A DNA stretch of 64,000 nucleotides from Paracyclopina nana (taxonomy: Eukaryota > Arthropoda > Copepoda > Cyclopoida > Cyclopettidae), in contig JAGUCH010000004.1 in assembly GCA_019096065.1 (NCBI GenBank), positions 5,642,001-5,706,000 on the forward strand. Reading direction: 5' to 3'. The position numbers were made by a program, and so were the translations under genes. Below the pieces are notes generated by a model. That model made no database searches and was not told the origin of the DNA. It saw only the letters and a list, made by a program, of their open reading frames with translations. Positions 1 to 64,000 of this stretch are shown here, one piece after another. Position 1 is the first letter of the stretch, and each line of letters opens with the position of its first letter.

Positions 1-1428
1 CTACCATATACTTACTTGTATAGCAACAGCATTATGAGCATGGCAAAAGGTATATGGGATTATTGCTGTACCGGCGCCATAAAAATGGCACAAACGGGCT
101 AAATTCTTCAGAGTGGTACGCGACAACAATAGGCAATCTGTTATTCGAGGGCTGCTGTCTATATATGCGTTATATACTGCTTATATACCTGTATTCTGGG
201 CACGTAGCATCAAATAAACGAGGAGAGCCCCAAAGGAGACCAAACCAGGCAATGAACGCGTTAGTCACCTTGCTTTTCGTCAAGATTAGCTTTAGCTGTT
301 TTGAAGAGCATCAACAGTTACATTAGCTGTTTTTTTTGTGATGAAAGGTAAATTTAATTTCACATATGTCATCCTTGTTGGAGCTTTCTGCTGCATTAAG
401 CTACAACGGAAAATGCCTCACATTCCTCTTTTCACGTTGGCATCTTGTAATTGTTGCGCATTATTCGTTTGCGACGACGCATGACTTTCAAAAGCTTCCA
501 CAAAAGGTACACAAAGTGTGCTTTTATTGTTAAAATAAAGCAATGCGAATTCTCCACGCTCAAGCACTTGAAGTTGAGAAGCAGACAAAAAAGATCCACG
601 TTCTAGCATGTACTGAAATAGGGCATTTGGACGGATTTATCAAATATTGGATTAGTAAATCTTTAAGCTGTAGTAAGGTATTTTGGAAAGGTGCTTCACT
701 CTAGAGAGTACAAAATTGGGCCTATTTAGCCATATCTTTGCTGCTGCTGCAGCTGCTACGACCTTGATTGTTGTCACGTCAGTCGTTGACATTGTTAAAA
801 GGCTACAAGCCACGGAAGAAGTGAAAGCCATGCTAGCACATTTTGCGTCAAATGGATTTGTCTCTTTGAAACCTTTGTGCCATGGCAGGGCACAACCAAA
901 GGAAAAAGCAATATCAGAATAGTGGCATTATTCTTCGACATGGTCGACAGAGGGTCCACAAAGTTTATCTTCCAAAAAGGTCTTTTCGTTCAGCTGAAAA
1001 GTAAAGTTTACCAGCGACTACCTCAGGGGATAAAAGAAAGGGAACTCTGTCGGTTGATCAGCTATAGTATATACTTTATATATACCACGGTCTTTTATGT
1101 GGTATGTCTTTCTGCGACATGGGCTTGTGTGTCAGGCGAGTGCAAAAAGTTCCAATCCCAGCGCATCATTTATTTTCCTCGCGGATTTACTACATACGGG
1201 ATCAAAAATGAGAGAGCTTACTTTTTCGAGAAAAAAACGCGAAATGGATTGTTCCTTCAAGACACAGCGCTTATTTGATGTTCAAAAGTTCATGCAAAGC
1301 GCCAGAATGGGCCATTATTTGAAGCAATATGTGCATATAAAATTATGCATTGTAGTAGCGCCATCAATTTGGCTGGTGGTCAAAATGCGAACTAAATCTT
1401 CTCTTTTTCTACATCATTTTGAAGGGAG
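1..1428. other. Non-coding stretch, probably GPCR intron
   Basis: No reading frame here looks like a real exon. The first supported GPCR exon starts at about 1429 and already encodes the residues before transmembrane helix 2, so the exon for the N-terminus and helix 1 must lie further upstream. This stretch is therefore most simply the 3' part of a long intron. Several 60-130-codon open frames are present but lack domain character or splice context. Confidence 0.5.
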
Positions 1429-4400
1429 GACATGCGAAACTCGTTCAACTTCTTGCTCATAGCCCTGATTTGCATGGACTCGTGCTACCTCGTAGCGAGC
1501 ATCCTCGAGTCATTTCGCAAGGGATTTGGCCTCACCACGACAGTACACATCATCCTCTTTCCATACCTGTTTTATCCATTACTATCAATCGCCGTGACGG
1601 GGTCCATTTTCATGACGGTGGCCATTGCATTTGAACGGTACATTGCGGTTCATTACCCCATTGACTACAGCCAAGTGAGTAATTTTCCACTCCATGTTTG
1701 CTTTTCATCATTTTCTAGTGCAAAGTAAGCTTTGCCGTCACTCTTCATACTTCAAAATTGAACCTTTTCGCGCGTGCAAAACGGCCAGTATTACGTATAC
1801 ATTAAGAGTAGTGAGACGAGCCAGTAAAGAGTAAAGTTTCGCCTTTTTTTGCACTTTGTGCTAAGTGCGAACAGCATGTTTAGACCTTGATGAAGGTAGC
1901 TCATGAACATTTTGGTAAAAAAGCAGTATACCGCAGTATTCCAGCTCAAAGTACACGTTCGACTACACTTGTGTACTACAATTTATAGGTACACTAGTAA
2001 TTGATGAGAAGCATATCTAATTGAGTTGGTTAACAGCTCTCAATATCCTCGTTAAAGTGAAATTGGGAATTTAATTATTTTCCTGTAGGCCATCAACAGC
2101 CCAGAAGCTTGCCGCAGAAGACTCTTCAAGTATGTGGTTCCTGTTGTTTTAATCAGCACCCTGGTGAACCTGCCCAAGTTTTTCGAGTCCACTGTGGAAA
2201 CCAAGAACATTCCCATACTTCCCCCAGGATTCAAAATTGACTCAAGTGGCCAATTGTTCCTCAATGACACGCGGCTCAACCGGTCGTTGCTTACAGAAGA
2301 GGAATGGTTCGAGATCACTGACGGGTTTGACTTTGAAGATATCACCTATGACGTTGAGAGGAATATTGCAGTGACAGATTTGCGCAAAAATCCACATTAC
2401 ACCATCTACTACAACAACTGGACCCGATTGTTTGTCATTGGCATCATTCCTTACCTGCTACTCATCTACTTTAACTACAAGGTAAATAAAACTTTTACAA
2501 CTTTAAATCACGAAAAGCCGTGCTGGGTCAGCATCTAAAAATAGAGTTATTTGGAGCAGCGCCCCCTACAATTTTGAATTAAATATAATTAAGCCCGTTT
2601 CCAACTGGGGAAATCAGCTTAGTCAGGAGACGTAACTTCACTTTTTAGCATAGTCAGGGAACAAAACCAACTCTAAAAAGCTGTGCTTGCTTCTGTGAAG
2701 CTCAAGCTTCAAAGCCAAGTAATAGAGCATAAAAGTATATACTTCCATTGAACTACAGCTATTTAAGAGAGGTGACCCAACCTGCAATTTTCTATACTCA
2801 CCATACATTAATTCCAAGCGAAAGAACTGGAAAAGAAGCCTCCAGCCATTGAAAGACCTTTGCCACAATTCTCCAATATATTTTTTCCTACAGCTCGCGC
2901 GAGCTCTCTTCTTATGCTACAGTATTGCCGTCAAAGTTGCAACGAAAGTGCATCAGTACGCGCGGCGGAGGTATCTTGCGATCAATGAAAGCCATAATTA
3001 ACCATTTGCAGATTTACAAAGACGTGAAGCACCGTAACCGCAGGCAAATGTCCATGTCTCGCACATCAGCAACAGCCACGCAGCAAGCCAGGCGCAATCA
3101 GGAGGATAATTTGGCCGTGGTCTTCATGGGTATCGTGTTGGTGTTCCTGGTGTGCCACACGCCGCGCAATCTGCTCAGCCTCGCGGAAATGGTCATCATT
3201 CGCAATGCCATGGCATGCCAGCGCATGGGTCGCCATGCTTTTCCAGTTTGGACTCTAATCACGGCTGCCATAAGGTACAAGCTTTCTTTTACGGTCCAAC
3301 TACTTTGCTGACTTGATTGAGCGATATTGGCTTGATGCGGCCCCTGGGAGCTCGGCTATACCAAATACCAGATGCTTTTCTTCCCTTATTAGCCACTTTG
3401 GAAATTACCCTATATGCTATTATGTTAGTGCATAGTATATTTAAACGTTGATCCTTTTTGGTTCTTTTGAAGTGAAATAATGGCTGCATTTCATCGATAT
3501 GAGGACAGGTCTTGAAATATATGGCGTTTCTTGCCTTACACGGGTTCAAGTGCCAGAGCTCTTGAGACGACAAAAAGCTTGTTTCTCTTCTTCTTCTTCT
3601 TCTCCCCCTTTTTTCGAAAGGTTTTTCTGTCCACATGTGCACTGCTGTCACAACCCAACCAGAAATTTCATTCCGCAATATGAGATCAACTTGGCCACAA
3701 AAAATATGTGACTGATTTGAGGGACTTTTGGGAGTCACAACTTAACCACAAAGTTGTGCTACTCAACAAAATTTTTGCATTCCACAAATATGTGGAATAA
3801 TTGTAGCATTGAAGGTTACACAATTTTGTGTAACACAAGGTTGGGCAAATTCTGAGTCACACAATTTGACAACAAATTGAACACAACTCTTTTTTTAATT
3901 AGAAGTCGAGTTCCACAAACAAATGCCATTTTGTCACGGATTTCAGCCTCAAAATGCCCGATTTGAGTTACTCTTAAGTAAGTCTCAAAAGCACCAGTGA
4001 AGCTTGGGGAAAAATCCAAGAATTTAGTAGTCTAGCTTAGCAAATTATTAAGAGATGGCTCTGCTATCAAATCCATATTATCTAAAAGTAATTATGTTAA
4101 CAACTTTGCTATGATTAGAGAGTTTCAAAAACATTGCTAATAGCTTTAAGTCCAAACTAAATTAGTATTGAAGCAAAAATAATTTTTTTTCAAAATTATT
4201 ATGGAACTATGAAATATTTAAACCAAATCAATAAGCCAGTAAGTTAGATAAGTATGTAGACTAAAAATATTTTCCGTCTGCCAAGTCCTACAATTGATGG
4301 ACACTTGCACATCTTGTCTGATGTGGGAAAGACTTGCAAAGTCCGCCATCTATTGGCAGAAAGTCTAATTTTATAGATGAATGATACTCTCATTCCTTTT

Positions 4401-5627
4401 TCTAAATAGATAATGTTTCAAAAAATGAACTGACAAGTTAGTCACAAATTCTAACCAATACTATCTGAATTTTGATTACATATTGTGCCAGAATTGTAAA
4501 TTGTAACAGAGCCACAATGTGGATGGTTTATTCAAGAATTGTGACAGCCTCTTTAGACTTATCAAAACTGAGTTCCACAAAAATCTGTAATTCGTCACGG
4601 GTTTTCGCCCCAATTTGCCAAAATTGAGGGATCTCTGAGTTACCCATAAGTCCCACAGAAGCTCCTCAAAATTTTCAAAAATTTCTGGTTGGGAACGTGT
4701 AGTACGCGCACGATGACGAGGTATATATATGGCAAACTTTTTGGCTCAGTTGAGAAGGAAAGTTTGATGGCCTTTTTCATATTGATGCCCCGGCCCTTCT
4801 TCTTTTTCTTTTCTTTTTTGGCAATTGGAAGTCGAGTCACACGCACAACTACATAGCAGCATATGTTAATGATACGCGCGTTTATGTACTTGCAGCCACA
4901 TGCTTCTCGTCGTCAACTCATCGACCAACATGATCCTCTACATTTTCCTCAACAAGCTCTTTCGCATCCATTTCCTGGCCATGGTCAAATGCGCTGCTGG
5001 TCTCATCATGTCTCCATGCAAACGAGCCTCAGCTGCCACCGTAAGATACGATACATCGATACAGGCAACTTTCGTGTATTTTCATATTATTTAATGCAGG
5101 CAAACAACAATGACATGGCTGGGCACCATGCCATGACAGTCATGACACCCTTGGTCAACAACGCCACCACAGCCAACCACCAGCCCGAGGAAAGTGGGCA
5201 GAACGGGGGCGTGGCCAACGGGGTTGAGAAGGCCGACAAGGTTGAGGCTCATGACAACGGCAAGGAGAAGTTGCACGCGTCCCCTGGCAAGAACGCTTCA
5301 TTGGCTGTCAGCAGCAAAGCTGATCATCAGCAAGAGACGTGCGAGGCTGCAGCCAAAAAGAAAGCCTCAGCCAAAATCAAGAGCTTGAACGTCCCAGGTT
5401 GTGATTCGCCCAGTCCTGGGGAAATGTCAGTGTCTGCAGCCAGCATGACTACATCGCTCACTCAATCTCCGCAGTCCACCCACCAGGTTATACAGCACGC
5501 AACAACATCAACAATAGCAGCGGCAACAAACAAGGCCGACCTCATCAGCACAAGAAAAGCGGCAGTGGCCTCCAATGTAGCACCAGTCGCAGCAGCAGCA
5601 GCCTCAGTTCCGCCGACAAGTGTGTAG
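1429..5627 (+). CDS. FMRFamide-receptor-like class A GPCR, 5' end missing
   Basis: A neuropeptide-type rhodopsin-family receptor in the plasma membrane. I place five exons: 1429-1674, 2089-2481, 3012-3274, 4896-5040 and 5100-5627. All joins are GT-AG and keep frame (525 codons). The first exon gives helix 2 and helix 3, ending in the ERY motif (AFERYIAVHYP). The second has helix 4, the NLPKFFE segment typical of FMRFamide-receptor-like proteins, a long second extracellular loop with N-glycosylation sites, and helix 5. The third has a basic third intracellular loop and helix 6 (FLVCHTPRNLL). The fourth has helix 7 with NSSTNMILY, the NPxxY-region variant of this group. The last exon is a ~176-residue Ala/Ser/Thr/His-rich cytoplasmic tail. 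Helix 1 and the start codon lie outside the window. The ligand cannot be told from sequence. The first exon could begin at 1425 instead, because two AGs lie close together. Confidence 0.85.
3275..4895 (+). other. 1.6-kb GPCR intron with diverged direct repeats
   Basis: The largest GPCR intron in the window. It is AT-rich and has a short CTT run near 3588-3605. Two related segments occur in the same direction, at about 3900-4010 and 4565-4680. Both contain GAGTTCCACAAA followed by GTCACGG, a short gap, and GAGTTAC, then AAGTC. They look like copies of an old dispersed repeat. No exon or gene is visible. Confidence 0.45.
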
Positions 5628-5691
5628 ATATGTTGATTGTATATAAGTAGAAAAATTACTATAGTATGTAGAAATTGGTGGCTCGTTTTAA

Positions 5692-6378
5692 GAGTCCATG
5701 CAGGAGCCAGGTGGCAAATTCATGGTAAGCCAAAATTCTAGAATGAAATGACACCTATCCCAATAGTACCCCCATATAGTGGGATGATTAAGTTATTATG
5801 CAACATGGGCTTAGAAATGCTCCTGGGCTGAGCTAGAGGCCAATTTTTGGACCTAGGTGGAGAATTGGCGATTTTTTGGCCCTTTTTAGAAAGCATTAAA
5901 AATTCAATTGCTCCAGCTAGGCAAGGCTGATCAAAAAAAAATTTTTACCACTTGACTATTGGGTTATGAGGAGTTTTTTGACAGCAAATTATTTTCACTA
6001 GGCTTATTGGTTTGTCAGCTGAAAGAGAAAACGCTCAAAACTGTTTTTATTAAGAAAACTTTTTTGCGGTTGATGGTTTTGGCATAAATCTTTGGCTCTC
6101 TGGAAAGCTCTGATCAAGCCACACGTTATGGCAGGTAGCCTAGGTTGAACTGACCCCATAGCCGCTGAGCTATTCAAGCTTGAATGTGGAAAAAAGGGGC
6201 ATTTTTCCTTTCTGGTGCATTTATGGACATTTTTACTTCATAAAATATTTTTTTTCATAAAATAAGAATTACTTAAATTGAAAAAGGGAACAAAAAATAT
6301 TTATGGTGTTTTGAATTTCTATCACTTGAATACATAGTGCAAGGCTTGGTACACCTAGCAATAAGAATAGAATAAGTT
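5692..6378 (+). repeat. Left terminal inverted repeat arm
   Basis: This arm matches the reverse complement of 7795-8481 almost base for base. Recognisable shared blocks include the AATTGGCGATTTTTTGGCCC segment and the GACCCCATAGCCGCTGAGC segment. Similarity decays beyond about 6378-6415. Open frames within it are by-products of the repeat. Confidence 0.9.
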
Positions 6379-6680
6379 GAAAAGAGAGTGCTTTAAAAGT
6401 GGCCCCAATGGCTCTATTTTTTGAAAAGACATAACTCAGGCATCCAATTAGATTTGGTGCCAGTTCCTGGTACTGCCACAGATACCTGGTGCTACAAAAC
6501 GCATACCTCGCACTACTCGCAAAATGCACTGCACCTGGAGCCAGTATCATGGCATACAATTGCATTTTGTGGCACCAAGTACAATCTGCCTTGACAGTAT
6601 TTTCAGGGATGATCTGTTGCAGATGTTCCATATATGATGCATTCTGGTAGTACCAGGTAAGATTCCACATTGGATCATTA

Positions 6681-6889
6681 GGCCGTTCTCATATTGCCAG
6701 AAAAAGCTAAGCTAAGGTAGAAATAGCTAAGCTAAGGTAAAAATTATGCAACGAAAACCGGTTATTTCGCTCAACATTCACAAAAAGCAGCTGCTTTGCT
6801 TGAAATGTTGAGCGTTTGCTTAGCTATTTTTACCTTAGCTTAGCTATTTTTTCCTTAGCTTAGCTTTTTCCGGCAATATGAGAACGGCC
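6681..6889. mobile_element. 209-bp TA-flanked MITE nested in the larger element
   Basis: The element begins GGCCGTTCTCATATTGCC and ends GGCAATATGAGAACGGCC, with TA at 6679-6680 and 6890-6891. Inside each end are two iterations of AGCTAAGCTAAGG or its complement, followed by a shorter inner inverted pair (CTCAACATT and AATGTTGAG). The size, TA target duplication and lack of coding capacity fit a Tc1/mariner-type MITE. It lies in the unique centre of the 5692-8481 element, so it either inserted after that element formed or moves with it. Confidence 0.88.
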
Positions 6890-7794
6890 TATTGATGAAC
6901 AAGTTAGATCACAAATGGAACTTATAGCCTTGGATCAACAACGTATTGTATGTGGATAGACTATAATGAACCAGACTTGGATCGACAAAATTAATCATCC
7001 TTGGATCACCTACAAGAGCAAGGTCTTTGATAAACCAGAACTGACTACATTAACAAGCTCTTCCAAAGAGAAGGCTAAGAAAGCTAACTTAACCTGGCCA
7101 CCCAAGCCAACTTTGAAAGTCTTGCTCTGTCACCCAAGCCCAGCTGGGAATGTCCTGGCCACCCAACCTTTGTAGATAGGATTCCCCAGTAGTATCAAGT
7201 ACATTTTCACAGTAGATCCAAGGAAAATGAGTTTTTCTGCTAGTCTATCAATTTACAGTTTCTTTTAGTAGACCCAGGTCCTTCTCAGTCACAGCAGTTG
7301 ATACAAGTATTGTCCCATCTTATCAATCCAAGGACTGTGTGCCAATCAAGAGACTTTCTGTTGCAGTCCATCCAAGGGCAGTATGTTCTACCCAATCTAA
7401 GTTCAGCCACAAGACAAATGTGAGTTAGCTCAAAAGGTTAGCCCAAGTTCATATAAGGGACAGTCTATTTAACTAAAAATGAATAATAATTGTCTCCAAA
7501 TTCAATAGCTTTGCTATGTTTTTTGGCTTCCTTACTTCATTTGAATAAATTTGATAGTCATCAACATTGATTTTTGAATTGAGAATTGAATTTCTAAAAC
7601 TGACACAAATGCATGACACAAAGTGGACATTAGTGAAAGAATTGAGCTCAAAAGTCTAGATCATCAAGGTTGATGGGAGATGCCATAGATTATTCTAACC
7701 ATGGAAATACATCCAACAAAATTAGAAGTGGGTCCACAAAAAATGGTGGCCTCTGGGGCCATTTTGAAACTAATTTTTCTAATTCTCTCTGTTT

Positions 7795-8481
7795 AACTTA
7801 TTCTATTCCTATTGCTATGTGTACCAAGCCTTGCACAATGTATTTAAGTGATAGAAATCCAAAACACCATAAATATTTTTTGTTCCCTTTTTCAATTTAA
7901 GTAATTCTTATTTTATGAAAAAAAATATTTTATGAAGTAAAAATGTCCATAAATGCACCAGAAAGGAAAAATGCCCCTTTTTTCCACATTCAAGCTTGAA
8001 TAGCTCAGCGGCTATGGGGTCAGTTCAACCTAGGCTACCAGCCATAACGTGTGGCTTGATCAGAGCTTTCCAGAGAGCCAAAGATTTATGCCAAAACCAT
8101 CGACCGCAAAAAAGTTTTCTTAATAAAAACAGTTTTGAGCGTTTTCTCTTTCAGCTGACAAACCAATAAGCCTAGTGAAAATAATTTGCTGTCAAAAAAC
8201 TCCTCATAACCCAATAGTCAAGTGGTAAAAATTTTTTTTTGATCAGCCTTGCCTAGCTGGAGCAATTGAATTTTTAATGCTTTCTAAAAAGGGCCAAAAA
8301 ATCGCCAATTCTCCACCTAGGTCCAAAAATTGGCCTCTAGCTCAGCCCAGGAGCATTTCTAAGCCCATGTTGCATAATAACTTAATCATCCCACTATATG
8401 GGGGTACTATTGGGATAGGTGTCATTTCATTCTAGAATTTTGGCTTACCATGAATTTGCCACCTGGCTCCTGCATAGACTC
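7795..8481 (-). repeat. Right terminal inverted repeat arm
   Basis: Reverse complement of 5692-6378 with scattered single-base differences, for example CATAGACTC here against GAGTCCATG in the left arm. Its inner limit is near 7795, with weaker similarity to about 7745. Confidence 0.88.
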
Positions 8482-8485
8482 TTAA

Positions 8486-10947
8486 GTGCATGCGAACGCT
8501 TATTCATCCAGAATTAAGAGTATATACTATGGGATTTTAGAGCTATGCTACTACATAACTGTATTATGACCGTTTTAGCTTGCGAAGTTGTATTTAACGC
8601 GCTTACATTCAATGTTGTTATTATATTGCTCGTGCATACTGTCATTTGGCGCAAAATTATTTAATGCGATACTATGATTGTGATACGAAATAAACTACCT
8701 TAAAACTACTTATGTTGGAAGTAGGGTAAGAAAAGCACTTATATATTTTGTCCTTGTGCAAGACTTTGGAAAACGATAATGGCTTCGAAAATAACAAGAC
8801 CGCAAAAGATACTAAAAATATTGCTACTTTACTTCGTAAGAGAAAACAAATGAAGGTGGTTTTGCGAGAATGTCGTCACTCTTGTGTGTGTGCCAATTAA
8901 TTAGAGTGATGATGGGTCATGTTTGCGAAAGTGCTCAAACATGTCCTAGAGCGTACGTAGCATAAAAAAGGATTGGATGAGAGAAAATGGAGTGCAAGTG
9001 CATCAGACCATCTTCAGATCGTTCAAGTGACAAATGAAGTTACATATATGCACACAGCGCAGAGAAGAGGGGCAATTTTTGCAAAACGCGAGCCCCATTA
9101 TATAACATGGCAAATCTTTTTTTAGCCCTCGCGCTAGCATATTATACTAGTAAAAAAGGCAATTGCTACTTTAGCCTGGTGCGATCTCACAATGTCTTTG
9201 CGTTACTTAACTCGACGCAAATGGAGCGCCATCAAAAATAAATCAATCACATGCATGGTGGATGGCAATTACCTTTAGGAGTAATTCATGCTGTAGAAAA
9301 AACCTCTTGAATATTCCCAGTATCTTATAGCGCGCTTTGCGTTCGCAACAGCAGCAGCAGCTAGCTAGCATCATTAAAATCATGATTACGATGATGATGA
9401 TGCACGCAACGACGGTTCCCAGGTCATCACAAGTGTCAGATTTTCCAGCATAAATCTACTTCATTGAAGGCCAAGGTTTCAAGCTCACACACACACACAC
9501 AAATTTTCTAACCAGATTCTCATCGCGCGAGGACGCGACACGCGCCGCGCTAAGAAGATGCTCCTAATTTCCGCGCTCACATTTTGTAATGCAAATAGGT
9601 TTTTGTACGCGCACAAATTGTTGCCGATCTTTCCTGGCAAAAGATGAAGTGCGCAACGAGACAAAGGGGACGTCAATCTCGGGTCAGCGAGAAGGGCACA
9701 TATCATGCAAGAGGAGACGACATTCGTACGTACCTCGGGGCCAAAACATCCACTGCTTGTTTTTCCCTTCCTTTTCCGAAGGCCCATCAAGGACACTTGA
9801 AGAGGAGCAAGAGTACCATCGTCATCAGTAATTGAATCAACGCAGTCGAAGCATCCTTCTAGCTCTGTAACCGCTATTGCCACTCTAATTGACGGTGCAC
9901 GCGCGCAATCGACGACGGGCAAAAATAATGCCATTATTACTCTGCCATATTGACATATCATTAGACGGGAAATTGTCGCACATGACAATTACTGGTGTGC
10001 CATTGTTTTCCCCGGAGCGCTACGACTAATGCAATGCCATATTGTCAATTGTGTCCAACATCAATGAAATCTCGACCCTGAACCCCATGGATTAATTCAT
10101 TTCAAAGCTCATGGGCCATGATGATCTCTGGGTCTTGCTGCTTCCTGCGAAGCTTGAAAAACAAAGCACATTTTGAGGAAATTCTCCCCACATGATTCAA
10201 AGGTGTCGTGCTCTACGCATATAAATCCAACAACGCGTTTTAATAATAGCAGCTTCCTACTCAAAATGAGCGACAAACGGCAAAAAATGATGATTGCTCA
10301 TTAGTTCGCGAAAGTAGCGCGCGTCAAATATTTACATGTTTTTCAAGATGTCAACTCGTCGTATTTTTTCCACCGAAATAACGGCTTCATGAAGGTGCCA
10401 GCAGTCAATATTATCGGAGCCCAGAAGTGGTGCTCATTCAATTTTCACGAGTACATCTCGTTGTCTTTTTGCCTCGGTGCCAAAGCCAATCGATTTGTCA
10501 AGTTGAATCAACTGGTTGCACAATTTTTGTCACGGTACCACAAATTCTGTCCCAAAAGGAGAGTGCTGCCGCAACTTTCCCCCATCACTGCATGGGCTGG
10601 CACCGCCGCCGCATATGTTTATGGCCTATGACATGTCACAAAGAGATGGATGCCAGTGATCTGTACAATATTGGATTTCATGGCTTGACTCAATACGCAA
10701 GTATATACCACCTTATAGGCTCTTTTTTAAAAGGCTCTCCCACCTCAAAATATCGAAAATCTCAAGCTGTCAAATGCCATCTCAACTGCGATCTACATGA
10801 CTATGTAATAACGCTCTAGACAGATGATTGAACGTGAAAATGCGATGATAATAGTGCGACGGCATAATTCACACGCAATCAAAAAAAGTAGCAGTTTATG
10901 GTATATAAGTAGTGACTTTATTGATGCCGTTGCCATTTTCACACGAT
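8486..10947. other. Intergenic stretch, no supported gene
   Basis: Between the transposon and the 3' end of the Mieap-like gene I see no exon with credible splice context. Simple-sequence tracts are present: GCAGCAGCAGCAG near 9348 and an AC run near 9485-9502. A 167-codon minus-strand frame at 9485-9988 has no domain or composition argument for being real. Confidence 0.5.
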
Positions 10948-13900
10948 CTAAGTAAGGACAACCGCTTTGTGGACGCAAGGTCCCGTTTTGCCTTCTTTCA
11001 ACGCGGGCCACAGATAGGTGCGAATCGTCCGTTCTTCATGATCCGAGGCGTGGAAACGAACATGCAAATCCGGCTTGAAGCTGCGCGTCTCGTACTCAAT
11101 CACGTATTGGGGCACCTGCATGATGATATATACATGAAATGGATCGTAAAACCCTGCCTAGCCAAACTTAATTTGGAAGGCAGCCTTTGCAGATAGTTGA
11201 ACCTTGGAAGAAAATAGAAACTGAGCTCTCACCTGATTGACCAGACCCCAGGACACGCGCACACACTTGCTGATGTACAAACGAAGGCCTTGGCAGCCTT
11301 TCAGGCACGGATAGTCGTACAAAGTGGCCCAAATCTGAGATGTCACCTCCTGCATGAGCAAATTGGCTTCTTTAATCTTACGATTACGGGGGATATCGCT
11401 TATATACGTACCTCAACATTCTTGGTGAGGTCGAAGGAGTCGCAAGCTCTTCTCATGTAGGTGAGCAGAGCCGCTTCCATTTCTTTCGCATTGGCATTGT
11501 CAGCCGACGATCCTCTGGTGGAAGGGAGCTGAAGGATTTTTCTCATTTGATCTCGGATTTTGTCTAAAGTGGCCATCGCGGAGCGGAACGATAGCTAAGG
11601 CAAACAGAAGGCAATTTCGATGAAACGCAGTGCAGTGTACTTTTCTACACGACTTACCACGACCACCGAAAAAAGAAGCTTGTTTTTCAGCTCGTCTGCA
11701 TCCACCAGCTCATCAATGGTGTCGAGCTCGTCCAATGTCTCGAGTCGGGCCACGCTATACAATTCGCCGAACGTTCGCAGTAAGTTGGCAGGCCTTTTGT
11801 CTCCCTTGTTGACATCATAAATGACAACCGTGCTGGTCTGTTTTTCAGCATTATTATTGCAACCCACGATCTCTGCGTTTCTTTCCAGCAGCTCTTGCAG
11901 TCTATGAAAAGAATATATGGGTTTTTTAGCATTTCAAAGCAATATGCAAAAACAGGGAAGAAGGAAGACCAACCTGTCTTTGAGTTTCCGTTCCCTCTCC
12001 TTGAGGAATGCTATGGAGTTATTGGCTCGGTCCAAGCAACCCTTGAGCCTTGTCACTTCTTCTCTTGTCTTGTCAAAGTCTTCCTCCTCCTCCTCGTCCT
12101 CAGACAAGCCCTGGTAGATGTGACTCTTGAGCTGCCTGCTACGACTAGCACCCACGTGGTCTTCACACTTGGCACAACCTTAATATTCACGGGACCGAAA
12201 TAACTATTGCTGCAAGTGACAAAATTCATTCCTATGCTATGCTACTACCTGAAGTGGAGCTGGCCATTGTGATGACCTTTTTGTTGAGCTTCCTATTACG
12301 AGCGAGGTGCACAACACCTGATGGCTTTGAAGGCTCAGGGACCTTGGATTTGGCGGCCTCACTGATCATATCAACAGCTGGACTAGACTTGATGTTGATG
12401 ACAGCCCTGCTGATGACAATGGGGCTGCTTGTCGAACCAGAAGACCTCTGTTCGTCGTTGTGGCTATTGGTATCCGAGTCTGTCACCACAGGAGGTTCAA
12501 TATCAATAACATCCATTCATGGTACAACGTACTTTCGTATTTACAGCTAACAACTTTTAGTTTAATGCCCTGTTCATGTATTTTAAAAGAATGCCTTAAG
12601 ATATGGAAAAAATTGTCTTAAGGAAAAGTGAATCCGTTGCTGACTGTCACTCTACGAGTTCAGCTTGGGGCCGAGCAGCGTTTTTTATTGCAATTTTTGC
12701 TATATTGTCTCGTGGTTTTCAGCATATTTCAAAACATACCATCTTTCATCACTTTTCTTCGATAAAATATGAAATTTAACTATTGCTTATGCTCAAAAGG
12801 ACTAAAATGTGGAGCACTTAATAGCAAAAATTAGATTTGTTTACTTTCAAGTTGGCTTAAAGTTTATCTGATTTTTTAGTATCAGCTGGCGCTTGTCATA
12901 CGACAATTTTTTTCCTTTCCTAGAGGTGTTTTTCGTGAATTTTCCTATAGAGTTTGGGGCGTACATGAACAGGACATAAGCCTTGCTGGGTCGCTAAAAG
13001 TGATCTTTTCATTTTCATTCGTCACCAGCGCTCTCTACGATTTGACGCACGTTACGAGACAATGTCAGCTAACATATAATCAAAGAGGGCGCTGCCAAAA
13101 TTAATTAAATTAAGGTAGACCCAGCACGGCGGCTTCCTACTATATTTACTACTTCAGTATTTTATAGTGACAGAACGAGCCGGAAATTTTCAGCTTGATC
13201 AAGCTTCAAGCTTTTTGAAAAGTGTTCGAGCGATCCCAAGCTTTTGAAAATTATTATCAAGCTTTTTCAAGCTCAAAATTTCACATTTCAAGCTTTTTTC
13301 AAGCTTTTCACTTTTTTAGAATTTTAACATAAAAAATGGCAATTAGTCACCAGATTTGAATAAATTACTCGAAAAGCGCAAATAATGACAGATATAGCTT
13401 TAACTTAGATTTAAGTTCTCCCTCAAGTATTAGTTAATTTTAAAATCATGCCCTTTTTGTTTTGATTAAAAATGGATTAAGTTTTTTTTGGGTGTCAAGC
13501 TTTTTCAAGCTTTGCATTTTGGGGTTTCAAGCTTTTCAAAATTTGGTTCGAGCGATCCCAAGCTTTTTGCTTATGTAGCTCAAGCTGGGTTTCAGCTTCA
13601 AGCTTTCAAGCCAAGCTGAAACTCGTTCCATCACTAGTATATTACTATTTTACCAAAAAAGATACCTGGTGGGGATCCTGAAGAGCAACTCGAATTTCCG
13701 ATGGAACTGAAGCCGGAGGAAGACGGGCTTGACTTGGTAGTTTTATTCAAGCTCAAATTTGAGGCTTGCGTACAGTTGTTTTTGGCTGATGATGAGGGCT
13801 GCTCCGAGACGGATGACACTGACAATGACGTTCTCAAATGGTGTTTGCTCCCTGAGCGAACTGCAACGACAATTTATGAGGAGTCAAATCATCATGTGCC

Positions 13901-16900
13901 TAATGTAGGACATAAATTCTCGAAGCTTATAATTATTACTATCAAGGAGGAGGAGGAGGCAAAAAAGGACCACCTGATGAGGAAACAAAAGTGATTAAAA
14001 TCATCAGGCAGAAGTATACATTGATCGTGCTACCATCCATCTTTGTTACATGTTGCTCTACGTTTTGTTGGCAACATATTTCTGCCAAAAATCGTGAATC
14101 ACGTGGAAAAAACAGGAGCCATTCCAAGTAATGCTACAACATGATTTATTATGAAATTGCTTCAATTTCGAGTAAAGGTCAGCCTTGTGCTGCAAGAAGC
14201 ATCCAGGCAGTGACCAATTTGGGAAGAGGTTTTCAAGCAACCTTGGAGACTCCTCACGAATTTTTCGAGCAACTATTTGTAAATATTATTATGGGGACTG
14301 GAGCTTCCTTCCTCCCCTCAACAAGAATATACTTCTTCTTCTACCACTCACAGTATACACAAAGACACAAAACAGTCAAGGCTAAATGGGGCAAAAAGTG
14401 TCAACCATGAGGAGCAACGATCAATCACTAAATCTGCCTCTGGCAAGGCAAATAGCTTCAAGAAAAAGAAGGAGGAAAAAAACAACTTTCTATATGTATA
14501 CTATCATAGCACTCATATCTCCCCTTTTTTATGGCGCAATCAAAAATTGGCAAGGGTGTGTCTAAAGATATCTATTGCTTACATCGATCTTATAGGGCTT
14601 AAAATTGGGCGTTGACAGCTCACACCTATAAGCCTATTGCTCAATAATTGAAAGCACGCGGGGGGAGGAGGGAGAAAAAACGCGAGCAATTAATCAGAGG
14701 AAGAAGAGTTTAACGACTCAATATCCGTCAAAAGCTAATAGGGTAATCATTGTTCTGCTCCACCCATTCACCATATAACCATAGAGATAATACGGTGTCA
14801 ACCTTACAAAATGCACGCTGAACTTTTTCCCCCGCAAAGCGTCGTGCAATTATGATGATAGGGTTCGCCTGAAAGGCCAAAGCCAAGTTCCCACATCAAC
14901 AAACGGGAGCATTGGTAGTGCAGCAAAAAATGTAGCATATTTGATTGCGTGAAATAATGCATACCTGATCTTGACAAGAAGTTGTATCTGGCCATTTTGG
15001 AGATGAACGGTGAGTTGCCCGACATCATAACCGTGGAGTCGGAGTCGGAATGGTAGCCTGAATAGTCACTGCCACTTTCGTCATGCAAATCTTCCTCAGA
15101 CACTTCTTTCATTAAATCGAGGACCTAGAAAAGTCAAGTTATCGTGAGTGTAGTAGTATCATCAGTTGCAAGTTCCCACGGCATCGATTCAATAAGGCCA
15201 AATTAGCCATCATCATTAAGGCATATCTGGAGAAATTGTGGTCGCCACAGCTCAAGTAAAAACGGTACACTCCATGGAGGCATTAAACATGCAGATGATA
15301 ATCCTACAGCATGCATTTATGGTCAAGCGAAATTTCGGTAATTATGTTATCATCCATCATCGTGTATATTAAAGGCTGGCCATCTTGTACGATTTTTAAG
15401 CCGCACTCCTTACATTTCCGCCGTTCTCCCGAGGCGCTTGAATAATTTCAAAATAATGGCATTACTACTACATATGCTACTATGTGACAAATGATTGGGA
15501 CACCTGGATTCCATCACAATGGCAAATTATTTGTGTTTGTTTTTAATGCAACAATACCTAATGAGCAGGAAGGATACGGGCCAGTAATTTGGTTTTCTTC
15601 TGCTACGAGCATAATTACAAATTAGTTGCGCAGATTACCATCAGACAACAGAGCCAAGCATTCGCGGTTGGATCTCTCGCCTTGAGCATCATCAAGGATT
15701 TAGCATGACTTTTGCGGTCACACTCTATGGTAGCTAGTACTGCATAAGCCCAAATGCACCCAAAATTATACCTCCATTGTGCTGTTGTCATTGCATTTTT
15801 GTCTTGGGCAATTTCCTAGGTGTTTATAAAAGGGTATTTGGAAGCGGAACTTGGCCCCCTGCTCGCAGTTTATCCGCCAATTAATCTCTATCAACCGCCA
15901 CAACTTGCCAAAAACAACCATAAAACACTCTCGGTTTTTAGGGCGATGATGAGTCCGTGCTCGGCGCTCGGTTTGAGGGGCTTTGGGAGGATTGTTAAAT
16001 GAGAGTTTTGCAAACAACTGCTATGAGAAAAAACTATTCTTGACACGAGGCTTACAAAGCACCTGCAGAGGAGCAGCTCGTGAAAGACACAAGCAAATTG
16101 AATTCTCAGAGGAAATGCACACAAGTACTCTCAAGTACCAAGCTTGGAGCAACTGGAAAATTGGCTTGCGAGGGCCAAGTTCTATGGCAACAAATTATCA
16201 TTTTCCATATAGTTCTGCGAATTGATCCACGACGATGGATCGTAGCGTATGGAAGCATTTTCGACCTTGCGCATTTCATGCGAAAAGGGGGTGAAAAATG
16301 ACAATCAAACTGGGAGAGGGACTACTTACATGCATTTTCAATTTATTTCTCCATGCCCCGAAGCAAGATACGGCCAAAATGAAAAGGATTTGCTACATAT
16401 CCACCGCATTTTGAATGTACAGGGTGCAATTGTATAATGCCGGAAAATCTCGTATAACCCTCGTTAATTGAATAAAAATAGCATCTCATTTTGAGATTAT
16501 GCAAAAAATGCCTGCGCGCTAATTGGTTTCGTAATGCAGCTCTATTTCGCAAAAAAATCAGTCTTTGTTGCATGCGAAGAGATGTTTGCCAATGGGGGAG
16601 AATGCGAGCATTAAAGTGGGCAAATTCCTTTAGCGTCATCTCTCATCATTTGAAAAATTCGCGAGAGAAAGTGGTCAGAATTTTTGCAAGGGACCATTTG
16701 ACCTTTGAGCTGATGATGTTATACTACGGCTTAAAGTGAAATATTTTGACTCAAAAGTGGTTACACGGACTTTCTCCAAATGTATACATATGTATACCCC
16801 CACACGTGAGAGTGTCACACACACACAGGGCACGTATTAAATATGCCCAGATCGTATAATATATTAACGAGGTGAAAGTTCCCGATCTTCGCGCGCAATC

Positions 16901-18230
16901 AATATTATAATGCTGTGAATATCTCTCTAATATGAAAAAGATGCCGCCAAGAGATATGCGCTTAAAAAACCTTGCAGTTTACCTGTTGACAGCCTCGTTG
17001 AAATCGCATGAGGAGCGGAGCAACCGACGGATCCGACTTGCCGCCCATCAACTTGGCCTCCTTTTTGAGCTGGGTGAACTGGAAGAGGACCTCTTTATCC
17101 AGCTCGATTCTCCGCTGCAAAATGCCCAAGAGGACATCCAGGCTGGGATTTTCGAGCGTGGGCTCGACCACGTTCAACAGAGTCTTGTTCTTGATCAGCC
17201 TCTCCTGAATTTCGCTCGCCTTCAGCGACAATTGCCTCTGATGCGACTGGGCTATCGGGGCGTGCTTGTTGCTCTGATGATGGCTGCTCTTGCCGTAATG
17301 GTGGCCTCTGAGGCCCTCCAGCTTGGCCACTGCCTCCGTGTAGGTCTTTTGCACTTTTTCAAACTGCACTCGGAGAGCATCATGAAGGCTGAGCAAGGAC
17401 TCGTCCGAGGTGCCCACGAGGCCGTGTTGGCCGAGGCCTTCGATGGCTTTGGTGAGGACTTTGCGTCGGTCCGCAATCACCCTTTTCATCCTGGGCTCAG
17501 CGTTGAGCAGGACGGCCAAGAGGCGCTTGCAGGTGGACACCCAAGGGCCGCACATTTCCCAACGAGGCTGCTGACTCGGGCCTTCGTCGTCCTGGCTGGC
17601 GAAATACTTGACAATCTGCCACACCACGTGCTCGGGTGAATACTTCTCCGGAATGCTGCAGCTCGCCTTCTTCGACTCCCCCATAAACAGCTTGGCGTAA
17701 ATGGCTTCCAGGATGGGCAAGGAGTGAGGCATGGCGGTGTCGATGAAGGCACTCATGGGCAGCTCGTCGACCAGCTGGCGAAACGTGGCATAGGTGAGGC
17801 GGCGAATAAAGGCCGCGGCCTCCCGATGCTCGCCGCGCTCATACAGGCTCAAAATCCTCTGCAGGGCCAAACGGGGCGACATGTCGGCTATGGTGAGGCT
17901 GGCGAGCCTCTTGTTCAACGCGGAGATTTGCTTCATATCGTTCACCTCGAACTTGAGCCTCTGCAAGTTCTTCCTCGTGCGCTCGGAGCGCGAGACGACG
18001 GCCTCGTCGGCCTGAGGCCGGTCGCCGAGGCCTTTCGTGGCAAGGGTGGGCAAAACGGGCTTTTTTAACGAGGGTATGGACGAAGTCGGCGGGGGCGGTG
18101 GAGGTGCGCCCGAGGGTGGGGCTACCAAAATGCCCTTTTTAGGACTGATTGGCCCCGAGTGGTGGTGATTATTGCTGTGGTGCACGAGGACTCCCGCAGA
18201 ATCGTAGTAGCTGCCCATTCTATGATGCAT
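10948..18230 (-). CDS. SPATA18: Mieap/SPATA18-like mitochondria-eating protein
   Basis: Mieap family proteins act in mitochondrial quality control. I place nine exons (minus strand): 18230-16983, 15124-14965, 13851-13666, 12479-12249, 12178-11974, 11901-11658, 11594-11412, 11349-11233, 11115-10948. They sum to 2,742 nt with every phase consistent (913 residues). The family call rests on the last exons: a coiled coil (REEVTRLKGCLDRANNS), the segment FRSAMATLDKIRDQMRKIL, and the C-terminal block with RTYLWPALKEGK and a VVLT ending, matching the layout of the vertebrate C-terminal domain. A short helical block near residues 370-400 (LLGILQRRIELDKEVLFQF) resembles the vertebrate N-terminus. Residues ~70-300 have no clear counterpart in vertebrates (human protein ~538 residues). 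Exon 8 could start at 11376, but that leaves a 35-nt intron. The start at 18230 is the first in-frame ATG. Confidence 0.72.
12980..13138. repeat. Short imperfect hairpin repeat, possible MITE
   Basis: GCCTTGCTGGGTC near 12983 faces GACCCAGCACGGC near 13126, and an inner pair (CAGCGCTCTCT and AGAGGGCGCTG) is also inverted. A related left-arm-like copy, GCCGTGCTGGGTC followed by GCAGCGCCCCCT, is found in a GPCR intron near 2515-2570. Recurrence at two loci suggests a dispersed non-coding repeat. Boundaries are uncertain. Confidence 0.5.
13165..13636. mobile_element. 472-bp hAT-like MITE in a Mieap-like intron
   Basis: The ends are TAGTGACAGAACGAG and, on the other strand, TAGTGATGGAACGAG, which resemble hAT termini. 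The eight bases before the left end (GTATTTTA) and after the right end (GTATATTA) agree at seven positions, as expected of a hAT 8-bp target duplication. The inside is packed with CAAGCTT iterations and carries a repeated block, TTCGAGCGATCCCAAGCTTT, at about 13225 and 13547. No coding capacity. It ends 29 bp from the splice donor of exon 3 of the host gene. Confidence 0.85.
13852..14964 (-). other. Mieap-like intron 2, no other feature seen
   Basis: A 1.1-kb intron. Apart from short open frames and purine-rich tracts (GGAGGAGGAGG near 13946, AAGAAGG near 14465) nothing stands out. Confidence 0.45.
15125..16982 (-). other. Mieap-like intron 1, no other feature seen
   Basis: A 1.86-kb intron with donor ACAG/GTAAAC and acceptor TTTTCTAG/GTCC (minus strand). 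It contains an AC run near 16805-16826. I found no exon-like frame. Confidence 0.5.
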
Positions 18231-21200
18231 ATTGCTATTGCGGTATCTCGCTGGTTCGATTCTTGTTGTTGTTGTTATCGAGCCGCATGTTATCACCGCG
18301 ACTGCCAAATGTCAACTGAGTTTAACGCGCGACGCGCGACGGCGTCTCGCTGAGCGTATCGCCGTTGGCGCTCGAATATCTACGCGACGACGCAAAACTT
18401 GCGCAAAATTCAGCATGAATATTTTACACGCAAGTCTCCTGCCGAATTTAGCATGCATGAGATTATGTTGAATTGGCCATGATTTGTATCAGTTTTGTTC
18501 GTTCAGCACTTACTTCTGATACATCCATTATTATGGAAAACTCCAATCAGAAACTAAAAGCATAGTTTTTAGAATGCGTTAAAGGGAATCTCATATGAGA
18601 ATTTGAAGCGCTTGAAAAGATAATTTAGTTGAATAAGACGCGGTCGTTAAGCATCATTTGATAGCATTGTTTGCATATAAGAACGCTATAATTATGATCG
18701 CAAGTGAAATTGCGAGCCAAGCTAGGATATCACTCAGTGACATCTGCAGCAGATTAGAATCAATACCCGAATTTCTCCCTGAAAAGTTTAAGCCACCTTC
18801 TACTGCTGCACTTTGGTCCGAGTGCCTATAAACTGGCCTTGATTTGCAGCCAGCTGAGCTTGTGGTGAAAACAGGGCGAATTTCGCGTCCTTCGGACTTT
18901 TATCAAGTCTTACTCCCCTAGAAAAGTCTGGTAGGTATTTTTTCCGCGGTAGATGATCACAGTAGGGCGTGACACGCATAAAAACCACTGATGCTACTAC
19001 TAGCTAGCCTGAAAATAGCCAAAAGAGTTTTCTCCTCCCAATTTCGACCTCCTGGCGCGCGAGTTTAATGGCTAAAATCTGATGTTGTTGTGACAATCGC
19101 TCATTTCTTGAGCCGAATACATTAAAGCAGCTTGCGTCATCGCGCATGCATAAATCTGCTTGTTTTGTCACCTTCTACTGCTGATGAAACGTCATTAGCT
19201 GTGATATTTTGCTCATATGCCATCACGGATGATTTGTCAATTGTCATCTCAATGACACTGCATTAATGCCACATATCTAGAATTTCCACCTTTCAGCTGC
19301 ATCGCCTCTTTTTTATGGGTTTCTCACAAGCAAAAGTATTTATTGCCCACACACACACATGTATTGCATAAGTGTGTGTGGCCGCAAAAATGTAAAACAA
19401 GGCCATATTTGGCTTAATCTGGCATAACGACACGACAAAGATGAGAAGAACTAGGGAAGAAGATAAGTCGAAATGGCTTAGTTAAGGGCAAAACCTGACC
19501 CTATACAGCATTGCAGTATACATTGTTATTATTCATGGGCTTCAAAAATGACGGACATCATGCTATGGGAAATGGTAATTATTACGCAGAAGAAAGTAAC
19601 TGTATGACCACCGCCAAACAATTGATGGGCGTGTTTTGTCAGTTATTTAATTGTGATGAATCCCGGGGGCAAATGGGATTCCGAGTACCGTTCCTTTTCA
19701 AGAGTCGTGATACCTTCGCGATCGATTTCGGTGAAAGATGGGCTGGGTCTGATCCTCATGATTGCCCCACTTGCTCCCATAAGTAGCTCGAGGCCCATTG
19801 AACCTCTGGACACACGCGTGAAATCGTCATTGGCATGTGTGTGATTGTGAGCCTGGAGAAGCGTAAAAACGACCAAGGCCGACGTGTGTGCTATTCGCTG
19901 CCCAAAATGAGCTGGAGAACAAATTTGCCAAAGTCAACGCTGACGTGCATGATATAAAGAATAGTTAACTTCAAAACTTACAACCATTTTAGCTAGACTG
20001 GAAAAATATCTTAGCTTAGATAAACCATCTAAGATATTTAAATCAACTCAGCTTTTTTAAGTGCTACTGATAATTCGTTTACGGCCAGCAATTCATCTGC
20101 GGAGTATGTAAAGTAATTTTACATCCCTCAGATTCCTTGAACTTTTTTTCTCACTTCTTAAACGCATTCCTGTCCCTTTTATGTTCCCCCGCTCGGTATA
20201 GGTGAAAAATATGCCTAAATAGTCTAAAAAGAGAAATGACAGCTAATTGAAACGAGAGACATATGGAAGAGCAATTGACCTTTTTTGCGGTTCGCATTTA
20301 GCAATCGGATTTGAAGACGCCAGCCAGCAGGAAGAGAGAAAGTTGCCCGTGAAAAATCTGCGATTGTCGAATCGCGTGTTTTTCAATAAGGTGGGTCATC
20401 ATTTCTTTCCCCAGCAATCCGTGATATTAACTTTTGAGCCGCAAATAATAAAGTCTGCACATAGCGCATCATGGGGATGACCATTTCGCAACGTGAGCAG
20501 CTCAGAATTGCGACACGTACGAACGTAGCAGTAAGGCAGAAGACATCTTGTGTGCGAATTGACCTGAGAGACACACGTAGAAGATGATGATTATTACATT
20601 AAGAAGAAGCGGCCGTTTTGGCCTCACGACCTCGTCAAAACGCAGAAGTGACGAGCACGTGCGCGGACCTTCTTAATGAGCACCTTTATGGTAGCGCACT
20701 ACCATATAAAATCCACCGTATAATACCATATCGTTGAAATGCGATTCAACTCTTTTGGCAGCTCACGATCGTCTTGGTCGTTCGATATCCCACTTCCTCT
20801 GCTAGTTTCGCCAAGAAGATGTAAACCCAATGCGAGCATCTCGATAGATATAAGGATTTGTGGGAATTTCTCCCATGAATCAACTCCATCACGCATCTAG
20901 AAGTATATATATATGTGCGCGCGCGTGCGGCGATACAACTGCAACTTTTCAGCAACTGTGAAAATTGAATTGCAAACTTTAGACGATATGGCATGAAAAA
21001 CGATCTCATAGACGTGCTGCAAAAGGGACAAGAAGAGGGAAAGTTTTTTCCCCTTTGGCTCCAAAGCGGAAACGCGAGCAAAACCCTAAATGCTTGCGTT
21101 TTTCGTCAGCGTTGCCGCACGCCAATTTCCGCGTATGGCTACGAAGAGCATCTTTTTTACGATTTGTTTTTTGAAACTGGTAGTAAATAGGCAAATGAGG

Positions 21201-24200
21201 CGTTGGGTCAATGGGATCAAGTCGTCTTCTGGCAGTGGCAGAAGCCGTCGTAGAAAGTCCCTAATTAGACGTCAAAACGACAAGTCCGTAAAAGTACTTA
21301 GTAGGTGGATCCCACAACATTAGGCAGCTAAGCTCAAGCAAAGCAAGGTAACTTTGATTGCATATTTCTCAGCAACTTCTAAGCTGATTCGAACCAAAAT
21401 TGGTAGGATTCATCAGAGTTGCCTTATAATTGCTGTTGTCAAATTTAGTGCAAATCCGAGGCTGCTAAGTGGTACCCAATTTCCCTTTGCTTAACCCAGC
21501 TTTGCTTTGCTTAAAACCAATCTTTTGAATGTGACCTCGGATTTGGACTGAATTAGGCATGAACAATTATAAGGCAACTCTGATGAATCCTACCAATTTT
21601 GGTTCGAATCAGTTTAGAGGTTGCTGAGAAATTCGCAATCAAAGTTACTTTGCTTTTGCTTAAGCTTAGCTGCCTAATGTTGTGGGATCCACCTAGTGGC
21701 AAGGTAGCTGCTTTGATCGCAAGAAGGCAATATGGGAGATTTGCGCTTCCTTTTTCCACCGAAAAGGAGAAGAAGACACTTTCCATTCCTTCCAACAATA
21801 AGCGATGACACGACATGCCCGCAGTTGCTCCAATATCTCTGCTATGCTGCCTTAAGCCGAAGATTGCCGGGTGAAAAAACCAGGCTAATCACCCAGATTT
21901 ATGGAGAAATATCATCATCCAGCAGCAGCGTAAACGCGATCCACGAGAGTGAGAGAAAACGCGTCGGATTGCGTCACACGCGGGGTCTTTTCGTGCTCTG
22001 GGCAATGATGATTATTATGACGTATGCAGCGGCACTTGGACGGGAAAAATGCGGATCAAATGTTCCGCAACGCCGTCGTCGCAAGGCATTAGCTATGCAT
22101 GAGTTCTGCCCGCTTTTTCACAGCTGAGCCAAATGGCAAAATGCAGAGGGTCATCTTTTTCAAATTGACCTGTCAAAAGGCTACTTGAGCCGATTCCGAT
22201 TGATACATCAAGACGGACGAGCTTTGAAGATTGCAAAAAAAGGTAAATCTTTTATGGTACGCTTCATATCCATCATCGCAGCACGTTGACACAAATGCAT
22301 CCTAATGCATCCCAACAGTGCTGGTGAGGGGAAAAAATAATTTCTCATTTGGGGCTCATGCTGTTACAGAGAGTTTAATTATTCAACGGCCTAATTGCGC
22401 TCCCTTTCGGAAGGCAAATCAGCCTGCGAGTCTTTCGCAATCGAGCTCGAAAAATTATACTATTAAAACCAGCATTGGATATCAAGGTAATGTTTTAAAA
22501 TAGTCTGAAGCCTTTAATTGTTTCAATTCAGAGCTGCATTTACAAAAAAACAATACTCTTCGCAAACTGGCTTATGAAATGGAAAGACGACTTTTTTCAG
22601 ATGATCTCGTAAAAACTGATCAATTTCTTTTCTTTTGTCACTGAACTCCTACAAACCGTGTAGGTAATGAGCCAAAGATGTGAGCTTCAAAATAGAACTG
22701 ACAACCGCATAAAGAAAAGTTAGTTTTCAGACGAAATCAGACGAAAAGCATCCACCCTTCCGAGAACGGATGAAAGAGAAACCAATTTACTCAATTTCAG
22801 ATTGCTTCCATCTCTCTTTTCAGTCTCTAGGTAAGTGAATCCAAAATGATTACGAGAGTAGAATAAGCAGAGCTCAATTGGCCGTGGTTAAGAGACGGTT
22901 TTCCAAATGAACTGCAAACCTCCGCATTTCGCATCGAGGCCATCGACAACTATTTCCTAAGCCCTTTTAAAAGCTTTTAGCCTCGTCGCCCATGCGCGCG
23001 CAGAATACCCAACAATAACAAAGCAGGCAATCTAAAATATGACTGGCGAGATGCATTTTCCGCCAAATGGCACCAGGTCATTTTGTAGACGAAAACGAGC
23101 TTTTCCGCGAAATATCCAAAGCCTCTTAAAGTTACATAAACGCGACGGCATTGCCACGCGGATTGCCGGCTCCTTTTAAACCAGCACACGCGACTGACGC
23201 GCCCTCTGCGTCATGGGAACCTTGGAGAGGCCACGGTGGCCAGGTTGGGCCGTTCAGCCAATGACGGCCGGTGAAGATGGGAATGGCAAGCCAGCAAGAC
23301 AGCAAGAGCAGCGGAATGGCCTGGCTTTTGTGAGAGTGCACAGTGGGGTCATCTCATTGCGAAAAGTGGCGTTTGGCGGGATAGTGATATATTCTAGTAC
23401 TTAATGCCCTAGGCCTTTCATACGTACATTAAAGGCCTAGTTTTTAAAAAAAATTGACTCTAATTGATGATTTTCCATTGAAAAGTGCTTTAAAAACGGT
23501 TTTGTCTGCTATTAATGAGTTTGTTATTGTTTTGAATATTCAAAAAGGGCTGCTGAAGTCGGCAAAATGGGCTCAGTGAAAACTGTGATATCTCAAAATG
23601 GCGCCAAAATGCGCAAATAAAACTTTGTCATAATGATTTCAGGTATTCAACTGAATGTTTTATGCAAAAATTGTTGAGGAATTTTGAGGACTAACGAGCA
23701 AATTAATATTTGAAAATGATTTAAAAAAGCTTAACTTCAGGGTCCCCCTTTCGCGGAAAAAATTGAGCGAATCGCAAATTTCCATAAACAGTTATCGTAG
23801 TATGTAATGTAACCAAAATTTAATTTTAATGCCACAATCATGATCCTATTACTTTCGGCCTCGAAATTTCCAATTTTTAACTACCGTGTTTTCAGTGAGT
23901 TTGAAAGATGCTGCCATTTCGCGAGATTTCCGAACGCCACTTTTTGCAACGGGATGTCCCCACTGTGGAGTGCCAGCTCGCAGCTAACAGCAGACGACTG
24001 CTGCAGCTAGCGAGTCGCTGCTCAAGGAAGGGAAGGCATTTTGATCCGGCGGAACAAGACCGGACAGACTACACCAGCTACGGACGGTCGGTCGGTCGAT
24101 GCCACAAACTTGACTACATTACTATTGCTGTTGGAATGGTGGCAGGCAAAACGAAGCCAACAATCCCGTCACCGTCGTCGTCGTGATCGCCATCTACTCG

Positions 24201-24274
24201 CCGACGGCCTCGCGGCCGCTGCACCCTATCAGCCTCTCCAGGGTAAGACGCGCAAGTTTTTCAGTTTTGACAGA
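18231..24274. other. 6-kb gene-poor intergenic region
   Basis: This separates the 5' end of the Mieap-like gene from the 3' end of the unknown gene at 24284. It contains the MITE at 21304-21693, an AC tract near 19350, and a TA/GC alternating tract near 20905-20928. A small palindromic pair TAGGCCTTT/AAAGGCCTA lies near 23412-23440. None of the many short open frames has conserved-looking sequence. It may hold regulatory DNA or promoter-proximal non-coding exons. Confidence 0.5.
21304..21693. mobile_element. 390-bp TA-flanked MITE with ~125-bp inverted arms
   Basis: The left end GGTGGATCCCACAACATTAG returns as CTAATGTTGTGGGATCCACC at the right end, flanked by TA at 21302-21303 and 21694-21695. 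The arms continue inwards for about 125 bp with few differences, including the shared inner block TTGGTAGGATTCATCAGAGT and its complement. The ~130-bp centre has no reading frame. TA duplication and structure fit a mariner-type MITE unrelated in sequence to the one at 6681-6889. Confidence 0.9.
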
Positions 24275-24280
24275 TTTATT
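24275..24280 (-). promoter_or_regulatory. Poly(A) signal AATAAA
   Basis: Canonical hexamer on the minus strand, starting 4 nt after the stop codon of the coiled-coil gene. If used, that gene has a 3' UTR of only a few tens of bases. Confidence 0.5.
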
Positions 24281-24283
24281 GCC

Positions 24284-25192
24284 CTAGTCGAAGCAATAAG
24301 TAGCGGGGTTGACCCAAATCTCCGCGATGCGGTACAGGTCGTCCACGCCCCTCGCGCCGTCAAAAGCCTGAAAGACGGGGTTGGGGTGGAGGCCCGAGGA
24401 GGGCGTGACAGGCTCGTCGCCATCCAGCAGCGGCGAGCTCAGCCGATCCTCGACCTCGTCGTACACAAGGTTGGCTACGACAGTGTTGGTCTCGTCATCG
24501 AGGCCCTTCAACTTGTCCATGGTGGACTTCCAACGCACCTTGATGGCCGAGGCCTTCGAGGCCACCGACGATTTCCGTGAGCCTCGCGAGATTTTCCGCT
24601 CCTGCTGCTTTTTGGCCTTCGACTCGACGCGCTGGAAGTCCCTATGCAGCCTCAACACCGGGTCCTTCATGTGCTCTCTCGTCATCTCCACTTTGCCTTG
24701 CAACACCAGCACCCTGTCACGTTCACGTTCACGTTTCTCACGCTGGCGAATCCGCATCAGTTGCTCCTGCTCAGTCTTTTTGCGGATCTCCTCCAGCTCA
24801 TCCTTGTACTTGGGCACCAGTGGAGAGCTGCGGCCGGAGCTGAGGCTACTGCTGCCCCCACCTCCGTCCCCGTTGAGGGCCAGCAAGTTGGAGCTGGTCT
24901 TGGGAGTAGGGACCTCCTCCGCAATCTTCATCTTGGTCACCATGGAAGACATCCACTCGTCCACCTTCTCCTTGAGCCTGTCCTGGCGTGCGGCCTCGTC
25001 CGCAACCGTGTCGGAGGTCTTGACTAAGCACAATATTTTCCATCTTTGCCTGGCCTTGTCCTTCCTAGTGAGGTCAGCAGCAGCCTCCTCCTCAGCCCTT
25101 GCGGCCTGCGGCTCCTTGTAGTATGTGAGCTTGTCTTGGTGATTGTTGCTTGTCACCCCTTCCTCGTGGGAGAAGGAGGAGGCATCGACCAT
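24284..25192 (-). CDS. Uncharacterised charged coiled-coil protein
   Basis: I do not recognise this protein. It is a 302-residue uninterrupted frame with a real ATG. It is rich in Lys, Arg, Glu and Ser: a helical stretch near residues 20-80 (RKDKARQRWKILCLV), a Gly/Ser low-complexity segment near 110, then a strongly charged coiled-coil-like region from about 125 to 200 (EQEQLMRIRQREKRERERDR) followed by basic Ser-rich sequence. The C-terminus (GVDDLYRIAEIWVNP) is less biased and could be a conserved motif. The frame stays open upstream to an acceptor-like CTAGCAG at 25235, so an extra 5' exon is possible. It is divergently placed from Polycomb, with 811 bp between starts. Confidence 0.6.
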   Translation of the reverse strand: MVDASSFSHEEGVTSNNHQDKLTYYKEPQAARAEEEAAADLTRKDKARQRWKILCLVKTSDTVADEAARQDRLKEKVDEWMSSMVTKMKIAEEVPTPKTSSNLLALNGDGGGGSSSLSSGRSSPLVPKYKDELEEIRKKTEQEQLMRIRQREKRERERDRVLVLQGKVEMTREHMKDPVLRLHRDFQRVESKAKKQQERKISRGSRKSSVASKASAIKVRWKSTMDKLKGLDDETNTVVANLVYDEVEDRLSSPLLDGDEPVTPSSGLHPNPVFQAFDGARGVDDLYRIAEIWVNPATYCFD

Positions 25193-25234
25193 CTTCCCAC
25201 TGTCGTCATCCTCATCGTCGAGGCCAGGAGGTGA

Positions 25235-25969
25235 CTGCTAGCAGCACACAAAAGTTGTTGCACCAGCTAACAATCTTGTTGCAATAAGTTTTTCCCAACT
25301 CTTTGAGCACGCAAACCAGAGCTCTTTTTTTGTCACCCACCCAGCTAGTTATATTCTGTGCTTAAATCGGTCTTCATCAGCGCACGGCGTCAACTCAAAT
25401 CGCGCGCATGGGCTGATTTGTAAAACCTTCGCACGCGAGTGTGCCAGTTGTTGGTGGCCTTTCTTTGCAACGCCGAAGTTGTACTAGGTACGAGTATACT
25501 CGCTCGGTGTTGGTGGTGGCAGCATGAAACTTCATATTAGGCAGGGGACTGCGTGTGTCTGCTCGAATAATATTTTGGGGGGGCTGCCGCTCAAGAAAAG
25601 CCTGCACTATATGGATATGGCTAAATTAGGCATAGACATGCAAACATTGCGGAACAACAGCAACAGCTAGCGTAGCTTGCACGAATGAATGGATCGAATG
25701 AGATTGGCTGCGAAAAGGCCAAGGAGGCTCGTTCCGCTTTTCCAATCCCCTCGGAGCTTTGGCTTTGAGAATGCGCCGCACCTTGGCAGTTGTAGGAGTG
25801 GCTAGTAATTATTTCTTCCCAGTTCATTTTGGCGCAAAGCAACAGACGGCCTTGTTCTCACGGAGGACGACAATTCATTGATCCAACTTTCTTTCTTCTC
25901 CCTATCGGAAGAGAGAACAAAACCCTTTGAGATGTTGTTGTTGATGACTCTCTCTCCATTCTTTTGCAG
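25235..25969. other. Region between divergent gene and Polycomb
   Basis: Presumed shared promoter region and first non-coding exons. A pyrimidine-rich acceptor (CATTCTTTTGCAG) ends at 25969, 34 bp before the Polycomb ATG, so a 5' UTR intron probably lies here. Confidence 0.45.
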
Positions 25970-26003
25970 GCTATTTGTTACTTCAAGCAACTCTGAACGA
26001 ACC

Positions 26004-27284
26004 ATGAACGAAGCGGACGACCAGATATTTGCCGCCGAGGCCATCACAAAAAAGAGGCTCAAAAAGGACGGCACGACCGAGTACCTAGTCAAGTGGAAGG
26101 GATGGAGCTCCAAATACAACACCTGGGAACCGGAGGACAACATTCTCGATCCGCGGCTCATCCATCAATATGAGCGGAAGCTCGTGTTTCAAGCTATGGC
26201 AGGTGCCAATAAGTCTGGTGGCAACAAAAGCAAGCCTGGGAGAAAGCCCAAGGATAAAACCGCGCCCGGAGCCACCACCGAGGAAAAGAAAAAGAACAAC
26301 GACGAGTCAGACGACACCAACAGCGAGGATGGCAAGAAAGCTGAGCCCTACATGTTGCAGACACTCAGCGGACGAACTCCCAAGCCCCCTGAACGGTATG
26401 CGGAAAAGCGGAAAAAGAAAAAGAAGGCTGACAAGGAGAAGAAGAAAAAACGCGAGAGCAACGGCACTGGTAGCAGCACTAAATCAGAGTCCACATCCAA
26501 GCCCACCATCCGCGTATCCATTGGGGACAACAACAGAATGTTCTCGTCGGAGAGCAGCAGCGGAGATAGCGATGATGACGAGGACAATGATGAGGACGAG
26601 GAGACCTCTCGGCCGTCCAAGGCCAAGAAAACATTTTCCACGGTGAAACTGTTCGGCCGTAAGGGCTACGACAACGACTCCTCCTCGTCGTCCATGTCAT
26701 CAGACAGCTCGCCTAGTCCTACCTTGAAAGCGTCCACGCTGACAAGCAGTAGTAACACGTCCCCCAAGGCCAAGATTGGGATCAAAATCAAAAAGTCACC
26801 CGACTCCAGTCGTACTTTTGAAACGAAACTTTTGTCAGCCTCTAGTTACTCCCGACAAGACTCCTCTTCCGATGACGATGATGACAGCAAAGACGATGAT
26901 AGTGACATCGAAGTCATCATCAACACCTCACGTCTTTCCAATGGCGACAAACGGAAGTCGATTTTTGGTCTCTCGCGAGTCCCCGCCGCAGGCACGAAAG
27001 AAAAGCTTAGCAAATTCGACCTGCTCACGCAGGGCATGTCATTGGCAGACGGGATCAAGGGGGAGAGCAGCAAGGCTGGAAAGGAGAGCAACAGCAGCTC
27101 TTCCGACTCAGAGTACGAAACAGAGGAGGTGTACGAGCTCCGAGAGTGGTACCCTCCGGACTTTTGGCGAGCCAAGGACCAGGACAATGCCAACAGGGTT
27201 TGTCAGACAGATGTCACGGCCAACAACTTGACCGTGACCATGCTTGAGAGTCGAGTCTGTGACGGATTCTTCAAAGCGCTATGA
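26004..27284 (+). CDS. Pc: Polycomb / chromobox protein
   Basis: Polycomb-group CBX protein, the PRC1 subunit that reads H3K27me3. The 426-residue frame starts at an ATG in good context (AACC before it). The chromodomain is at residues ~7-60 and has the aromatic-cage pattern: FAAEAI at its start, VKWKGW in the middle, and [12 protein letters not shown] Lys-rich segment, long acidic/Ser tracts and basic stretches follow. The C-terminal Polycomb repressor box is present: [17 protein letters not shown] then GFFKAL, which in the family binds RING1. The frame has no intron. There is only one chromodomain and no chromo-shadow domain, so this is Polycomb rather than HP1. An acceptor 34 bp upstream suggests a leader intron. 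Confidence 0.95.
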
Positions 27285-28088
27285 CCGCGATTTTCCTCCT
27301 CGTCTTGCACCCAGTGAACATCATTAGTATCCTTCTTGTAGTCCTGTTTTTGTCTGCCTGTCCCTTTCAATCATCATCTTTCCTTCCACCACACACAACC
27401 TATGCGCATATATGTTATAGCTTTAATGTTGTTTTATTATTAATACAGCCAGGACATCAGGTGTTAGTTTAGGCACAAAGTGCCCTCCCACATTATATTA
27501 GATTACTTCAGGTGATAGTATGACACCAAATTAACCCAAGCATATTCTTCATTATTATTATTATCATCATCATAATTATTAATTACGTAATTACCATGCG
27601 CGCATCGATGACTGGCCAATCCCTTAAAGTGCAGCTACTATTGTTTTCGTTTTCTGCGGAGAATCTCACGTGTTCAATGATACATACTATATAACGACGA
27701 TGATGATTTGTAAAAAAGCCCTTAAGATGATAAGAATCGAAGAACTAAAAAGATGCCACAAAACTGAATATTAACTTTTAGGTTTTTAAAAAACAGCAAC
27801 AACTGTAACAGCTCCAGAAGATTATAGATTTAAAAACTAAGCGGAACCATTTTGTACAATTCAATTCATATTGTTGCAATTTTGTTATCCAACTTCATCA
27901 ACGAAATATAAGCCACTACTACTATCTACTGCAGCGTAAAATGAGCACAAAGTACTGACTCGTCAGATTCCCTTTTTCCAGCCTGCTGCGTCCTGGAGCT
28001 GTGCTGCAAGAAACTAAACAAACACCGAGGAGGAGGAGGAGAACCTGCCACCACTTCTGCTGATGCTGTCAGATCTTCCAAACTAACG
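27285..28088. other. Polycomb 3' UTR and spacer
   Basis: AT-rich sequence with ATT and ATC triplet runs near 27553-27585. Presumed 3' UTR of Polycomb and promoter of the next gene. No coding feature seen. Confidence 0.5.
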
Positions 28089-29677
28089 ATGAAGTTGGCA
28101 ATGACGATAATTTTTCCCATCCTCCTCGAGTCGAGCATCTGCCAAACTTCCCCCAAAATTGGTGAGAAAAAGTTCGCATTCTTAGCATATGGCAGCCCAA
28201 CTAATCTAACTATCTTGAACTTTAGCCGTAATCGGAGGTGGGATTGGAGGCACCGCAGCGGCTCATTTTTTAAAGAAAGCTCTGCCATATGCTGCCATAA
28301 CCATTTATGAGCCAGATCACGTTGGGGGTAGGCTAAAAACGGCGGAATTAGCTGGCAAAGAATACGAATGCGGAGGAACTGTGATACACCCTAGCAACCG
28401 AATGATGGTGGATCTGGTCAGAGAAATGGGACTGAAGCCAAGACCACCCGGGCCAGACTCCAGATTCACAATTATCTCAGGGGACGGTATTGTGTTCCAG
28501 CAATCCGAGTGGTCTTTCCTGCACACATTCCAGCTCATTTACCACTACGGCCTTTACACTCTCGTAAAGCTCCACTACTATATCCAAAACTTGCTCTCGC
28601 ATTTCGCACAAATCTACCCCTATTTGACCATTGAGCAAAAGTCATTTGGCAGTGTGGATGAAATGCTGACAATCATGTCTCCAGCCTCTCGAAAAAACCG
28701 TTCCAATGATGCTGGCATGCTGGAACTGCTAGGAATCAATCTGTCAGATGAGTTGACAAGGCAGAGCATGGGGCAAGAGTTGATTGAGCAACTTGTCACT
28801 GCCGCAGTACGAACCAACTATGGACAAATGCCCGGCTCGGTTCACGCCTTTGTGGGCTCGGTAGCTCTTGCTGGAGCTGAGGGAGGCCTGTGGTCAATTG
28901 AAGGAGGAAACCATCTGTTGCCAGAGAAACTTTTGACCTCCTCAAAAGCCACGCTTATCCAATCAAAAGTAATATTAGGTAAGCCGGCTTTGGCTAACTT
29001 TCTAATGTGCCTTTCCTGCCTTTCAGGTTGGAAAAGTTATCCAGACTCGAGCTGACAATAATAGCTATCAAGTAGTCACAATAAGTGGCGAGACGAGCAC
29101 TTATGATATTGTGGTGCTTGCTGTGCCAATGACTCGCGATGTGCAGAGCCTTGAAATTCAAGGCTTGTCCTCCTTGCCCACTTTTGACGGCCGCTATCAT
29201 AGGACTGTCGCAAATTTGGTGCATGGGGACATAAATCCTAAGGCTTACAAGGCTGATTTGTCAGGGGGCTCACTAACGAACACTAACTTTTTTGTGGATG
29301 GAACCAAAAACATCAACAGTTTAGCATGGCTGGCGCCTGTGAATTTTCAAGCCTCTGAGGAATTGCCTAATGTCTGGAAGGTCTTTTCCCAAGACCAGCT
29401 GTCAGAAGATGAGCTAAATGAGCTTTTCTTGGAGAGGCACCAAGTCATAACATGTGACTGGATGGCATATCCCCATTACTCGCTCAATGACACTAGAACT
29501 CCATTCGAAATTGCTGACAATCTGTACCATATCAATGCTATTGAATGGGCAGCATCAGCCATGGAAATGTCTGTGATTGGAGCGCACAATGTCGCCAATA
29601 TGATCACAGAGAGGCAAAATGGAAGAAAACGAGCAACTTATGAAGCACAGCATTTACATTCCCAGGAAGAATTGTGA
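28089..29677 (+). CDS. PCYOX1: Prenylcysteine oxidase-like FAD enzyme
   Basis: FAD-dependent thioether oxidase that degrades prenylcysteines in the lysosome or secretory pathway. Exons 28089-28161, 28226-28968 and 29027-29677 (introns 64 and 58 nt) give 488 residues, close to the family size (~505). Residues 1-20 form a signal peptide. The dinucleotide-binding loop VIGGGIGGTAAAHFL follows at once, split by intron 1, then the GGRL motif and the ECGGTVIHPSN segment. Conserved family blocks are seen near SMGQELIEQLVTAAVRTNYG, with a C-terminal cofactor segment ending in INAIEWAASAMEMSVIGAHN. The second donor must be at 28969 (AAA/GTAATA). The nearby GGTAAG would cause a stop. PCYOX1 and PCYOX1L cannot be told apart here. 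Confidence 0.9.
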
Positions 29678-30716
29678 TAATACAAAAGATTTTTTTACGA
29701 CATGAAAGCAGAAGACAGACGACAGATTACTTTCTTTCAAAGTTCCGTGGGAAATGGTGCATTACATGTCTGTTTTTATAGCAGGTTTACTGCAATTAAA
29801 CCCAAAGAGAACATTGTCATAAAATCCTAATGGCTTGTAAAAATGCATTGTCCACTGCATTTGCAGGTCTTTTTTTTGCCTTTTCAGATGACGGAAGGTT
29901 GGTTTATTTCCTACTTTTATACAATTTTTCTAAACTTTCGCAATCAAGCATTCAAGCAGCATTGTGAAAACACTGTAAAAGAACCAATAGTTACACAAAC
30001 AACCTGTCATGGAACTCTCTTCCACTGCTGCAAAATTGTTTTTTGGTCAGAGCCTCTACAAGTAATCTCGTTTACGCTAGAAAAATACAAAAAGAGCGCT
30101 TACCTTAATTGTACAAAGCTCTCGACTCTCGTTGAAAGCCCATTCTTTCTTGAGCAAAAGAACTCTCTCACAAAGCACATTTCCGTATTTGAAACTCGAA
30201 GTTAACAGCCTGTCGGCCTCACCAGCAACTCAATCAACTGAACCAACAACCAAGTGAGGGTGGGGTTAGTATGTACTGACGCTGAGCTTGTTGAGTCAAC
30301 TGGCAGCTGAGTAAGCGCGCAAGTTAATCCCGCAGACGTTTGTATCAGCAAATGCTGAGTAACATCAAAACTCCCGCTCTGTATTTGAACTGTGGTTAGT
30401 GCGCCACCAAACTTAAGGCTATAAATGTGTTATTTAACACCTTTGAGTCATAAGATATTTAGCATTGATGAATTCAGTGTCAACTAATGGGAGAAAAATT
30501 AAATTGGCATGATTTCCATCGCATTGGAGCAAAAGTGTCCATCTACAGGGCTGAAAAGATTGAGCTAAAAATCGATCAATTAGCATTACGTGGTTGGATG
30601 TGACAGTCAACAGAGCAAAGAAAACTTTGAAAAAGCCGAAAGAAATAAACTCTTACGGTTCCATCACTCTGTGGACTTGAATTTCTGCTTTTTTCCCGAC
30701 TCGGACATTGATCAGG
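29678..30716. other. Intergenic spacer, no supported gene
   Basis: Presumed 3' UTR of the oxidase and upstream region of SPCS3. A 120-codon plus-strand frame at 29843-30205 lacks splice support and domain character. Confidence 0.5.
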
Positions 30717-31322
30717 ATGCATACAGTACTGACCCGGGCCAACGCCCTTGCGGCGTACACGATGAGCGTCCTCGCCGGTTTGACGTTCATCTGCTTCCTC
30801 TCTACGTTCTTCATCGACTACAGAACTGAGGCCAAGATCAACACGGTTAAAGTGGTGGTTAAGCATGTCCCAGACTACAGCGCGTCAAGAGAGAAGAACG
30901 ATCTTGGTTTTCTCACCTTTGATCTCCATGCTGATTTGACTCCCCTCTTCAACTGGAATGTGAAGCAATTATTTCTCTATATGACGGCTGAGTACCAAAC
31001 CCCAAACAACGTTGTGAATCAAGTCGTGCTATGGGACAAGATCATTCAGCGTGGGGAAAATGCCCTGCTAGATTATCGATCAATGAACACCAAGTACTAC
31101 TTCTGGGACGATGGCAACGGCTTAAAGTAATTGATTGGCATTTCATACATTTTTTTGCAAATTATCACCAGGTTTTTTAAATATTACAGGGGACACGAAA
31201 ATGTGACTTTGACTCTGGCTTGGAATGTCATTCCCAACGCTGGAAACCTTCCCCGAGTGTCTGCCAGTGGCTCGCACAGCTTCTCCTTCCCGTCAGAGTA
31301 TACTTCGGCTCGTGTTATTTGA
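30717..31322 (+). CDS. SPCS3: Signal peptidase complex subunit 3
   Basis: Structural subunit (Spc22/23) of the ER signal peptidase complex. Exons 30717-31126 and 31190-31322, with a 63-nt intron, give 180 residues, the usual family length. There is a single N-terminal transmembrane helix (residues ~13-32, MSVLAGLTFICFLSTFFIDY), then a lumenal beta-rich domain with the conserved DLTPLFNWNVKQLF, the VVLWDKII block and, after the junction, NVTLTLAWNVIPNAG with a conserved glycosylation site. The join at AA/G is phase-correct. A TTG lies 9 bp upstream in frame, but the ATG at 30717 gives the standard start. Confidence 0.95.
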
Positions 31323-31522
31323 AAAAACGTCAGCCAGCTACTGATATGTCTCAAAATCGTTTTGTTCAATTTGCTAGTTGGAATACAGGAAAAATGGATA
31401 AAATGAAAGACAGGATTTCGGTAACTAAATATATTCGCCGTCATTTTGCATCGGTTGTAAGGTGCGTCACTTAGTAAACATAAACAAAGTGGCAGAAACT
31501 CGCGAAATCGCTCGGGCGAAAA

Positions 31523-32338
31523 ATGCGCATCACTCAATGCCTGTTGAGGCGTTATAGGTTTCGTAACACCTATGAGCCAGCTCCAGAGATCAAGTCTCAT
31601 ATTGGCAAGTACACAAAGGCCTATGCCAACTTGCCTGAACGCTACATAGCGCGGAACGCCACCAAGCTGCTTCACAAGAGCTACGACCATCCAGCCTTCG
31701 TTCCGAGGCTCAATACTTGGGATGCCCAGTATCATGGTCACAAAAGGCCGTGGACAGAGGAATATTGGAGGGAGGTTGGTGCTTTCAACCCAGAAGAACA
31801 TCCTGATATTGTTCAACCCATCCGAGAGGAAGACTGGATGTGGTTTCGAGGCGATCGTGTTGAAATCCTAACAGGCGATGACAAAGGCAAGCAGGGCTAC
31901 ATTTGTTACATTGTTCAAGAACGAAACTGGGTCTATGTCGAGGGCTTGAATTGCAAAAGAGTTCTGGAAAGCAAGGACAGCAAGTTCCCTGGGTACATAA
32001 GAAAAGAAGAGCAGCCACTTCTAGTGACCACGGACATAAAGCTAGTCGACCCCTCTGATGAGCAAGGCTGCGATGTGGAATGGAGATTCACCGAATCTGG
32101 TGAACGTGTGAGAGTGTCAACTAGGTCCGAAAGAATCCTTCCCCTCCCCACCCAATCGTTAGAAACTAGAGATTATAAGACTAAAGCAGGCTACAAGATT
32201 AATGAGAAGAAAGATACCCCACCGAAAGTTGTTGAAGAAATCACATTCGTTCCCAAGCTAGCCACGTTCGAAATGGACTTGATGGCTCGCTATGGCATCA
32301 AAGAAGACCGTGTTCCAGCTAAAACTTTTTGGTATTGA
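31523..32338 (+). CDS. mRpL24: Mitochondrial ribosomal protein L24 (uL24m)
   Basis: Component of the large mitoribosomal subunit. An intronless 271-residue frame, similar in size to animal MRPL24. The basic N-terminus (MRITQCLLRRYRFRN) is a likely mitochondrial targeting sequence. The KOW domain begins near residue 105 with WFRGDRVEILTGDDKGKQGY and continues VQERNWVYVEGLNCK, the uL24 signature. The C-terminus (FEMDLMARYGIKEDR) matches the metazoan-specific extension. It starts 200 bp after the SPCS3 stop on the same strand. Confidence 0.93.
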   Translation: MRITQCLLRRYRFRNTYEPAPEIKSHIGKYTKAYANLPERYIARNATKLLHKSYDHPAFVPRLNTWDAQYHGHKRPWTEEYWREVGAFNPEEHPDIVQPIREEDWMWFRGDRVEILTGDDKGKQGYICYIVQERNWVYVEGLNCKRVLESKDSKFPGYIRKEEQPLLVTTDIKLVDPSDEQGCDVEWRFTESGERVRVSTRSERILPLPTQSLETRDYKTKAGYKINEKKDTPPKVVEEITFVPKLATFEMDLMARYGIKEDRVPAKTFWY

Positions 32339-32583
32339 TCCGTGTCTTTTTATTGCATTAAAACCGAAAAGCAATCGTAAGTTGTTGGGGATCAAGCTAG
32401 GATGCAATTGAAATGGTTAGCAAAAGTTTTCGTGAAACATTCAGCAAATTAGATAAAAAAATTCATGGTAAAATGCATAAGCTCTACAGATGTTAAGTAG
32501 GGAAGAGGAGCAGTTTGTAGGTATGGGACAGCGTTAGCACATTTAGACTTATCCACGTGTACATTTGTAATTCGAGAACTAGC

Positions 32584-33639
32584 TTAGAGTTCGTCATCAA
32601 ACCTGCCTGGATCCACCAAGTGTTCGCCATAGTCAGTGGCTTCAGAGCCAACAAATAAGTCATGATTATTCACAATCTCATCTACAGAGAGAAGGCCGTC
32701 GACGTCTTCGTCAGCACCAGCAAAGAGGTGGTTCACTTCGTCAGTTGCAATTTCTACATTGTCAGGAATCACCCACGCAATGATTTCAGCCTCGTTCAAG
32801 CTGCCATCCTTGTCTTTGTCCAGATCGGTGTCGAATCGTTCTTTTTCTGCTACAAGCCATTCCTTAGATTGGTCTTTTCCTCGGTCACCTACGTATTCTT
32901 TAAAGTCCACTTTGCCGTCTCCATTTTTGTCTTTGGACTTGAGTGTAAGGTCCAGCACTGGCCTGATCATTCCAGGGTCCTCCTCGGGGTGAGTGAAGGC
33001 AAGATATTCAGTTTTGGTTAGCTTGCCATCGTGATCTTTGTCAGCAGACTCAAACAAGATTTTATCCTCTTCAATCAAGCCAGCGTCCTCCACTCGTTCA
33101 GGGTCCATTAATATCTTATCCAGAGACTCATCTTCATCAATGTCATACTCAGCTCTGAGGTATTCCACCCAAGTGACAATTCCATCACCATCTTCATCTC
33201 CCTCTTCAAACCTAAAATCAAATTAAATTGACTATTTGAGTTCATAAGTGAGGTTCTCGCGCTACCTTTCTTCTGACTCTTCGATGCTCAACGACTTGAA
33301 AGATCTAAGAATCCAGGAGTGCAATTCATTTTTGTCAACAAATCCATCCCTGTTCGAGTCCATTTTTTGCACTAGCATTCGAAGACGGTTTTTGGCCTCA
33401 GATGGTGAGAGGCGGTCGAACTCTTCTGCATCTTTGGTAGATCCCAAAATAGCCTCATGATCAAAGGCATTGTCATGGCTACCTTCACTGGCCCCGTGGC
33501 TGTGATCTCTTGGGCTGAATGCCCCATCAGAGGCACGTTCTCCAGACCCTTTGTGTGAGTGGGTGTGAGGAACGCCGCCTAATACTGCAGAAACAGCGAG
33601 GCAAAGTAGCAGGGAGATTCTTAAGTCAAGAGACATCAT
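32584..33639 (-). CDS. Reticulocalbin/calumenin-type ER calcium-binding protein
   Basis: CREC-family protein of the secretory pathway. Exons 33639-33266 and 33211-32584, with a 54-nt intron, give 333 residues. A clear signal peptide (LRISLLLCLAVSAVLGG) is followed by a His/Ser-rich spacer and six EF-hands: DSNRDGFVDKNE, DEDGDGIVTWVE, DKDHDGKLTKTE, DKNGDGKVDFKE, DKDKDGSLNEAE and DEDVDGLLSVDE. The protein ends in DDEL, close to the HDEL/KDEL ER-retrieval signal. The start at 33639 (MMSLDL) is preferred because it gives the signal peptide at the N-terminus. Another in-frame ATG at 33741 would add 34 residues. Reticulocalbin and calumenin cannot be separated by eye. Confidence 0.92.
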
Positions 33640-34305
33640 CACCGGCTGCTTTATGCAGGAGGACTGAATGACACTTGTCGGCAAATCAGTAAATGCCAGC
33701 TGGACTGAGCAAAATAAAATTATAATTGATCCCTTTTGCATCGGTTGCTTTACTATGCCAGAACAGTCTCAGAGAGTAGCCTTGTTTGGCCAATTTTCAG
33801 GCAAATATTGCTTTCCAGAACTTGTATATTAGGAATAAAAAGAATTATAGCCTTAAAAGTATCGCTTTTAGCTCTTATTGCATTCTTGATACGTTCATTT
33901 GACGATTTAATAAAGGTTTATCAATTGTAACAGGAAGCTGAGCAAGAATATAAAGGTCAGCTTGGGGTATTTTTTGGGAAATTAAAAAATCTCGCGTAAA
34001 CTCACGCTCAGCTTCAGCTGCCGCACGGACTTCACAACAAAGTTTTGAGGCTCGGAGAAAAGTCAAATATTTTGGCCTCTTAGAGATCAAGAGGTGCGAC
34101 CAGTCTTCTTCTTGGAATCAAGCTCAACAAATCGCCTAGACGTTCAACGAAATAAAGCCGAAGGCTGATCTCAGCAAATCACCCAACTTGACTCGGGAAA
34201 TATTTTACTTTTTGCTTCGCGCCCTAATCCTCGTGTTTGGGCCAAGGTCACGTACACCCGTTTTCATTGTGATGCACACGCCCCTTTGTTGATTCCTTGC
34301 TCACC
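33640..34305. other. Bidirectional spacer between divergent genes
   Basis: Between the reticulocalbin and KH-protein starts (666 bp). No TATA box or other specific motif can be assigned with confidence. It probably contains both promoters and 5' UTRs. Confidence 0.4.
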
Positions 34306-35640
34306 ATGATGGCTGCTGGACAATATGGTCACGGCGGGCCAGTTTCTAACCATAACAACTATTCCAACGGGATGCCACCATCGGGAGCAGCCGGACAAGC
34401 CAGACCTCTTGACCTTAGGGTGATTCTAAGTCGAGACGAGGTCGCTTTTCTCTTTGGGTTCGATGGCATGCTCATCAATCAGCTGAGGCAGCAAACTGGA
34501 GCGCACATCCAAATCACCGAGGGCGATAGCTTTGAGTATGTCCTGCTCATCAGCGGCTCCATTGAGCTCATTTTCAAAGCGTTCAGCTTGGTTTGCCGAA
34601 AGCTTTGGGATCTGCTGACAAACATTGCTGGCCCAGGCCACAACCGGCCGCTGAAAATCAGGGTAGCTGTCCCTGCTGTTCAGTGTGGCTCAATCATTGG
34701 CAAGGCTGGAGCCAAAGTGAAGGAAATTCGCGACTTGACTGGCGCTCAAATTCAAGTCTCTCACGACCCTCTGCCCAACTCGACTGAGCGATGCGTGGAG
34801 ATCTCGGGCTCTGGAGAGTCGTGCTTGCAATGCACCTACCAAATTTGCATTGTGATGCAAGAGTCTCCGCTCAGAGGGGAAGTCATACCTTATGTGCCTC
34901 CAGTGAACAACAGTCAGCCTTCGCGACATCAGGAAATGGGCGGAGGACCGAATATGGATGCTTGGAGGCCGGTATTTTTATGCGGCGACAAAGCCTTCAT
35001 TATCGAAGGACAATTTGCCAAGCCAGCTCCACCTGAATTGCTCCGTCGAGAGTTGTCCAAGAACGGTTCAGGTGGAGCTGCGGACGACCCTTTGAACCCC
35101 TTGGCACTGGTGGCTGCCATCAGCAAAGCGCAGTCGAGCGGTCAGCCGCAGCCTCACACATCCAGGGAGATGACTGTCAACAGTGAAATGATCAATGCTA
35201 TGATGGCGAGCAGCCAAGGCCAGAAGGTTGAGGAAGTGCAACGCATGAGTGGTGCCCAAGTCCACATATCGGATCAAGTGCAGGTCAATGGGGATTGTCT
35301 GATTACTTTGAGTGGCAGCGAAGAGTCCATTCTGTTAGCACAGTTCCTCATTCAGTCCAACATCGATCTTATCATGAAAGAAAAGCAGCAACAGCTCCAT
35401 CCACCTGACCATGGGTTGTTCCCCACCAACCAATTTGATCCCTCTATTATGCAGCAAAATTACGAGGGTGGCCACAGTGGAGGTGGCAATTATCAGCAAC
35501 AGCAGCAGCAAGGACAGTTCAATAGCCGCAACAATTTTCGCAACAACAGTGGCGATAGGTATCAGCAGCAACGGCCTCGTGGAGGCCGCCGTTCGCCAAC
35601 AGGGGATCGCAGAGGTGGTGGCCGTCGTGGGCGCAGATAA
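34306..35640 (+). CDS. Intronless KH-domain RNA-binding protein, PCBP/hnRNP K-like
   Basis: Predicted single-stranded RNA or DNA binder of the poly(rC)-binding/hnRNP K type. The 444-residue frame starts at the first ATG of CACCATGATGG. KH1 is at ~36-105 with loop GFDG (FLFGFDGMLINQLRQQTGA), KH2 at ~112-185 with the canonical GKAG loop (GSIIGKAGAKVKEIRDLTG), and KH3 at ~285-355 (KVEEVQRMSGAQVHIS). The normal GxxG loop of KH3 is replaced by SSQGQK, so it may not bind RNA in the usual way. The C-terminus is Gln/Asn-rich then Arg/Gly-rich (PRGGRRSPTGDRRGGGRRG), as in RGG-box proteins. PCBP genes normally have many introns, so this copy may be a retrogene. Confidence 0.85.
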   Translation: MMAAGQYGHGGPVSNHNNYSNGMPPSGAAGQARPLDLRVILSRDEVAFLFGFDGMLINQLRQQTGAHIQITEGDSFEYVLLISGSIELIFKAFSLVCRKLWDLLTNIAGPGHNRPLKIRVAVPAVQCGSIIGKAGAKVKEIRDLTGAQIQVSHDPLPNSTERCVEISGSGESCLQCTYQICIVMQESPLRGEVIPYVPPVNNSQPSRHQEMGGGPNMDAWRPVFLCGDKAFIIEGQFAKPAPPELLRRELSKNGSGGAADDPLNPLALVAAISKAQSSGQPQPHTSREMTVNSEMINAMMASSQGQKVEEVQRMSGAQVHISDQVQVNGDCLITLSGSEESILLAQFLIQSNIDLIMKEKQQQLHPPDHGLFPTNQFDPSIMQQNYEGGHSGGGNYQQQQQQGQFNSRNNFRNNSGDRYQQQRPRGGRRSPTGDRRGGGRRGRR

Positions 35641-35717
35641 TCATGCGCACCACTATTTTATATTCTATGTTTCAAAGATGGGTTAATAAGCTACTACTAA
35701 AATTCATGGGCTAAGAG

Positions 35718-35723
35718 AATAAA
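35718..35723 (+). promoter_or_regulatory. Poly(A) signal AATAAA
   Basis: Canonical hexamer 77 bp after the KH-protein stop codon, upstream of TMEM14. Confidence 0.5.
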
Positions 35724-35896
35724 AGATTTCTTTTCTGTGAAGAAGCATTTGCCTCTTTTTACCTGCTAAATTATAGCACATTCGACTCCATTGCATTGCA
35801 GCAGGCAGAGCTGACGTACTTGCCAGTACAGGAAAACTACAACAACATAAAGCTGATCTGTAACGTCACCTCCGCATATCAACTAAAAGAAGAACC

Positions 35897-36235
35897 ATGG
35901 GCGCTGATATTGTTGGGTACTTGTACGCTTTGGCAGTCGCCGGAGGTGGCCTTATGGGCTATGTCAAGAAAGGCTCCTTGATGTCTGGCATCATGGGAGT
36001 CACTTTTGGAGGCCTTGCTGCATTTGGAGCCTATCAAACTTCCAAGGATCCCAACAACTTTTACTTGGCTTTGGGCACATCCGCGATCCTTGGCTCCTTC
36101 ATGGGCTACCGGGCCTTCAACTCTGGCAAATTCATGCCTGCTGGCCTTGTAGCGGTCCTCTCATTGGCCATGGTGGCAAGATTCGGATATCGATACCTTA
36201 CTGCACCAGCCGCAACCAACAATAAGTTCAACTGA
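35897..36235 (+). CDS. TMEM14C: TMEM14-family small membrane protein
   Basis: UPF0136/TMEM14 family. The vertebrate TMEM14C member sits in the inner mitochondrial membrane and helps porphyrin transport for haem synthesis. The 112-residue frame (family ~105-115) starts in a strong context (AACCATGG). It has four hydrophobic segments with small-residue packing: YLYALAVAGGGLMGY, SGIMGVTFGGLAAFGAY, FYLALGTSAILGSFMGYRAF and PAGLVAVLSLAMVARFGY. The family motif SGKFMPAGL is intact. Assignment to TMEM14C rather than another paralogue is by overall similarity. Confidence 0.9.
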   Translation: MGADIVGYLYALAVAGGGLMGYVKKGSLMSGIMGVTFGGLAAFGAYQTSKDPNNFYLALGTSAILGSFMGYRAFNSGKFMPAGLVAVLSLAMVARFGYRYLTAPAATNNKFN

Positions 36236-36254
36236 AACTATCTGCCGTTCTAGC

Positions 36255-36260
36255 AATAAA
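36255..36260 (+). promoter_or_regulatory. Poly(A) signal AATAAA for TMEM14
   Basis: Hexamer 20 bp after the TMEM14 stop. It lies only 13 bp short of the stop codon of the convergent ABCC10 gene, so the TMEM14 mRNA probably ends inside ABCC10 sequence. Confidence 0.6.
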
Positions 36261-36272
36261 TCATATAATATC

Positions 36273-39200
36273 TCAATAATTGTCTGCAATCAATTTGCTA
36301 AACTTTGATTCGCGATCTTGCAATAAGATATTAGGATGCCCCTCCTCGATGGCTTGTCCATTCGCCATGACAATCACTCTGTCGGATCCCATCACAGTTT
36401 CAACACGATGCGCTATGGTAATCACTGTGCAATTGTGCAAGGCGGATCTCAGGACATCTTGAATTTGCTTGTCAGTCTCCAGATCTACGTTGGCAGTGGC
36501 CTCATCCACACAGACAACCTTAAAAATCCAAGGCATAATCATGCAAATTATTCAATTAAGATAATTTCATCATTACTCTAGCTGTGGAGAGAATGGCTCT
36601 TGCAAGGCACATGAGCTGCCTTTGGCCAACGGACAAGTTACGTCCACGTTCCTCTATGACTCCATCAAGGCCACCCAAACGATCGATAGCAGTTGCTAGA
36701 TATGATTTTCTGAGTGCATCCCAAAGCTGTGCGTCAGAGCTTTTGCCTAGAGGATCCAAGTTTTCTCGCACTGCTCCCTTGAACAAAAAGGGAGTTTGTG
36801 GAATGATGGCCAAGTTGCTTCTCAACTCTCTGAGATTCAAGAGTTTCAGGTTGACGCCATCAATGGTCACAGCTCCTTTGAGGATTTCAGTGGTGCGGAA
36901 AAGCACTTGAAAAAGGGAGCTTTTCCCAGCCCCCGTTCGACCAATGATGCCCACTTTCTCTCGTCCTTTGGTGGCAAATGACAAGTCTTTCAGAGCACAT
37001 GGCAAATGATCCGCATAGCGAAAATTGACATCTTTGAATACAACAGTTCCTTCACTAGGCCAATTGTAAGGTGTGGTAGTGACTCCGCCATCAAAGTCTT
37101 CGGTAGCAACTTCCTCAATATATTGTTTGCATCGTTCCACAGCCACAAATTCTTTCTCGGTCTCAGTGAAGGCTGAGACAAGGCCACTCAATTTCCCAGT
37201 GATGCCCAGAGCATAACTGATGGCAAGCCCAACCAGACCCGGGCTTATCGTGGCTGTGTGATGCTGAATTATAGCTATTGTGGCAATGGCTGTCACCACA
37301 GCTGTACCCAAAAGTTGCAGCCTCAGCTCGAGCCATTGTGAGGCTGCAATACCGGCATATTGGGCCTTCTGGCTCGCTTCCAGTTTCTCCTCGTTTTCGC
37401 TCAAAAATCGTCTGGTAGTTTTCATCGCTCTGATAGTGAGCAGACCAGACAAAGTGTCAGCAAAATGGGCATAAATGGGGCTCAGTGAGACAGAACCCAT
37501 TCTCTTCAATTGCCTTGAGGTGGGTCTGTATCGAAACTGCACATCGTACAGTATGAAAGCTAATGGCACGAGCACGAGGCATATCCAGGGAACTGCATAA
37601 ATACACACTAAAATCGGCCCTATCACCCCCACGATTTGAGCCAGCAAAATGTTCAGTATGAAGGGAAGGCTGTCATCAACAGTGTATAGATCCGAGCTGA
37701 ACCGGTTCAGAATGCGACCCATCGGAGTTCTGTCAAAGAAGGAAGTCTTGGCTTTGAGAATGGTGCGCATCAGTCTTTCGTGAATTGTTTTGGCAGCGCA
37801 AATGCCTCCATAGGCGAATAAGAAGGCTCGCAGCAGGCTAAAAATCGAGTTGACAGCCGCTATAGAGCCGTACACGGTCAAGTAGTAGTTCACATGGTTG
37901 TCAGATGTGGAGTTGGCCAAGTTTGATTCGTCTTGAGACACCCAATGAGCCAGCCATAAATCCGTGTAGTTTCGCGTGGCTTGCATTAGCACCAACGTTA
38001 TGAGGATGGCAGGGCTCAAAACGAAGCCGACAGCATTCCAATATGCTTTGTACACAGGAAAAGCCACTGCTCCGCTTTCCGTCGTTTCCTCTTCAACGAC
38101 AACTTCAATATTTTTTAGTTCGGGCTCTTTCTCTGCAGCAATGGTCTCTTTGAAAGCTATGGATCTTCGTCGCCTGCGATCCCATTCTTCATCATTATCT
38201 CGAAAGTGCACAGAAACTTTGGGCAGAATTCGCGCAGCAGGTCCAATGTCACTCACTTTACCATCCTCCATGACCACAATTTTGGAAGCCGAGCCCAAAA
38301 ACCTGGGATGATGGGTGCAAAGTATCCTCGTTTTGTGCTTGAGCAGCCCATTGATGCATTTCCTGTAGATATGCATACCCACTGGCTTGTCAATGGCAGA
38401 AAAGATGTCGTCTATAAAGTACAACTCCTTATCTTGATACACAGCTCTGGCCAAAGCAATACGAGCCTTTTGCCCTCCACTCAGCATGGACCCCTGCTCG
38501 CCCACATTGGTCATGTCACCATGATGAAGTTGCTTCAGATCATCCTTGAGTGCACACGCATCTACGACCTTGTCATACCAATCTTGCTGCAGGGTTTTCC
38601 CAAACAAAATATTATCCCTGACTGAGCCTTTTTGCAGCCAAGGCTCTTGTTGCACAAAGCCCGTCCCACCAATTGGCCAGTTCACACTGATTTGGCCAGA
38701 CACCCGTGTCATTTCACCCAGGATGGCTGATAACAAGCTACTTTTGCCACTGCCAACTTTGCCAATGATGCCCACAAGTTCACCAGTGGCAATGTCCAAC
38801 GAGATTGTGTCTAACCTGAACTCAGTCTCGCGTAAGACAGGTGAGGTCCCATGGGAGAACGTTGCTTTTGCAATAGCTATAGAGGCTTTTTCGGCATCCT
38901 CAACATCCACAACTTGATCAATGTCCGTGTAGTAATGGTCTGGGTCCTTTTTGGGCATCGAGAGGAATTCTGTGATCCGTCTAATGCTGACCACAGATTC
39001 GACCAGTCCATTGATAGCCCAAGGGAATGCATTGAGTGGACCAGTGAGCATTGAGAAGAGAGCCACACTTGTAAATACTCTGGCTGCAGTCAAGTCGTTG
39101 CCCAGTAGCGCAAATAGCGCAAATGTCACCACAGAAATCAAGACTGGCGTGGTTGCCCACAGATAAACGCACACTGCATCCAGATATTTCCGGCCTCTCA

Positions 39201-40863
39201 GTTGCTTCAACTCTTCCGTTCGAGCTTGAATGACTTTCTGTGAAAAGTAGGGCTCCCATCCGAAATACTTGACCACCCGAACACCAAATAAAAGCTCTGA
39301 CATAATTTGTACTCGGTTGTCTTTGGCACTCATCATTTTTGTGCTGAGGGATCCAATTTTGTCTGCCACGAATTTATTCAGAGGGATCATGAGAATGGTG
39401 ATGCCAACTCCTGCTAATGAGGATACTCCCAATTGCTGATAAAGTAAGCCAATGGTAACAGCAAGCTGGAATGGCAAGCTCCACACAGCATGAAGACTTG
39501 GGCCAAAGTTGACAATTCGGTCGGTGTCTGTGCTCATGTAGTTCATCACTTCACCCACGCTGAACTTGTTGAGCTCGACGCTTGACACGCTGACTGTATG
39601 ACGGTACACTGCAGTCACAACGGCTGCTCTGACCTTTAATTTAAGCTCGCTGATTTGCAGGTTGAAATGGGTGTTGCTGAGTGCAACGACAAAGGTGGAC
39701 AACGTCAAGCCAATGGCGTAGGCATATCCCCAACGAATGTCATCAGTTTTGGTCTCCATGAAGCTGACAACTTTGTTCAGTAGAATTGGACTGGCAAAGC
39801 CAGCACAATCAGCGAGCAATTTGAGCAAACCGATGAGGAAAAATTGCTTGCCGTACACTTTGCCCAAGGCTCTTAGTACCGAGTTGACTCTTGGGTCTGC
39901 TTGAGCCTGCTGAAAAAGCTCACTATTCACTTCGGTAGACAGCTCAGGGGGAATGTCAAATACATCATCAGGTGTCTTGAGCAGGTCTGAACGACCCTTT
40001 TTTATCAGTGGATTCACCCAGTAAAAGAAGATCTTGGAGAGCCCAGAAGTGCCCTCTTTGGCAACTCCCAAATAATTGGGATCATTGTCCTCGTGAAATC
40101 CACCATAATCTTGAATACTAGAATTTCGCAATAAAGAAGTTCTTTCATTTGACAAAAGTTCCTCATAGTGAGACTCTGAGTCATCTCCCGAGGGCAGCAA
40201 AGTCAACACGTAGACCACAATTAGCACCAATTGGGAAATGGCATGAGCCTCAGTCACATATTTAAGCTTGGCGTTGTCAGAAGGCAGCATAATGATGCTT
40301 CTGCATTGAAGGCAATCAACAATTGCGACCATAATGAAAACGAATTGCACAACTCGTTTTCCGCGAATCGAGGAAGATATCCTTTCGAGAAGTACCATGA
40401 CATAAATGAAATGAATCAACCAGCAAAACGTCTACAAAAACGAGCAATAATAAAAAGTTAAATGCAATATGTGCACAAAGAGTTATATAAAAAGTCATAA
40501 AAGTTGGAAAAGGCGAAATAAGTTTACCTTAATGGAAGGTTCGACAATTTTGGAAATTCCCTCATTGTTGATAAGGTCTGCATGAACGCTAAACATGCAA
40601 ATAAGGTACAAAATGGGCGAAATGGCTAGGCCTAAAATGGCACAGCCACGAGCATACAGCACCCATTTCTGCGTCCTCGTCCTCAAATAAAAGGGAACTG
40701 ATCGGAGGCCAATGAAGTAGGCCGAAATGATGGCTAAAATGGCATGAGCTGGGCTGACAACGGCCATGGAGAAAAAGCACGTTCCAAAATCATTGGTCGA
40801 GTTGTTCCATACAACCCACTCTTTCTTCCCACAAAGAGTCGTGATATTTATGGGGTCCTCCAT
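36273..40863 (-). CDS. ABCC10: ABC transporter C family, ABCC10/MRP7-like
   Basis: Multidrug-resistance-type exporter of lipophilic anions. Exons 40863-40528, 40431-36577 and 36518-36273 give 1,478 residues (human ABCC10 1,492). The N-terminal exon starts the extra membrane domain TMD0. TMD1 carries the ABCC10-like run LRGRKYLDAVCVYLWATTPV. NBD1 has Walker A GKVGSGKSSLL (~668), signature LSGGQKARIALARA, a degenerate Walker B (YFIDDIFSA, where the family usually has DDP) and CTHHPRFL. NBD2 has GRTGAGKSSLF (~1273), LSVGQRQLMCLARA, Walker B VVCVDEATANVD and the switch His in ITIAHR. The last intron (58 nt) splits NBD2 just before Walker B. It faces TMEM14 tail to tail and MPHOSPH6 head to head (438 bp between starts). 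Confidence 0.95.
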
Positions 40864-41301
40864 GCCGTCAGTTCATTGCCATGTCCAAACAAATAAAAGA
40901 GGAGGGAGTTTCTTAGTAGGCTTTTTTACTGCATTGCTTGAATAGTAGAAATGTGGAAGCAATCTGATTTGACTCCTATGACAACAAGCTTGCGAGGCTT
41001 GCTAATCAAAACATTGAATGTATTTCTCATAGTTCGAATTCAAGTCAATCTCGATTGTCATACCTAAATTTCACTATAGAGAATATCAAAATTCAAATAG
41101 TTTTTTGCTTTGCTAACCACATTTTTGACGGAAATTTTTTAAAATTCTTTTACTTTACTAGTGTAGACACGCCTTCCTGATCAAGCACGAATTAAAGGTG
41201 TGGATTAAAGCCTCACAATAGTTGGACCTTTACTCCACAAAAGTGTAAACAAAGTTTAGCAGAAAATTTTTAGAACGTGTTTTGAAAAATATCAACCCAA
41301 A
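40864..41301. promoter_or_regulatory. Likely bidirectional promoter, ABCC10 / MPHOSPH6
   Basis: 438 bp between two divergent start codons. No individual site can be called with confidence. The arrangement alone suggests shared promoter DNA. Confidence 0.4.
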
Positions 41302-41925
41302 ATGAACCGAAATAAGGGCAAAAAGCGGTTGTCCAAAAATGTGCTTGAAATGAAGGTAATGCTGCTCGTCGCGGATACATTTGAAGTGACAACTATCAAC
41401 ATCATTTTCTTTTAGTTCATGAAAAGGACAAAGGAGAGAGCAGCAATTGAGCTTGAAAATGAGGAAAGGCAAGCTATGTTTGCCAATGAGATTTCTGACG
41501 CGATGAGGCTGCAAGGGAGCAGATTTTTGGTGGAGCCCAGCTACGTCAACATTGAAAATCTGTCCTTCGGAAGGCTGGCATTTCATGGAATGAATCCTGA
41601 AATCGAAAAGATGATTCGTGATGAAGCACTCAGAGAGGAGGAAGCTGAGGCTGAAAAACGGGAGAAAGATGTGAATGATGAGGAGATGGCCGAATACTAT
41701 TCCAACATTGCTAGCACTGTCAGCAAAAAGTTTGCTACCAAACGGAGCTATAGCGGCAACAAGTTGTCCTCTTCTCCCGCTTCCTCGTCTTCTACAGTAA
41801 CTTCAGACCCGACCCTTTTAGCCAAAGGCCAAAAATACGTGCAAAATATGCGGTCACATAATCAATCATGGAGAAAGGAAGATGCAGGCAAAAAGGCAAA
41901 GTTCATGAAGCCATCCACCGACTAA
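41302..41925 (+). CDS. MPHOSPH6: M-phase phosphoprotein 6 homologue (RNA exosome cofactor)
   Basis: MPP6 docks the MTR4 helicase on the nuclear RNA exosome and helps 5.8S rRNA maturation. Exons 41302-41355 and 41416-41925 (60-nt intron) give 187 residues. The N-terminal family motif is split by the intron: KRLSKNVLEMK then FMKRTKE. The second motif, LSFGRLAFHGMNPEIEKMI, matches the GRMSFRGFNPEVEKLM block. The third, DVNDEEMAEYYSNIASTVSKKFATKR, is the conserved DVSDEEMA region. A short basic end (KKAKFMKPSTD) matches the family tail. It is slightly longer than human (160) because of a Ser-rich insert near residue 140. Confidence 0.93.
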
Positions 41926-41930
41926 ATAAA
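41925..41930 (+). promoter_or_regulatory. Poly(A) signal overlapping the MPHOSPH6 stop
   Basis: The AATAAA hexamer starts at the last base of the TAA stop codon. If used, the 3' UTR is only ~15-30 nt, which fits the 70-bp gap to the convergent stop codon of gene A. Confidence 0.55.
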
Positions 41931-41995
41931 ATACGTATACAGTTGACGCAAGTTAGATAAACCCGTCTTTAAGAGGTATATTATTGGCACTGATT

Positions 41996-44900
41996 TCATT
42001 GAGCAAGTTTTGGAGCTGAGTCGCAAGTTATGAGCATAGAAAACTTGGCAAAATGGTAAATTCGTAATCCTTCTGGTAACAGGCCAGCAGATTCCACCAA
42101 CCCATCAACGAGGTTATCGTAAATGGCAAATATTTTCTTCTGCCTGGCAGCGCCTCTGACTTTGGATAGTTCTTGAATAGGCTTCACAAGGTCAATGTAG
42201 TTAAAGTTGGCATTTACCCAACAGTCGCACATTTCTTCCGCTATAAAGGAAGCTACTGCCATCCAATTGCGTTGACACTTCATACCCTCGGAAAAGAGGT
42301 GCGCGTAGCAGGACTGCAGCATTTTCTCGTAGGAACGGTTCGGATACATGCTGCGTATCTCAATAAGTTCAGTCTTGAAGGGAGAGATCATTTCGGATAA
42401 TTTTGCTTTATGCGTCCGCATGACATCATCATCGCTGTACCGCACCGCATCAACGGTAATAGAGCCCAGCTTCAAAAGCTCCTCCAATTTGACTCTGCTT
42501 GCATAAGAAACGGTGGTAAGGTTGGGAAAGCGAGCTTCGCACTCTTTTTCGTAGGCAGCATGGTCCAAATGGGCAAATTCGAGGAAGCGAAGCACAGTTT
42601 CGACAGAATAGTTCACCGGAGGCTCATCAGAGGTGCTCAAACAAGTGAGCTTGGACAGCTGGATTTTGATGTTGCAATCAACCCACAGGTGTTCGCCATC
42701 GGTGGTGTATTCATGATCGAGGATAGTTGCCAAGTCAAAAGTCACACTGATGCCTTCGACTTTCACAGCATAGAACTCTACGCAGTCACTTCCTCCAGCA
42801 ACAGGGATTTGTAATATAAATTTCTTCTTCTTAGCTTTCCTTGAAGAGCTGCTGATTTTCAAGCTGGCGTCAGTGTCATACTCAGTTGTCGTTGCTAAGA
42901 TTTCTCCATCTTCAAACTCCATAGATTCATCGGGCGTGATTGTGATCTTTTGCAAAAGCATTAGCACATCCTTGAGCACGATGTGCATGTCATGGTCAAA
43001 GTTTCCCATCAGCAGGTGAGCCTGCAGGGAGAACTTGAAGGCGGTCAAATGAGTGCCTTGTGACAGCACTTCCATCTCTTTCATGATGAATTGTAGTGAT
43101 GCTGGAGAGTGGTGTTTCCTCAGCATTGTCTCAATGATGTCATACACTTCCTCTTTGTCTGAGTGCATCATGAGAACGTTTTTCCTTACTTGAGCCCAAG
43201 CTTCGCAATATTGGCTTGGAGTGGCAGCCTTCTTCATATGGAGCCTTCTCTTTCCCAGCAGAGCTTTCGTTTTGAAAAACATGGCAGTGTACTCAAGCAT
43301 AATTTTGAGATCAATTCTCACAGTTCCACGTGCATTGATAGGTAGCAGACAGGAAGCATTGTCAAACATTTTTGTCAATTTTTGCAACAGCTGGTCAAGG
43401 GTTTTCTGATGGCTGACAGCGCACGTGAACAGCGACTCCAATTGGCTGTGACTAAAGCCCAAAATGATCCATGTTTCCACGCACAGCTTGGCCACTTCAG
43501 GCGCACTCTCCTCCTTGAAATGGAATTTCATGAGGATCTCATAGAAACACCTCAGAGACTTGAAGGTTGCCATGTGGATATAGTCGGATTGGATTTGGAA
43601 GAGCCGCTTCTTTCTAAAGTCATTGTGCTTGGCATTGCTCCTCAGCTCTGAGCTAAGTGAGTCTGCTCTGGTCATGAAAAAATCATAGGTCCAAGAAGCC
43701 AAAGTCTGGGCTTCCACTGGCAAGCTCTCCTCTTTGCATTTGGAGATCAGCTCTTCAAAAATGCCCACAACACATTTCTTGCCTTTGAGGACATTCTGCT
43801 CAAAAACATCTTTGAGCTTGGCTGGTGTGCAACCACAATCAATCCACACGGCCACCAAATCATTGCATACTTTTTGAGAGCCTTGTTGACCAGCTAGGCG
43901 TGCTGAAAAGTGCTTCTTCAAGGGAACAAACAAGAGTTTCTGTTCAATTTTTTCTTGGCTAATTTTCCTCGAGTCCTCTCCTCGCTCTAGAGAGTCAAAG
44001 AATTTTTCGAGTCCCTGCCTGACAGACTCATCTTGCTCGTCTTCGTCCATATCTTCCGCGATTTCAGCCTCGTTTTCACGCAAATTCAAGTCATCAAGCT
44101 TGAGCTCTATGGCAGGAGAGAAGTGGTCCAACAGGAGGTTGACAAAGGTGGCTTGGTCTTCGATGAAATCCGGAGCCTTGATTTTATTTTCTTCGATAAA
44201 CTCCTCGAGCTTGCCAAATCCAGCAGCCTCTGAAATGTCGGCATACTGCAAACGATTCGCAAGCAAGTACGTCGCGAGTTGGATGGACAAAAAGTTGGCC
44301 GTGCTTATGTCGGTTCCATTGGCTCGGTAGCTTCTAGCAACAAATCTGATCAGAGGCGAGAAAGGAGTCAGTTGTTTGCTAATTGACCACGAGCTGGCAA
44401 TAGTGGTCAACGTATCCGCCACTTCCTCTTTGACCTCAGCCAGCTCAAGACCATTGTCAGGCTTTTTGTCTGCGTCCACATTGTCAGGCTTTTTGCACGT
44501 GTCCTCGTCCATGGAGCCTTCTTCGGTTTCCGGCTGCTTATTCTCCTTTTCTGCTCGGGACTCCTCCATTCTTAGTAGCTTTGCCATCATTCTGTTATCA
44601 AAAGCTTGCTTCTTCCTTCGACTTAGCATCACTGACAGGTAGACCCTAATGGTGAAGCCCAACGCATACAAATGCGCGTAACCATCTGGATTGGCAAAAA
44701 ACGGCTCTGTTGGCCGGCTCAACAGCAGAAATCCGGAAGGACTTCCTTTCTTTCCTTCGCCATCCAAGTCAGCGATGAAGTCGTGAGTCAGTGATGCCAA
44801 AGTGTCCATATAATTGGGATTGTTGGGATTTTCAAAAATGTCTTCGGTATCTTTGTTGATGGAGAAAATGGCTAGATTCGAATTGGGGGAGAACACACTC

Positions 44901-45700
44901 TGGCAGCTCTCAACGGCGAATTTGATGGCAGCAGCATACTTCAAAGGAGCAATGTCGAGTTTCTCACACGAAGCCAATAATCTGGACCCCATCTTGATGA
45001 TTTTGCCAAAAACATCTCCTTTTTCTTCCATAAGAAAGAGTATAAAAGACAATGTCGTGTGATTGGCCGATACGAAAAGTCCCAGAGACTCTTGCTTCTG
45101 TTCTCCCAAGGGAGCATTTTCAGCCATCATTCTTTCAACCCCTAGGCGAATTTGCGTCAGATCGAGACTTGAAGAACGCTCCTTTTTTGCACCAACTCTC
45201 TTCACAGCTGAGATGTACGCATGAGCATCAGGAATGAATTCTTCGGCAAATGCAATAAATTTCACAGTATCGTTGCACTCCTCAACGCTGCTAGGTTTTG
45301 GGCTCTCGATTGGGCAAGACGCTTCATTGAAAAGGGGATCGCACTCTCCAAAAATGTCGAGATTGGCCCGGTAATGCTTGGCGATTTCAGACATGACCAC
45401 CTTCTCGTACGCCTCTCTCGTATTCCCAGCTTTCAGAGCATCAGAGACAATTGTCTCAGGGTCCAAATTCATGCTCTCGAGAATTTTGAGAAAGTTCCTC
45501 AGTCGGAGTCTGGACACATCCTCAGTAATGGTGGAGAACTGCTCTTGGTAAGCCTCCACGATTTCTTGAATTGGAAAGCCCATGGCGTCATACTTGTCCA
45601 AGAGGTCGTCACGAACAATAGGAGTTTTCTCAACAAACTCGTCAACAGGTGCTTTATCTTTGTGCATCACTTGAAAGCACTTATGGACCTCCTCCTTCAT
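41996..45700 (-). CDS. Gene A: unknown 1,234-residue protein with repeated helical motif
   Basis: I do not recognise the family. It is an uninterrupted frame of predicted alpha-helical, mostly soluble character with no signal peptide or membrane segment. A charged low-complexity region lies near residues 365-405 and an acidic cluster (EDMDEDEQDES) near 560. A motif of the form V-x3-L-x2-W-I-x2-G-x-S-x3-L recurs: VCNDLVAVWIDCGCTPAKLK (~609), VAKLCVETWIILGFSHSQLE (~733) and CDCWVNANFNYIDLVK (~1153). The neighbour B has comparable motifs and an N-terminal K(D/N)KAP match. I start at ATG 45700. A splice acceptor (ATCGTTTTAG) ends at 45726, so there is an upstream exon, either 5' UTR or a small coding exon at 45804-45850 that would be phase-compatible and add 24 residues. 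Armadillo/MIF4G-like folds are possible but unproven. Confidence 0.8.
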   Translation of the reverse strand: MKEEVHKCFQVMHKDKAPVDEFVEKTPIVRDDLLDKYDAMGFPIQEIVEAYQEQFSTITEDVSRLRLRNFLKILESMNLDPETIVSDALKAGNTREAYEKVVMSEIAKHYRANLDIFGECDPLFNEASCPIESPKPSSVEECNDTVKFIAFAEEFIPDAHAYISAVKRVGAKKERSSSLDLTQIRLGVERMMAENAPLGEQKQESLGLFVSANHTTLSFILFLMEEKGDVFGKIIKMGSRLLASCEKLDIAPLKYAAAIKFAVESCQSVFSPNSNLAIFSINKDTEDIFENPNNPNYMDTLASLTHDFIADLDGEGKKGSPSGFLLLSRPTEPFFANPDGYAHLYALGFTIRVYLSVMLSRRKKQAFDNRMMAKLLRMEESRAEKENKQPETEEGSMDEDTCKKPDNVDADKKPDNGLELAEVKEEVADTLTTIASSWSISKQLTPFSPLIRFVARSYRANGTDISTANFLSIQLATYLLANRLQYADISEAAGFGKLEEFIEENKIKAPDFIEDQATFVNLLLDHFSPAIELKLDDLNLRENEAEIAEDMDEDEQDESVRQGLEKFFDSLERGEDSRKISQEKIEQKLLFVPLKKHFSARLAGQQGSQKVCNDLVAVWIDCGCTPAKLKDVFEQNVLKGKKCVVGIFEELISKCKEESLPVEAQTLASWTYDFFMTRADSLSSELRSNAKHNDFRKKRLFQIQSDYIHMATFKSLRCFYEILMKFHFKEESAPEVAKLCVETWIILGFSHSQLESLFTCAVSHQKTLDQLLQKLTKMFDNASCLLPINARGTVRIDLKIMLEYTAMFFKTKALLGKRRLHMKKAATPSQYCEAWAQVRKNVLMMHSDKEEVYDIIETMLRKHHSPASLQFIMKEMEVLSQGTHLTAFKFSLQAHLLMGNFDHDMHIVLKDVLMLLQKITITPDESMEFEDGEILATTTEYDTDASLKISSSSRKAKKKKFILQIPVAGGSDCVEFYAVKVEGISVTFDLATILDHEYTTDGEHLWVDCNIKIQLSKLTCLSTSDEPPVNYSVETVLRFLEFAHLDHAAYEKECEARFPNLTTVSYASRVKLEELLKLGSITVDAVRYSDDDVMRTHKAKLSEMISPFKTELIEIRSMYPNRSYEKMLQSCYAHLFSEGMKCQRNWMAVASFIAEEMCDCWVNANFNYIDLVKPIQELSKVRGAARQKKIFAIYDNLVDGLVESAGLLPEGLRIYHFAKFSMLITCDSAPKLAQ

Positions 45701-46468
45701 GTACGCGACCAAATTAAAGGTATCCCTAAAACGATGGATAATAAGTCAACACAAAAACGATGAAATCAAATACAATAACCCAATTAGTCATCAAAAGTCA
45801 CACCAACTTGCTGTCTTAAGAAAGTGAGTGAGATATTTTGAGCGTCGCATTTAAGTGCCGCCAAATGCGTCAAATGTCAAAGATAATTAGTTATATGCAC
45901 AATTTTTCATCTCAAATTTTGTGGTGTTCATCTACGTCATCTCTCCTTGTCATGAGGAAACTTATGATTTCAAGACTCCGTAATTTTCGTACTCAGGAAC
46001 ATTATTTCACACTAAAAGTAGTAGGAACTAAAAAATCAACTTTTAAGAATCATCACCAACTCTTAGTTTTAAGCTCAGGCTCAGTTCTGAAACTATTCGC
46101 CAAAGGAAATAAGATAAGAATTGTCCTTTCCTTTGTAGATGAACACAACAAAATGTCCCTAGACCTAGAACACTATTTTCTAGTTACTTCCGCTTTTCAT
46201 GCGAAAGTATTCAGTTTTGTACTAACCGTACCAGATGACATGTCCAGTGCCAATTTGGAAAGCCACAAGCGTCAGCTTTACAACAATCAAAATTGGAAAG
46301 GTGCATGTACTATGTTTTGAGGAGTTTTGAAAGTACTCCTATCATTTTTGTAGGCTGCTAAAAAAATTATTTTTTTAAATTTCGCAAAAGCAATATTTTT
46401 GTAATGTCATTCAGACGGCTTCTGCGCGTATTATAACTGTAAAAAAGGAGGGTGAAACAGCCCAAAAG
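45701..46468. other. Spacer between genes A and B
   Basis: Contains the probable first intron (45726-45803) of gene A and the 3' UTR of gene B. A plus-strand frame (45838-46320) begins only at TTG and shows no domain. Confidence 0.4.
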
Positions 46469-49400
46469 TTAACAATCTTTTAGCATATGTTTGATTACAA
46501 GGTTGCAAAAACTTTTGAAAAGGTACCTGAGGGCCACGAGTGGAACTCTTGCTGCCAGGGCCTCCGCCATATAATCCTTGTAGTCGATGTTGAAACCCAA
46601 ATTGAATAGGTAGAAGTAGATGGCATCAAAAGTGTAAAACTCTCCCTTTTGCGGATTCAATACTTCTGAATAGGTCACTTTGAAGTTGACCTTAGTCTTC
46701 TTGTTGAATTTGATTTGGTGGCCATGGCCAAACTGCAGCGATTGGCCATTATCCACTTCCTCCACATTTGTCATTTGGCAAGTTTTGAAGTAATGCTGCA
46801 GAAACTTGAGGCAAAAAATGGACTTTGGTAATGGTGCCATCAGAGCCATAGGATTTTCAACAGATGACACCATTGCATGTGCCACAATTGTCAATGCATC
46901 CAAGGTGACAGTTTCGTCGCTTATATTTCCGATCGAAATCATCAACTGGTTGCCACACACCAGCCGATCGTCGCAGACGAAAATTCGGCACAACTTATTA
47001 TCGTAGAGGTCCAAGTTTCCCCAAATTTTCATCGGGGTCAAAGTACGAATCCTTGGAATTCCGCACAGCGTGGCTGTGCATTTGACCTTTCTTTTTCCTT
47101 CGATGGTAATTTTCTTCGTGATCATCACGTTTCCAGGGCTCTCGATGAACAGTTCAGGGTCATGCTTCATGGGCTCACTTTTCGTCAGGGGCGAAGCCCA
47201 TGAGTTGTTTTCGATGCTGAACACTTCCTCGGTCTCTTCCTTGATGTTTCCTTTGCTGCTGAAAGTAGCCTGGGCCATTTCCGAGCTAATGATGTTGGGG
47301 AAGCTGATATTACATTGCACCTTCATGCTCACTTCAGTGCTCACGATCGTGCCTGTCTTGATGAGTATGAAGGCCCTCCTTTTCAACGCATCTCGCATTT
47401 TGTGAGAATTAGGTGGGCCAAGGAGAGGCCTCCTTTTCACCAGACTCGTCGCCCAAATAGATGTGAGTTTTTGAGCTGTGTTGCAATCTAGCAAGTCTTG
47501 GTTTTTCGAAATGCCCATGGTGAACTTGGTGAGAGAGCCCTGGTAAAACTCTTCAACAACTTTGTAAATGGTAAGGCCGTTTTCAATCATCTTGTCAGTG
47601 AGCTTGGATACATATTTTGTCAAGTTGGATATGCTGACATCAGTGAAAGCCACATGCTCGAGCTCGCCAAATGACATCATCATGTAGGCCTCCTCAAGAA
47701 GGCACTTCACAATGTACTCTAGTAAAGAGTGCAGCCCGTTACCCTCGTCTTGCTTAACTTTTTGACAATCCACGACAGCACTGAACTTCACGCTTGCATC
47801 CTTGTGGATGAAAAACTCTTGTGTGGCACTTTGCAAGGCACCGAAAAGCAGCTTGCACGAACTGGGCAACTCGGTGGGATTCACGTTGGCAAGCCTGTGC
47901 TTCTTCAACTCTCCCATATTGAATCCATTTTCGGCCAAGTAGGCAATGAAGTCGTTGGCCACTTGCACAGGTTGGTGCTTCAAGTAGCGGCAGTTCCTGA
48001 CTTGACGCGAAAAGTTGAGGAACTCGTGGAAGTCAAAGAACTCTTCAGGGCAATCTCGTCTCTCCACATACAGGCCATAAACCGAGTCCAAAAAGAGGTC
48101 AACTTGTGTCAGCAGCTCCTTTGGGCTAACAGCTTCCTTCGCATATGGGGATACATAGGGAGTGACAGCATATTCAGCGCATTTTGTGAAGAACTTTTGG
48201 AAAATCTCCAGATCTGAGGTGAAATGGGACGAATGTTTCCGTCTGTCAAATAGCTTATCCTCCATCCGTTTGATGTCTTTCGAGTTGGCTGCTCTCTCCT
48301 TGATGTCGGTGAGACTGTAAGAGCTCTTGTCAAGGAATCTCAAAAAGTCCAACACAATTTTCTGGCAGTTGCAATCAGCCCAGGCTGGAAAATCGAGCTT
48401 GGCAACCTCAGCGAACTCAATGACACCATCCATGATATTGGTGTGCTTCTCGTAAGTGTTCTTGAACATTCTCAGGTCATTTTGAGATATACCCCGGCTG
48501 TTTCCAAAGCCCATTTCTCTCGAGTCTAGTTGAGGTGCTCTGGCACTTCGGACAGGACTTATTGACGAGCGACCGCTCCTTCTGTAGGGAGGCGGTGGCG
48601 TTCGCGGTCCACCTTTTTTATTGTGAGTGGTTCGGGGAAGTGATGAGTGGCCACGTCTAGAGGATTGGGAGCGAGAGCCAGGAGACGGAGATCTTCGTAG
48701 TTGGCATTTAGGGGATCTGCTTCGGTTACTCCGGGAGGATGAGGGGGACCTTCTTGTTCGCTCCCTGCTGCGAGATCGGAAAGACCGAGATGTCGACCGA
48801 AATCCTCTTACAGGTGATCTCGCCTCCCTTTTAGGTGATTTGCGGCTAAAGGAGGGTGACCCTCGGCCCCTATCCGATGATAACCTCCGATCCCTGCTAG
48901 GAGGTGACCTCCTGACAGGAGATCTGACTCGTCTGGGTGGACTTCTGTGGCTTCTACTGCTTGAAGCAACTGAATATGGTGACGGAGATCGTCTCCTCTC
49001 ATGGTCAGTAGGAGGTGATGAGAAGGGCGGGCTGCGCTTGATCTTTTGCTGCGATGAATAGGAAGGCCGGAAAAGCCTACCAGAAACTGTGCTGTATTCG
49101 GGAGACACTGACACGTCGCTGGACGCTTCGTTTTGTTTCTTGTCTGCCAAGACCGTCCTGTCAGAGCTTTCGATGTATTTACTTGGCCTCTGAGCGTCCA
49201 CATGCGAAACCTCACTTTTCACAGGCTCGGTGAGGAGAGGTGCAGCTTGGACAGGCATAGGCAAGTTAAATCTAAGCGAAGGCGGCGGAGGACTCGGTGA
49301 AGCCGATAGACTTCGCATAATAGTCATGTAAGAGGTCATTGCGCCAAGGGTCACAAATGGCTGGCTATTGCATGTTTGGCAGAATTCGATGATGAGTTGG

Positions 49401-50122
49401 ACGAGATCATTCATTCTTATCGGTGGTAGTAGTTGACGATCAAATTTTTCGAGGAAGGACAAGATGATTGTCTTGAATTTGCTGTCGTCACTCTTGTCCC
49501 TTCGCTTCTCCAAATCACAACCATAAAGGGCCAGAATTCCATAGCTGCGAAGCTTTGCCTCAGCTAGCACTGCCATGCACCGGTCAAAAGTCTCCCTAAG
49601 ATCACTTGTATCCACTCTAAGGGACAGCTTTTCCCAGAAAAACTCGTGGAAACTCTCTGCAGCAGTTATCCCCTTTGAGTCGCCCCCTTTCATGCTGTCC
49701 ATGATGGGAGGTATTCGAGGTGTTTCGTCCACTTCATCTTCATCTGAAGACAAATTGACCACCTCAGGTTCAGCAGGAGCAGCCCTGCTCGAATATGTTC
49801 TGGGGTCACATTGAGGTCGATTGGTAAAAGGCTGAGCACTCACTACTTTTTTCATGAATTTCACTGTTTCGTCAACGATGGCCGACTTGGAGATACCCAA
49901 TTTGTGCACAGCGGGATTGCGATTCAGTTTCTCCCACAACATCTTGTTCAACATGGAATCGTCCAAGTTGAGTGCTACAAACTTGTACAGAGCTTTGTAG
50001 TCAGTGAAGACCAACTTCCATGCTTGTACTTTCTTGATGCATGCTTCTTTAGGGGCTTTGTTTTTGTAATGCCTGTACAGTGGGATGAAGTCTTGCAAGT
50101 CATTAGGTAAGTCTTGGGACAT
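46469..50122 (-). CDS. Gene B: unknown 1,217-residue protein with SR-rich domain
   Basis: Unrecognised protein from an uninterrupted frame starting MSQDLPNDLQD. Residues ~1-115 are helical and contain KNKAP, also found near the start of gene A. An acidic Ser patch (VVNLSSDEDEVDET) lies near 125. Residues ~375-530 form a long Arg/Ser/Pro-rich domain with many RS and SP steps (RVRSPVRRSPPSRDRR), typical of splicing and nuclear-speckle proteins. The rest is helical and has motifs like those of gene A: VANDFIAYLAENGFNMGELK (~719) and YVSKLTDKMIENGLTIYKVV (~836). The last third looks beta-richer (LTPMKIWGNLDLYDNKLCRI). The ATG lies 4 bp after a strong splice acceptor (TTTTTTTTTCTTTCAG), itself 27 bp after the METTL26 stop, so the mRNA is formed either by trans-splicing or from a transcript shared with METTL26. 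Confidence 0.82.
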   Translation of the reverse strand: MSQDLPNDLQDFIPLYRHYKNKAPKEACIKKVQAWKLVFTDYKALYKFVALNLDDSMLNKMLWEKLNRNPAVHKLGISKSAIVDETVKFMKKVVSAQPFTNRPQCDPRTYSSRAAPAEPEVVNLSSDEDEVDETPRIPPIMDSMKGGDSKGITAAESFHEFFWEKLSLRVDTSDLRETFDRCMAVLAEAKLRSYGILALYGCDLEKRRDKSDDSKFKTIILSFLEKFDRQLLPPIRMNDLVQLIIEFCQTCNSQPFVTLGAMTSYMTIMRSLSASPSPPPPSLRFNLPMPVQAAPLLTEPVKSEVSHVDAQRPSKYIESSDRTVLADKKQNEASSDVSVSPEYSTVSGRLFRPSYSSQQKIKRSPPFSSPPTDHERRRSPSPYSVASSSRSHRSPPRRVRSPVRRSPPSRDRRLSSDRGRGSPSFSRKSPKREARSPVRGFRSTSRSFRSRSRERTRRSPSSSRSNRSRSPKCQLRRSPSPGSRSQSSRRGHSSLPRTTHNKKGGPRTPPPPYRRSGRSSISPVRSARAPQLDSREMGFGNSRGISQNDLRMFKNTYEKHTNIMDGVIEFAEVAKLDFPAWADCNCQKIVLDFLRFLDKSSYSLTDIKERAANSKDIKRMEDKLFDRRKHSSHFTSDLEIFQKFFTKCAEYAVTPYVSPYAKEAVSPKELLTQVDLFLDSVYGLYVERRDCPEEFFDFHEFLNFSRQVRNCRYLKHQPVQVANDFIAYLAENGFNMGELKKHRLANVNPTELPSSCKLLFGALQSATQEFFIHKDASVKFSAVVDCQKVKQDEGNGLHSLLEYIVKCLLEEAYMMMSFGELEHVAFTDVSISNLTKYVSKLTDKMIENGLTIYKVVEEFYQGSLTKFTMGISKNQDLLDCNTAQKLTSIWATSLVKRRPLLGPPNSHKMRDALKRRAFILIKTGTIVSTEVSMKVQCNISFPNIISSEMAQATFSSKGNIKEETEEVFSIENNSWASPLTKSEPMKHDPELFIESPGNVMITKKITIEGKRKVKCTATLCGIPRIRTLTPMKIWGNLDLYDNKLCRIFVCDDRLVCGNQLMISIGNISDETVTLDALTIVAHAMVSSVENPMALMAPLPKSIFCLKFLQHYFKTCQMTNVEEVDNGQSLQFGHGHQIKFNKKTKVNFKVTYSEVLNPQKGEFYTFDAIYFYLFNLGFNIDYKDYMAEALAARVPLVALRYLFKSFCNLVIKHMLKDC

Positions 50123-50126
50123 TTTT

Positions 50127-50153
50127 CTGAAAGAAAAAAAATGTGAAGAGGGG
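50127..50153 (-). promoter_or_regulatory. 27-nt METTL26-B spacer with splice acceptor
   Basis: Minus-strand sequence between the METTL26 TAA and the gene B leader. It is a near-ideal polypyrimidine tract and CAG acceptor, with no AATAAA, no donor and no room for a promoter. Confidence 0.7.
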
Positions 50154-50783
50154 TTAATTTGATTCGTCACTTTTCAGCTTCCAAACAACAAGTTTATTAT
50201 TGGCAGGCATATCGATGACTTCTTGCAGCGTAATATCACTTCTTGATGCTTCAGCTTCTACTTGTCGCAAGTCACGAATACCCCATTCCGGGTTATTCAA
50301 TCGTAGGGAATCATTGAATTCGACATTGCTTTTGGGTTCAAGCGCGCCATCTATGGCAAACGGACCATATAAGAACAGCAAGCCACCTGGCTTGAGAACG
50401 ACACCAGCATTGGCAAATAGAGACTCGGTACACCTCCAAGGTGAAATATGAATCATATTGGCGTTAAAGATGAAATCATACAACTCGTGTTGAAGGCCCC
50501 ACCGGTCAAAGGGATCGCATACATCAATTTTGAGCGGTGGGTCCACATTTGGCCTCGGGTCAAGTGCAAGATGCGCCTTAATCGAGGCAACACAGTCGTC
50601 TTGAAAGTCCGAAGGCTGCCACTGTACATGAGGAAACAGCTTGGAAAAGTGCATGGCGTGCGTCCCACAGCCGGAAGCGATTTCCAGCACGCGGCAAGGA
50701 TGACCCGCCTTAAAATACTTTTGAAGCACCTCTCCAATTGGGATCTTGTTCCGATTCGCAGCGGGGGATGACATTGGAGCCAT
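50154..50783 (-). CDS. METTL26: METTL26 (UPF0585, DUF938) methyltransferase-like protein
   Basis: Putative SAM-dependent methyltransferase, substrate unknown. The 209-residue frame (human 204) has no introns. It contains ANRNKIPIGEVL at the N-terminus, motif I (CRVLEIASGCGTHAMHFSK), WQPSDFQ, the FNANMIHISPWRCTESLF block, a LLFLYGPFAIDG strand and the ending NPEWGIRDL ... VIDMPANNKLVVWKL, all characteristic of the family. The start could be either Met of MAPMSSPAANRNK. The first sits in CACCATGG and is preferred. Its stop is 27 bp upstream of the gene B acceptor, so both may share one primary transcript. Confidence 0.94.
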   Translation of the reverse strand: MAPMSSPAANRNKIPIGEVLQKYFKAGHPCRVLEIASGCGTHAMHFSKLFPHVQWQPSDFQDDCVASIKAHLALDPRPNVDPPLKIDVCDPFDRWGLQHELYDFIFNANMIHISPWRCTESLFANAGVVLKPGGLLFLYGPFAIDGALEPKSNVEFNDSLRLNNPEWGIRDLRQVEAEASRSDITLQEVIDMPANNKLVVWKLKSDESN

Positions 50784-51471
50784 GGTGACTTAAAGGAATG
50801 ATCACTTAATAGCGGTTATCAAGCGCGTTTCAACTGGATTTACTTACTATTAGATTATTTACCCTCCTTGATTTGACAGGTTTTATCTCGAAGATAAATA
50901 AGCAGACCTGTTTTCTTGATAGATTGTGGACGAAACGCAACAGTCAGCATTGTATTCAAGTTTTTTCCAGAAACAAGCATATCATTCCATTAAACGCCAA
51001 AAATGCCGTACTTAGAATTTTAGTAACCTAGCAACGCTTTAAAAAGCGAATAACAATTTATAGGGAAATGTTTTTCCGTCAAAAAATGTTTATCTATCCA
51101 AATGTATGGAATAAGCCACATTTTATTGCTTATATTGATGGTCAAAATATAACACGTATTTTTATTATTATTATGATGTGGCAACTTATGAACGAAACGC
51201 GACAGAGTGCAGCCAAGTGAAATGCCATGGTCGAGCTTGCACCCATGAGCATAGCTAAGGAGCAAGATGGTCGATAAAATTGCGTCTTTTTAGTGCGTAA
51301 ATAGGAGCAGTGACAAGTGGCGAAATGCCAACGAAGGTAACGGTGAAATGAAGTGAAGCAGAATGTTCTCAACTTTCTCGCCTTTGAATTGTGCTTGGAG
51401 TGTGACCCCCGTCTCGAGCTTGGCAACTCTCTCATCTGGTGACAAGAAAACTAATCTAGTTGATCTCCGTT
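50784..51471. other. Spacer between METTL26 and the ChaN-like gene
   Basis: Divergent promoter region of 688 bp. No exon or defined site seen. Confidence 0.4.
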
Positions 51472-52440
51472 ATGCGACTGGTTTCGTCTCAAATCTTACT
51501 TATGATATCTCGAAGGACGATGACGACCAACATTAGGGAGCCAGTCTTCTTCCAGGGCAACGGCAACCCTTTGAACAAGGAGAGCTTCTTTGCCAAAATC
51601 GAGTCCAACTTGAACATCAAGCCAAAGCATATTCTGCTCCTCGGAGAAAACCACTCCGACCCAAGTGCTCATCAGTTGGAGCTGGAAATACTCACCCGCG
51701 TGGCCGCCCTCAAGCCAGGCGAAGCAGCTCTTTCATTGGAATTTTTTGACAGATCTGCTCAGGCTGTGCTGGACGAGTACTTACTCGACTTTATCGACTA
51801 TGACACGTTTATCGAGAACTGCCAAGCGCCGGCCAACCACAAAGACTACCGGCCGCTCATTGAGTTTTGTAAGGCACGAAAGCTTCCAGTAATTGCTGCA
51901 AACTGCTCGAGACGTCACAGCCGTTTGATGTCAAGACAAGGCCCGGATGCCATGGAGAAATTGGCAGAGGAGTCGGAGTTGCACAGGAACTTTTTGCTGC
52001 CTCCTCTCCCAATTCAGGCAGCGAGTCCCCAATATGAGGCCAACTTCAGAGCTACTATGGGCATAGTTGGTTCGGAAGGTTTGGACGATCACAAAATCAC
52101 TCGGATGCTAGGTATGGCCAGAATGAAAAATATCCATATCCTGTTAACTATATCACATTTTTTCATGCCAGGTGCTCAAAGTCTCTGGGACGCGACTATG
52201 GCCCACAGTATCACCAAGTGTCTGTACCGATCGAATCTAGTCATCCACATTGCTGGGTACTTCCACGTGAAACACCACTTGGGCATACCCGAGCACTTGG
52301 CTCATTACTGCACAGATATTGACTATGGACTTACCAGCGTCGTAATGCTTCCTGAAGAAGATCTCGTCTTTACCGAAAATGAACACAGAGATGCTTCCGA
52401 TCTGGTGATATTGACCGACATCAATGCTATCGATCTGTAG
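51472..52440 (+). CDS. ChaN-like (DUF399) haem-binding/Tiki-superfamily protein
   Basis: Member of the haem-binding uptake/Tiki superfamily, best known from bacterial ChaN lipoproteins. Exons 51472-52111 and 52172-52440 give 302 residues. Conserved parts are HILLLGENHSDPSAHQLEL (the GE.H motif), ALSLEFFDRSAQAVLDEYL, PVIAANCSRRHSRL, then AQSLWDATMAHSI, which forms only after removing the intron, and HIAGYFHVKHHLGIP (the GxxH motif). The intron is exactly 60 nt, in frame and without a stop (GTATGG...GCCAG), so a single frame runs through it. Splicing restores the family motif, so I treat it as a real intron. The N-terminus (MRLVSSQILLMISRRTMTT) looks like a mitochondrial presequence. Function in animals is not established. 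Confidence 0.87.
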   Translation: MRLVSSQILLMISRRTMTTNIREPVFFQGNGNPLNKESFFAKIESNLNIKPKHILLLGENHSDPSAHQLELEILTRVAALKPGEAALSLEFFDRSAQAVLDEYLLDFIDYDTFIENCQAPANHKDYRPLIEFCKARKLPVIAANCSRRHSRLMSRQGPDAMEKLAEESELHRNFLLPPLPIQAASPQYEANFRATMGIVGSEGLDDHKITRMLGMARMKNIHILLTISHFFMPGAQSLWDATMAHSITKCLYRSNLVIHIAGYFHVKHHLGIPEHLAHYCTDIDYGLTSVVMLPEEDLVFTENEHRDASDLVILTDINAIDL

Positions 52441-52528
52441 CTTTTCTCCAATGCACAAAAAATAACCAAAACATACCCCAAGTTGTGAAGTCGAAAGAAT
52501 TGCTCTTTATATTGTGCTTGGTACAACC

Positions 52529-52534
52529 AATAAA
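52529..52534 (+). promoter_or_regulatory. Poly(A) signal AATAAA for the ChaN-like gene
   Basis: Hexamer 89 bp after the stop codon. Confidence 0.5.
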
Positions 52535-52811
52535 GGGAGGCCTACGCCAATTCATGAAATGTTTATAGTAATGCAGGATGGAGGAACCAGCAGCCTCGGT
52601 GGTTGTACTTTACCCACCTTGCAAGCTTACATAATGCAACTCAATTGATTGAATTTTCATTCCTTTCTGTAGACGTCATAGACAATTGATTATGCCTTAG
52701 GCCTAATTAAAAACGGCCCAAACTTGAGAGCTGAGCGTTACTTTGTTCTCAACTATGGGACTACTGATTTCTCAACTAAAATTCTGGAAAAGCGGTAGTA
52801 CTGGTCAACCT

Positions 52812-53291
52812 ATGGAAAGGAGCAAGATGTTGATTCTCATTCTTGCTATTTTATTTGCCCCACTCATTGTCGAGGTCAGCCCTTACTCAAGTGGAGCACC
52901 AATTATTGCTTGCCAAACGTTTGCACCGTTGCACTTTTTAGTCTCGTTTGACGAAACTGCAGCATCTCTGACTGCTCAAAAGTCAGGTGCCGTTGTCAAT
53001 TTGTCATTGATATCCAACAAGCCGTTCTTGGGCTTCCTGCTACAGGCAAGGAATATCAACGATGAAGTCATTGGCAGTTTCTTGGTCGATGGAGCCAGCA
53101 GTTACAAGGAGATAAATTGTAATGGAATCTCTGGGAGCACCATTACTCACAAGGATGACAAGACCAAGACAGAAGTTCTAACTACTTGGCGCATACCAAA
53201 AAAAGTCGAAAACAATGTGGTCGTGTTTAAGGCTGTCGTTGTCTTCAGCTACACAGTTGGCCAGAAATTAGATGTCGAACTTCGACTTTGA
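52812..53291 (+). CDS. Secreted Reeler-domain protein
   Basis: Small secreted protein made almost wholly of a Reeler (reelin N-terminal-type) domain, as in insect defence-like proteins of the Hdd11/noduler group. 159 residues from the ATG at 52812, chosen because MERSKMLILILAILFAPLIV gives a signal peptide at the N-terminus. An in-frame ATG at 52755 would add 19 residues. Domain landmarks are SPYSSGAPIIACQTFAPLH, the KPFLGFLLQARN strand pair, GSFLVDG, the Cys in EINCNG and STITHKDDKTKTEVLTTWR with the buried Trp. No DOMON or membrane region follows, so it is not a full ferric-chelate-reductase-like protein. Intronless. Confidence 0.83.
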   Translation: MERSKMLILILAILFAPLIVEVSPYSSGAPIIACQTFAPLHFLVSFDETAASLTAQKSGAVVNLSLISNKPFLGFLLQARNINDEVIGSFLVDGASSYKEINCNGISGSTITHKDDKTKTEVLTTWRIPKKVENNVVVFKAVVVFSYTVGQKLDVELRL

Positions 53292-54103
53292 CCATTTGCG
53301 TAAACTTTTTATGTTTTTTATGAAATAGACCCTTTCTTCTAGATTCCTATAAGTGAAAATGCTACGCACAGTTAAGTTGGTTTGGTTTTCTTTATAAAAC
53401 ACTTTTTCCAAGAACACAAAGAAGCCTGTGTATTATTGTTTAATAACATAAGTCTTGAGGAGTCAGCATGAATATTCTTAATAGTATAGGAGACAGAAAA
53501 AGTCCAGAGAAGGTTGATAATAAAAGCTGAAGAAATGGTCATCATAAGCGACTTGTTCACTTTCAACTTGAAAGAGGAGCTAGAGGGTGGTCTGTTTGCA
53601 GCAACATTTCAAACACCAGTATAAAAGTTAAAAGACAAATAATGAGTACTCCTATGGAGAGAAAAAAGAAAACTTGCAGGCTTCCTTAAGAATGTTTGTA
53701 CGAAGACATCAAAAATTGAGTTTGTCCACAGCTCACTACACTTGTCTAGTTCTGGAAATTTCCGAGAAGTAAAGACTCCAAAAGGGAGGTGTACAAAAAT
53801 TGGTATTGGATGCTGTTGCAGTTATGGTCTCTTTCCCGGTCATGAATACTGTGATGTAAGAAGGGTGGAGTATCGTCATCATTGCTATTGTTGAGTCACC
53901 ATGTACCAAGTACTGAGGATAATAATGAGGAGGGAGCTTCTTCCACATCTCAAGGCGTTTCTGAGGAGACTTTGGCCGAAGGAATACTAGGTGACGTTAG
54001 CAAATCCGAAATGTGGACACCCGGGAAGCTACGACTGATCATAATAATACTTATGGGGTCATGTTCATATGTACACGCAAGGTAGAATGGAAAAACTTTT
54101 GAC
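53292..54103. other. Spacer between Reeler gene and WDR82
   Basis: Convergent 3' regions. No supported gene. Only short frames without conserved features. Confidence 0.45.
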
Positions 54104-55417
54104 TTAGGAGTCCTCGTCAACACTGGGCAGCCAAAATGCCATGTTTTTGCAAGATGAGGCCATCATCATGTACTTTGGGTTAAACTGGACACATTGAACC
54201 GGGCCAGTGTGGTCCCCATTGAGTACGCACACTTTGGAGCCGTTCTCTGCATTCCAGATGTGCACTCGTCCGTCTGTCGAGCCAGAAATCACGAATTGTG
54301 AGTCTGGCGAAAACGAGGCCTCCAGTGGAAGCGCTTTGGAGTTGAGATGACCAGTGAAAGTTTGTAGATTCGAGCCCGAGAAGGCATCAATTAGGCGGAT
54401 CATGCTGCCATTTGTAGAGATGAGGATTGTTTTGCCATCCGGACTGAATTTGAGGCCAGTCCACTCAATGTCTTTTTCCACTGAAAACGTTTTAAAAATC
54501 AGCCTATGCATTCGCAAGGGAGTATGAATAAAAATACCTGAGAATTTGAAAGATGAAAATGGGCCTTTGTCAAAGCTCCTTAAATCATAAAGCTTTACAC
54601 TCTCTGAGTTGATGCCTACGGCAAAGATGAGACCTTCGGGGTCAAACGCAGCAACCGGTCTACCAGCGAGGTTCATGAAACCTTGGCAGTATGTGGACCT
54701 ATGAGAATTGACACTCAGGAAGATTAACTCTGAAAACTGAACCAAGGGTTTTATGGCATCTTACCTGATGTCCCAAAGGCGGATGCTTTTGTCAAGTGAC
54801 CCAGACAAAAAGCTGTCATCAGTCGGGTTCATACACAGGGTCACAACTCTCTTCGTGTGGCCCCTGAAGTATGAGATGTACTTGTTCTCGTGCACGTTTA
54901 GGTATCTGATAATGTCATTTTCTTTGGTTGACGCATGAACCACATTGGTTTTGTTCTGAGTGAAGTGGATCAAATCCACGCCGTACTTTTTCGAGTTCAG
55001 CGTTCGTTTCTGCGTACCTCGCTCACAATCATATATGACAATTTGGTCGTCATCCGCGGACGAAATGAGGAGCGAGCCGTCAGTAGCAAAGTGCATATGA
55101 TTGATGGTATCTTGATTGTCGCGGAAGACTTTGCCTACCCGCATCGAACGGATCACGTTGTCGACCAGCTTCATTTCGTACACAATGTTGTCCTCGGGAG
55201 GTTCTTTAGAGTTGTCTAACTTGCCTCCGATTCCAGAGGAGGACGAGCCCGAGGACTTGGCCGAACTCTGACGTCGCCTGCGAGTCCCCGACGATCCACT
55301 TGAGCTCGATGAATTGTTCACCTTGGAATGCTTTTCGATGTCGGCAGCTCCAGGATTGGGAGGACGATGCTGATGCGCACTTGAATTCGCGACTTGCACA
55401 CCATTATCGTGATGCAT
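54104..55417 (-). CDS. WDR82: WDR82 / Swd2, WD40 subunit of SET1-COMPASS
   Basis: Links the SET1 H3K4 methyltransferase complex, and the PNUTS-PP1 phosphatase complex, to RNA polymerase II. Exons 55417-54765, 54698-54538 and 54480-54104 (introns 66 and 57 nt) give 396 residues. The canonical protein starts at internal Met ~82 ([20 protein letters not shown]) and runs through WD repeats with [70 protein letters not shown] and the invariant ending CKNMAFWLP. The ~81 residues before that Met are Ser/His/Asn-rich with a basic patch ([14 protein letters not shown]) and have no counterpart in human WDR82 (313 residues). The ATG at 55417 opens the same exon without interruption, so the extension looks translated but is not proven. 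Confidence 0.93.
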
Positions 55418-56678
55418 TTAAACCAAGTGAACTGTTTTGGCCTCGAAATTCAAGAACCAAAACGCGACTGGCGAAAACAGTCCATAAAGTTGATCTTGAG
55501 GAGCAAAGATTGCAACACCGACTTCGGGCAGAGCATCAATTTCAGAGCAAGCAAGCAGCCTTTGCGTGCCCTCAAAACATTCAGTAAGACAGAAACTCAG
55601 TTCAGACGCGCGATCAAATATTCTCCCTCTTGTCTGCAGTGACAATTCGAATTCTAGAATCAGCCTTATTTGAGAGCTCAGAAGAGTCGAAAAATCGGCG
55701 GATTTACCATGGTTATTAGCACGCAAGTTGACGCGTTGTAATTTCGCGACTCATGATTTCACATAAAAAAGTGCCATTTCTTGCGTATAAATGTTAATTT
55801 CACGAACTTTGAACTCAAACTGTGAGCCTTAAAAATCTTACTTTGCGTAAGTTGTGCATTTTGTGAGATTCTGCTAAATACAGACCAGAATTAGCTCAGT
55901 GCTTGAAATCTGCCACTTTATCTTATCACATTTTCCATTGGTAGCATTGGTATAAACTGCAAATGATATGCATTTTGTTTCAAATAAAGAAAATTGCAAT
56001 CATGAAGATCCTTGAGATGTATTGGCCATGCAAAACGAAGATCAAATTTGGCGAAATGCCTGAAAATTGCACGCTCTTTTTGGTAGAAAGCCGCCAATTA
56101 AATAAAAAAAACATTCGACAATCGACTATGCTAAGAGCAAGGTGTTTAGGGCCTTTCCATGTGGTGTGTCAACAAACAGTAAATGAGTGATAGTGTCAAA
56201 AAATGGTAACTGTGTGCTATGCAATGCGTAATAGTGACAGTGTCAAGGAGTGACAGGCAGATAGACATGTAACAAGCAACCAAAACAAACTTTATTTCAT
56301 AACTCATTTCAGTTATCCCCTTTTTCTTACAAAAAACACCAATTTAAGCTGTGTGACTTTCTGCTTAGTCTGGTAACTCTTGATGAAAAACAAACTTTTA
56401 TGCTTTTGTCCATCTGACTTGTGTTGTGTTGTGCTGTGCTTTGACGTGACAAATTTCTGTAACTTGGAAAATTTAGCACTGACTGTAGCGTCGAGTTTTG
56501 GTAACTTAGTGTCAAAAAAGCATCACATGGAAAGCCCCTTAGTAAAGGAAAGGAGGTTCCAACTCTCAATTTCTAAACATTTTGCACATCGCTGTAGTAG
56601 GGCTCGCAAGACTTCCTTTCGGACCTGAAAGATACTACTGATTTTTTTGTTTTGTGAGAGTAGTGTAATAGCAATATC
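55418..56678. other. Spacer, no supported gene
   Basis: 1.26 kb between WDR82 and the cyclotransferase. Only short frames are seen. Presumed WDR82 promoter and cyclotransferase 3' UTR. Confidence 0.45.
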
Positions 56679-57189
56679 TCACGGTTTGATGTACTTCTTG
56701 TCAGAGGTTTTCCCGTCATAGCTGATGAGGAATGGCTTTAGTTGCAAAAGCTCGTCCCTGTAATTTTTAAGCAAGTAAATGTATGCTTTGACCCTGCATC
56801 CTACATGCAGTTCTTGGCTTTTCTCCTTTGACTCCTTAGTCAGGACAAATTCCTCTTCCGTCCTCGTGTAGTAAATTGGGTGGTTCTCCAGCTTGTCCAA
56901 TTTCCCTACCAAGGTCTCGCTGTCAACCCTTTATGTAAAATTGCTGGATTTTTGTCAAATTAAGATTTATGCTTTCCTACTCGTAAATTTCACCCTGGAT
57001 ATGGTTTCCTGTGCCTGGTGCATCGAGCGCATACGGAATGTTGTACCTTGATGCTATCACCAATGGAAATTTCCTCTCGCTTGTGGCCCTTCCGCAAAAA
57101 GTGATTTTTTCAGAATCCAGCAAATGGTGATTCGGTTCACCACTTTTCAGAGTCCCATAAACAAAGGCATAATGCAGCTGTTGATCCAT
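56679..57189 (-). CDS. Gamma-glutamylcyclotransferase-like (GGACT/AIG2) enzyme
   Basis: Predicted to cyclise gamma-glutamyl groups, releasing 5-oxoproline. Exons 57189-56981 and 56928-56679 (52-nt intron) give 152 residues, the usual GGACT size. The substrate loop FVYGTLKSGEPNHHLL is at the N-terminus, followed by YALDAPGTGNHIQGEIYEV, with the catalytic-type Glu in GEIYEV restored by the splice (GA/G). DKLENHPIYYTR matches the LDxxEghpxxYxR block. The final exon includes AYIYLL and FLISYDG. An ATG at 57249 would add 20 residues (MIYHLRFDK). 57189 matches the family start. Divergent from PGM1, with 301 bp between starts. Confidence 0.88.
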
Positions 57190-57490
57190 TTTTAGATATG
57201 CGAGATAATTTTTGTGAAAAAGTTTGTCAAACCGCAAGTGGTAAATCATGTGTTCATCGTTCTCGCGCTGCTTCGATATCTAGTTTGAAACAACGCGCAC
57301 TTTGTTGCTATTGGGCACCATATCAGAAATAGAAATGCTTTATGTCAAAGCTTTCTCATAAGGGCCAGCGTTCCACCGGTGAAACTCCTTTTTGGAAGGT
57401 CACTTTGAGGTGACTTTCAAAATTGTTCCCAACTTACAAGTCAAAGTTGTGAACGTCGCTTTGAACAAGTTCAGAAGATTTTTCGGCATC
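57190..57490. promoter_or_regulatory. Likely bidirectional promoter, GGACT-like / PGM1
   Basis: Two divergent start codons lie 301 bp apart, so both promoters and leaders must fit here. No specific motif is called. Confidence 0.4.
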
Positions 57491-59290
57491 ATGGCAACCG
57501 TCAACATTTCAGTAGTGGAAACTAAGGTCTATTCAGGCCAAAAACCAGGCACGTCAGGCCTTCGTAAGAAAGTGGAAGAGTTCATGCAAGAGCACTATAT
57601 GGAAAATTTCATTCAATGTACGCTCGAGGCAATGGGTGACTCTATGGTGGGATCTACACTTGTCGTAGGCGGAGACGGCCGGTATGGTGTTCCCATCGCG
57701 GTTGACAAGATCATCAAAATGGCGGCTGCCAACAAGGTGCGAATGTCACTTTCCATAATCCCCTTAATCACATGCTAATTAGCGCATTTGTGTTAAGGTG
57801 TCAAAGTTGATTGTTGCCAAGGATGGAATAATGTCAACACCAGCATTGTCAAATATCATTCGCAAGCGTAAAACTACTGGAGGTATCATTTTGACTGCCT
57901 CTCACAATCCTGGTGGCCAGAATGGCGGTGATTTTGGCATCAAGTTCAACATGGAGAATGGTGGACCTGCACCCACTGACTTCACGGATCGGATTTTCAA
58001 ACTGAGTGGAGCTATCAAGACTTACAACATTTGTCCCGATTTGTCGTGTGATTTTAGTGCACTTGGCACGCACACCTTTAACGTGGCTGGCTCAGAGTTC
58101 ACGGTAGAAGTAATTGACTCTATTGACGATTATGTGGACATGATGAAAGCCATTTTCGACTTTGACATGATAAGAGAGCACTTGAAAGGAGTCAAAATCC
58201 TAGTCAATTCCTTGCATGGTGTCACTGGTCCATATGCTGAGCGTATTTTCGGAAAGGAGTTGGGAGCCAGTCAAGAGAGCTTTCTGAAGACCAACATTTT
58301 GCCTGATTTCGGGGGTGGCCATCCTGACCCTAATCTTACTTATGCTCAAGATTTGGTTGATGCTATGGCCAATGGAGACTTCGGATTTGGAGCTGCTTTT
58401 GATGGTGACGGTGACCGTAACATGATCCTTGGAGCCAAGGCTTTTTTCGTGACTCCTTGTGACTCCCTGGCAGTGATCGCCAACAACTTAGAATGCATTC
58501 CCTACTTCCAAAAGAACCCTGCTAATGGTTATGCCCGAAGCATGCCCACGTCTGCAGCTCTTGATAGGTGCGCTATATCTTAAGGCTCCATAAGCATACG
58601 CTACTTACATTTCATATTTGTTTTAGGGTTGCTGCAGCTAAAGGCAAAGAATGCTTTGAAACACCCACTGGATGGAAGTTTTTCGGAAACCTTCTTGATG
58701 CGGGCAGAATCTCGCTTTGTGGAGAGGAGAGCTTTGGAACTGGATCTGATCACATCCGCGAAAAAGATGGAATTTGGGCTGCTTTGGCATGGCTGCAAAT
58801 CCTGGCTAGCAGAAAGCAATCGGTTGAAGAAGTTCTCAAAGAACATTGGGCTGCTTATGGGCGCAACTTTTTCACCAGATATGACTATGAAAACTGCGAA
58901 TCTGAGCCTTGCCAAAAAATGATGGACGAGCTTCAAAGTTTCATCAGCGACAGCAGCAATATTGGCAAAACTTTCACTTCTGCTTCTGGAAAGGCCTTCA
59001 CTGTCTCGAAGACTGACGACTTTGAGTATGTTGATCCTATTGACAATAGTGTCACCAAAAACCAGGGAATAAGGATCTTTTTCGAAGACGGTTCTCGCAT
59101 AGTGATGAGGCTGTCTGGAACAGGCAGTTCAGGGGCAACTGTCAGGATGTATGTCGACACTTACGAGTCGAACAAGGAGAACCAGCTTAAGAGTGCTGCC
59201 GAGATGTTGGCCCCTTGCATCGATGTGGCCTTGCAAATCTCAAACCTACCCAAGCACACTGGCAGAGACAAGCCAACAGTCATCACATAA
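57491..59290 (+). CDS. PGM1: Phosphoglucomutase 1
   Basis: Cytosolic alpha-D-phosphohexomutase interconverting glucose 1-phosphate and glucose 6-phosphate. Exons 57491-57736, 57798-58567 and 58627-59290 (introns 61 and 59 nt) give 559 residues (human 562). Landmarks in order: [23 protein letters not shown], the catalytic phosphoserine loop [13 protein letters not shown] (~112-120), the Mg-binding loop [11 protein letters not shown], the sugar-specificity loop [19 protein letters not shown] and the phosphate-binding loop [15 protein letters not shown]. All catalytic residues look intact, so the gene is probably functional. Its stop is 65 bp from the stop of the convergent glycine decarboxylase gene. 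Confidence 0.97.
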
Positions 59291-59315
59291 GAAGGTCTTA
59301 TGATTGTTACAACAG

Positions 59316-59321
59316 TTTATT
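59316..59321 (-). promoter_or_regulatory. Poly(A) signal for glycine decarboxylase
   Basis: AATAAA on the minus strand, 34 bp after the GLDC stop codon and only 25 bp from the PGM1 stop, so the GLDC mRNA probably ends within or next to PGM1 sequence. Confidence 0.55.
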
Positions 59322-59355
59322 TTAAGCTTGCGCAATGCAATAACACCGTCATCTA

Positions 59356-62300
59356 CTACCATTCGGTAAGAATTTCCTTATCCAGCCCTGGTTTGATAAC
59401 TGGGTTGACTACGTGGGGACTTACATAAGATTCCATTGGAGGGCACGAGCAAATCAGGTTTTTGTCTCCATGGGCATCATCGATTCTGGCCACACTAGGC
59501 CAAAGCTTAGTATCAGCTGAAACGAATGGCTAAAAGGAGCGTAATATTAAATTATTTGCTGCATTACCCAAGGAAACAAGAAAAAAACTTACCGCCGGGA
59601 AAGCTCCGATTTCTCTCGAGTAAGGCCTGTCCCAATTGGTGTCAAAGACAGCCGTCAAAGTATGTGGGGAGTTCTTGAGGGGATTGTTAGTCTTGGGCAT
59701 TTTGCCTTCTTCGATATCTCTGATTTCTTGCCTCATGCAAATGAGCGCATCACAAAATCTGTCAAGCTCGGCTTTGGGCTCCGATTCGGTAGGCTCAATC
59801 ATCAGTGCACCTGCCACGGGCCATGACATGGTCGGAGCATGGAATCCATAATCCATGAGCCTCTTAGCCATATCAACAGCCTCGATGTTAGCTGATTTCT
59901 TGAAGGGCCGCACGTCAATGATGAACTCGTGAGCAACCAAGCCTTTGTTGCCCCTGTGCAACACATGATAATGGTTCTCCAATCGTTTTGCCATATAATT
60001 GGCGTTCAAGATTGCCACTTGAGTTGCTCGCTTCAGGCCACGAGCGCCCATCATCTTGATGTAGACCCACGAAATAGGCAAGATTGCAGCTGAACCATAG
60101 GGAGCAGCGCTGACCACGCCGAAAGGCTTGGCACTCTTGCCCATTCTTAGCTTGGCACCAGTGTGGACCACAGGATGGGACGGTAAGAAAGGAGCCAAAT
60201 GGGTCTTCACGCCAATTGGGCCAACTCCGGGTCCACCTCCTCCGTGAGGAATGCAAAATGTCTTGTGCAAATTGAGATGTGACACGTCTGCTCCGTAGTC
60301 TCCTGGGCGGCAAAGTCCAACTTGGGCATTCATGTTGGCTCCGTCCAAGTAGACTTGTCCGCCGTGCTGGTGGATCAAGTTGCAAATTTCAGCCACAGTG
60401 GTCTCGAACACACCATTGGTGGAGGGATAGGTGATCATAAGGCAAGCCAATTCATTGGAGTACTGCTCCACTTTCCTCTGCAGGTCTTGCATGTCAACAG
60501 CTCCATTGATGTCCACGTTCACGGGGATCACTTTCATGCCAGCCATTTGGGCGGAGGCAGGATTTGTGCCGTGCGCTGACAAGGGAATCAAGCAGACATT
60601 CCTCTGCTTTTCACCCTTTGAATTTAAGTAGGACATGATTGCCCTCAATCCAGCATATTCGCCTTGAGCTCCTGAATTAGGTTGGAAAGAGACATGATCG
60701 TAGCCAGTTATTTCGCACAGGTCTCGCTCCAGTTCCTCAAAAAGCTGTCTGTATCCAAAGGCTTGATCTGTGGGAGCAAAGGGATGAATGTTGGCAATTT
60801 CAGGGAAACTGCAAGGCATCATTTCTGTCGTAGAATTGAGCTTCATGGTGCAAGATCCCAAGGGAATCATGGAATGCACCAGAGACACATCCTTGTTTTC
60901 TAGCCTCTTCATGTACCTCACAATCTCAGCCTCAGAGTGGTGAATATTGAATACTGGGTGGGTCATGAATGGAGAAGTCCTCTCAAAGGACGAGTGAATG
61001 ATGGAGCCTTCAAGATTTTGAGGAGTGGAGTCCTCAGCAACTTGATTGAGGGACTTGGGTGTACCGAAAATCCACAAAATGTCACGTACATCTGTACGAT
61101 TGATGGTCTCATCCAAGGAAATGCCAACCGTTTCATCGGGGAAGTATCGGAGGTTGATTTGCATTTCTTTTGCCCTGTGCTTGATTTCTGACACATCCAG
61201 CCTGGGGCTGACTTTGATGGTGTCAAAGAACATGTCATTCTGGATTTCATTTCCAGACTCACGAAGGCCTTTGGCCAGAAGTAAAGTGGCATTATGGATC
61301 CTCATCGCAATATCTCTGATTCCTTGTGGGCCATGATACACACCGTACATGGCTGAAATATTGGCCAACAATGCCTGAGCAGTGCAAATGTTGGACGTTG
61401 CCTTGTCTCGGCGAATATGTTGCTCTCGGGTTTGCAGAGCCAAGCGATAGCAATCTTTGTTGTTGCTATCCCTAAGATAGATAAAAAAAATAGTGTAATA
61501 GTGATGATCAATCAGAGACTTAGGATGCAATTATACCTAACCGCTCCTTCTAAAACACACACAATGACCACAATTGGCCCACAATGCCCACAACACCCAT
61601 AAGGCACACAACCAGCTAAAAAGCGCACATGGAGGTAAAAAATAAAAATTAAATAATTATTAATGTAAGCTAGGAAGTGGTTGCAAAAGTGTTCTCAAAG
61701 TGGATGCATAAAAATAATAGAATTAAAATTTGGCTTATCTTATTTAACAAAAAAATAAAGATTATTTGAAGCAGCTTCCGAAAATGAAAGCAGAATATTT
61801 TTCTGGTTTTGCATTGGAGAGATACTGCCGAAATTCGGACTATTACCTTTGTGAGCTTGTTGTGTGTGCCAAACATGAAAATAGCTATTTAAAAATTAAA
61901 GAATTAAAATTTGGCTTTTACTATCAAACAAAAAATAAAGATAAAAGATAAAATAAAGATTTGATGCAGCTTTTGAAAATGTCAACAGAAAAATTTTCTG
62001 ACTTTGCATTGCTGAGATAAATCCAAAATTCGGGCTATTACCACTGAGACCTTTGTGTGCTTGTTGTGTGCCCAACATGAAATTAGGTTTTTTAAATATA
62101 TAGAATTAAAATATGGCTTTTACTTTTTAACAAGAAATTAAAATAATTTAATACAGCCTTCAAACATGTAAACAGAATAATTTTCTGACTATGCCTAGCT
62201 GAGATAATGCCAAAATTCAGGCAGTTACTGCTGAATCCGTTCTTGTTTATGTAGCAAACAACCCAAGCACACAATAGCCCACGTACATTGGCACACAATG

Positions 62301-64000
62301 ATGGCACATAATAGCCCACAATGGCACACAATGATGGCACACAATGGCACACAATGATGGCACAAAAAAGCACACAATGGAAGACAATGGAACACAGCAT
62401 GCACACAACTGGTTCACAAAAGGGCACTCAATCTACACACAAATGCTAAAAGAAAGACCAATTTTCAAAAACGATTCAGATTGCTTCCCTAATCATTTTC
62501 TGAGTGGTCCCATTAATGGTCAAGTTATAAAGTGGTGTGTGCAATTGTGTGTCATTGTGTGCCATCATTGTGTGCCATTGTGGGCTATTCTGTGCTTGGG
62601 TTGTGTACCACATTAATTATCTTGGTCCATTCTTGGCTTGGCTTTCATTAAAAAAGTAGTAGAATTGAGCTACAGTTTTTAGGCTGAAAAAGGGACATTT
62701 CAAGATTTTTAAAATTAAAGATGCCTTAAAATTGCTTTTAGTTTTGTTTATGACATATTTTTTAAAAGTTGCATAGCCAAGTTTTGTTTTTAATTAAAAA
62801 AATCTGTGTGTGCTTTTTAGTAATTGGGTGCTGGATGTGTGCCATGTGAGTATTGTGGGCATTGTGCAACGATTGTGGGCATTGTGTGGCTTTTAGTAGG
62901 ATCCTTACTAACCTTGTAACTCCAACCATTCGACCAGGCATCATTCTCACAAGCTTTTGCTTCGTAGCAAAGAATCCAGCATGAGGTCCACCATAAAAGA
63001 GGGGTACACCGAACCTTTGGCTCGTACCCACAGCAATGTCAACTCCCAACTCGCCTGGAGGCTTCAAGATACTCAAAGCCATCAAATCAGTGGCACAAAC
63101 TGTCATCGTGCCATGAGCTTTAGCATCTTCAATCACTTTGGTGAAATCATGAATGCTTCCCTCCGTATCAGGATACTGAAAGATCACCCCACTGATGTCA
63201 TTCTGGGAGAAATCTGTTTCAAAGACATTTTGCACATCGATTTTGATCTCAAATGGCTCTGCCCTGGTCTCAACGCAACTTATGGTTTGTGGGTGAAGTT
63301 TATCTGAGAGCACAAACCGCTTCCTCTTGTTTTGCCTAATCCAAATAAATTTTAGTCAGGCTCACGAAGAACAAGTAATTTATCCTTTGGAAATACCTAA
63401 AACAAAGCCCTAGAGCCTCAGCTGCCGCAGTACCCTCATCTAAAAGTGAAGCATTTGCCACTTCCAGACCTGTCAAGTCGCTAACCATGGTTTGGTAGTT
63501 GAGCAAACTCTCTAGTCTTCCTTGAGCAATTTCTGGCTGGTATGGAGTATATTGGGTGGTCCTGTAATTATGAATTTGAGAGATGTTCCACGATAAATCA
63601 GCAATATATAGCATACCAGCCAGGATTTTCGAACATGTTCCTCATGATGGTATGAGGTGTTTTTGTATTGTAGTATCCCATACCTATGTAGGTTCTCCAT
63701 ATTTTGTTCTTTTTCACAATTTCCTGAATGCGTTTGATGACGTTTACCTCACCTTACAAATGATGGCGATTAGTGCACCTAATTGAGGCTATTTTAGTAC
63801 TTCATTATGATCACTTACTGTAAGGCTTCTCCAAATCCAGCAAACGATTCAGCTTGATATTCTCAGGCACCGCAACACCGGTCAGCTCATCCAGATTCTA
63901 TGAAACACATGCTTTGGTAATGTTACGTTGGTCTTATTCTAAGGTTGAGCAATCTTACGTTGTATCCCAGCTCTGATAGCATAGCCTTGGCCTCATGCCT
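59356..64000 (-). CDS. GLDC: Glycine decarboxylase (P-protein), 5' end beyond the window
   Basis: PLP-dependent P-protein of the mitochondrial glycine cleavage system. Seven exons on the minus strand: beyond 64000-63959, 63897-63819, 63752-63617, 63561-63397, 63335-62913, 61471-59593 and 59529-59356. All junctions keep frame. Recognisable blocks are [100 protein letters not shown], the PLP-lysine region [18 protein letters not shown] and the C-terminal [21 protein letters not shown] ending. Six introns are visible. Five are 55-66 nt, but the one at 61472-62912 is 1,441 nt and filled with repeats. The start codon and mitochondrial presequence are outside the window. Confidence 0.97.
61548..62898. 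mobile_element. Repeat-rich insertion within a GLDC intron
   Basis: It nearly fills the only long GLDC intron. The ends are imperfect inverted repeats of ~90 bp rich in CACACAATG and CCCACAATGCCCACAA, reading one way at 61550-61630 and the other at 62805-62898, both starting CTAAAA at the outer edge. Inside are three head-to-tail diverged copies of a ~180-200-bp unit and a second, inner inverted pair of CACAATGATGGCACA-type repeats (62255-62400 versus 62535-62605). No reading frame and no clear target duplication. Confidence 0.65.
61721..62270 (+). repeat. Three tandem copies of a ~180-200-bp unit
   Basis: Copies start at about 61721, 61902 and 62104, each with AATTAAAATTTGGCTT or a close variant. 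Each then has a GAAGCAGCTT-like segment, an ACAGAA...TTTTCTG block, a TTCGG-type block and a TTGTTGTGTG-type end. The copies differ from each other at many positions. Confidence 0.7.

Follow-up and report, generated by a model that had tools for sequence, protein, structure and literature searches.

What do two giant, adjoining minus-strand frames in a 64,000-nucleotide window of the Paracyclopina nana genome encode, and do they belong together? The sequence-only reading had described them as uninterrupted frames of 1,234 and 1,217 residues, and their coordinates, strand, lengths and freedom from internal stops were all borne out (Table 1); the span 41996-50122 runs from the stop codon of gene A to the ATG of gene B. 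Codon usage is that of coding sequence in 12/12 blocks of A and in 11/12 blocks of B, where the odd block falls in the RS-rich stretch. A and B are genuine protein-coding genes and not an artefact. The conserved genes said to flank the pair were identified as MPP6, an ABC transporter, DUF938, glycine dehydrogenase, a member of the ChaN/Tiki superfamily, a WD40 gene and PGM, which has 3 exons when read by eye. The DUF938 neighbor is one that we take to be METTL26-like.

The absence of internal introns had been listed among the signs of tandem duplication. The frames are indeed uninterrupted, but they are not distinctive in this respect: 164 kb hold 27 open frames of at least 300 aa, of which 4, including A and B, are longer than 1200 codons. 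Giant intronless genes are nothing unusual in this genome, which 80 matches to cuticle domains mark as arthropod-like and in which COX1 gave no match. This bears on whether the pair is of viral, bacterial or mobile-element origin, which giant single-exon frames might suggest, as might the weak resemblance of A to two PHROGs of unknown function (E 0.005 and 0.27). Long single exons are, however, usual here, and the codon usage of A and B resembles that of the neighboring genes. No relative of A was found in phages or in viral or prokaryote contigs, nor any of B in viral contigs (contig searches that reach close relatives only), and a plasmid search with the last 673 aa of B gave none. A foreign origin is thus very improbable.

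Table 1. Features of the gene pair and of gene C (positions are those of the window unless a contig is named).
Feature	Residues	Position	Strand	Basis or description
Gene A	1234 aa	41999..45700	minus	one uninterrupted frame; stop codon 41996-41998
Gene B	1217 aa	46472..50122	minus	one uninterrupted frame; stop codon 46469-46471
Gap between DUF938 gene stop codon and B's ATG (31 nt)		50123..50153	minus	pyrimidine tract ending CAG directly before the start codon, splice-acceptor-like
A, likely CDC73-NTD-like domain	905-1090 (parts 911-935 and 1031-1053)	42431..42988	minus	profile tests
B, probable CDC73-NTD-like domain	1100-1217 (core about 1110-1196)	46472..46825	minus	Pfam CDC73_N, PDB parafibromin, profile tests
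A, KxKAP	14-18	45647..45661	minus	sequence pattern
B, KxKAP	20-24	50051..50065	minus	sequence pattern
A, relaxed helix-cap motif	611-629	43814..43870	minus	relaxed pattern
A, relaxed helix-cap motif	736-754	43439..43495	minus	relaxed pattern
A, relaxed helix-cap motif	1153-1171	42188..42244	minus	relaxed pattern
B, relaxed helix-cap motif	721-739	47906..47962	minus	relaxed pattern and matrix scan
B, RS-rich low-complexity region	340-545	48488..49105	minus	32 SR/RS dipeptides; R+S 49%
B, SUMO-interaction-like motif	121-130	49733..49762	minus	pattern match only; hydrophobic core then acidic residues
Gene C	1684 aa	contig C3, L036:1590-6641		single exon

The view that A and B cannot be assigned to a family held at the level of the whole proteins, for which there is no usable family match: neither gave a match in Pfam or NCBIfam, nor one below E 0.05 among PDB sequences. 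The pair also did not fall into two unrelated known families, the outcome proposed beforehand as counting against kinship. Six-frame searches of the genome itself, in which the best candidates were scored, returned no paralogue of A or B; the weak matches L027 and L029 were judged to be chance on inspection of their sequences, and a third (L003, E 0.17) was set aside. Direct comparison of A with B is likewise negative by BLASTP (best E 0.31, not significant), by single-sequence hhalign (probability 0.2%), and by Smith-Waterman and global alignment, whose scores are not clearly over those of shuffles. The segment pair A130-380 / B145-280 (z about 4) was rejected as homology, as control proteins reach 4.65. 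Significant sequence similarity, by which an A-B duplicate family would be recognized, was therefore not found. The structure models (pLDDT 35.6 and 33.6) are too poor for a fold test, both predicting a broad succession of helices, strands and helices.

The shared motifs proposed for the pair fared unequally. KxKAP is present near both N-termini as claimed (A14 and B20), with a further occurrence in A at residue 506. The supposedly recurrent V-x3-L-x2-W-I-x2-G-x-S-x3-L has 0 literal matches in either protein; a relaxed form, drawn up after the sequences had been seen, has three in A (611, 736, 1153) and one in B (721). A matrix of 6 A segments chosen by eye places B 733 and 849 at the top with scores of 16.6 and 11.7, where none of 25 control proteins exceeds 7.9 and 1/300 shuffles of B reaches the higher score, and a matrix of 5 B segments scores 14.4 on A (best control 10.5; shuffles 3/300). 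However, a profile of 7 motif segments matches the unrelated PDB helix-turn-helix proteins BurrH, MARK4 and UBAP1. The motif is thus read as a general helix-cap and was rejected as a family mark of A and B.

The evidence that does assign a part of the pair concerns the N-terminal domain (NTD) of CDC73. The genome's true CDC73 lies at a separate locus (C2:6749062-6750066), and neither A nor B is the genome's CDC73 orthologue. A third giant gene, C, has two stretches that match Pfam CDC73_N; together they score 34.2 bits, passing the cut-off of 27, and singly 32.7 and 23.9. By BLASTP and single-sequence hhalign, gene C is not alignable with A or B. Genes C and D have beta modules and a helix motif that, by eye, resembled parts of A or B; profiles ruled them out there. 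Gene C also has SUMO-interaction-like motifs and a disordered-looking basic C-terminal region, both seen by eye.

The C-terminal piece of B matches CDC73_N with E 1.4e-4 (21.8 bits, short of the curated gathering cut-off of 27), whereas the remaining 9 of the 10 pieces of A and B have no Pfam match better than 0.015. Among PDB sequences, B 1115-1197 matches parafibromin (E 0.089), the sole molecule among the 3 sequences matched up to E 10. With a profile of the genome's own CDC73 and the two domains of gene C, B scores 33.8, against 24.2 for the best of 806 control windows from 25 proteins, and 0/400 shuffles of the B segment reach its score. A two-part profile of own and human CDC73 gives 67.5 for B, 51.0 for the best of 25 controls and 39.5 for reversed B; the best of 60 shuffles each reach 56 and 59 for A and B, respectively. 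B outscores every control in the window scans and in all three two-part tests, although with a two-part profile of gene C's domains alone 1/60 shuffles scores higher than B. HMMER stays at noise level on B with own CDC73 alone (0.3 bits) or with gene C's second domain alone (4.0 bits). On balance, B probably ends in a diverged copy of the CDC73 N-terminal domain.

For A, the same combined profile gives 29.3, again above the 24.2 of the controls and reached by 0/400 shuffles of the A segment, and of 1025 windows scanned, A's matching windows rank best except B's. The two halves lie in the same order as in CDC73 and are collinear with it, but the spacer is 95 residues long in A against 28 in human CDC73. 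There is also a third match, up to residue 1084, that barely exceeds noise. The two-part profile of own and human CDC73, a test designed once A's two halves had been seen, scores 72.5 on A and 46.0 on reversed A. The outcome nevertheless varies with the CDC73 sequences chosen for the profile. With gene C's two domains alone, A is at shuffle level in the two-part form (30/60 shuffles reach it) and is outscored by the best control in the window scan; own CDC73 with gene C's second domain gives 28.0, whereas controls reach 36.0, and HMMER with own CDC73 and gene C's domains gives 1.9 bits, at shuffle level. Natural A, whole or in pieces, does not match CDC73_N; a copy without the insert is the only version to do so (E 0.038), and pieces of A have other weak Pfam matches in the same region, such as one to Med18 (0.035). 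The missing A-B similarity, a segment pair that scores below the best controls, the lack of a CDC73_N match in natural A and the dependence on the choice of profile sequences speak for a rival reading in which only B has the domain, A is an unrelated orphan neighbor, and the shared length and order are coincidental. The ranking of A's windows and the collinearity of its halves argue against that reading, which we regard as doubtful. A likely bears a CDC73-NTD-like domain toward its C-terminal end, interrupted by an insert, with less certainty than B.

The proposal of a new, fast-evolving family arisen by tandem duplication thus survives in part: there is no significant A-B similarity and no paralogue, but a diverged CDC73-NTD-like domain is apparently present in both C-terminal parts, and gene C, likewise giant and single-exon, has two stretches of this kind. 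A domain common to A and B is not in itself proof of tandem duplication; the two may be old tandem duplicates.

In another reading, A and B would be orthologues of large helical proteins already known, such as nucleoporins or subunits of Mediator, Integrator or DNA-repair scaffolds, and would have evolved too fast for search tools to recognize them; the CDC73-like match would then be chance or a shared general fold. Homology-detection failure is described as accounting for many lineage-specific genes (PMC7660931), and the lack of paralogues is consistent with orthologues, as are long helical stretches predicted at very low confidence. B 600-714 (numbered on a 1233-aa frame) weakly matches Nup159 (E 0.055), in the manner of the Med18 match in A, but both are short and at chance level, and the CDC73_N match of B is ~100-fold better than the next match in the same piecewise scan. 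We consider this reading unlikely, more so than the one that confines the domain to B.

Our preferred reading, which we hold with about equal belief and doubt, is that A and B are giant single-exon genes, with no paralogue found, that probably encode nuclear adaptors or scaffolds, each with a putative docking domain of diverged CDC73-NTD-like type. The docking surface would link a large helical platform, and with it the RS and SUMO-binding parts of B, to the transcription-elongation or RNA-processing machinery. More tentatively, the CDC73 N-terminal domain could have become a mobile docking module in this arthropod lineage. At least three nuclear proteins from giant single-exon genes (A, B and C) would then bear it without the rest of CDC73, in combination with helical platforms, RS-rich stretches and SUMO-binding motifs. 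These proteins might form a side network, itself fast-evolving, around RNA polymerase II during elongation or around RNA processing or silencing in the nucleus. A limited check of the literature turned up no protein other than CDC73 reported to have the domain. Human tumor-syndrome mutations fall in it (PMC5688130), and a 2026 survey places it among the most conspicuous uncharacterized regions of metazoan elongation factors (PMC13289920). If true, the presence in one genome of several diverged copies, in proteins that have retained nothing else of CDC73, would constitute a natural experiment on the binding partners of the domain.

Three known or related systems frame this comparison. SR proteins have an RS region of at least 50 aa with over 40% R+S and one or two RRM domains. 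Like SR-related splicing proteins, B has an RS-rich region, some 126-206 residues long, and B 373-498 (R+S 59%) has the length and composition of such an RS region; unlike these proteins, B yielded no RRM or PWI domain in Pfam scans. The SUMO-interaction-like motif of B, at residues 121-130, was assigned by pattern match.

The CDC73/parafibromin NTD (Pfam PF16050, PDB 5YDE/5YDF) consists of four helices and a three-stranded sheet, with a conserved hydrophobic groove of unclear function (PMC5688130). B ~1110-1196 shares its residue pattern and order, as do A 911-935 and 1031-1053, less surely. The likeness is strongest around human residues 53-75, and identity to CDC73 or gene C sequences is 14-25% over aligned columns. 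Unlike in CDC73, the domain lies toward the C-terminal end of very large proteins, with a long insert in A, and Pfam scans of A and B did not return the C-terminal Ras-like domain of CDC73. Gene C differs from the pair in the beta modules that it has in common with gene D, which profiles did not find in A or B. It resembles them as a giant single exon with CDC73_N-type matches, of which gene C has two, its whole protein lying over the cut-off.

Genes A and B, two neighbouring giant genes, are candidates for a shared domain resembling the N-terminal domain (NTD) of CDC73: judged from sequence comparison, B probably carries it, and A is likely, with less assurance, to do so as well. The two frames hold in coordinates, strand and length as the sequence-only reading gave them, as do the N-terminal KxKAP stretch and the conserved genes flanking the pair. 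On a codon score trained on six neighbouring genes, A reached 0.28 bits per codon and B 0.19; for comparison, glycine dehydrogenase reached 0.21 and an ABC transporter 0.14, each control being left out of its own training. Shifted frames scored negative in every block except one (0.02), and the reverse strand ranged from -0.69 to 0.14. A tandem-duplicated unit inside A sits in a linker that, by eye, is rich in Lys, Pro, Asp and Asn. Adjoining the pair is a ChaN/Tiki-superfamily haem-binding domain (PF04187, E 5.7e-43); genes of this superfamily are mostly bacterial.

Features of the window, of its right flank and of the related loci on contig C3
Feature	Position	Strand	Description
Gene A	window 41999-45700	minus	1234 aa frame
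27-base unit in A	window 44452-44504		tandem duplication
Gene B	window 46472-50122	minus	1217 aa frame
DUF938 stop to B ATG	window 50123-50153	same strand	31 nt; pyrimidine tract ending CAG
ChaN/Tiki domain	window 51460-52437		PF04187
Right-flank frames	~91.7-98.0 kb (window coordinates)		three, long, overlapping/adjacent
Gene C	L036:1590-6641		1684 aa, giant single open frame
Gene D	L039:2481-5846	minus	1122 aa, giant single open frame
LRR1-domain open frame	L039:5953-7242	minus	upstream neighbour of gene D

Whole-protein Pfam scans of A and B gave zero matches even at E 10, and whole-protein matches in the PDB were weak throughout: for A complement C3 (E 0.83), and for B Nup159 (0.055), a hypothetical protein (0.94) and parafibromin (1.7). 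When A and B were cut into ten pieces for scanning, residues 1095-1217 of B matched CDC73_N, the Pfam model of the CDC73 NTD, with 21.8 bits (E 1.4e-4) against a cut-off of 27; the next-best matches, 0.015 and 0.017, lay at chance level. Other B pieces matched the same model at 1.3e-4, 1.4e-4, 2.8e-4 and 2.2e-4, and a 673-aa piece at 0.0024. In the PDB, B 1115-1197 matched solely parafibromin (0.089, 0.11, 1.7); a longer piece matched parafibromin (0.27, 0.35) and centromere protein O (1.1). Searching the genome with CDC73_N located its true CDC73 (contig C2) as well as two matches in a 1730-codon open frame on contig C3, gene C, in which CDC73_N (2.2e-8, two stretches) is the sole Pfam match above a cut-off. 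B was missing from the four candidates of this search, so its first pass overlooks diverged members and more may exist.

A profile built from the genome's own CDC73 and the two CDC73_N-like domains of gene C (CD1, CD2), with A and B left out, was scanned over 1025 windows from A, B, gene D and 25 control proteins, the controls supplying 806 of these windows; B ranked first (33.8) and A second (29.3), with the best control at 24.2. B also exceeded the control maximum in all five further profiles, one of which contained A itself. A was above that maximum with own CDC73 plus CD1 (36.5 vs 29.0), marginally so with own CDC73 alone (48.0 vs 47.0), and below it with own CDC73 plus CD2 (28.0 vs 36.0) and CD1 plus CD2 (23.5 vs 25.5). 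In a two-part test, which tolerated a spacer of up to 110 residues and was designed after the two halves of A had been seen, A scored 72.5 and B 67.5 with own and human CDC73 (controls at most 51.0; 0 of 60 shuffles each). Adding CD1 and CD2 gave 46.0 and 47.5 (controls at most 32.5; 0 of 60), the shuffles of A reaching 44.0. With CD1 and CD2 alone, A scored 37.0, reached by 30 of 60 shuffles, and B 49.5, reached by one of 60, with controls up to 41.5. In HMMER, the profile of own CDC73, CD1 and CD2 placed B as the top non-training sequence (10.9 bits) and A at shuffle level (1.9 bits); with single-sequence queries B fell to noise, own CDC73 giving it 0.3 bits and CD2 4.0. The hhalign probability was 56% for B and 2% for A with C-terminal pieces, and 27% and 1% with whole proteins.

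The proposed origin of the pair by tandem duplication is possible. Direct comparison of A with B takes it no further, but two points count in its favour: the shared domain in the C-terminal part, and structure models (of very low confidence) in which both proteins run broadly from helices through strands to helices; if the domain of A is real, duplication has roughly an even chance. The lack of introns in A and B is genuine but of no value here: in the 164 kb that could be read, made up of the window and its right flank, four of 27 real open frames of at least 300 aa exceed 1200 codons (2084, 1291, A and B; three further rows that are runs of N were excluded), so long single exons are ordinary in this region. 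The 100 kb left of the window (C4:5542001-5642000) reads N, which leaves the right flank as the control. PGM reads as three exons. The right-flank frames, retrotransposon-like by eye, were among the 25 controls. The recurrent motif V-x3-L-x2-W-I-x2-G-x-S-x3-L is absent from both proteins in its literal form, but relaxed forms occur, mainly in A. A matrix from six A segments chosen by eye scored B 733 and 849 above the 25 controls, a resemblance exceeding chance for these hand-picked segments. In the PDB, a profile of seven such segments picked up BurrH repeats as well as parts of MARK4 and UBAP1, and the motif is taken as a general helix-cap motif, not as a family mark.

Searches of the genome (91.95 Mb, 10 contigs) turned up a single copy of A and a single copy of B; three weak extra matches (E 0.17, 3.57, 2.68) were set aside. 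With 80 matches to the cuticle domain Chitin_bind_4, the genome is judged arthropod-like. Relatives of A were not found in viral contigs, prokaryote contigs or phages, nor those of B in viral contigs or, for its last 673 aa, in plasmids. The spacing and pyrimidine tract upstream of B suggest a downstream cistron preceded by a (trans-)splice acceptor. PMC7986045 describes SL trans-splicing in copepods and amphipods, and states that operons were unreported there. The layout of gene D resembles that of B, with a close same-strand upstream frame, a pyrimidine tract and a CAG: gene D starts ~103 nt past the end of the LRR1-domain frame, the CAG lying 16 nt before its ATG. Gene D, which has zero Pfam matches up to E 10, has modules in common with gene C (BLASTP 2.4e-14), beta-rich by eye.

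A and B may act as nuclear adaptors in which the CDC73-NTD-like domain would serve as the docking part, possibly near transcription elongation or RNA processing; B also has a SUMO-interaction-like motif and an RS-rich region. The literature searched, including the available part of a 2026 survey, held no description of giant proteins with a CDC73-NTD but without the rest of CDC73, and uncharacterised proteins in existing catalogues may include orthologues of A and B. The CDC73 NTD itself is already known: as described in PMC5688130, it is folded, with four helices, a three-stranded sheet and a conserved hydrophobic groove of unclear role. The genome retains its true CDC73, and searches of A and B showed no CDC73 C-terminal domain, so neither protein looks like a replacement for CDC73.
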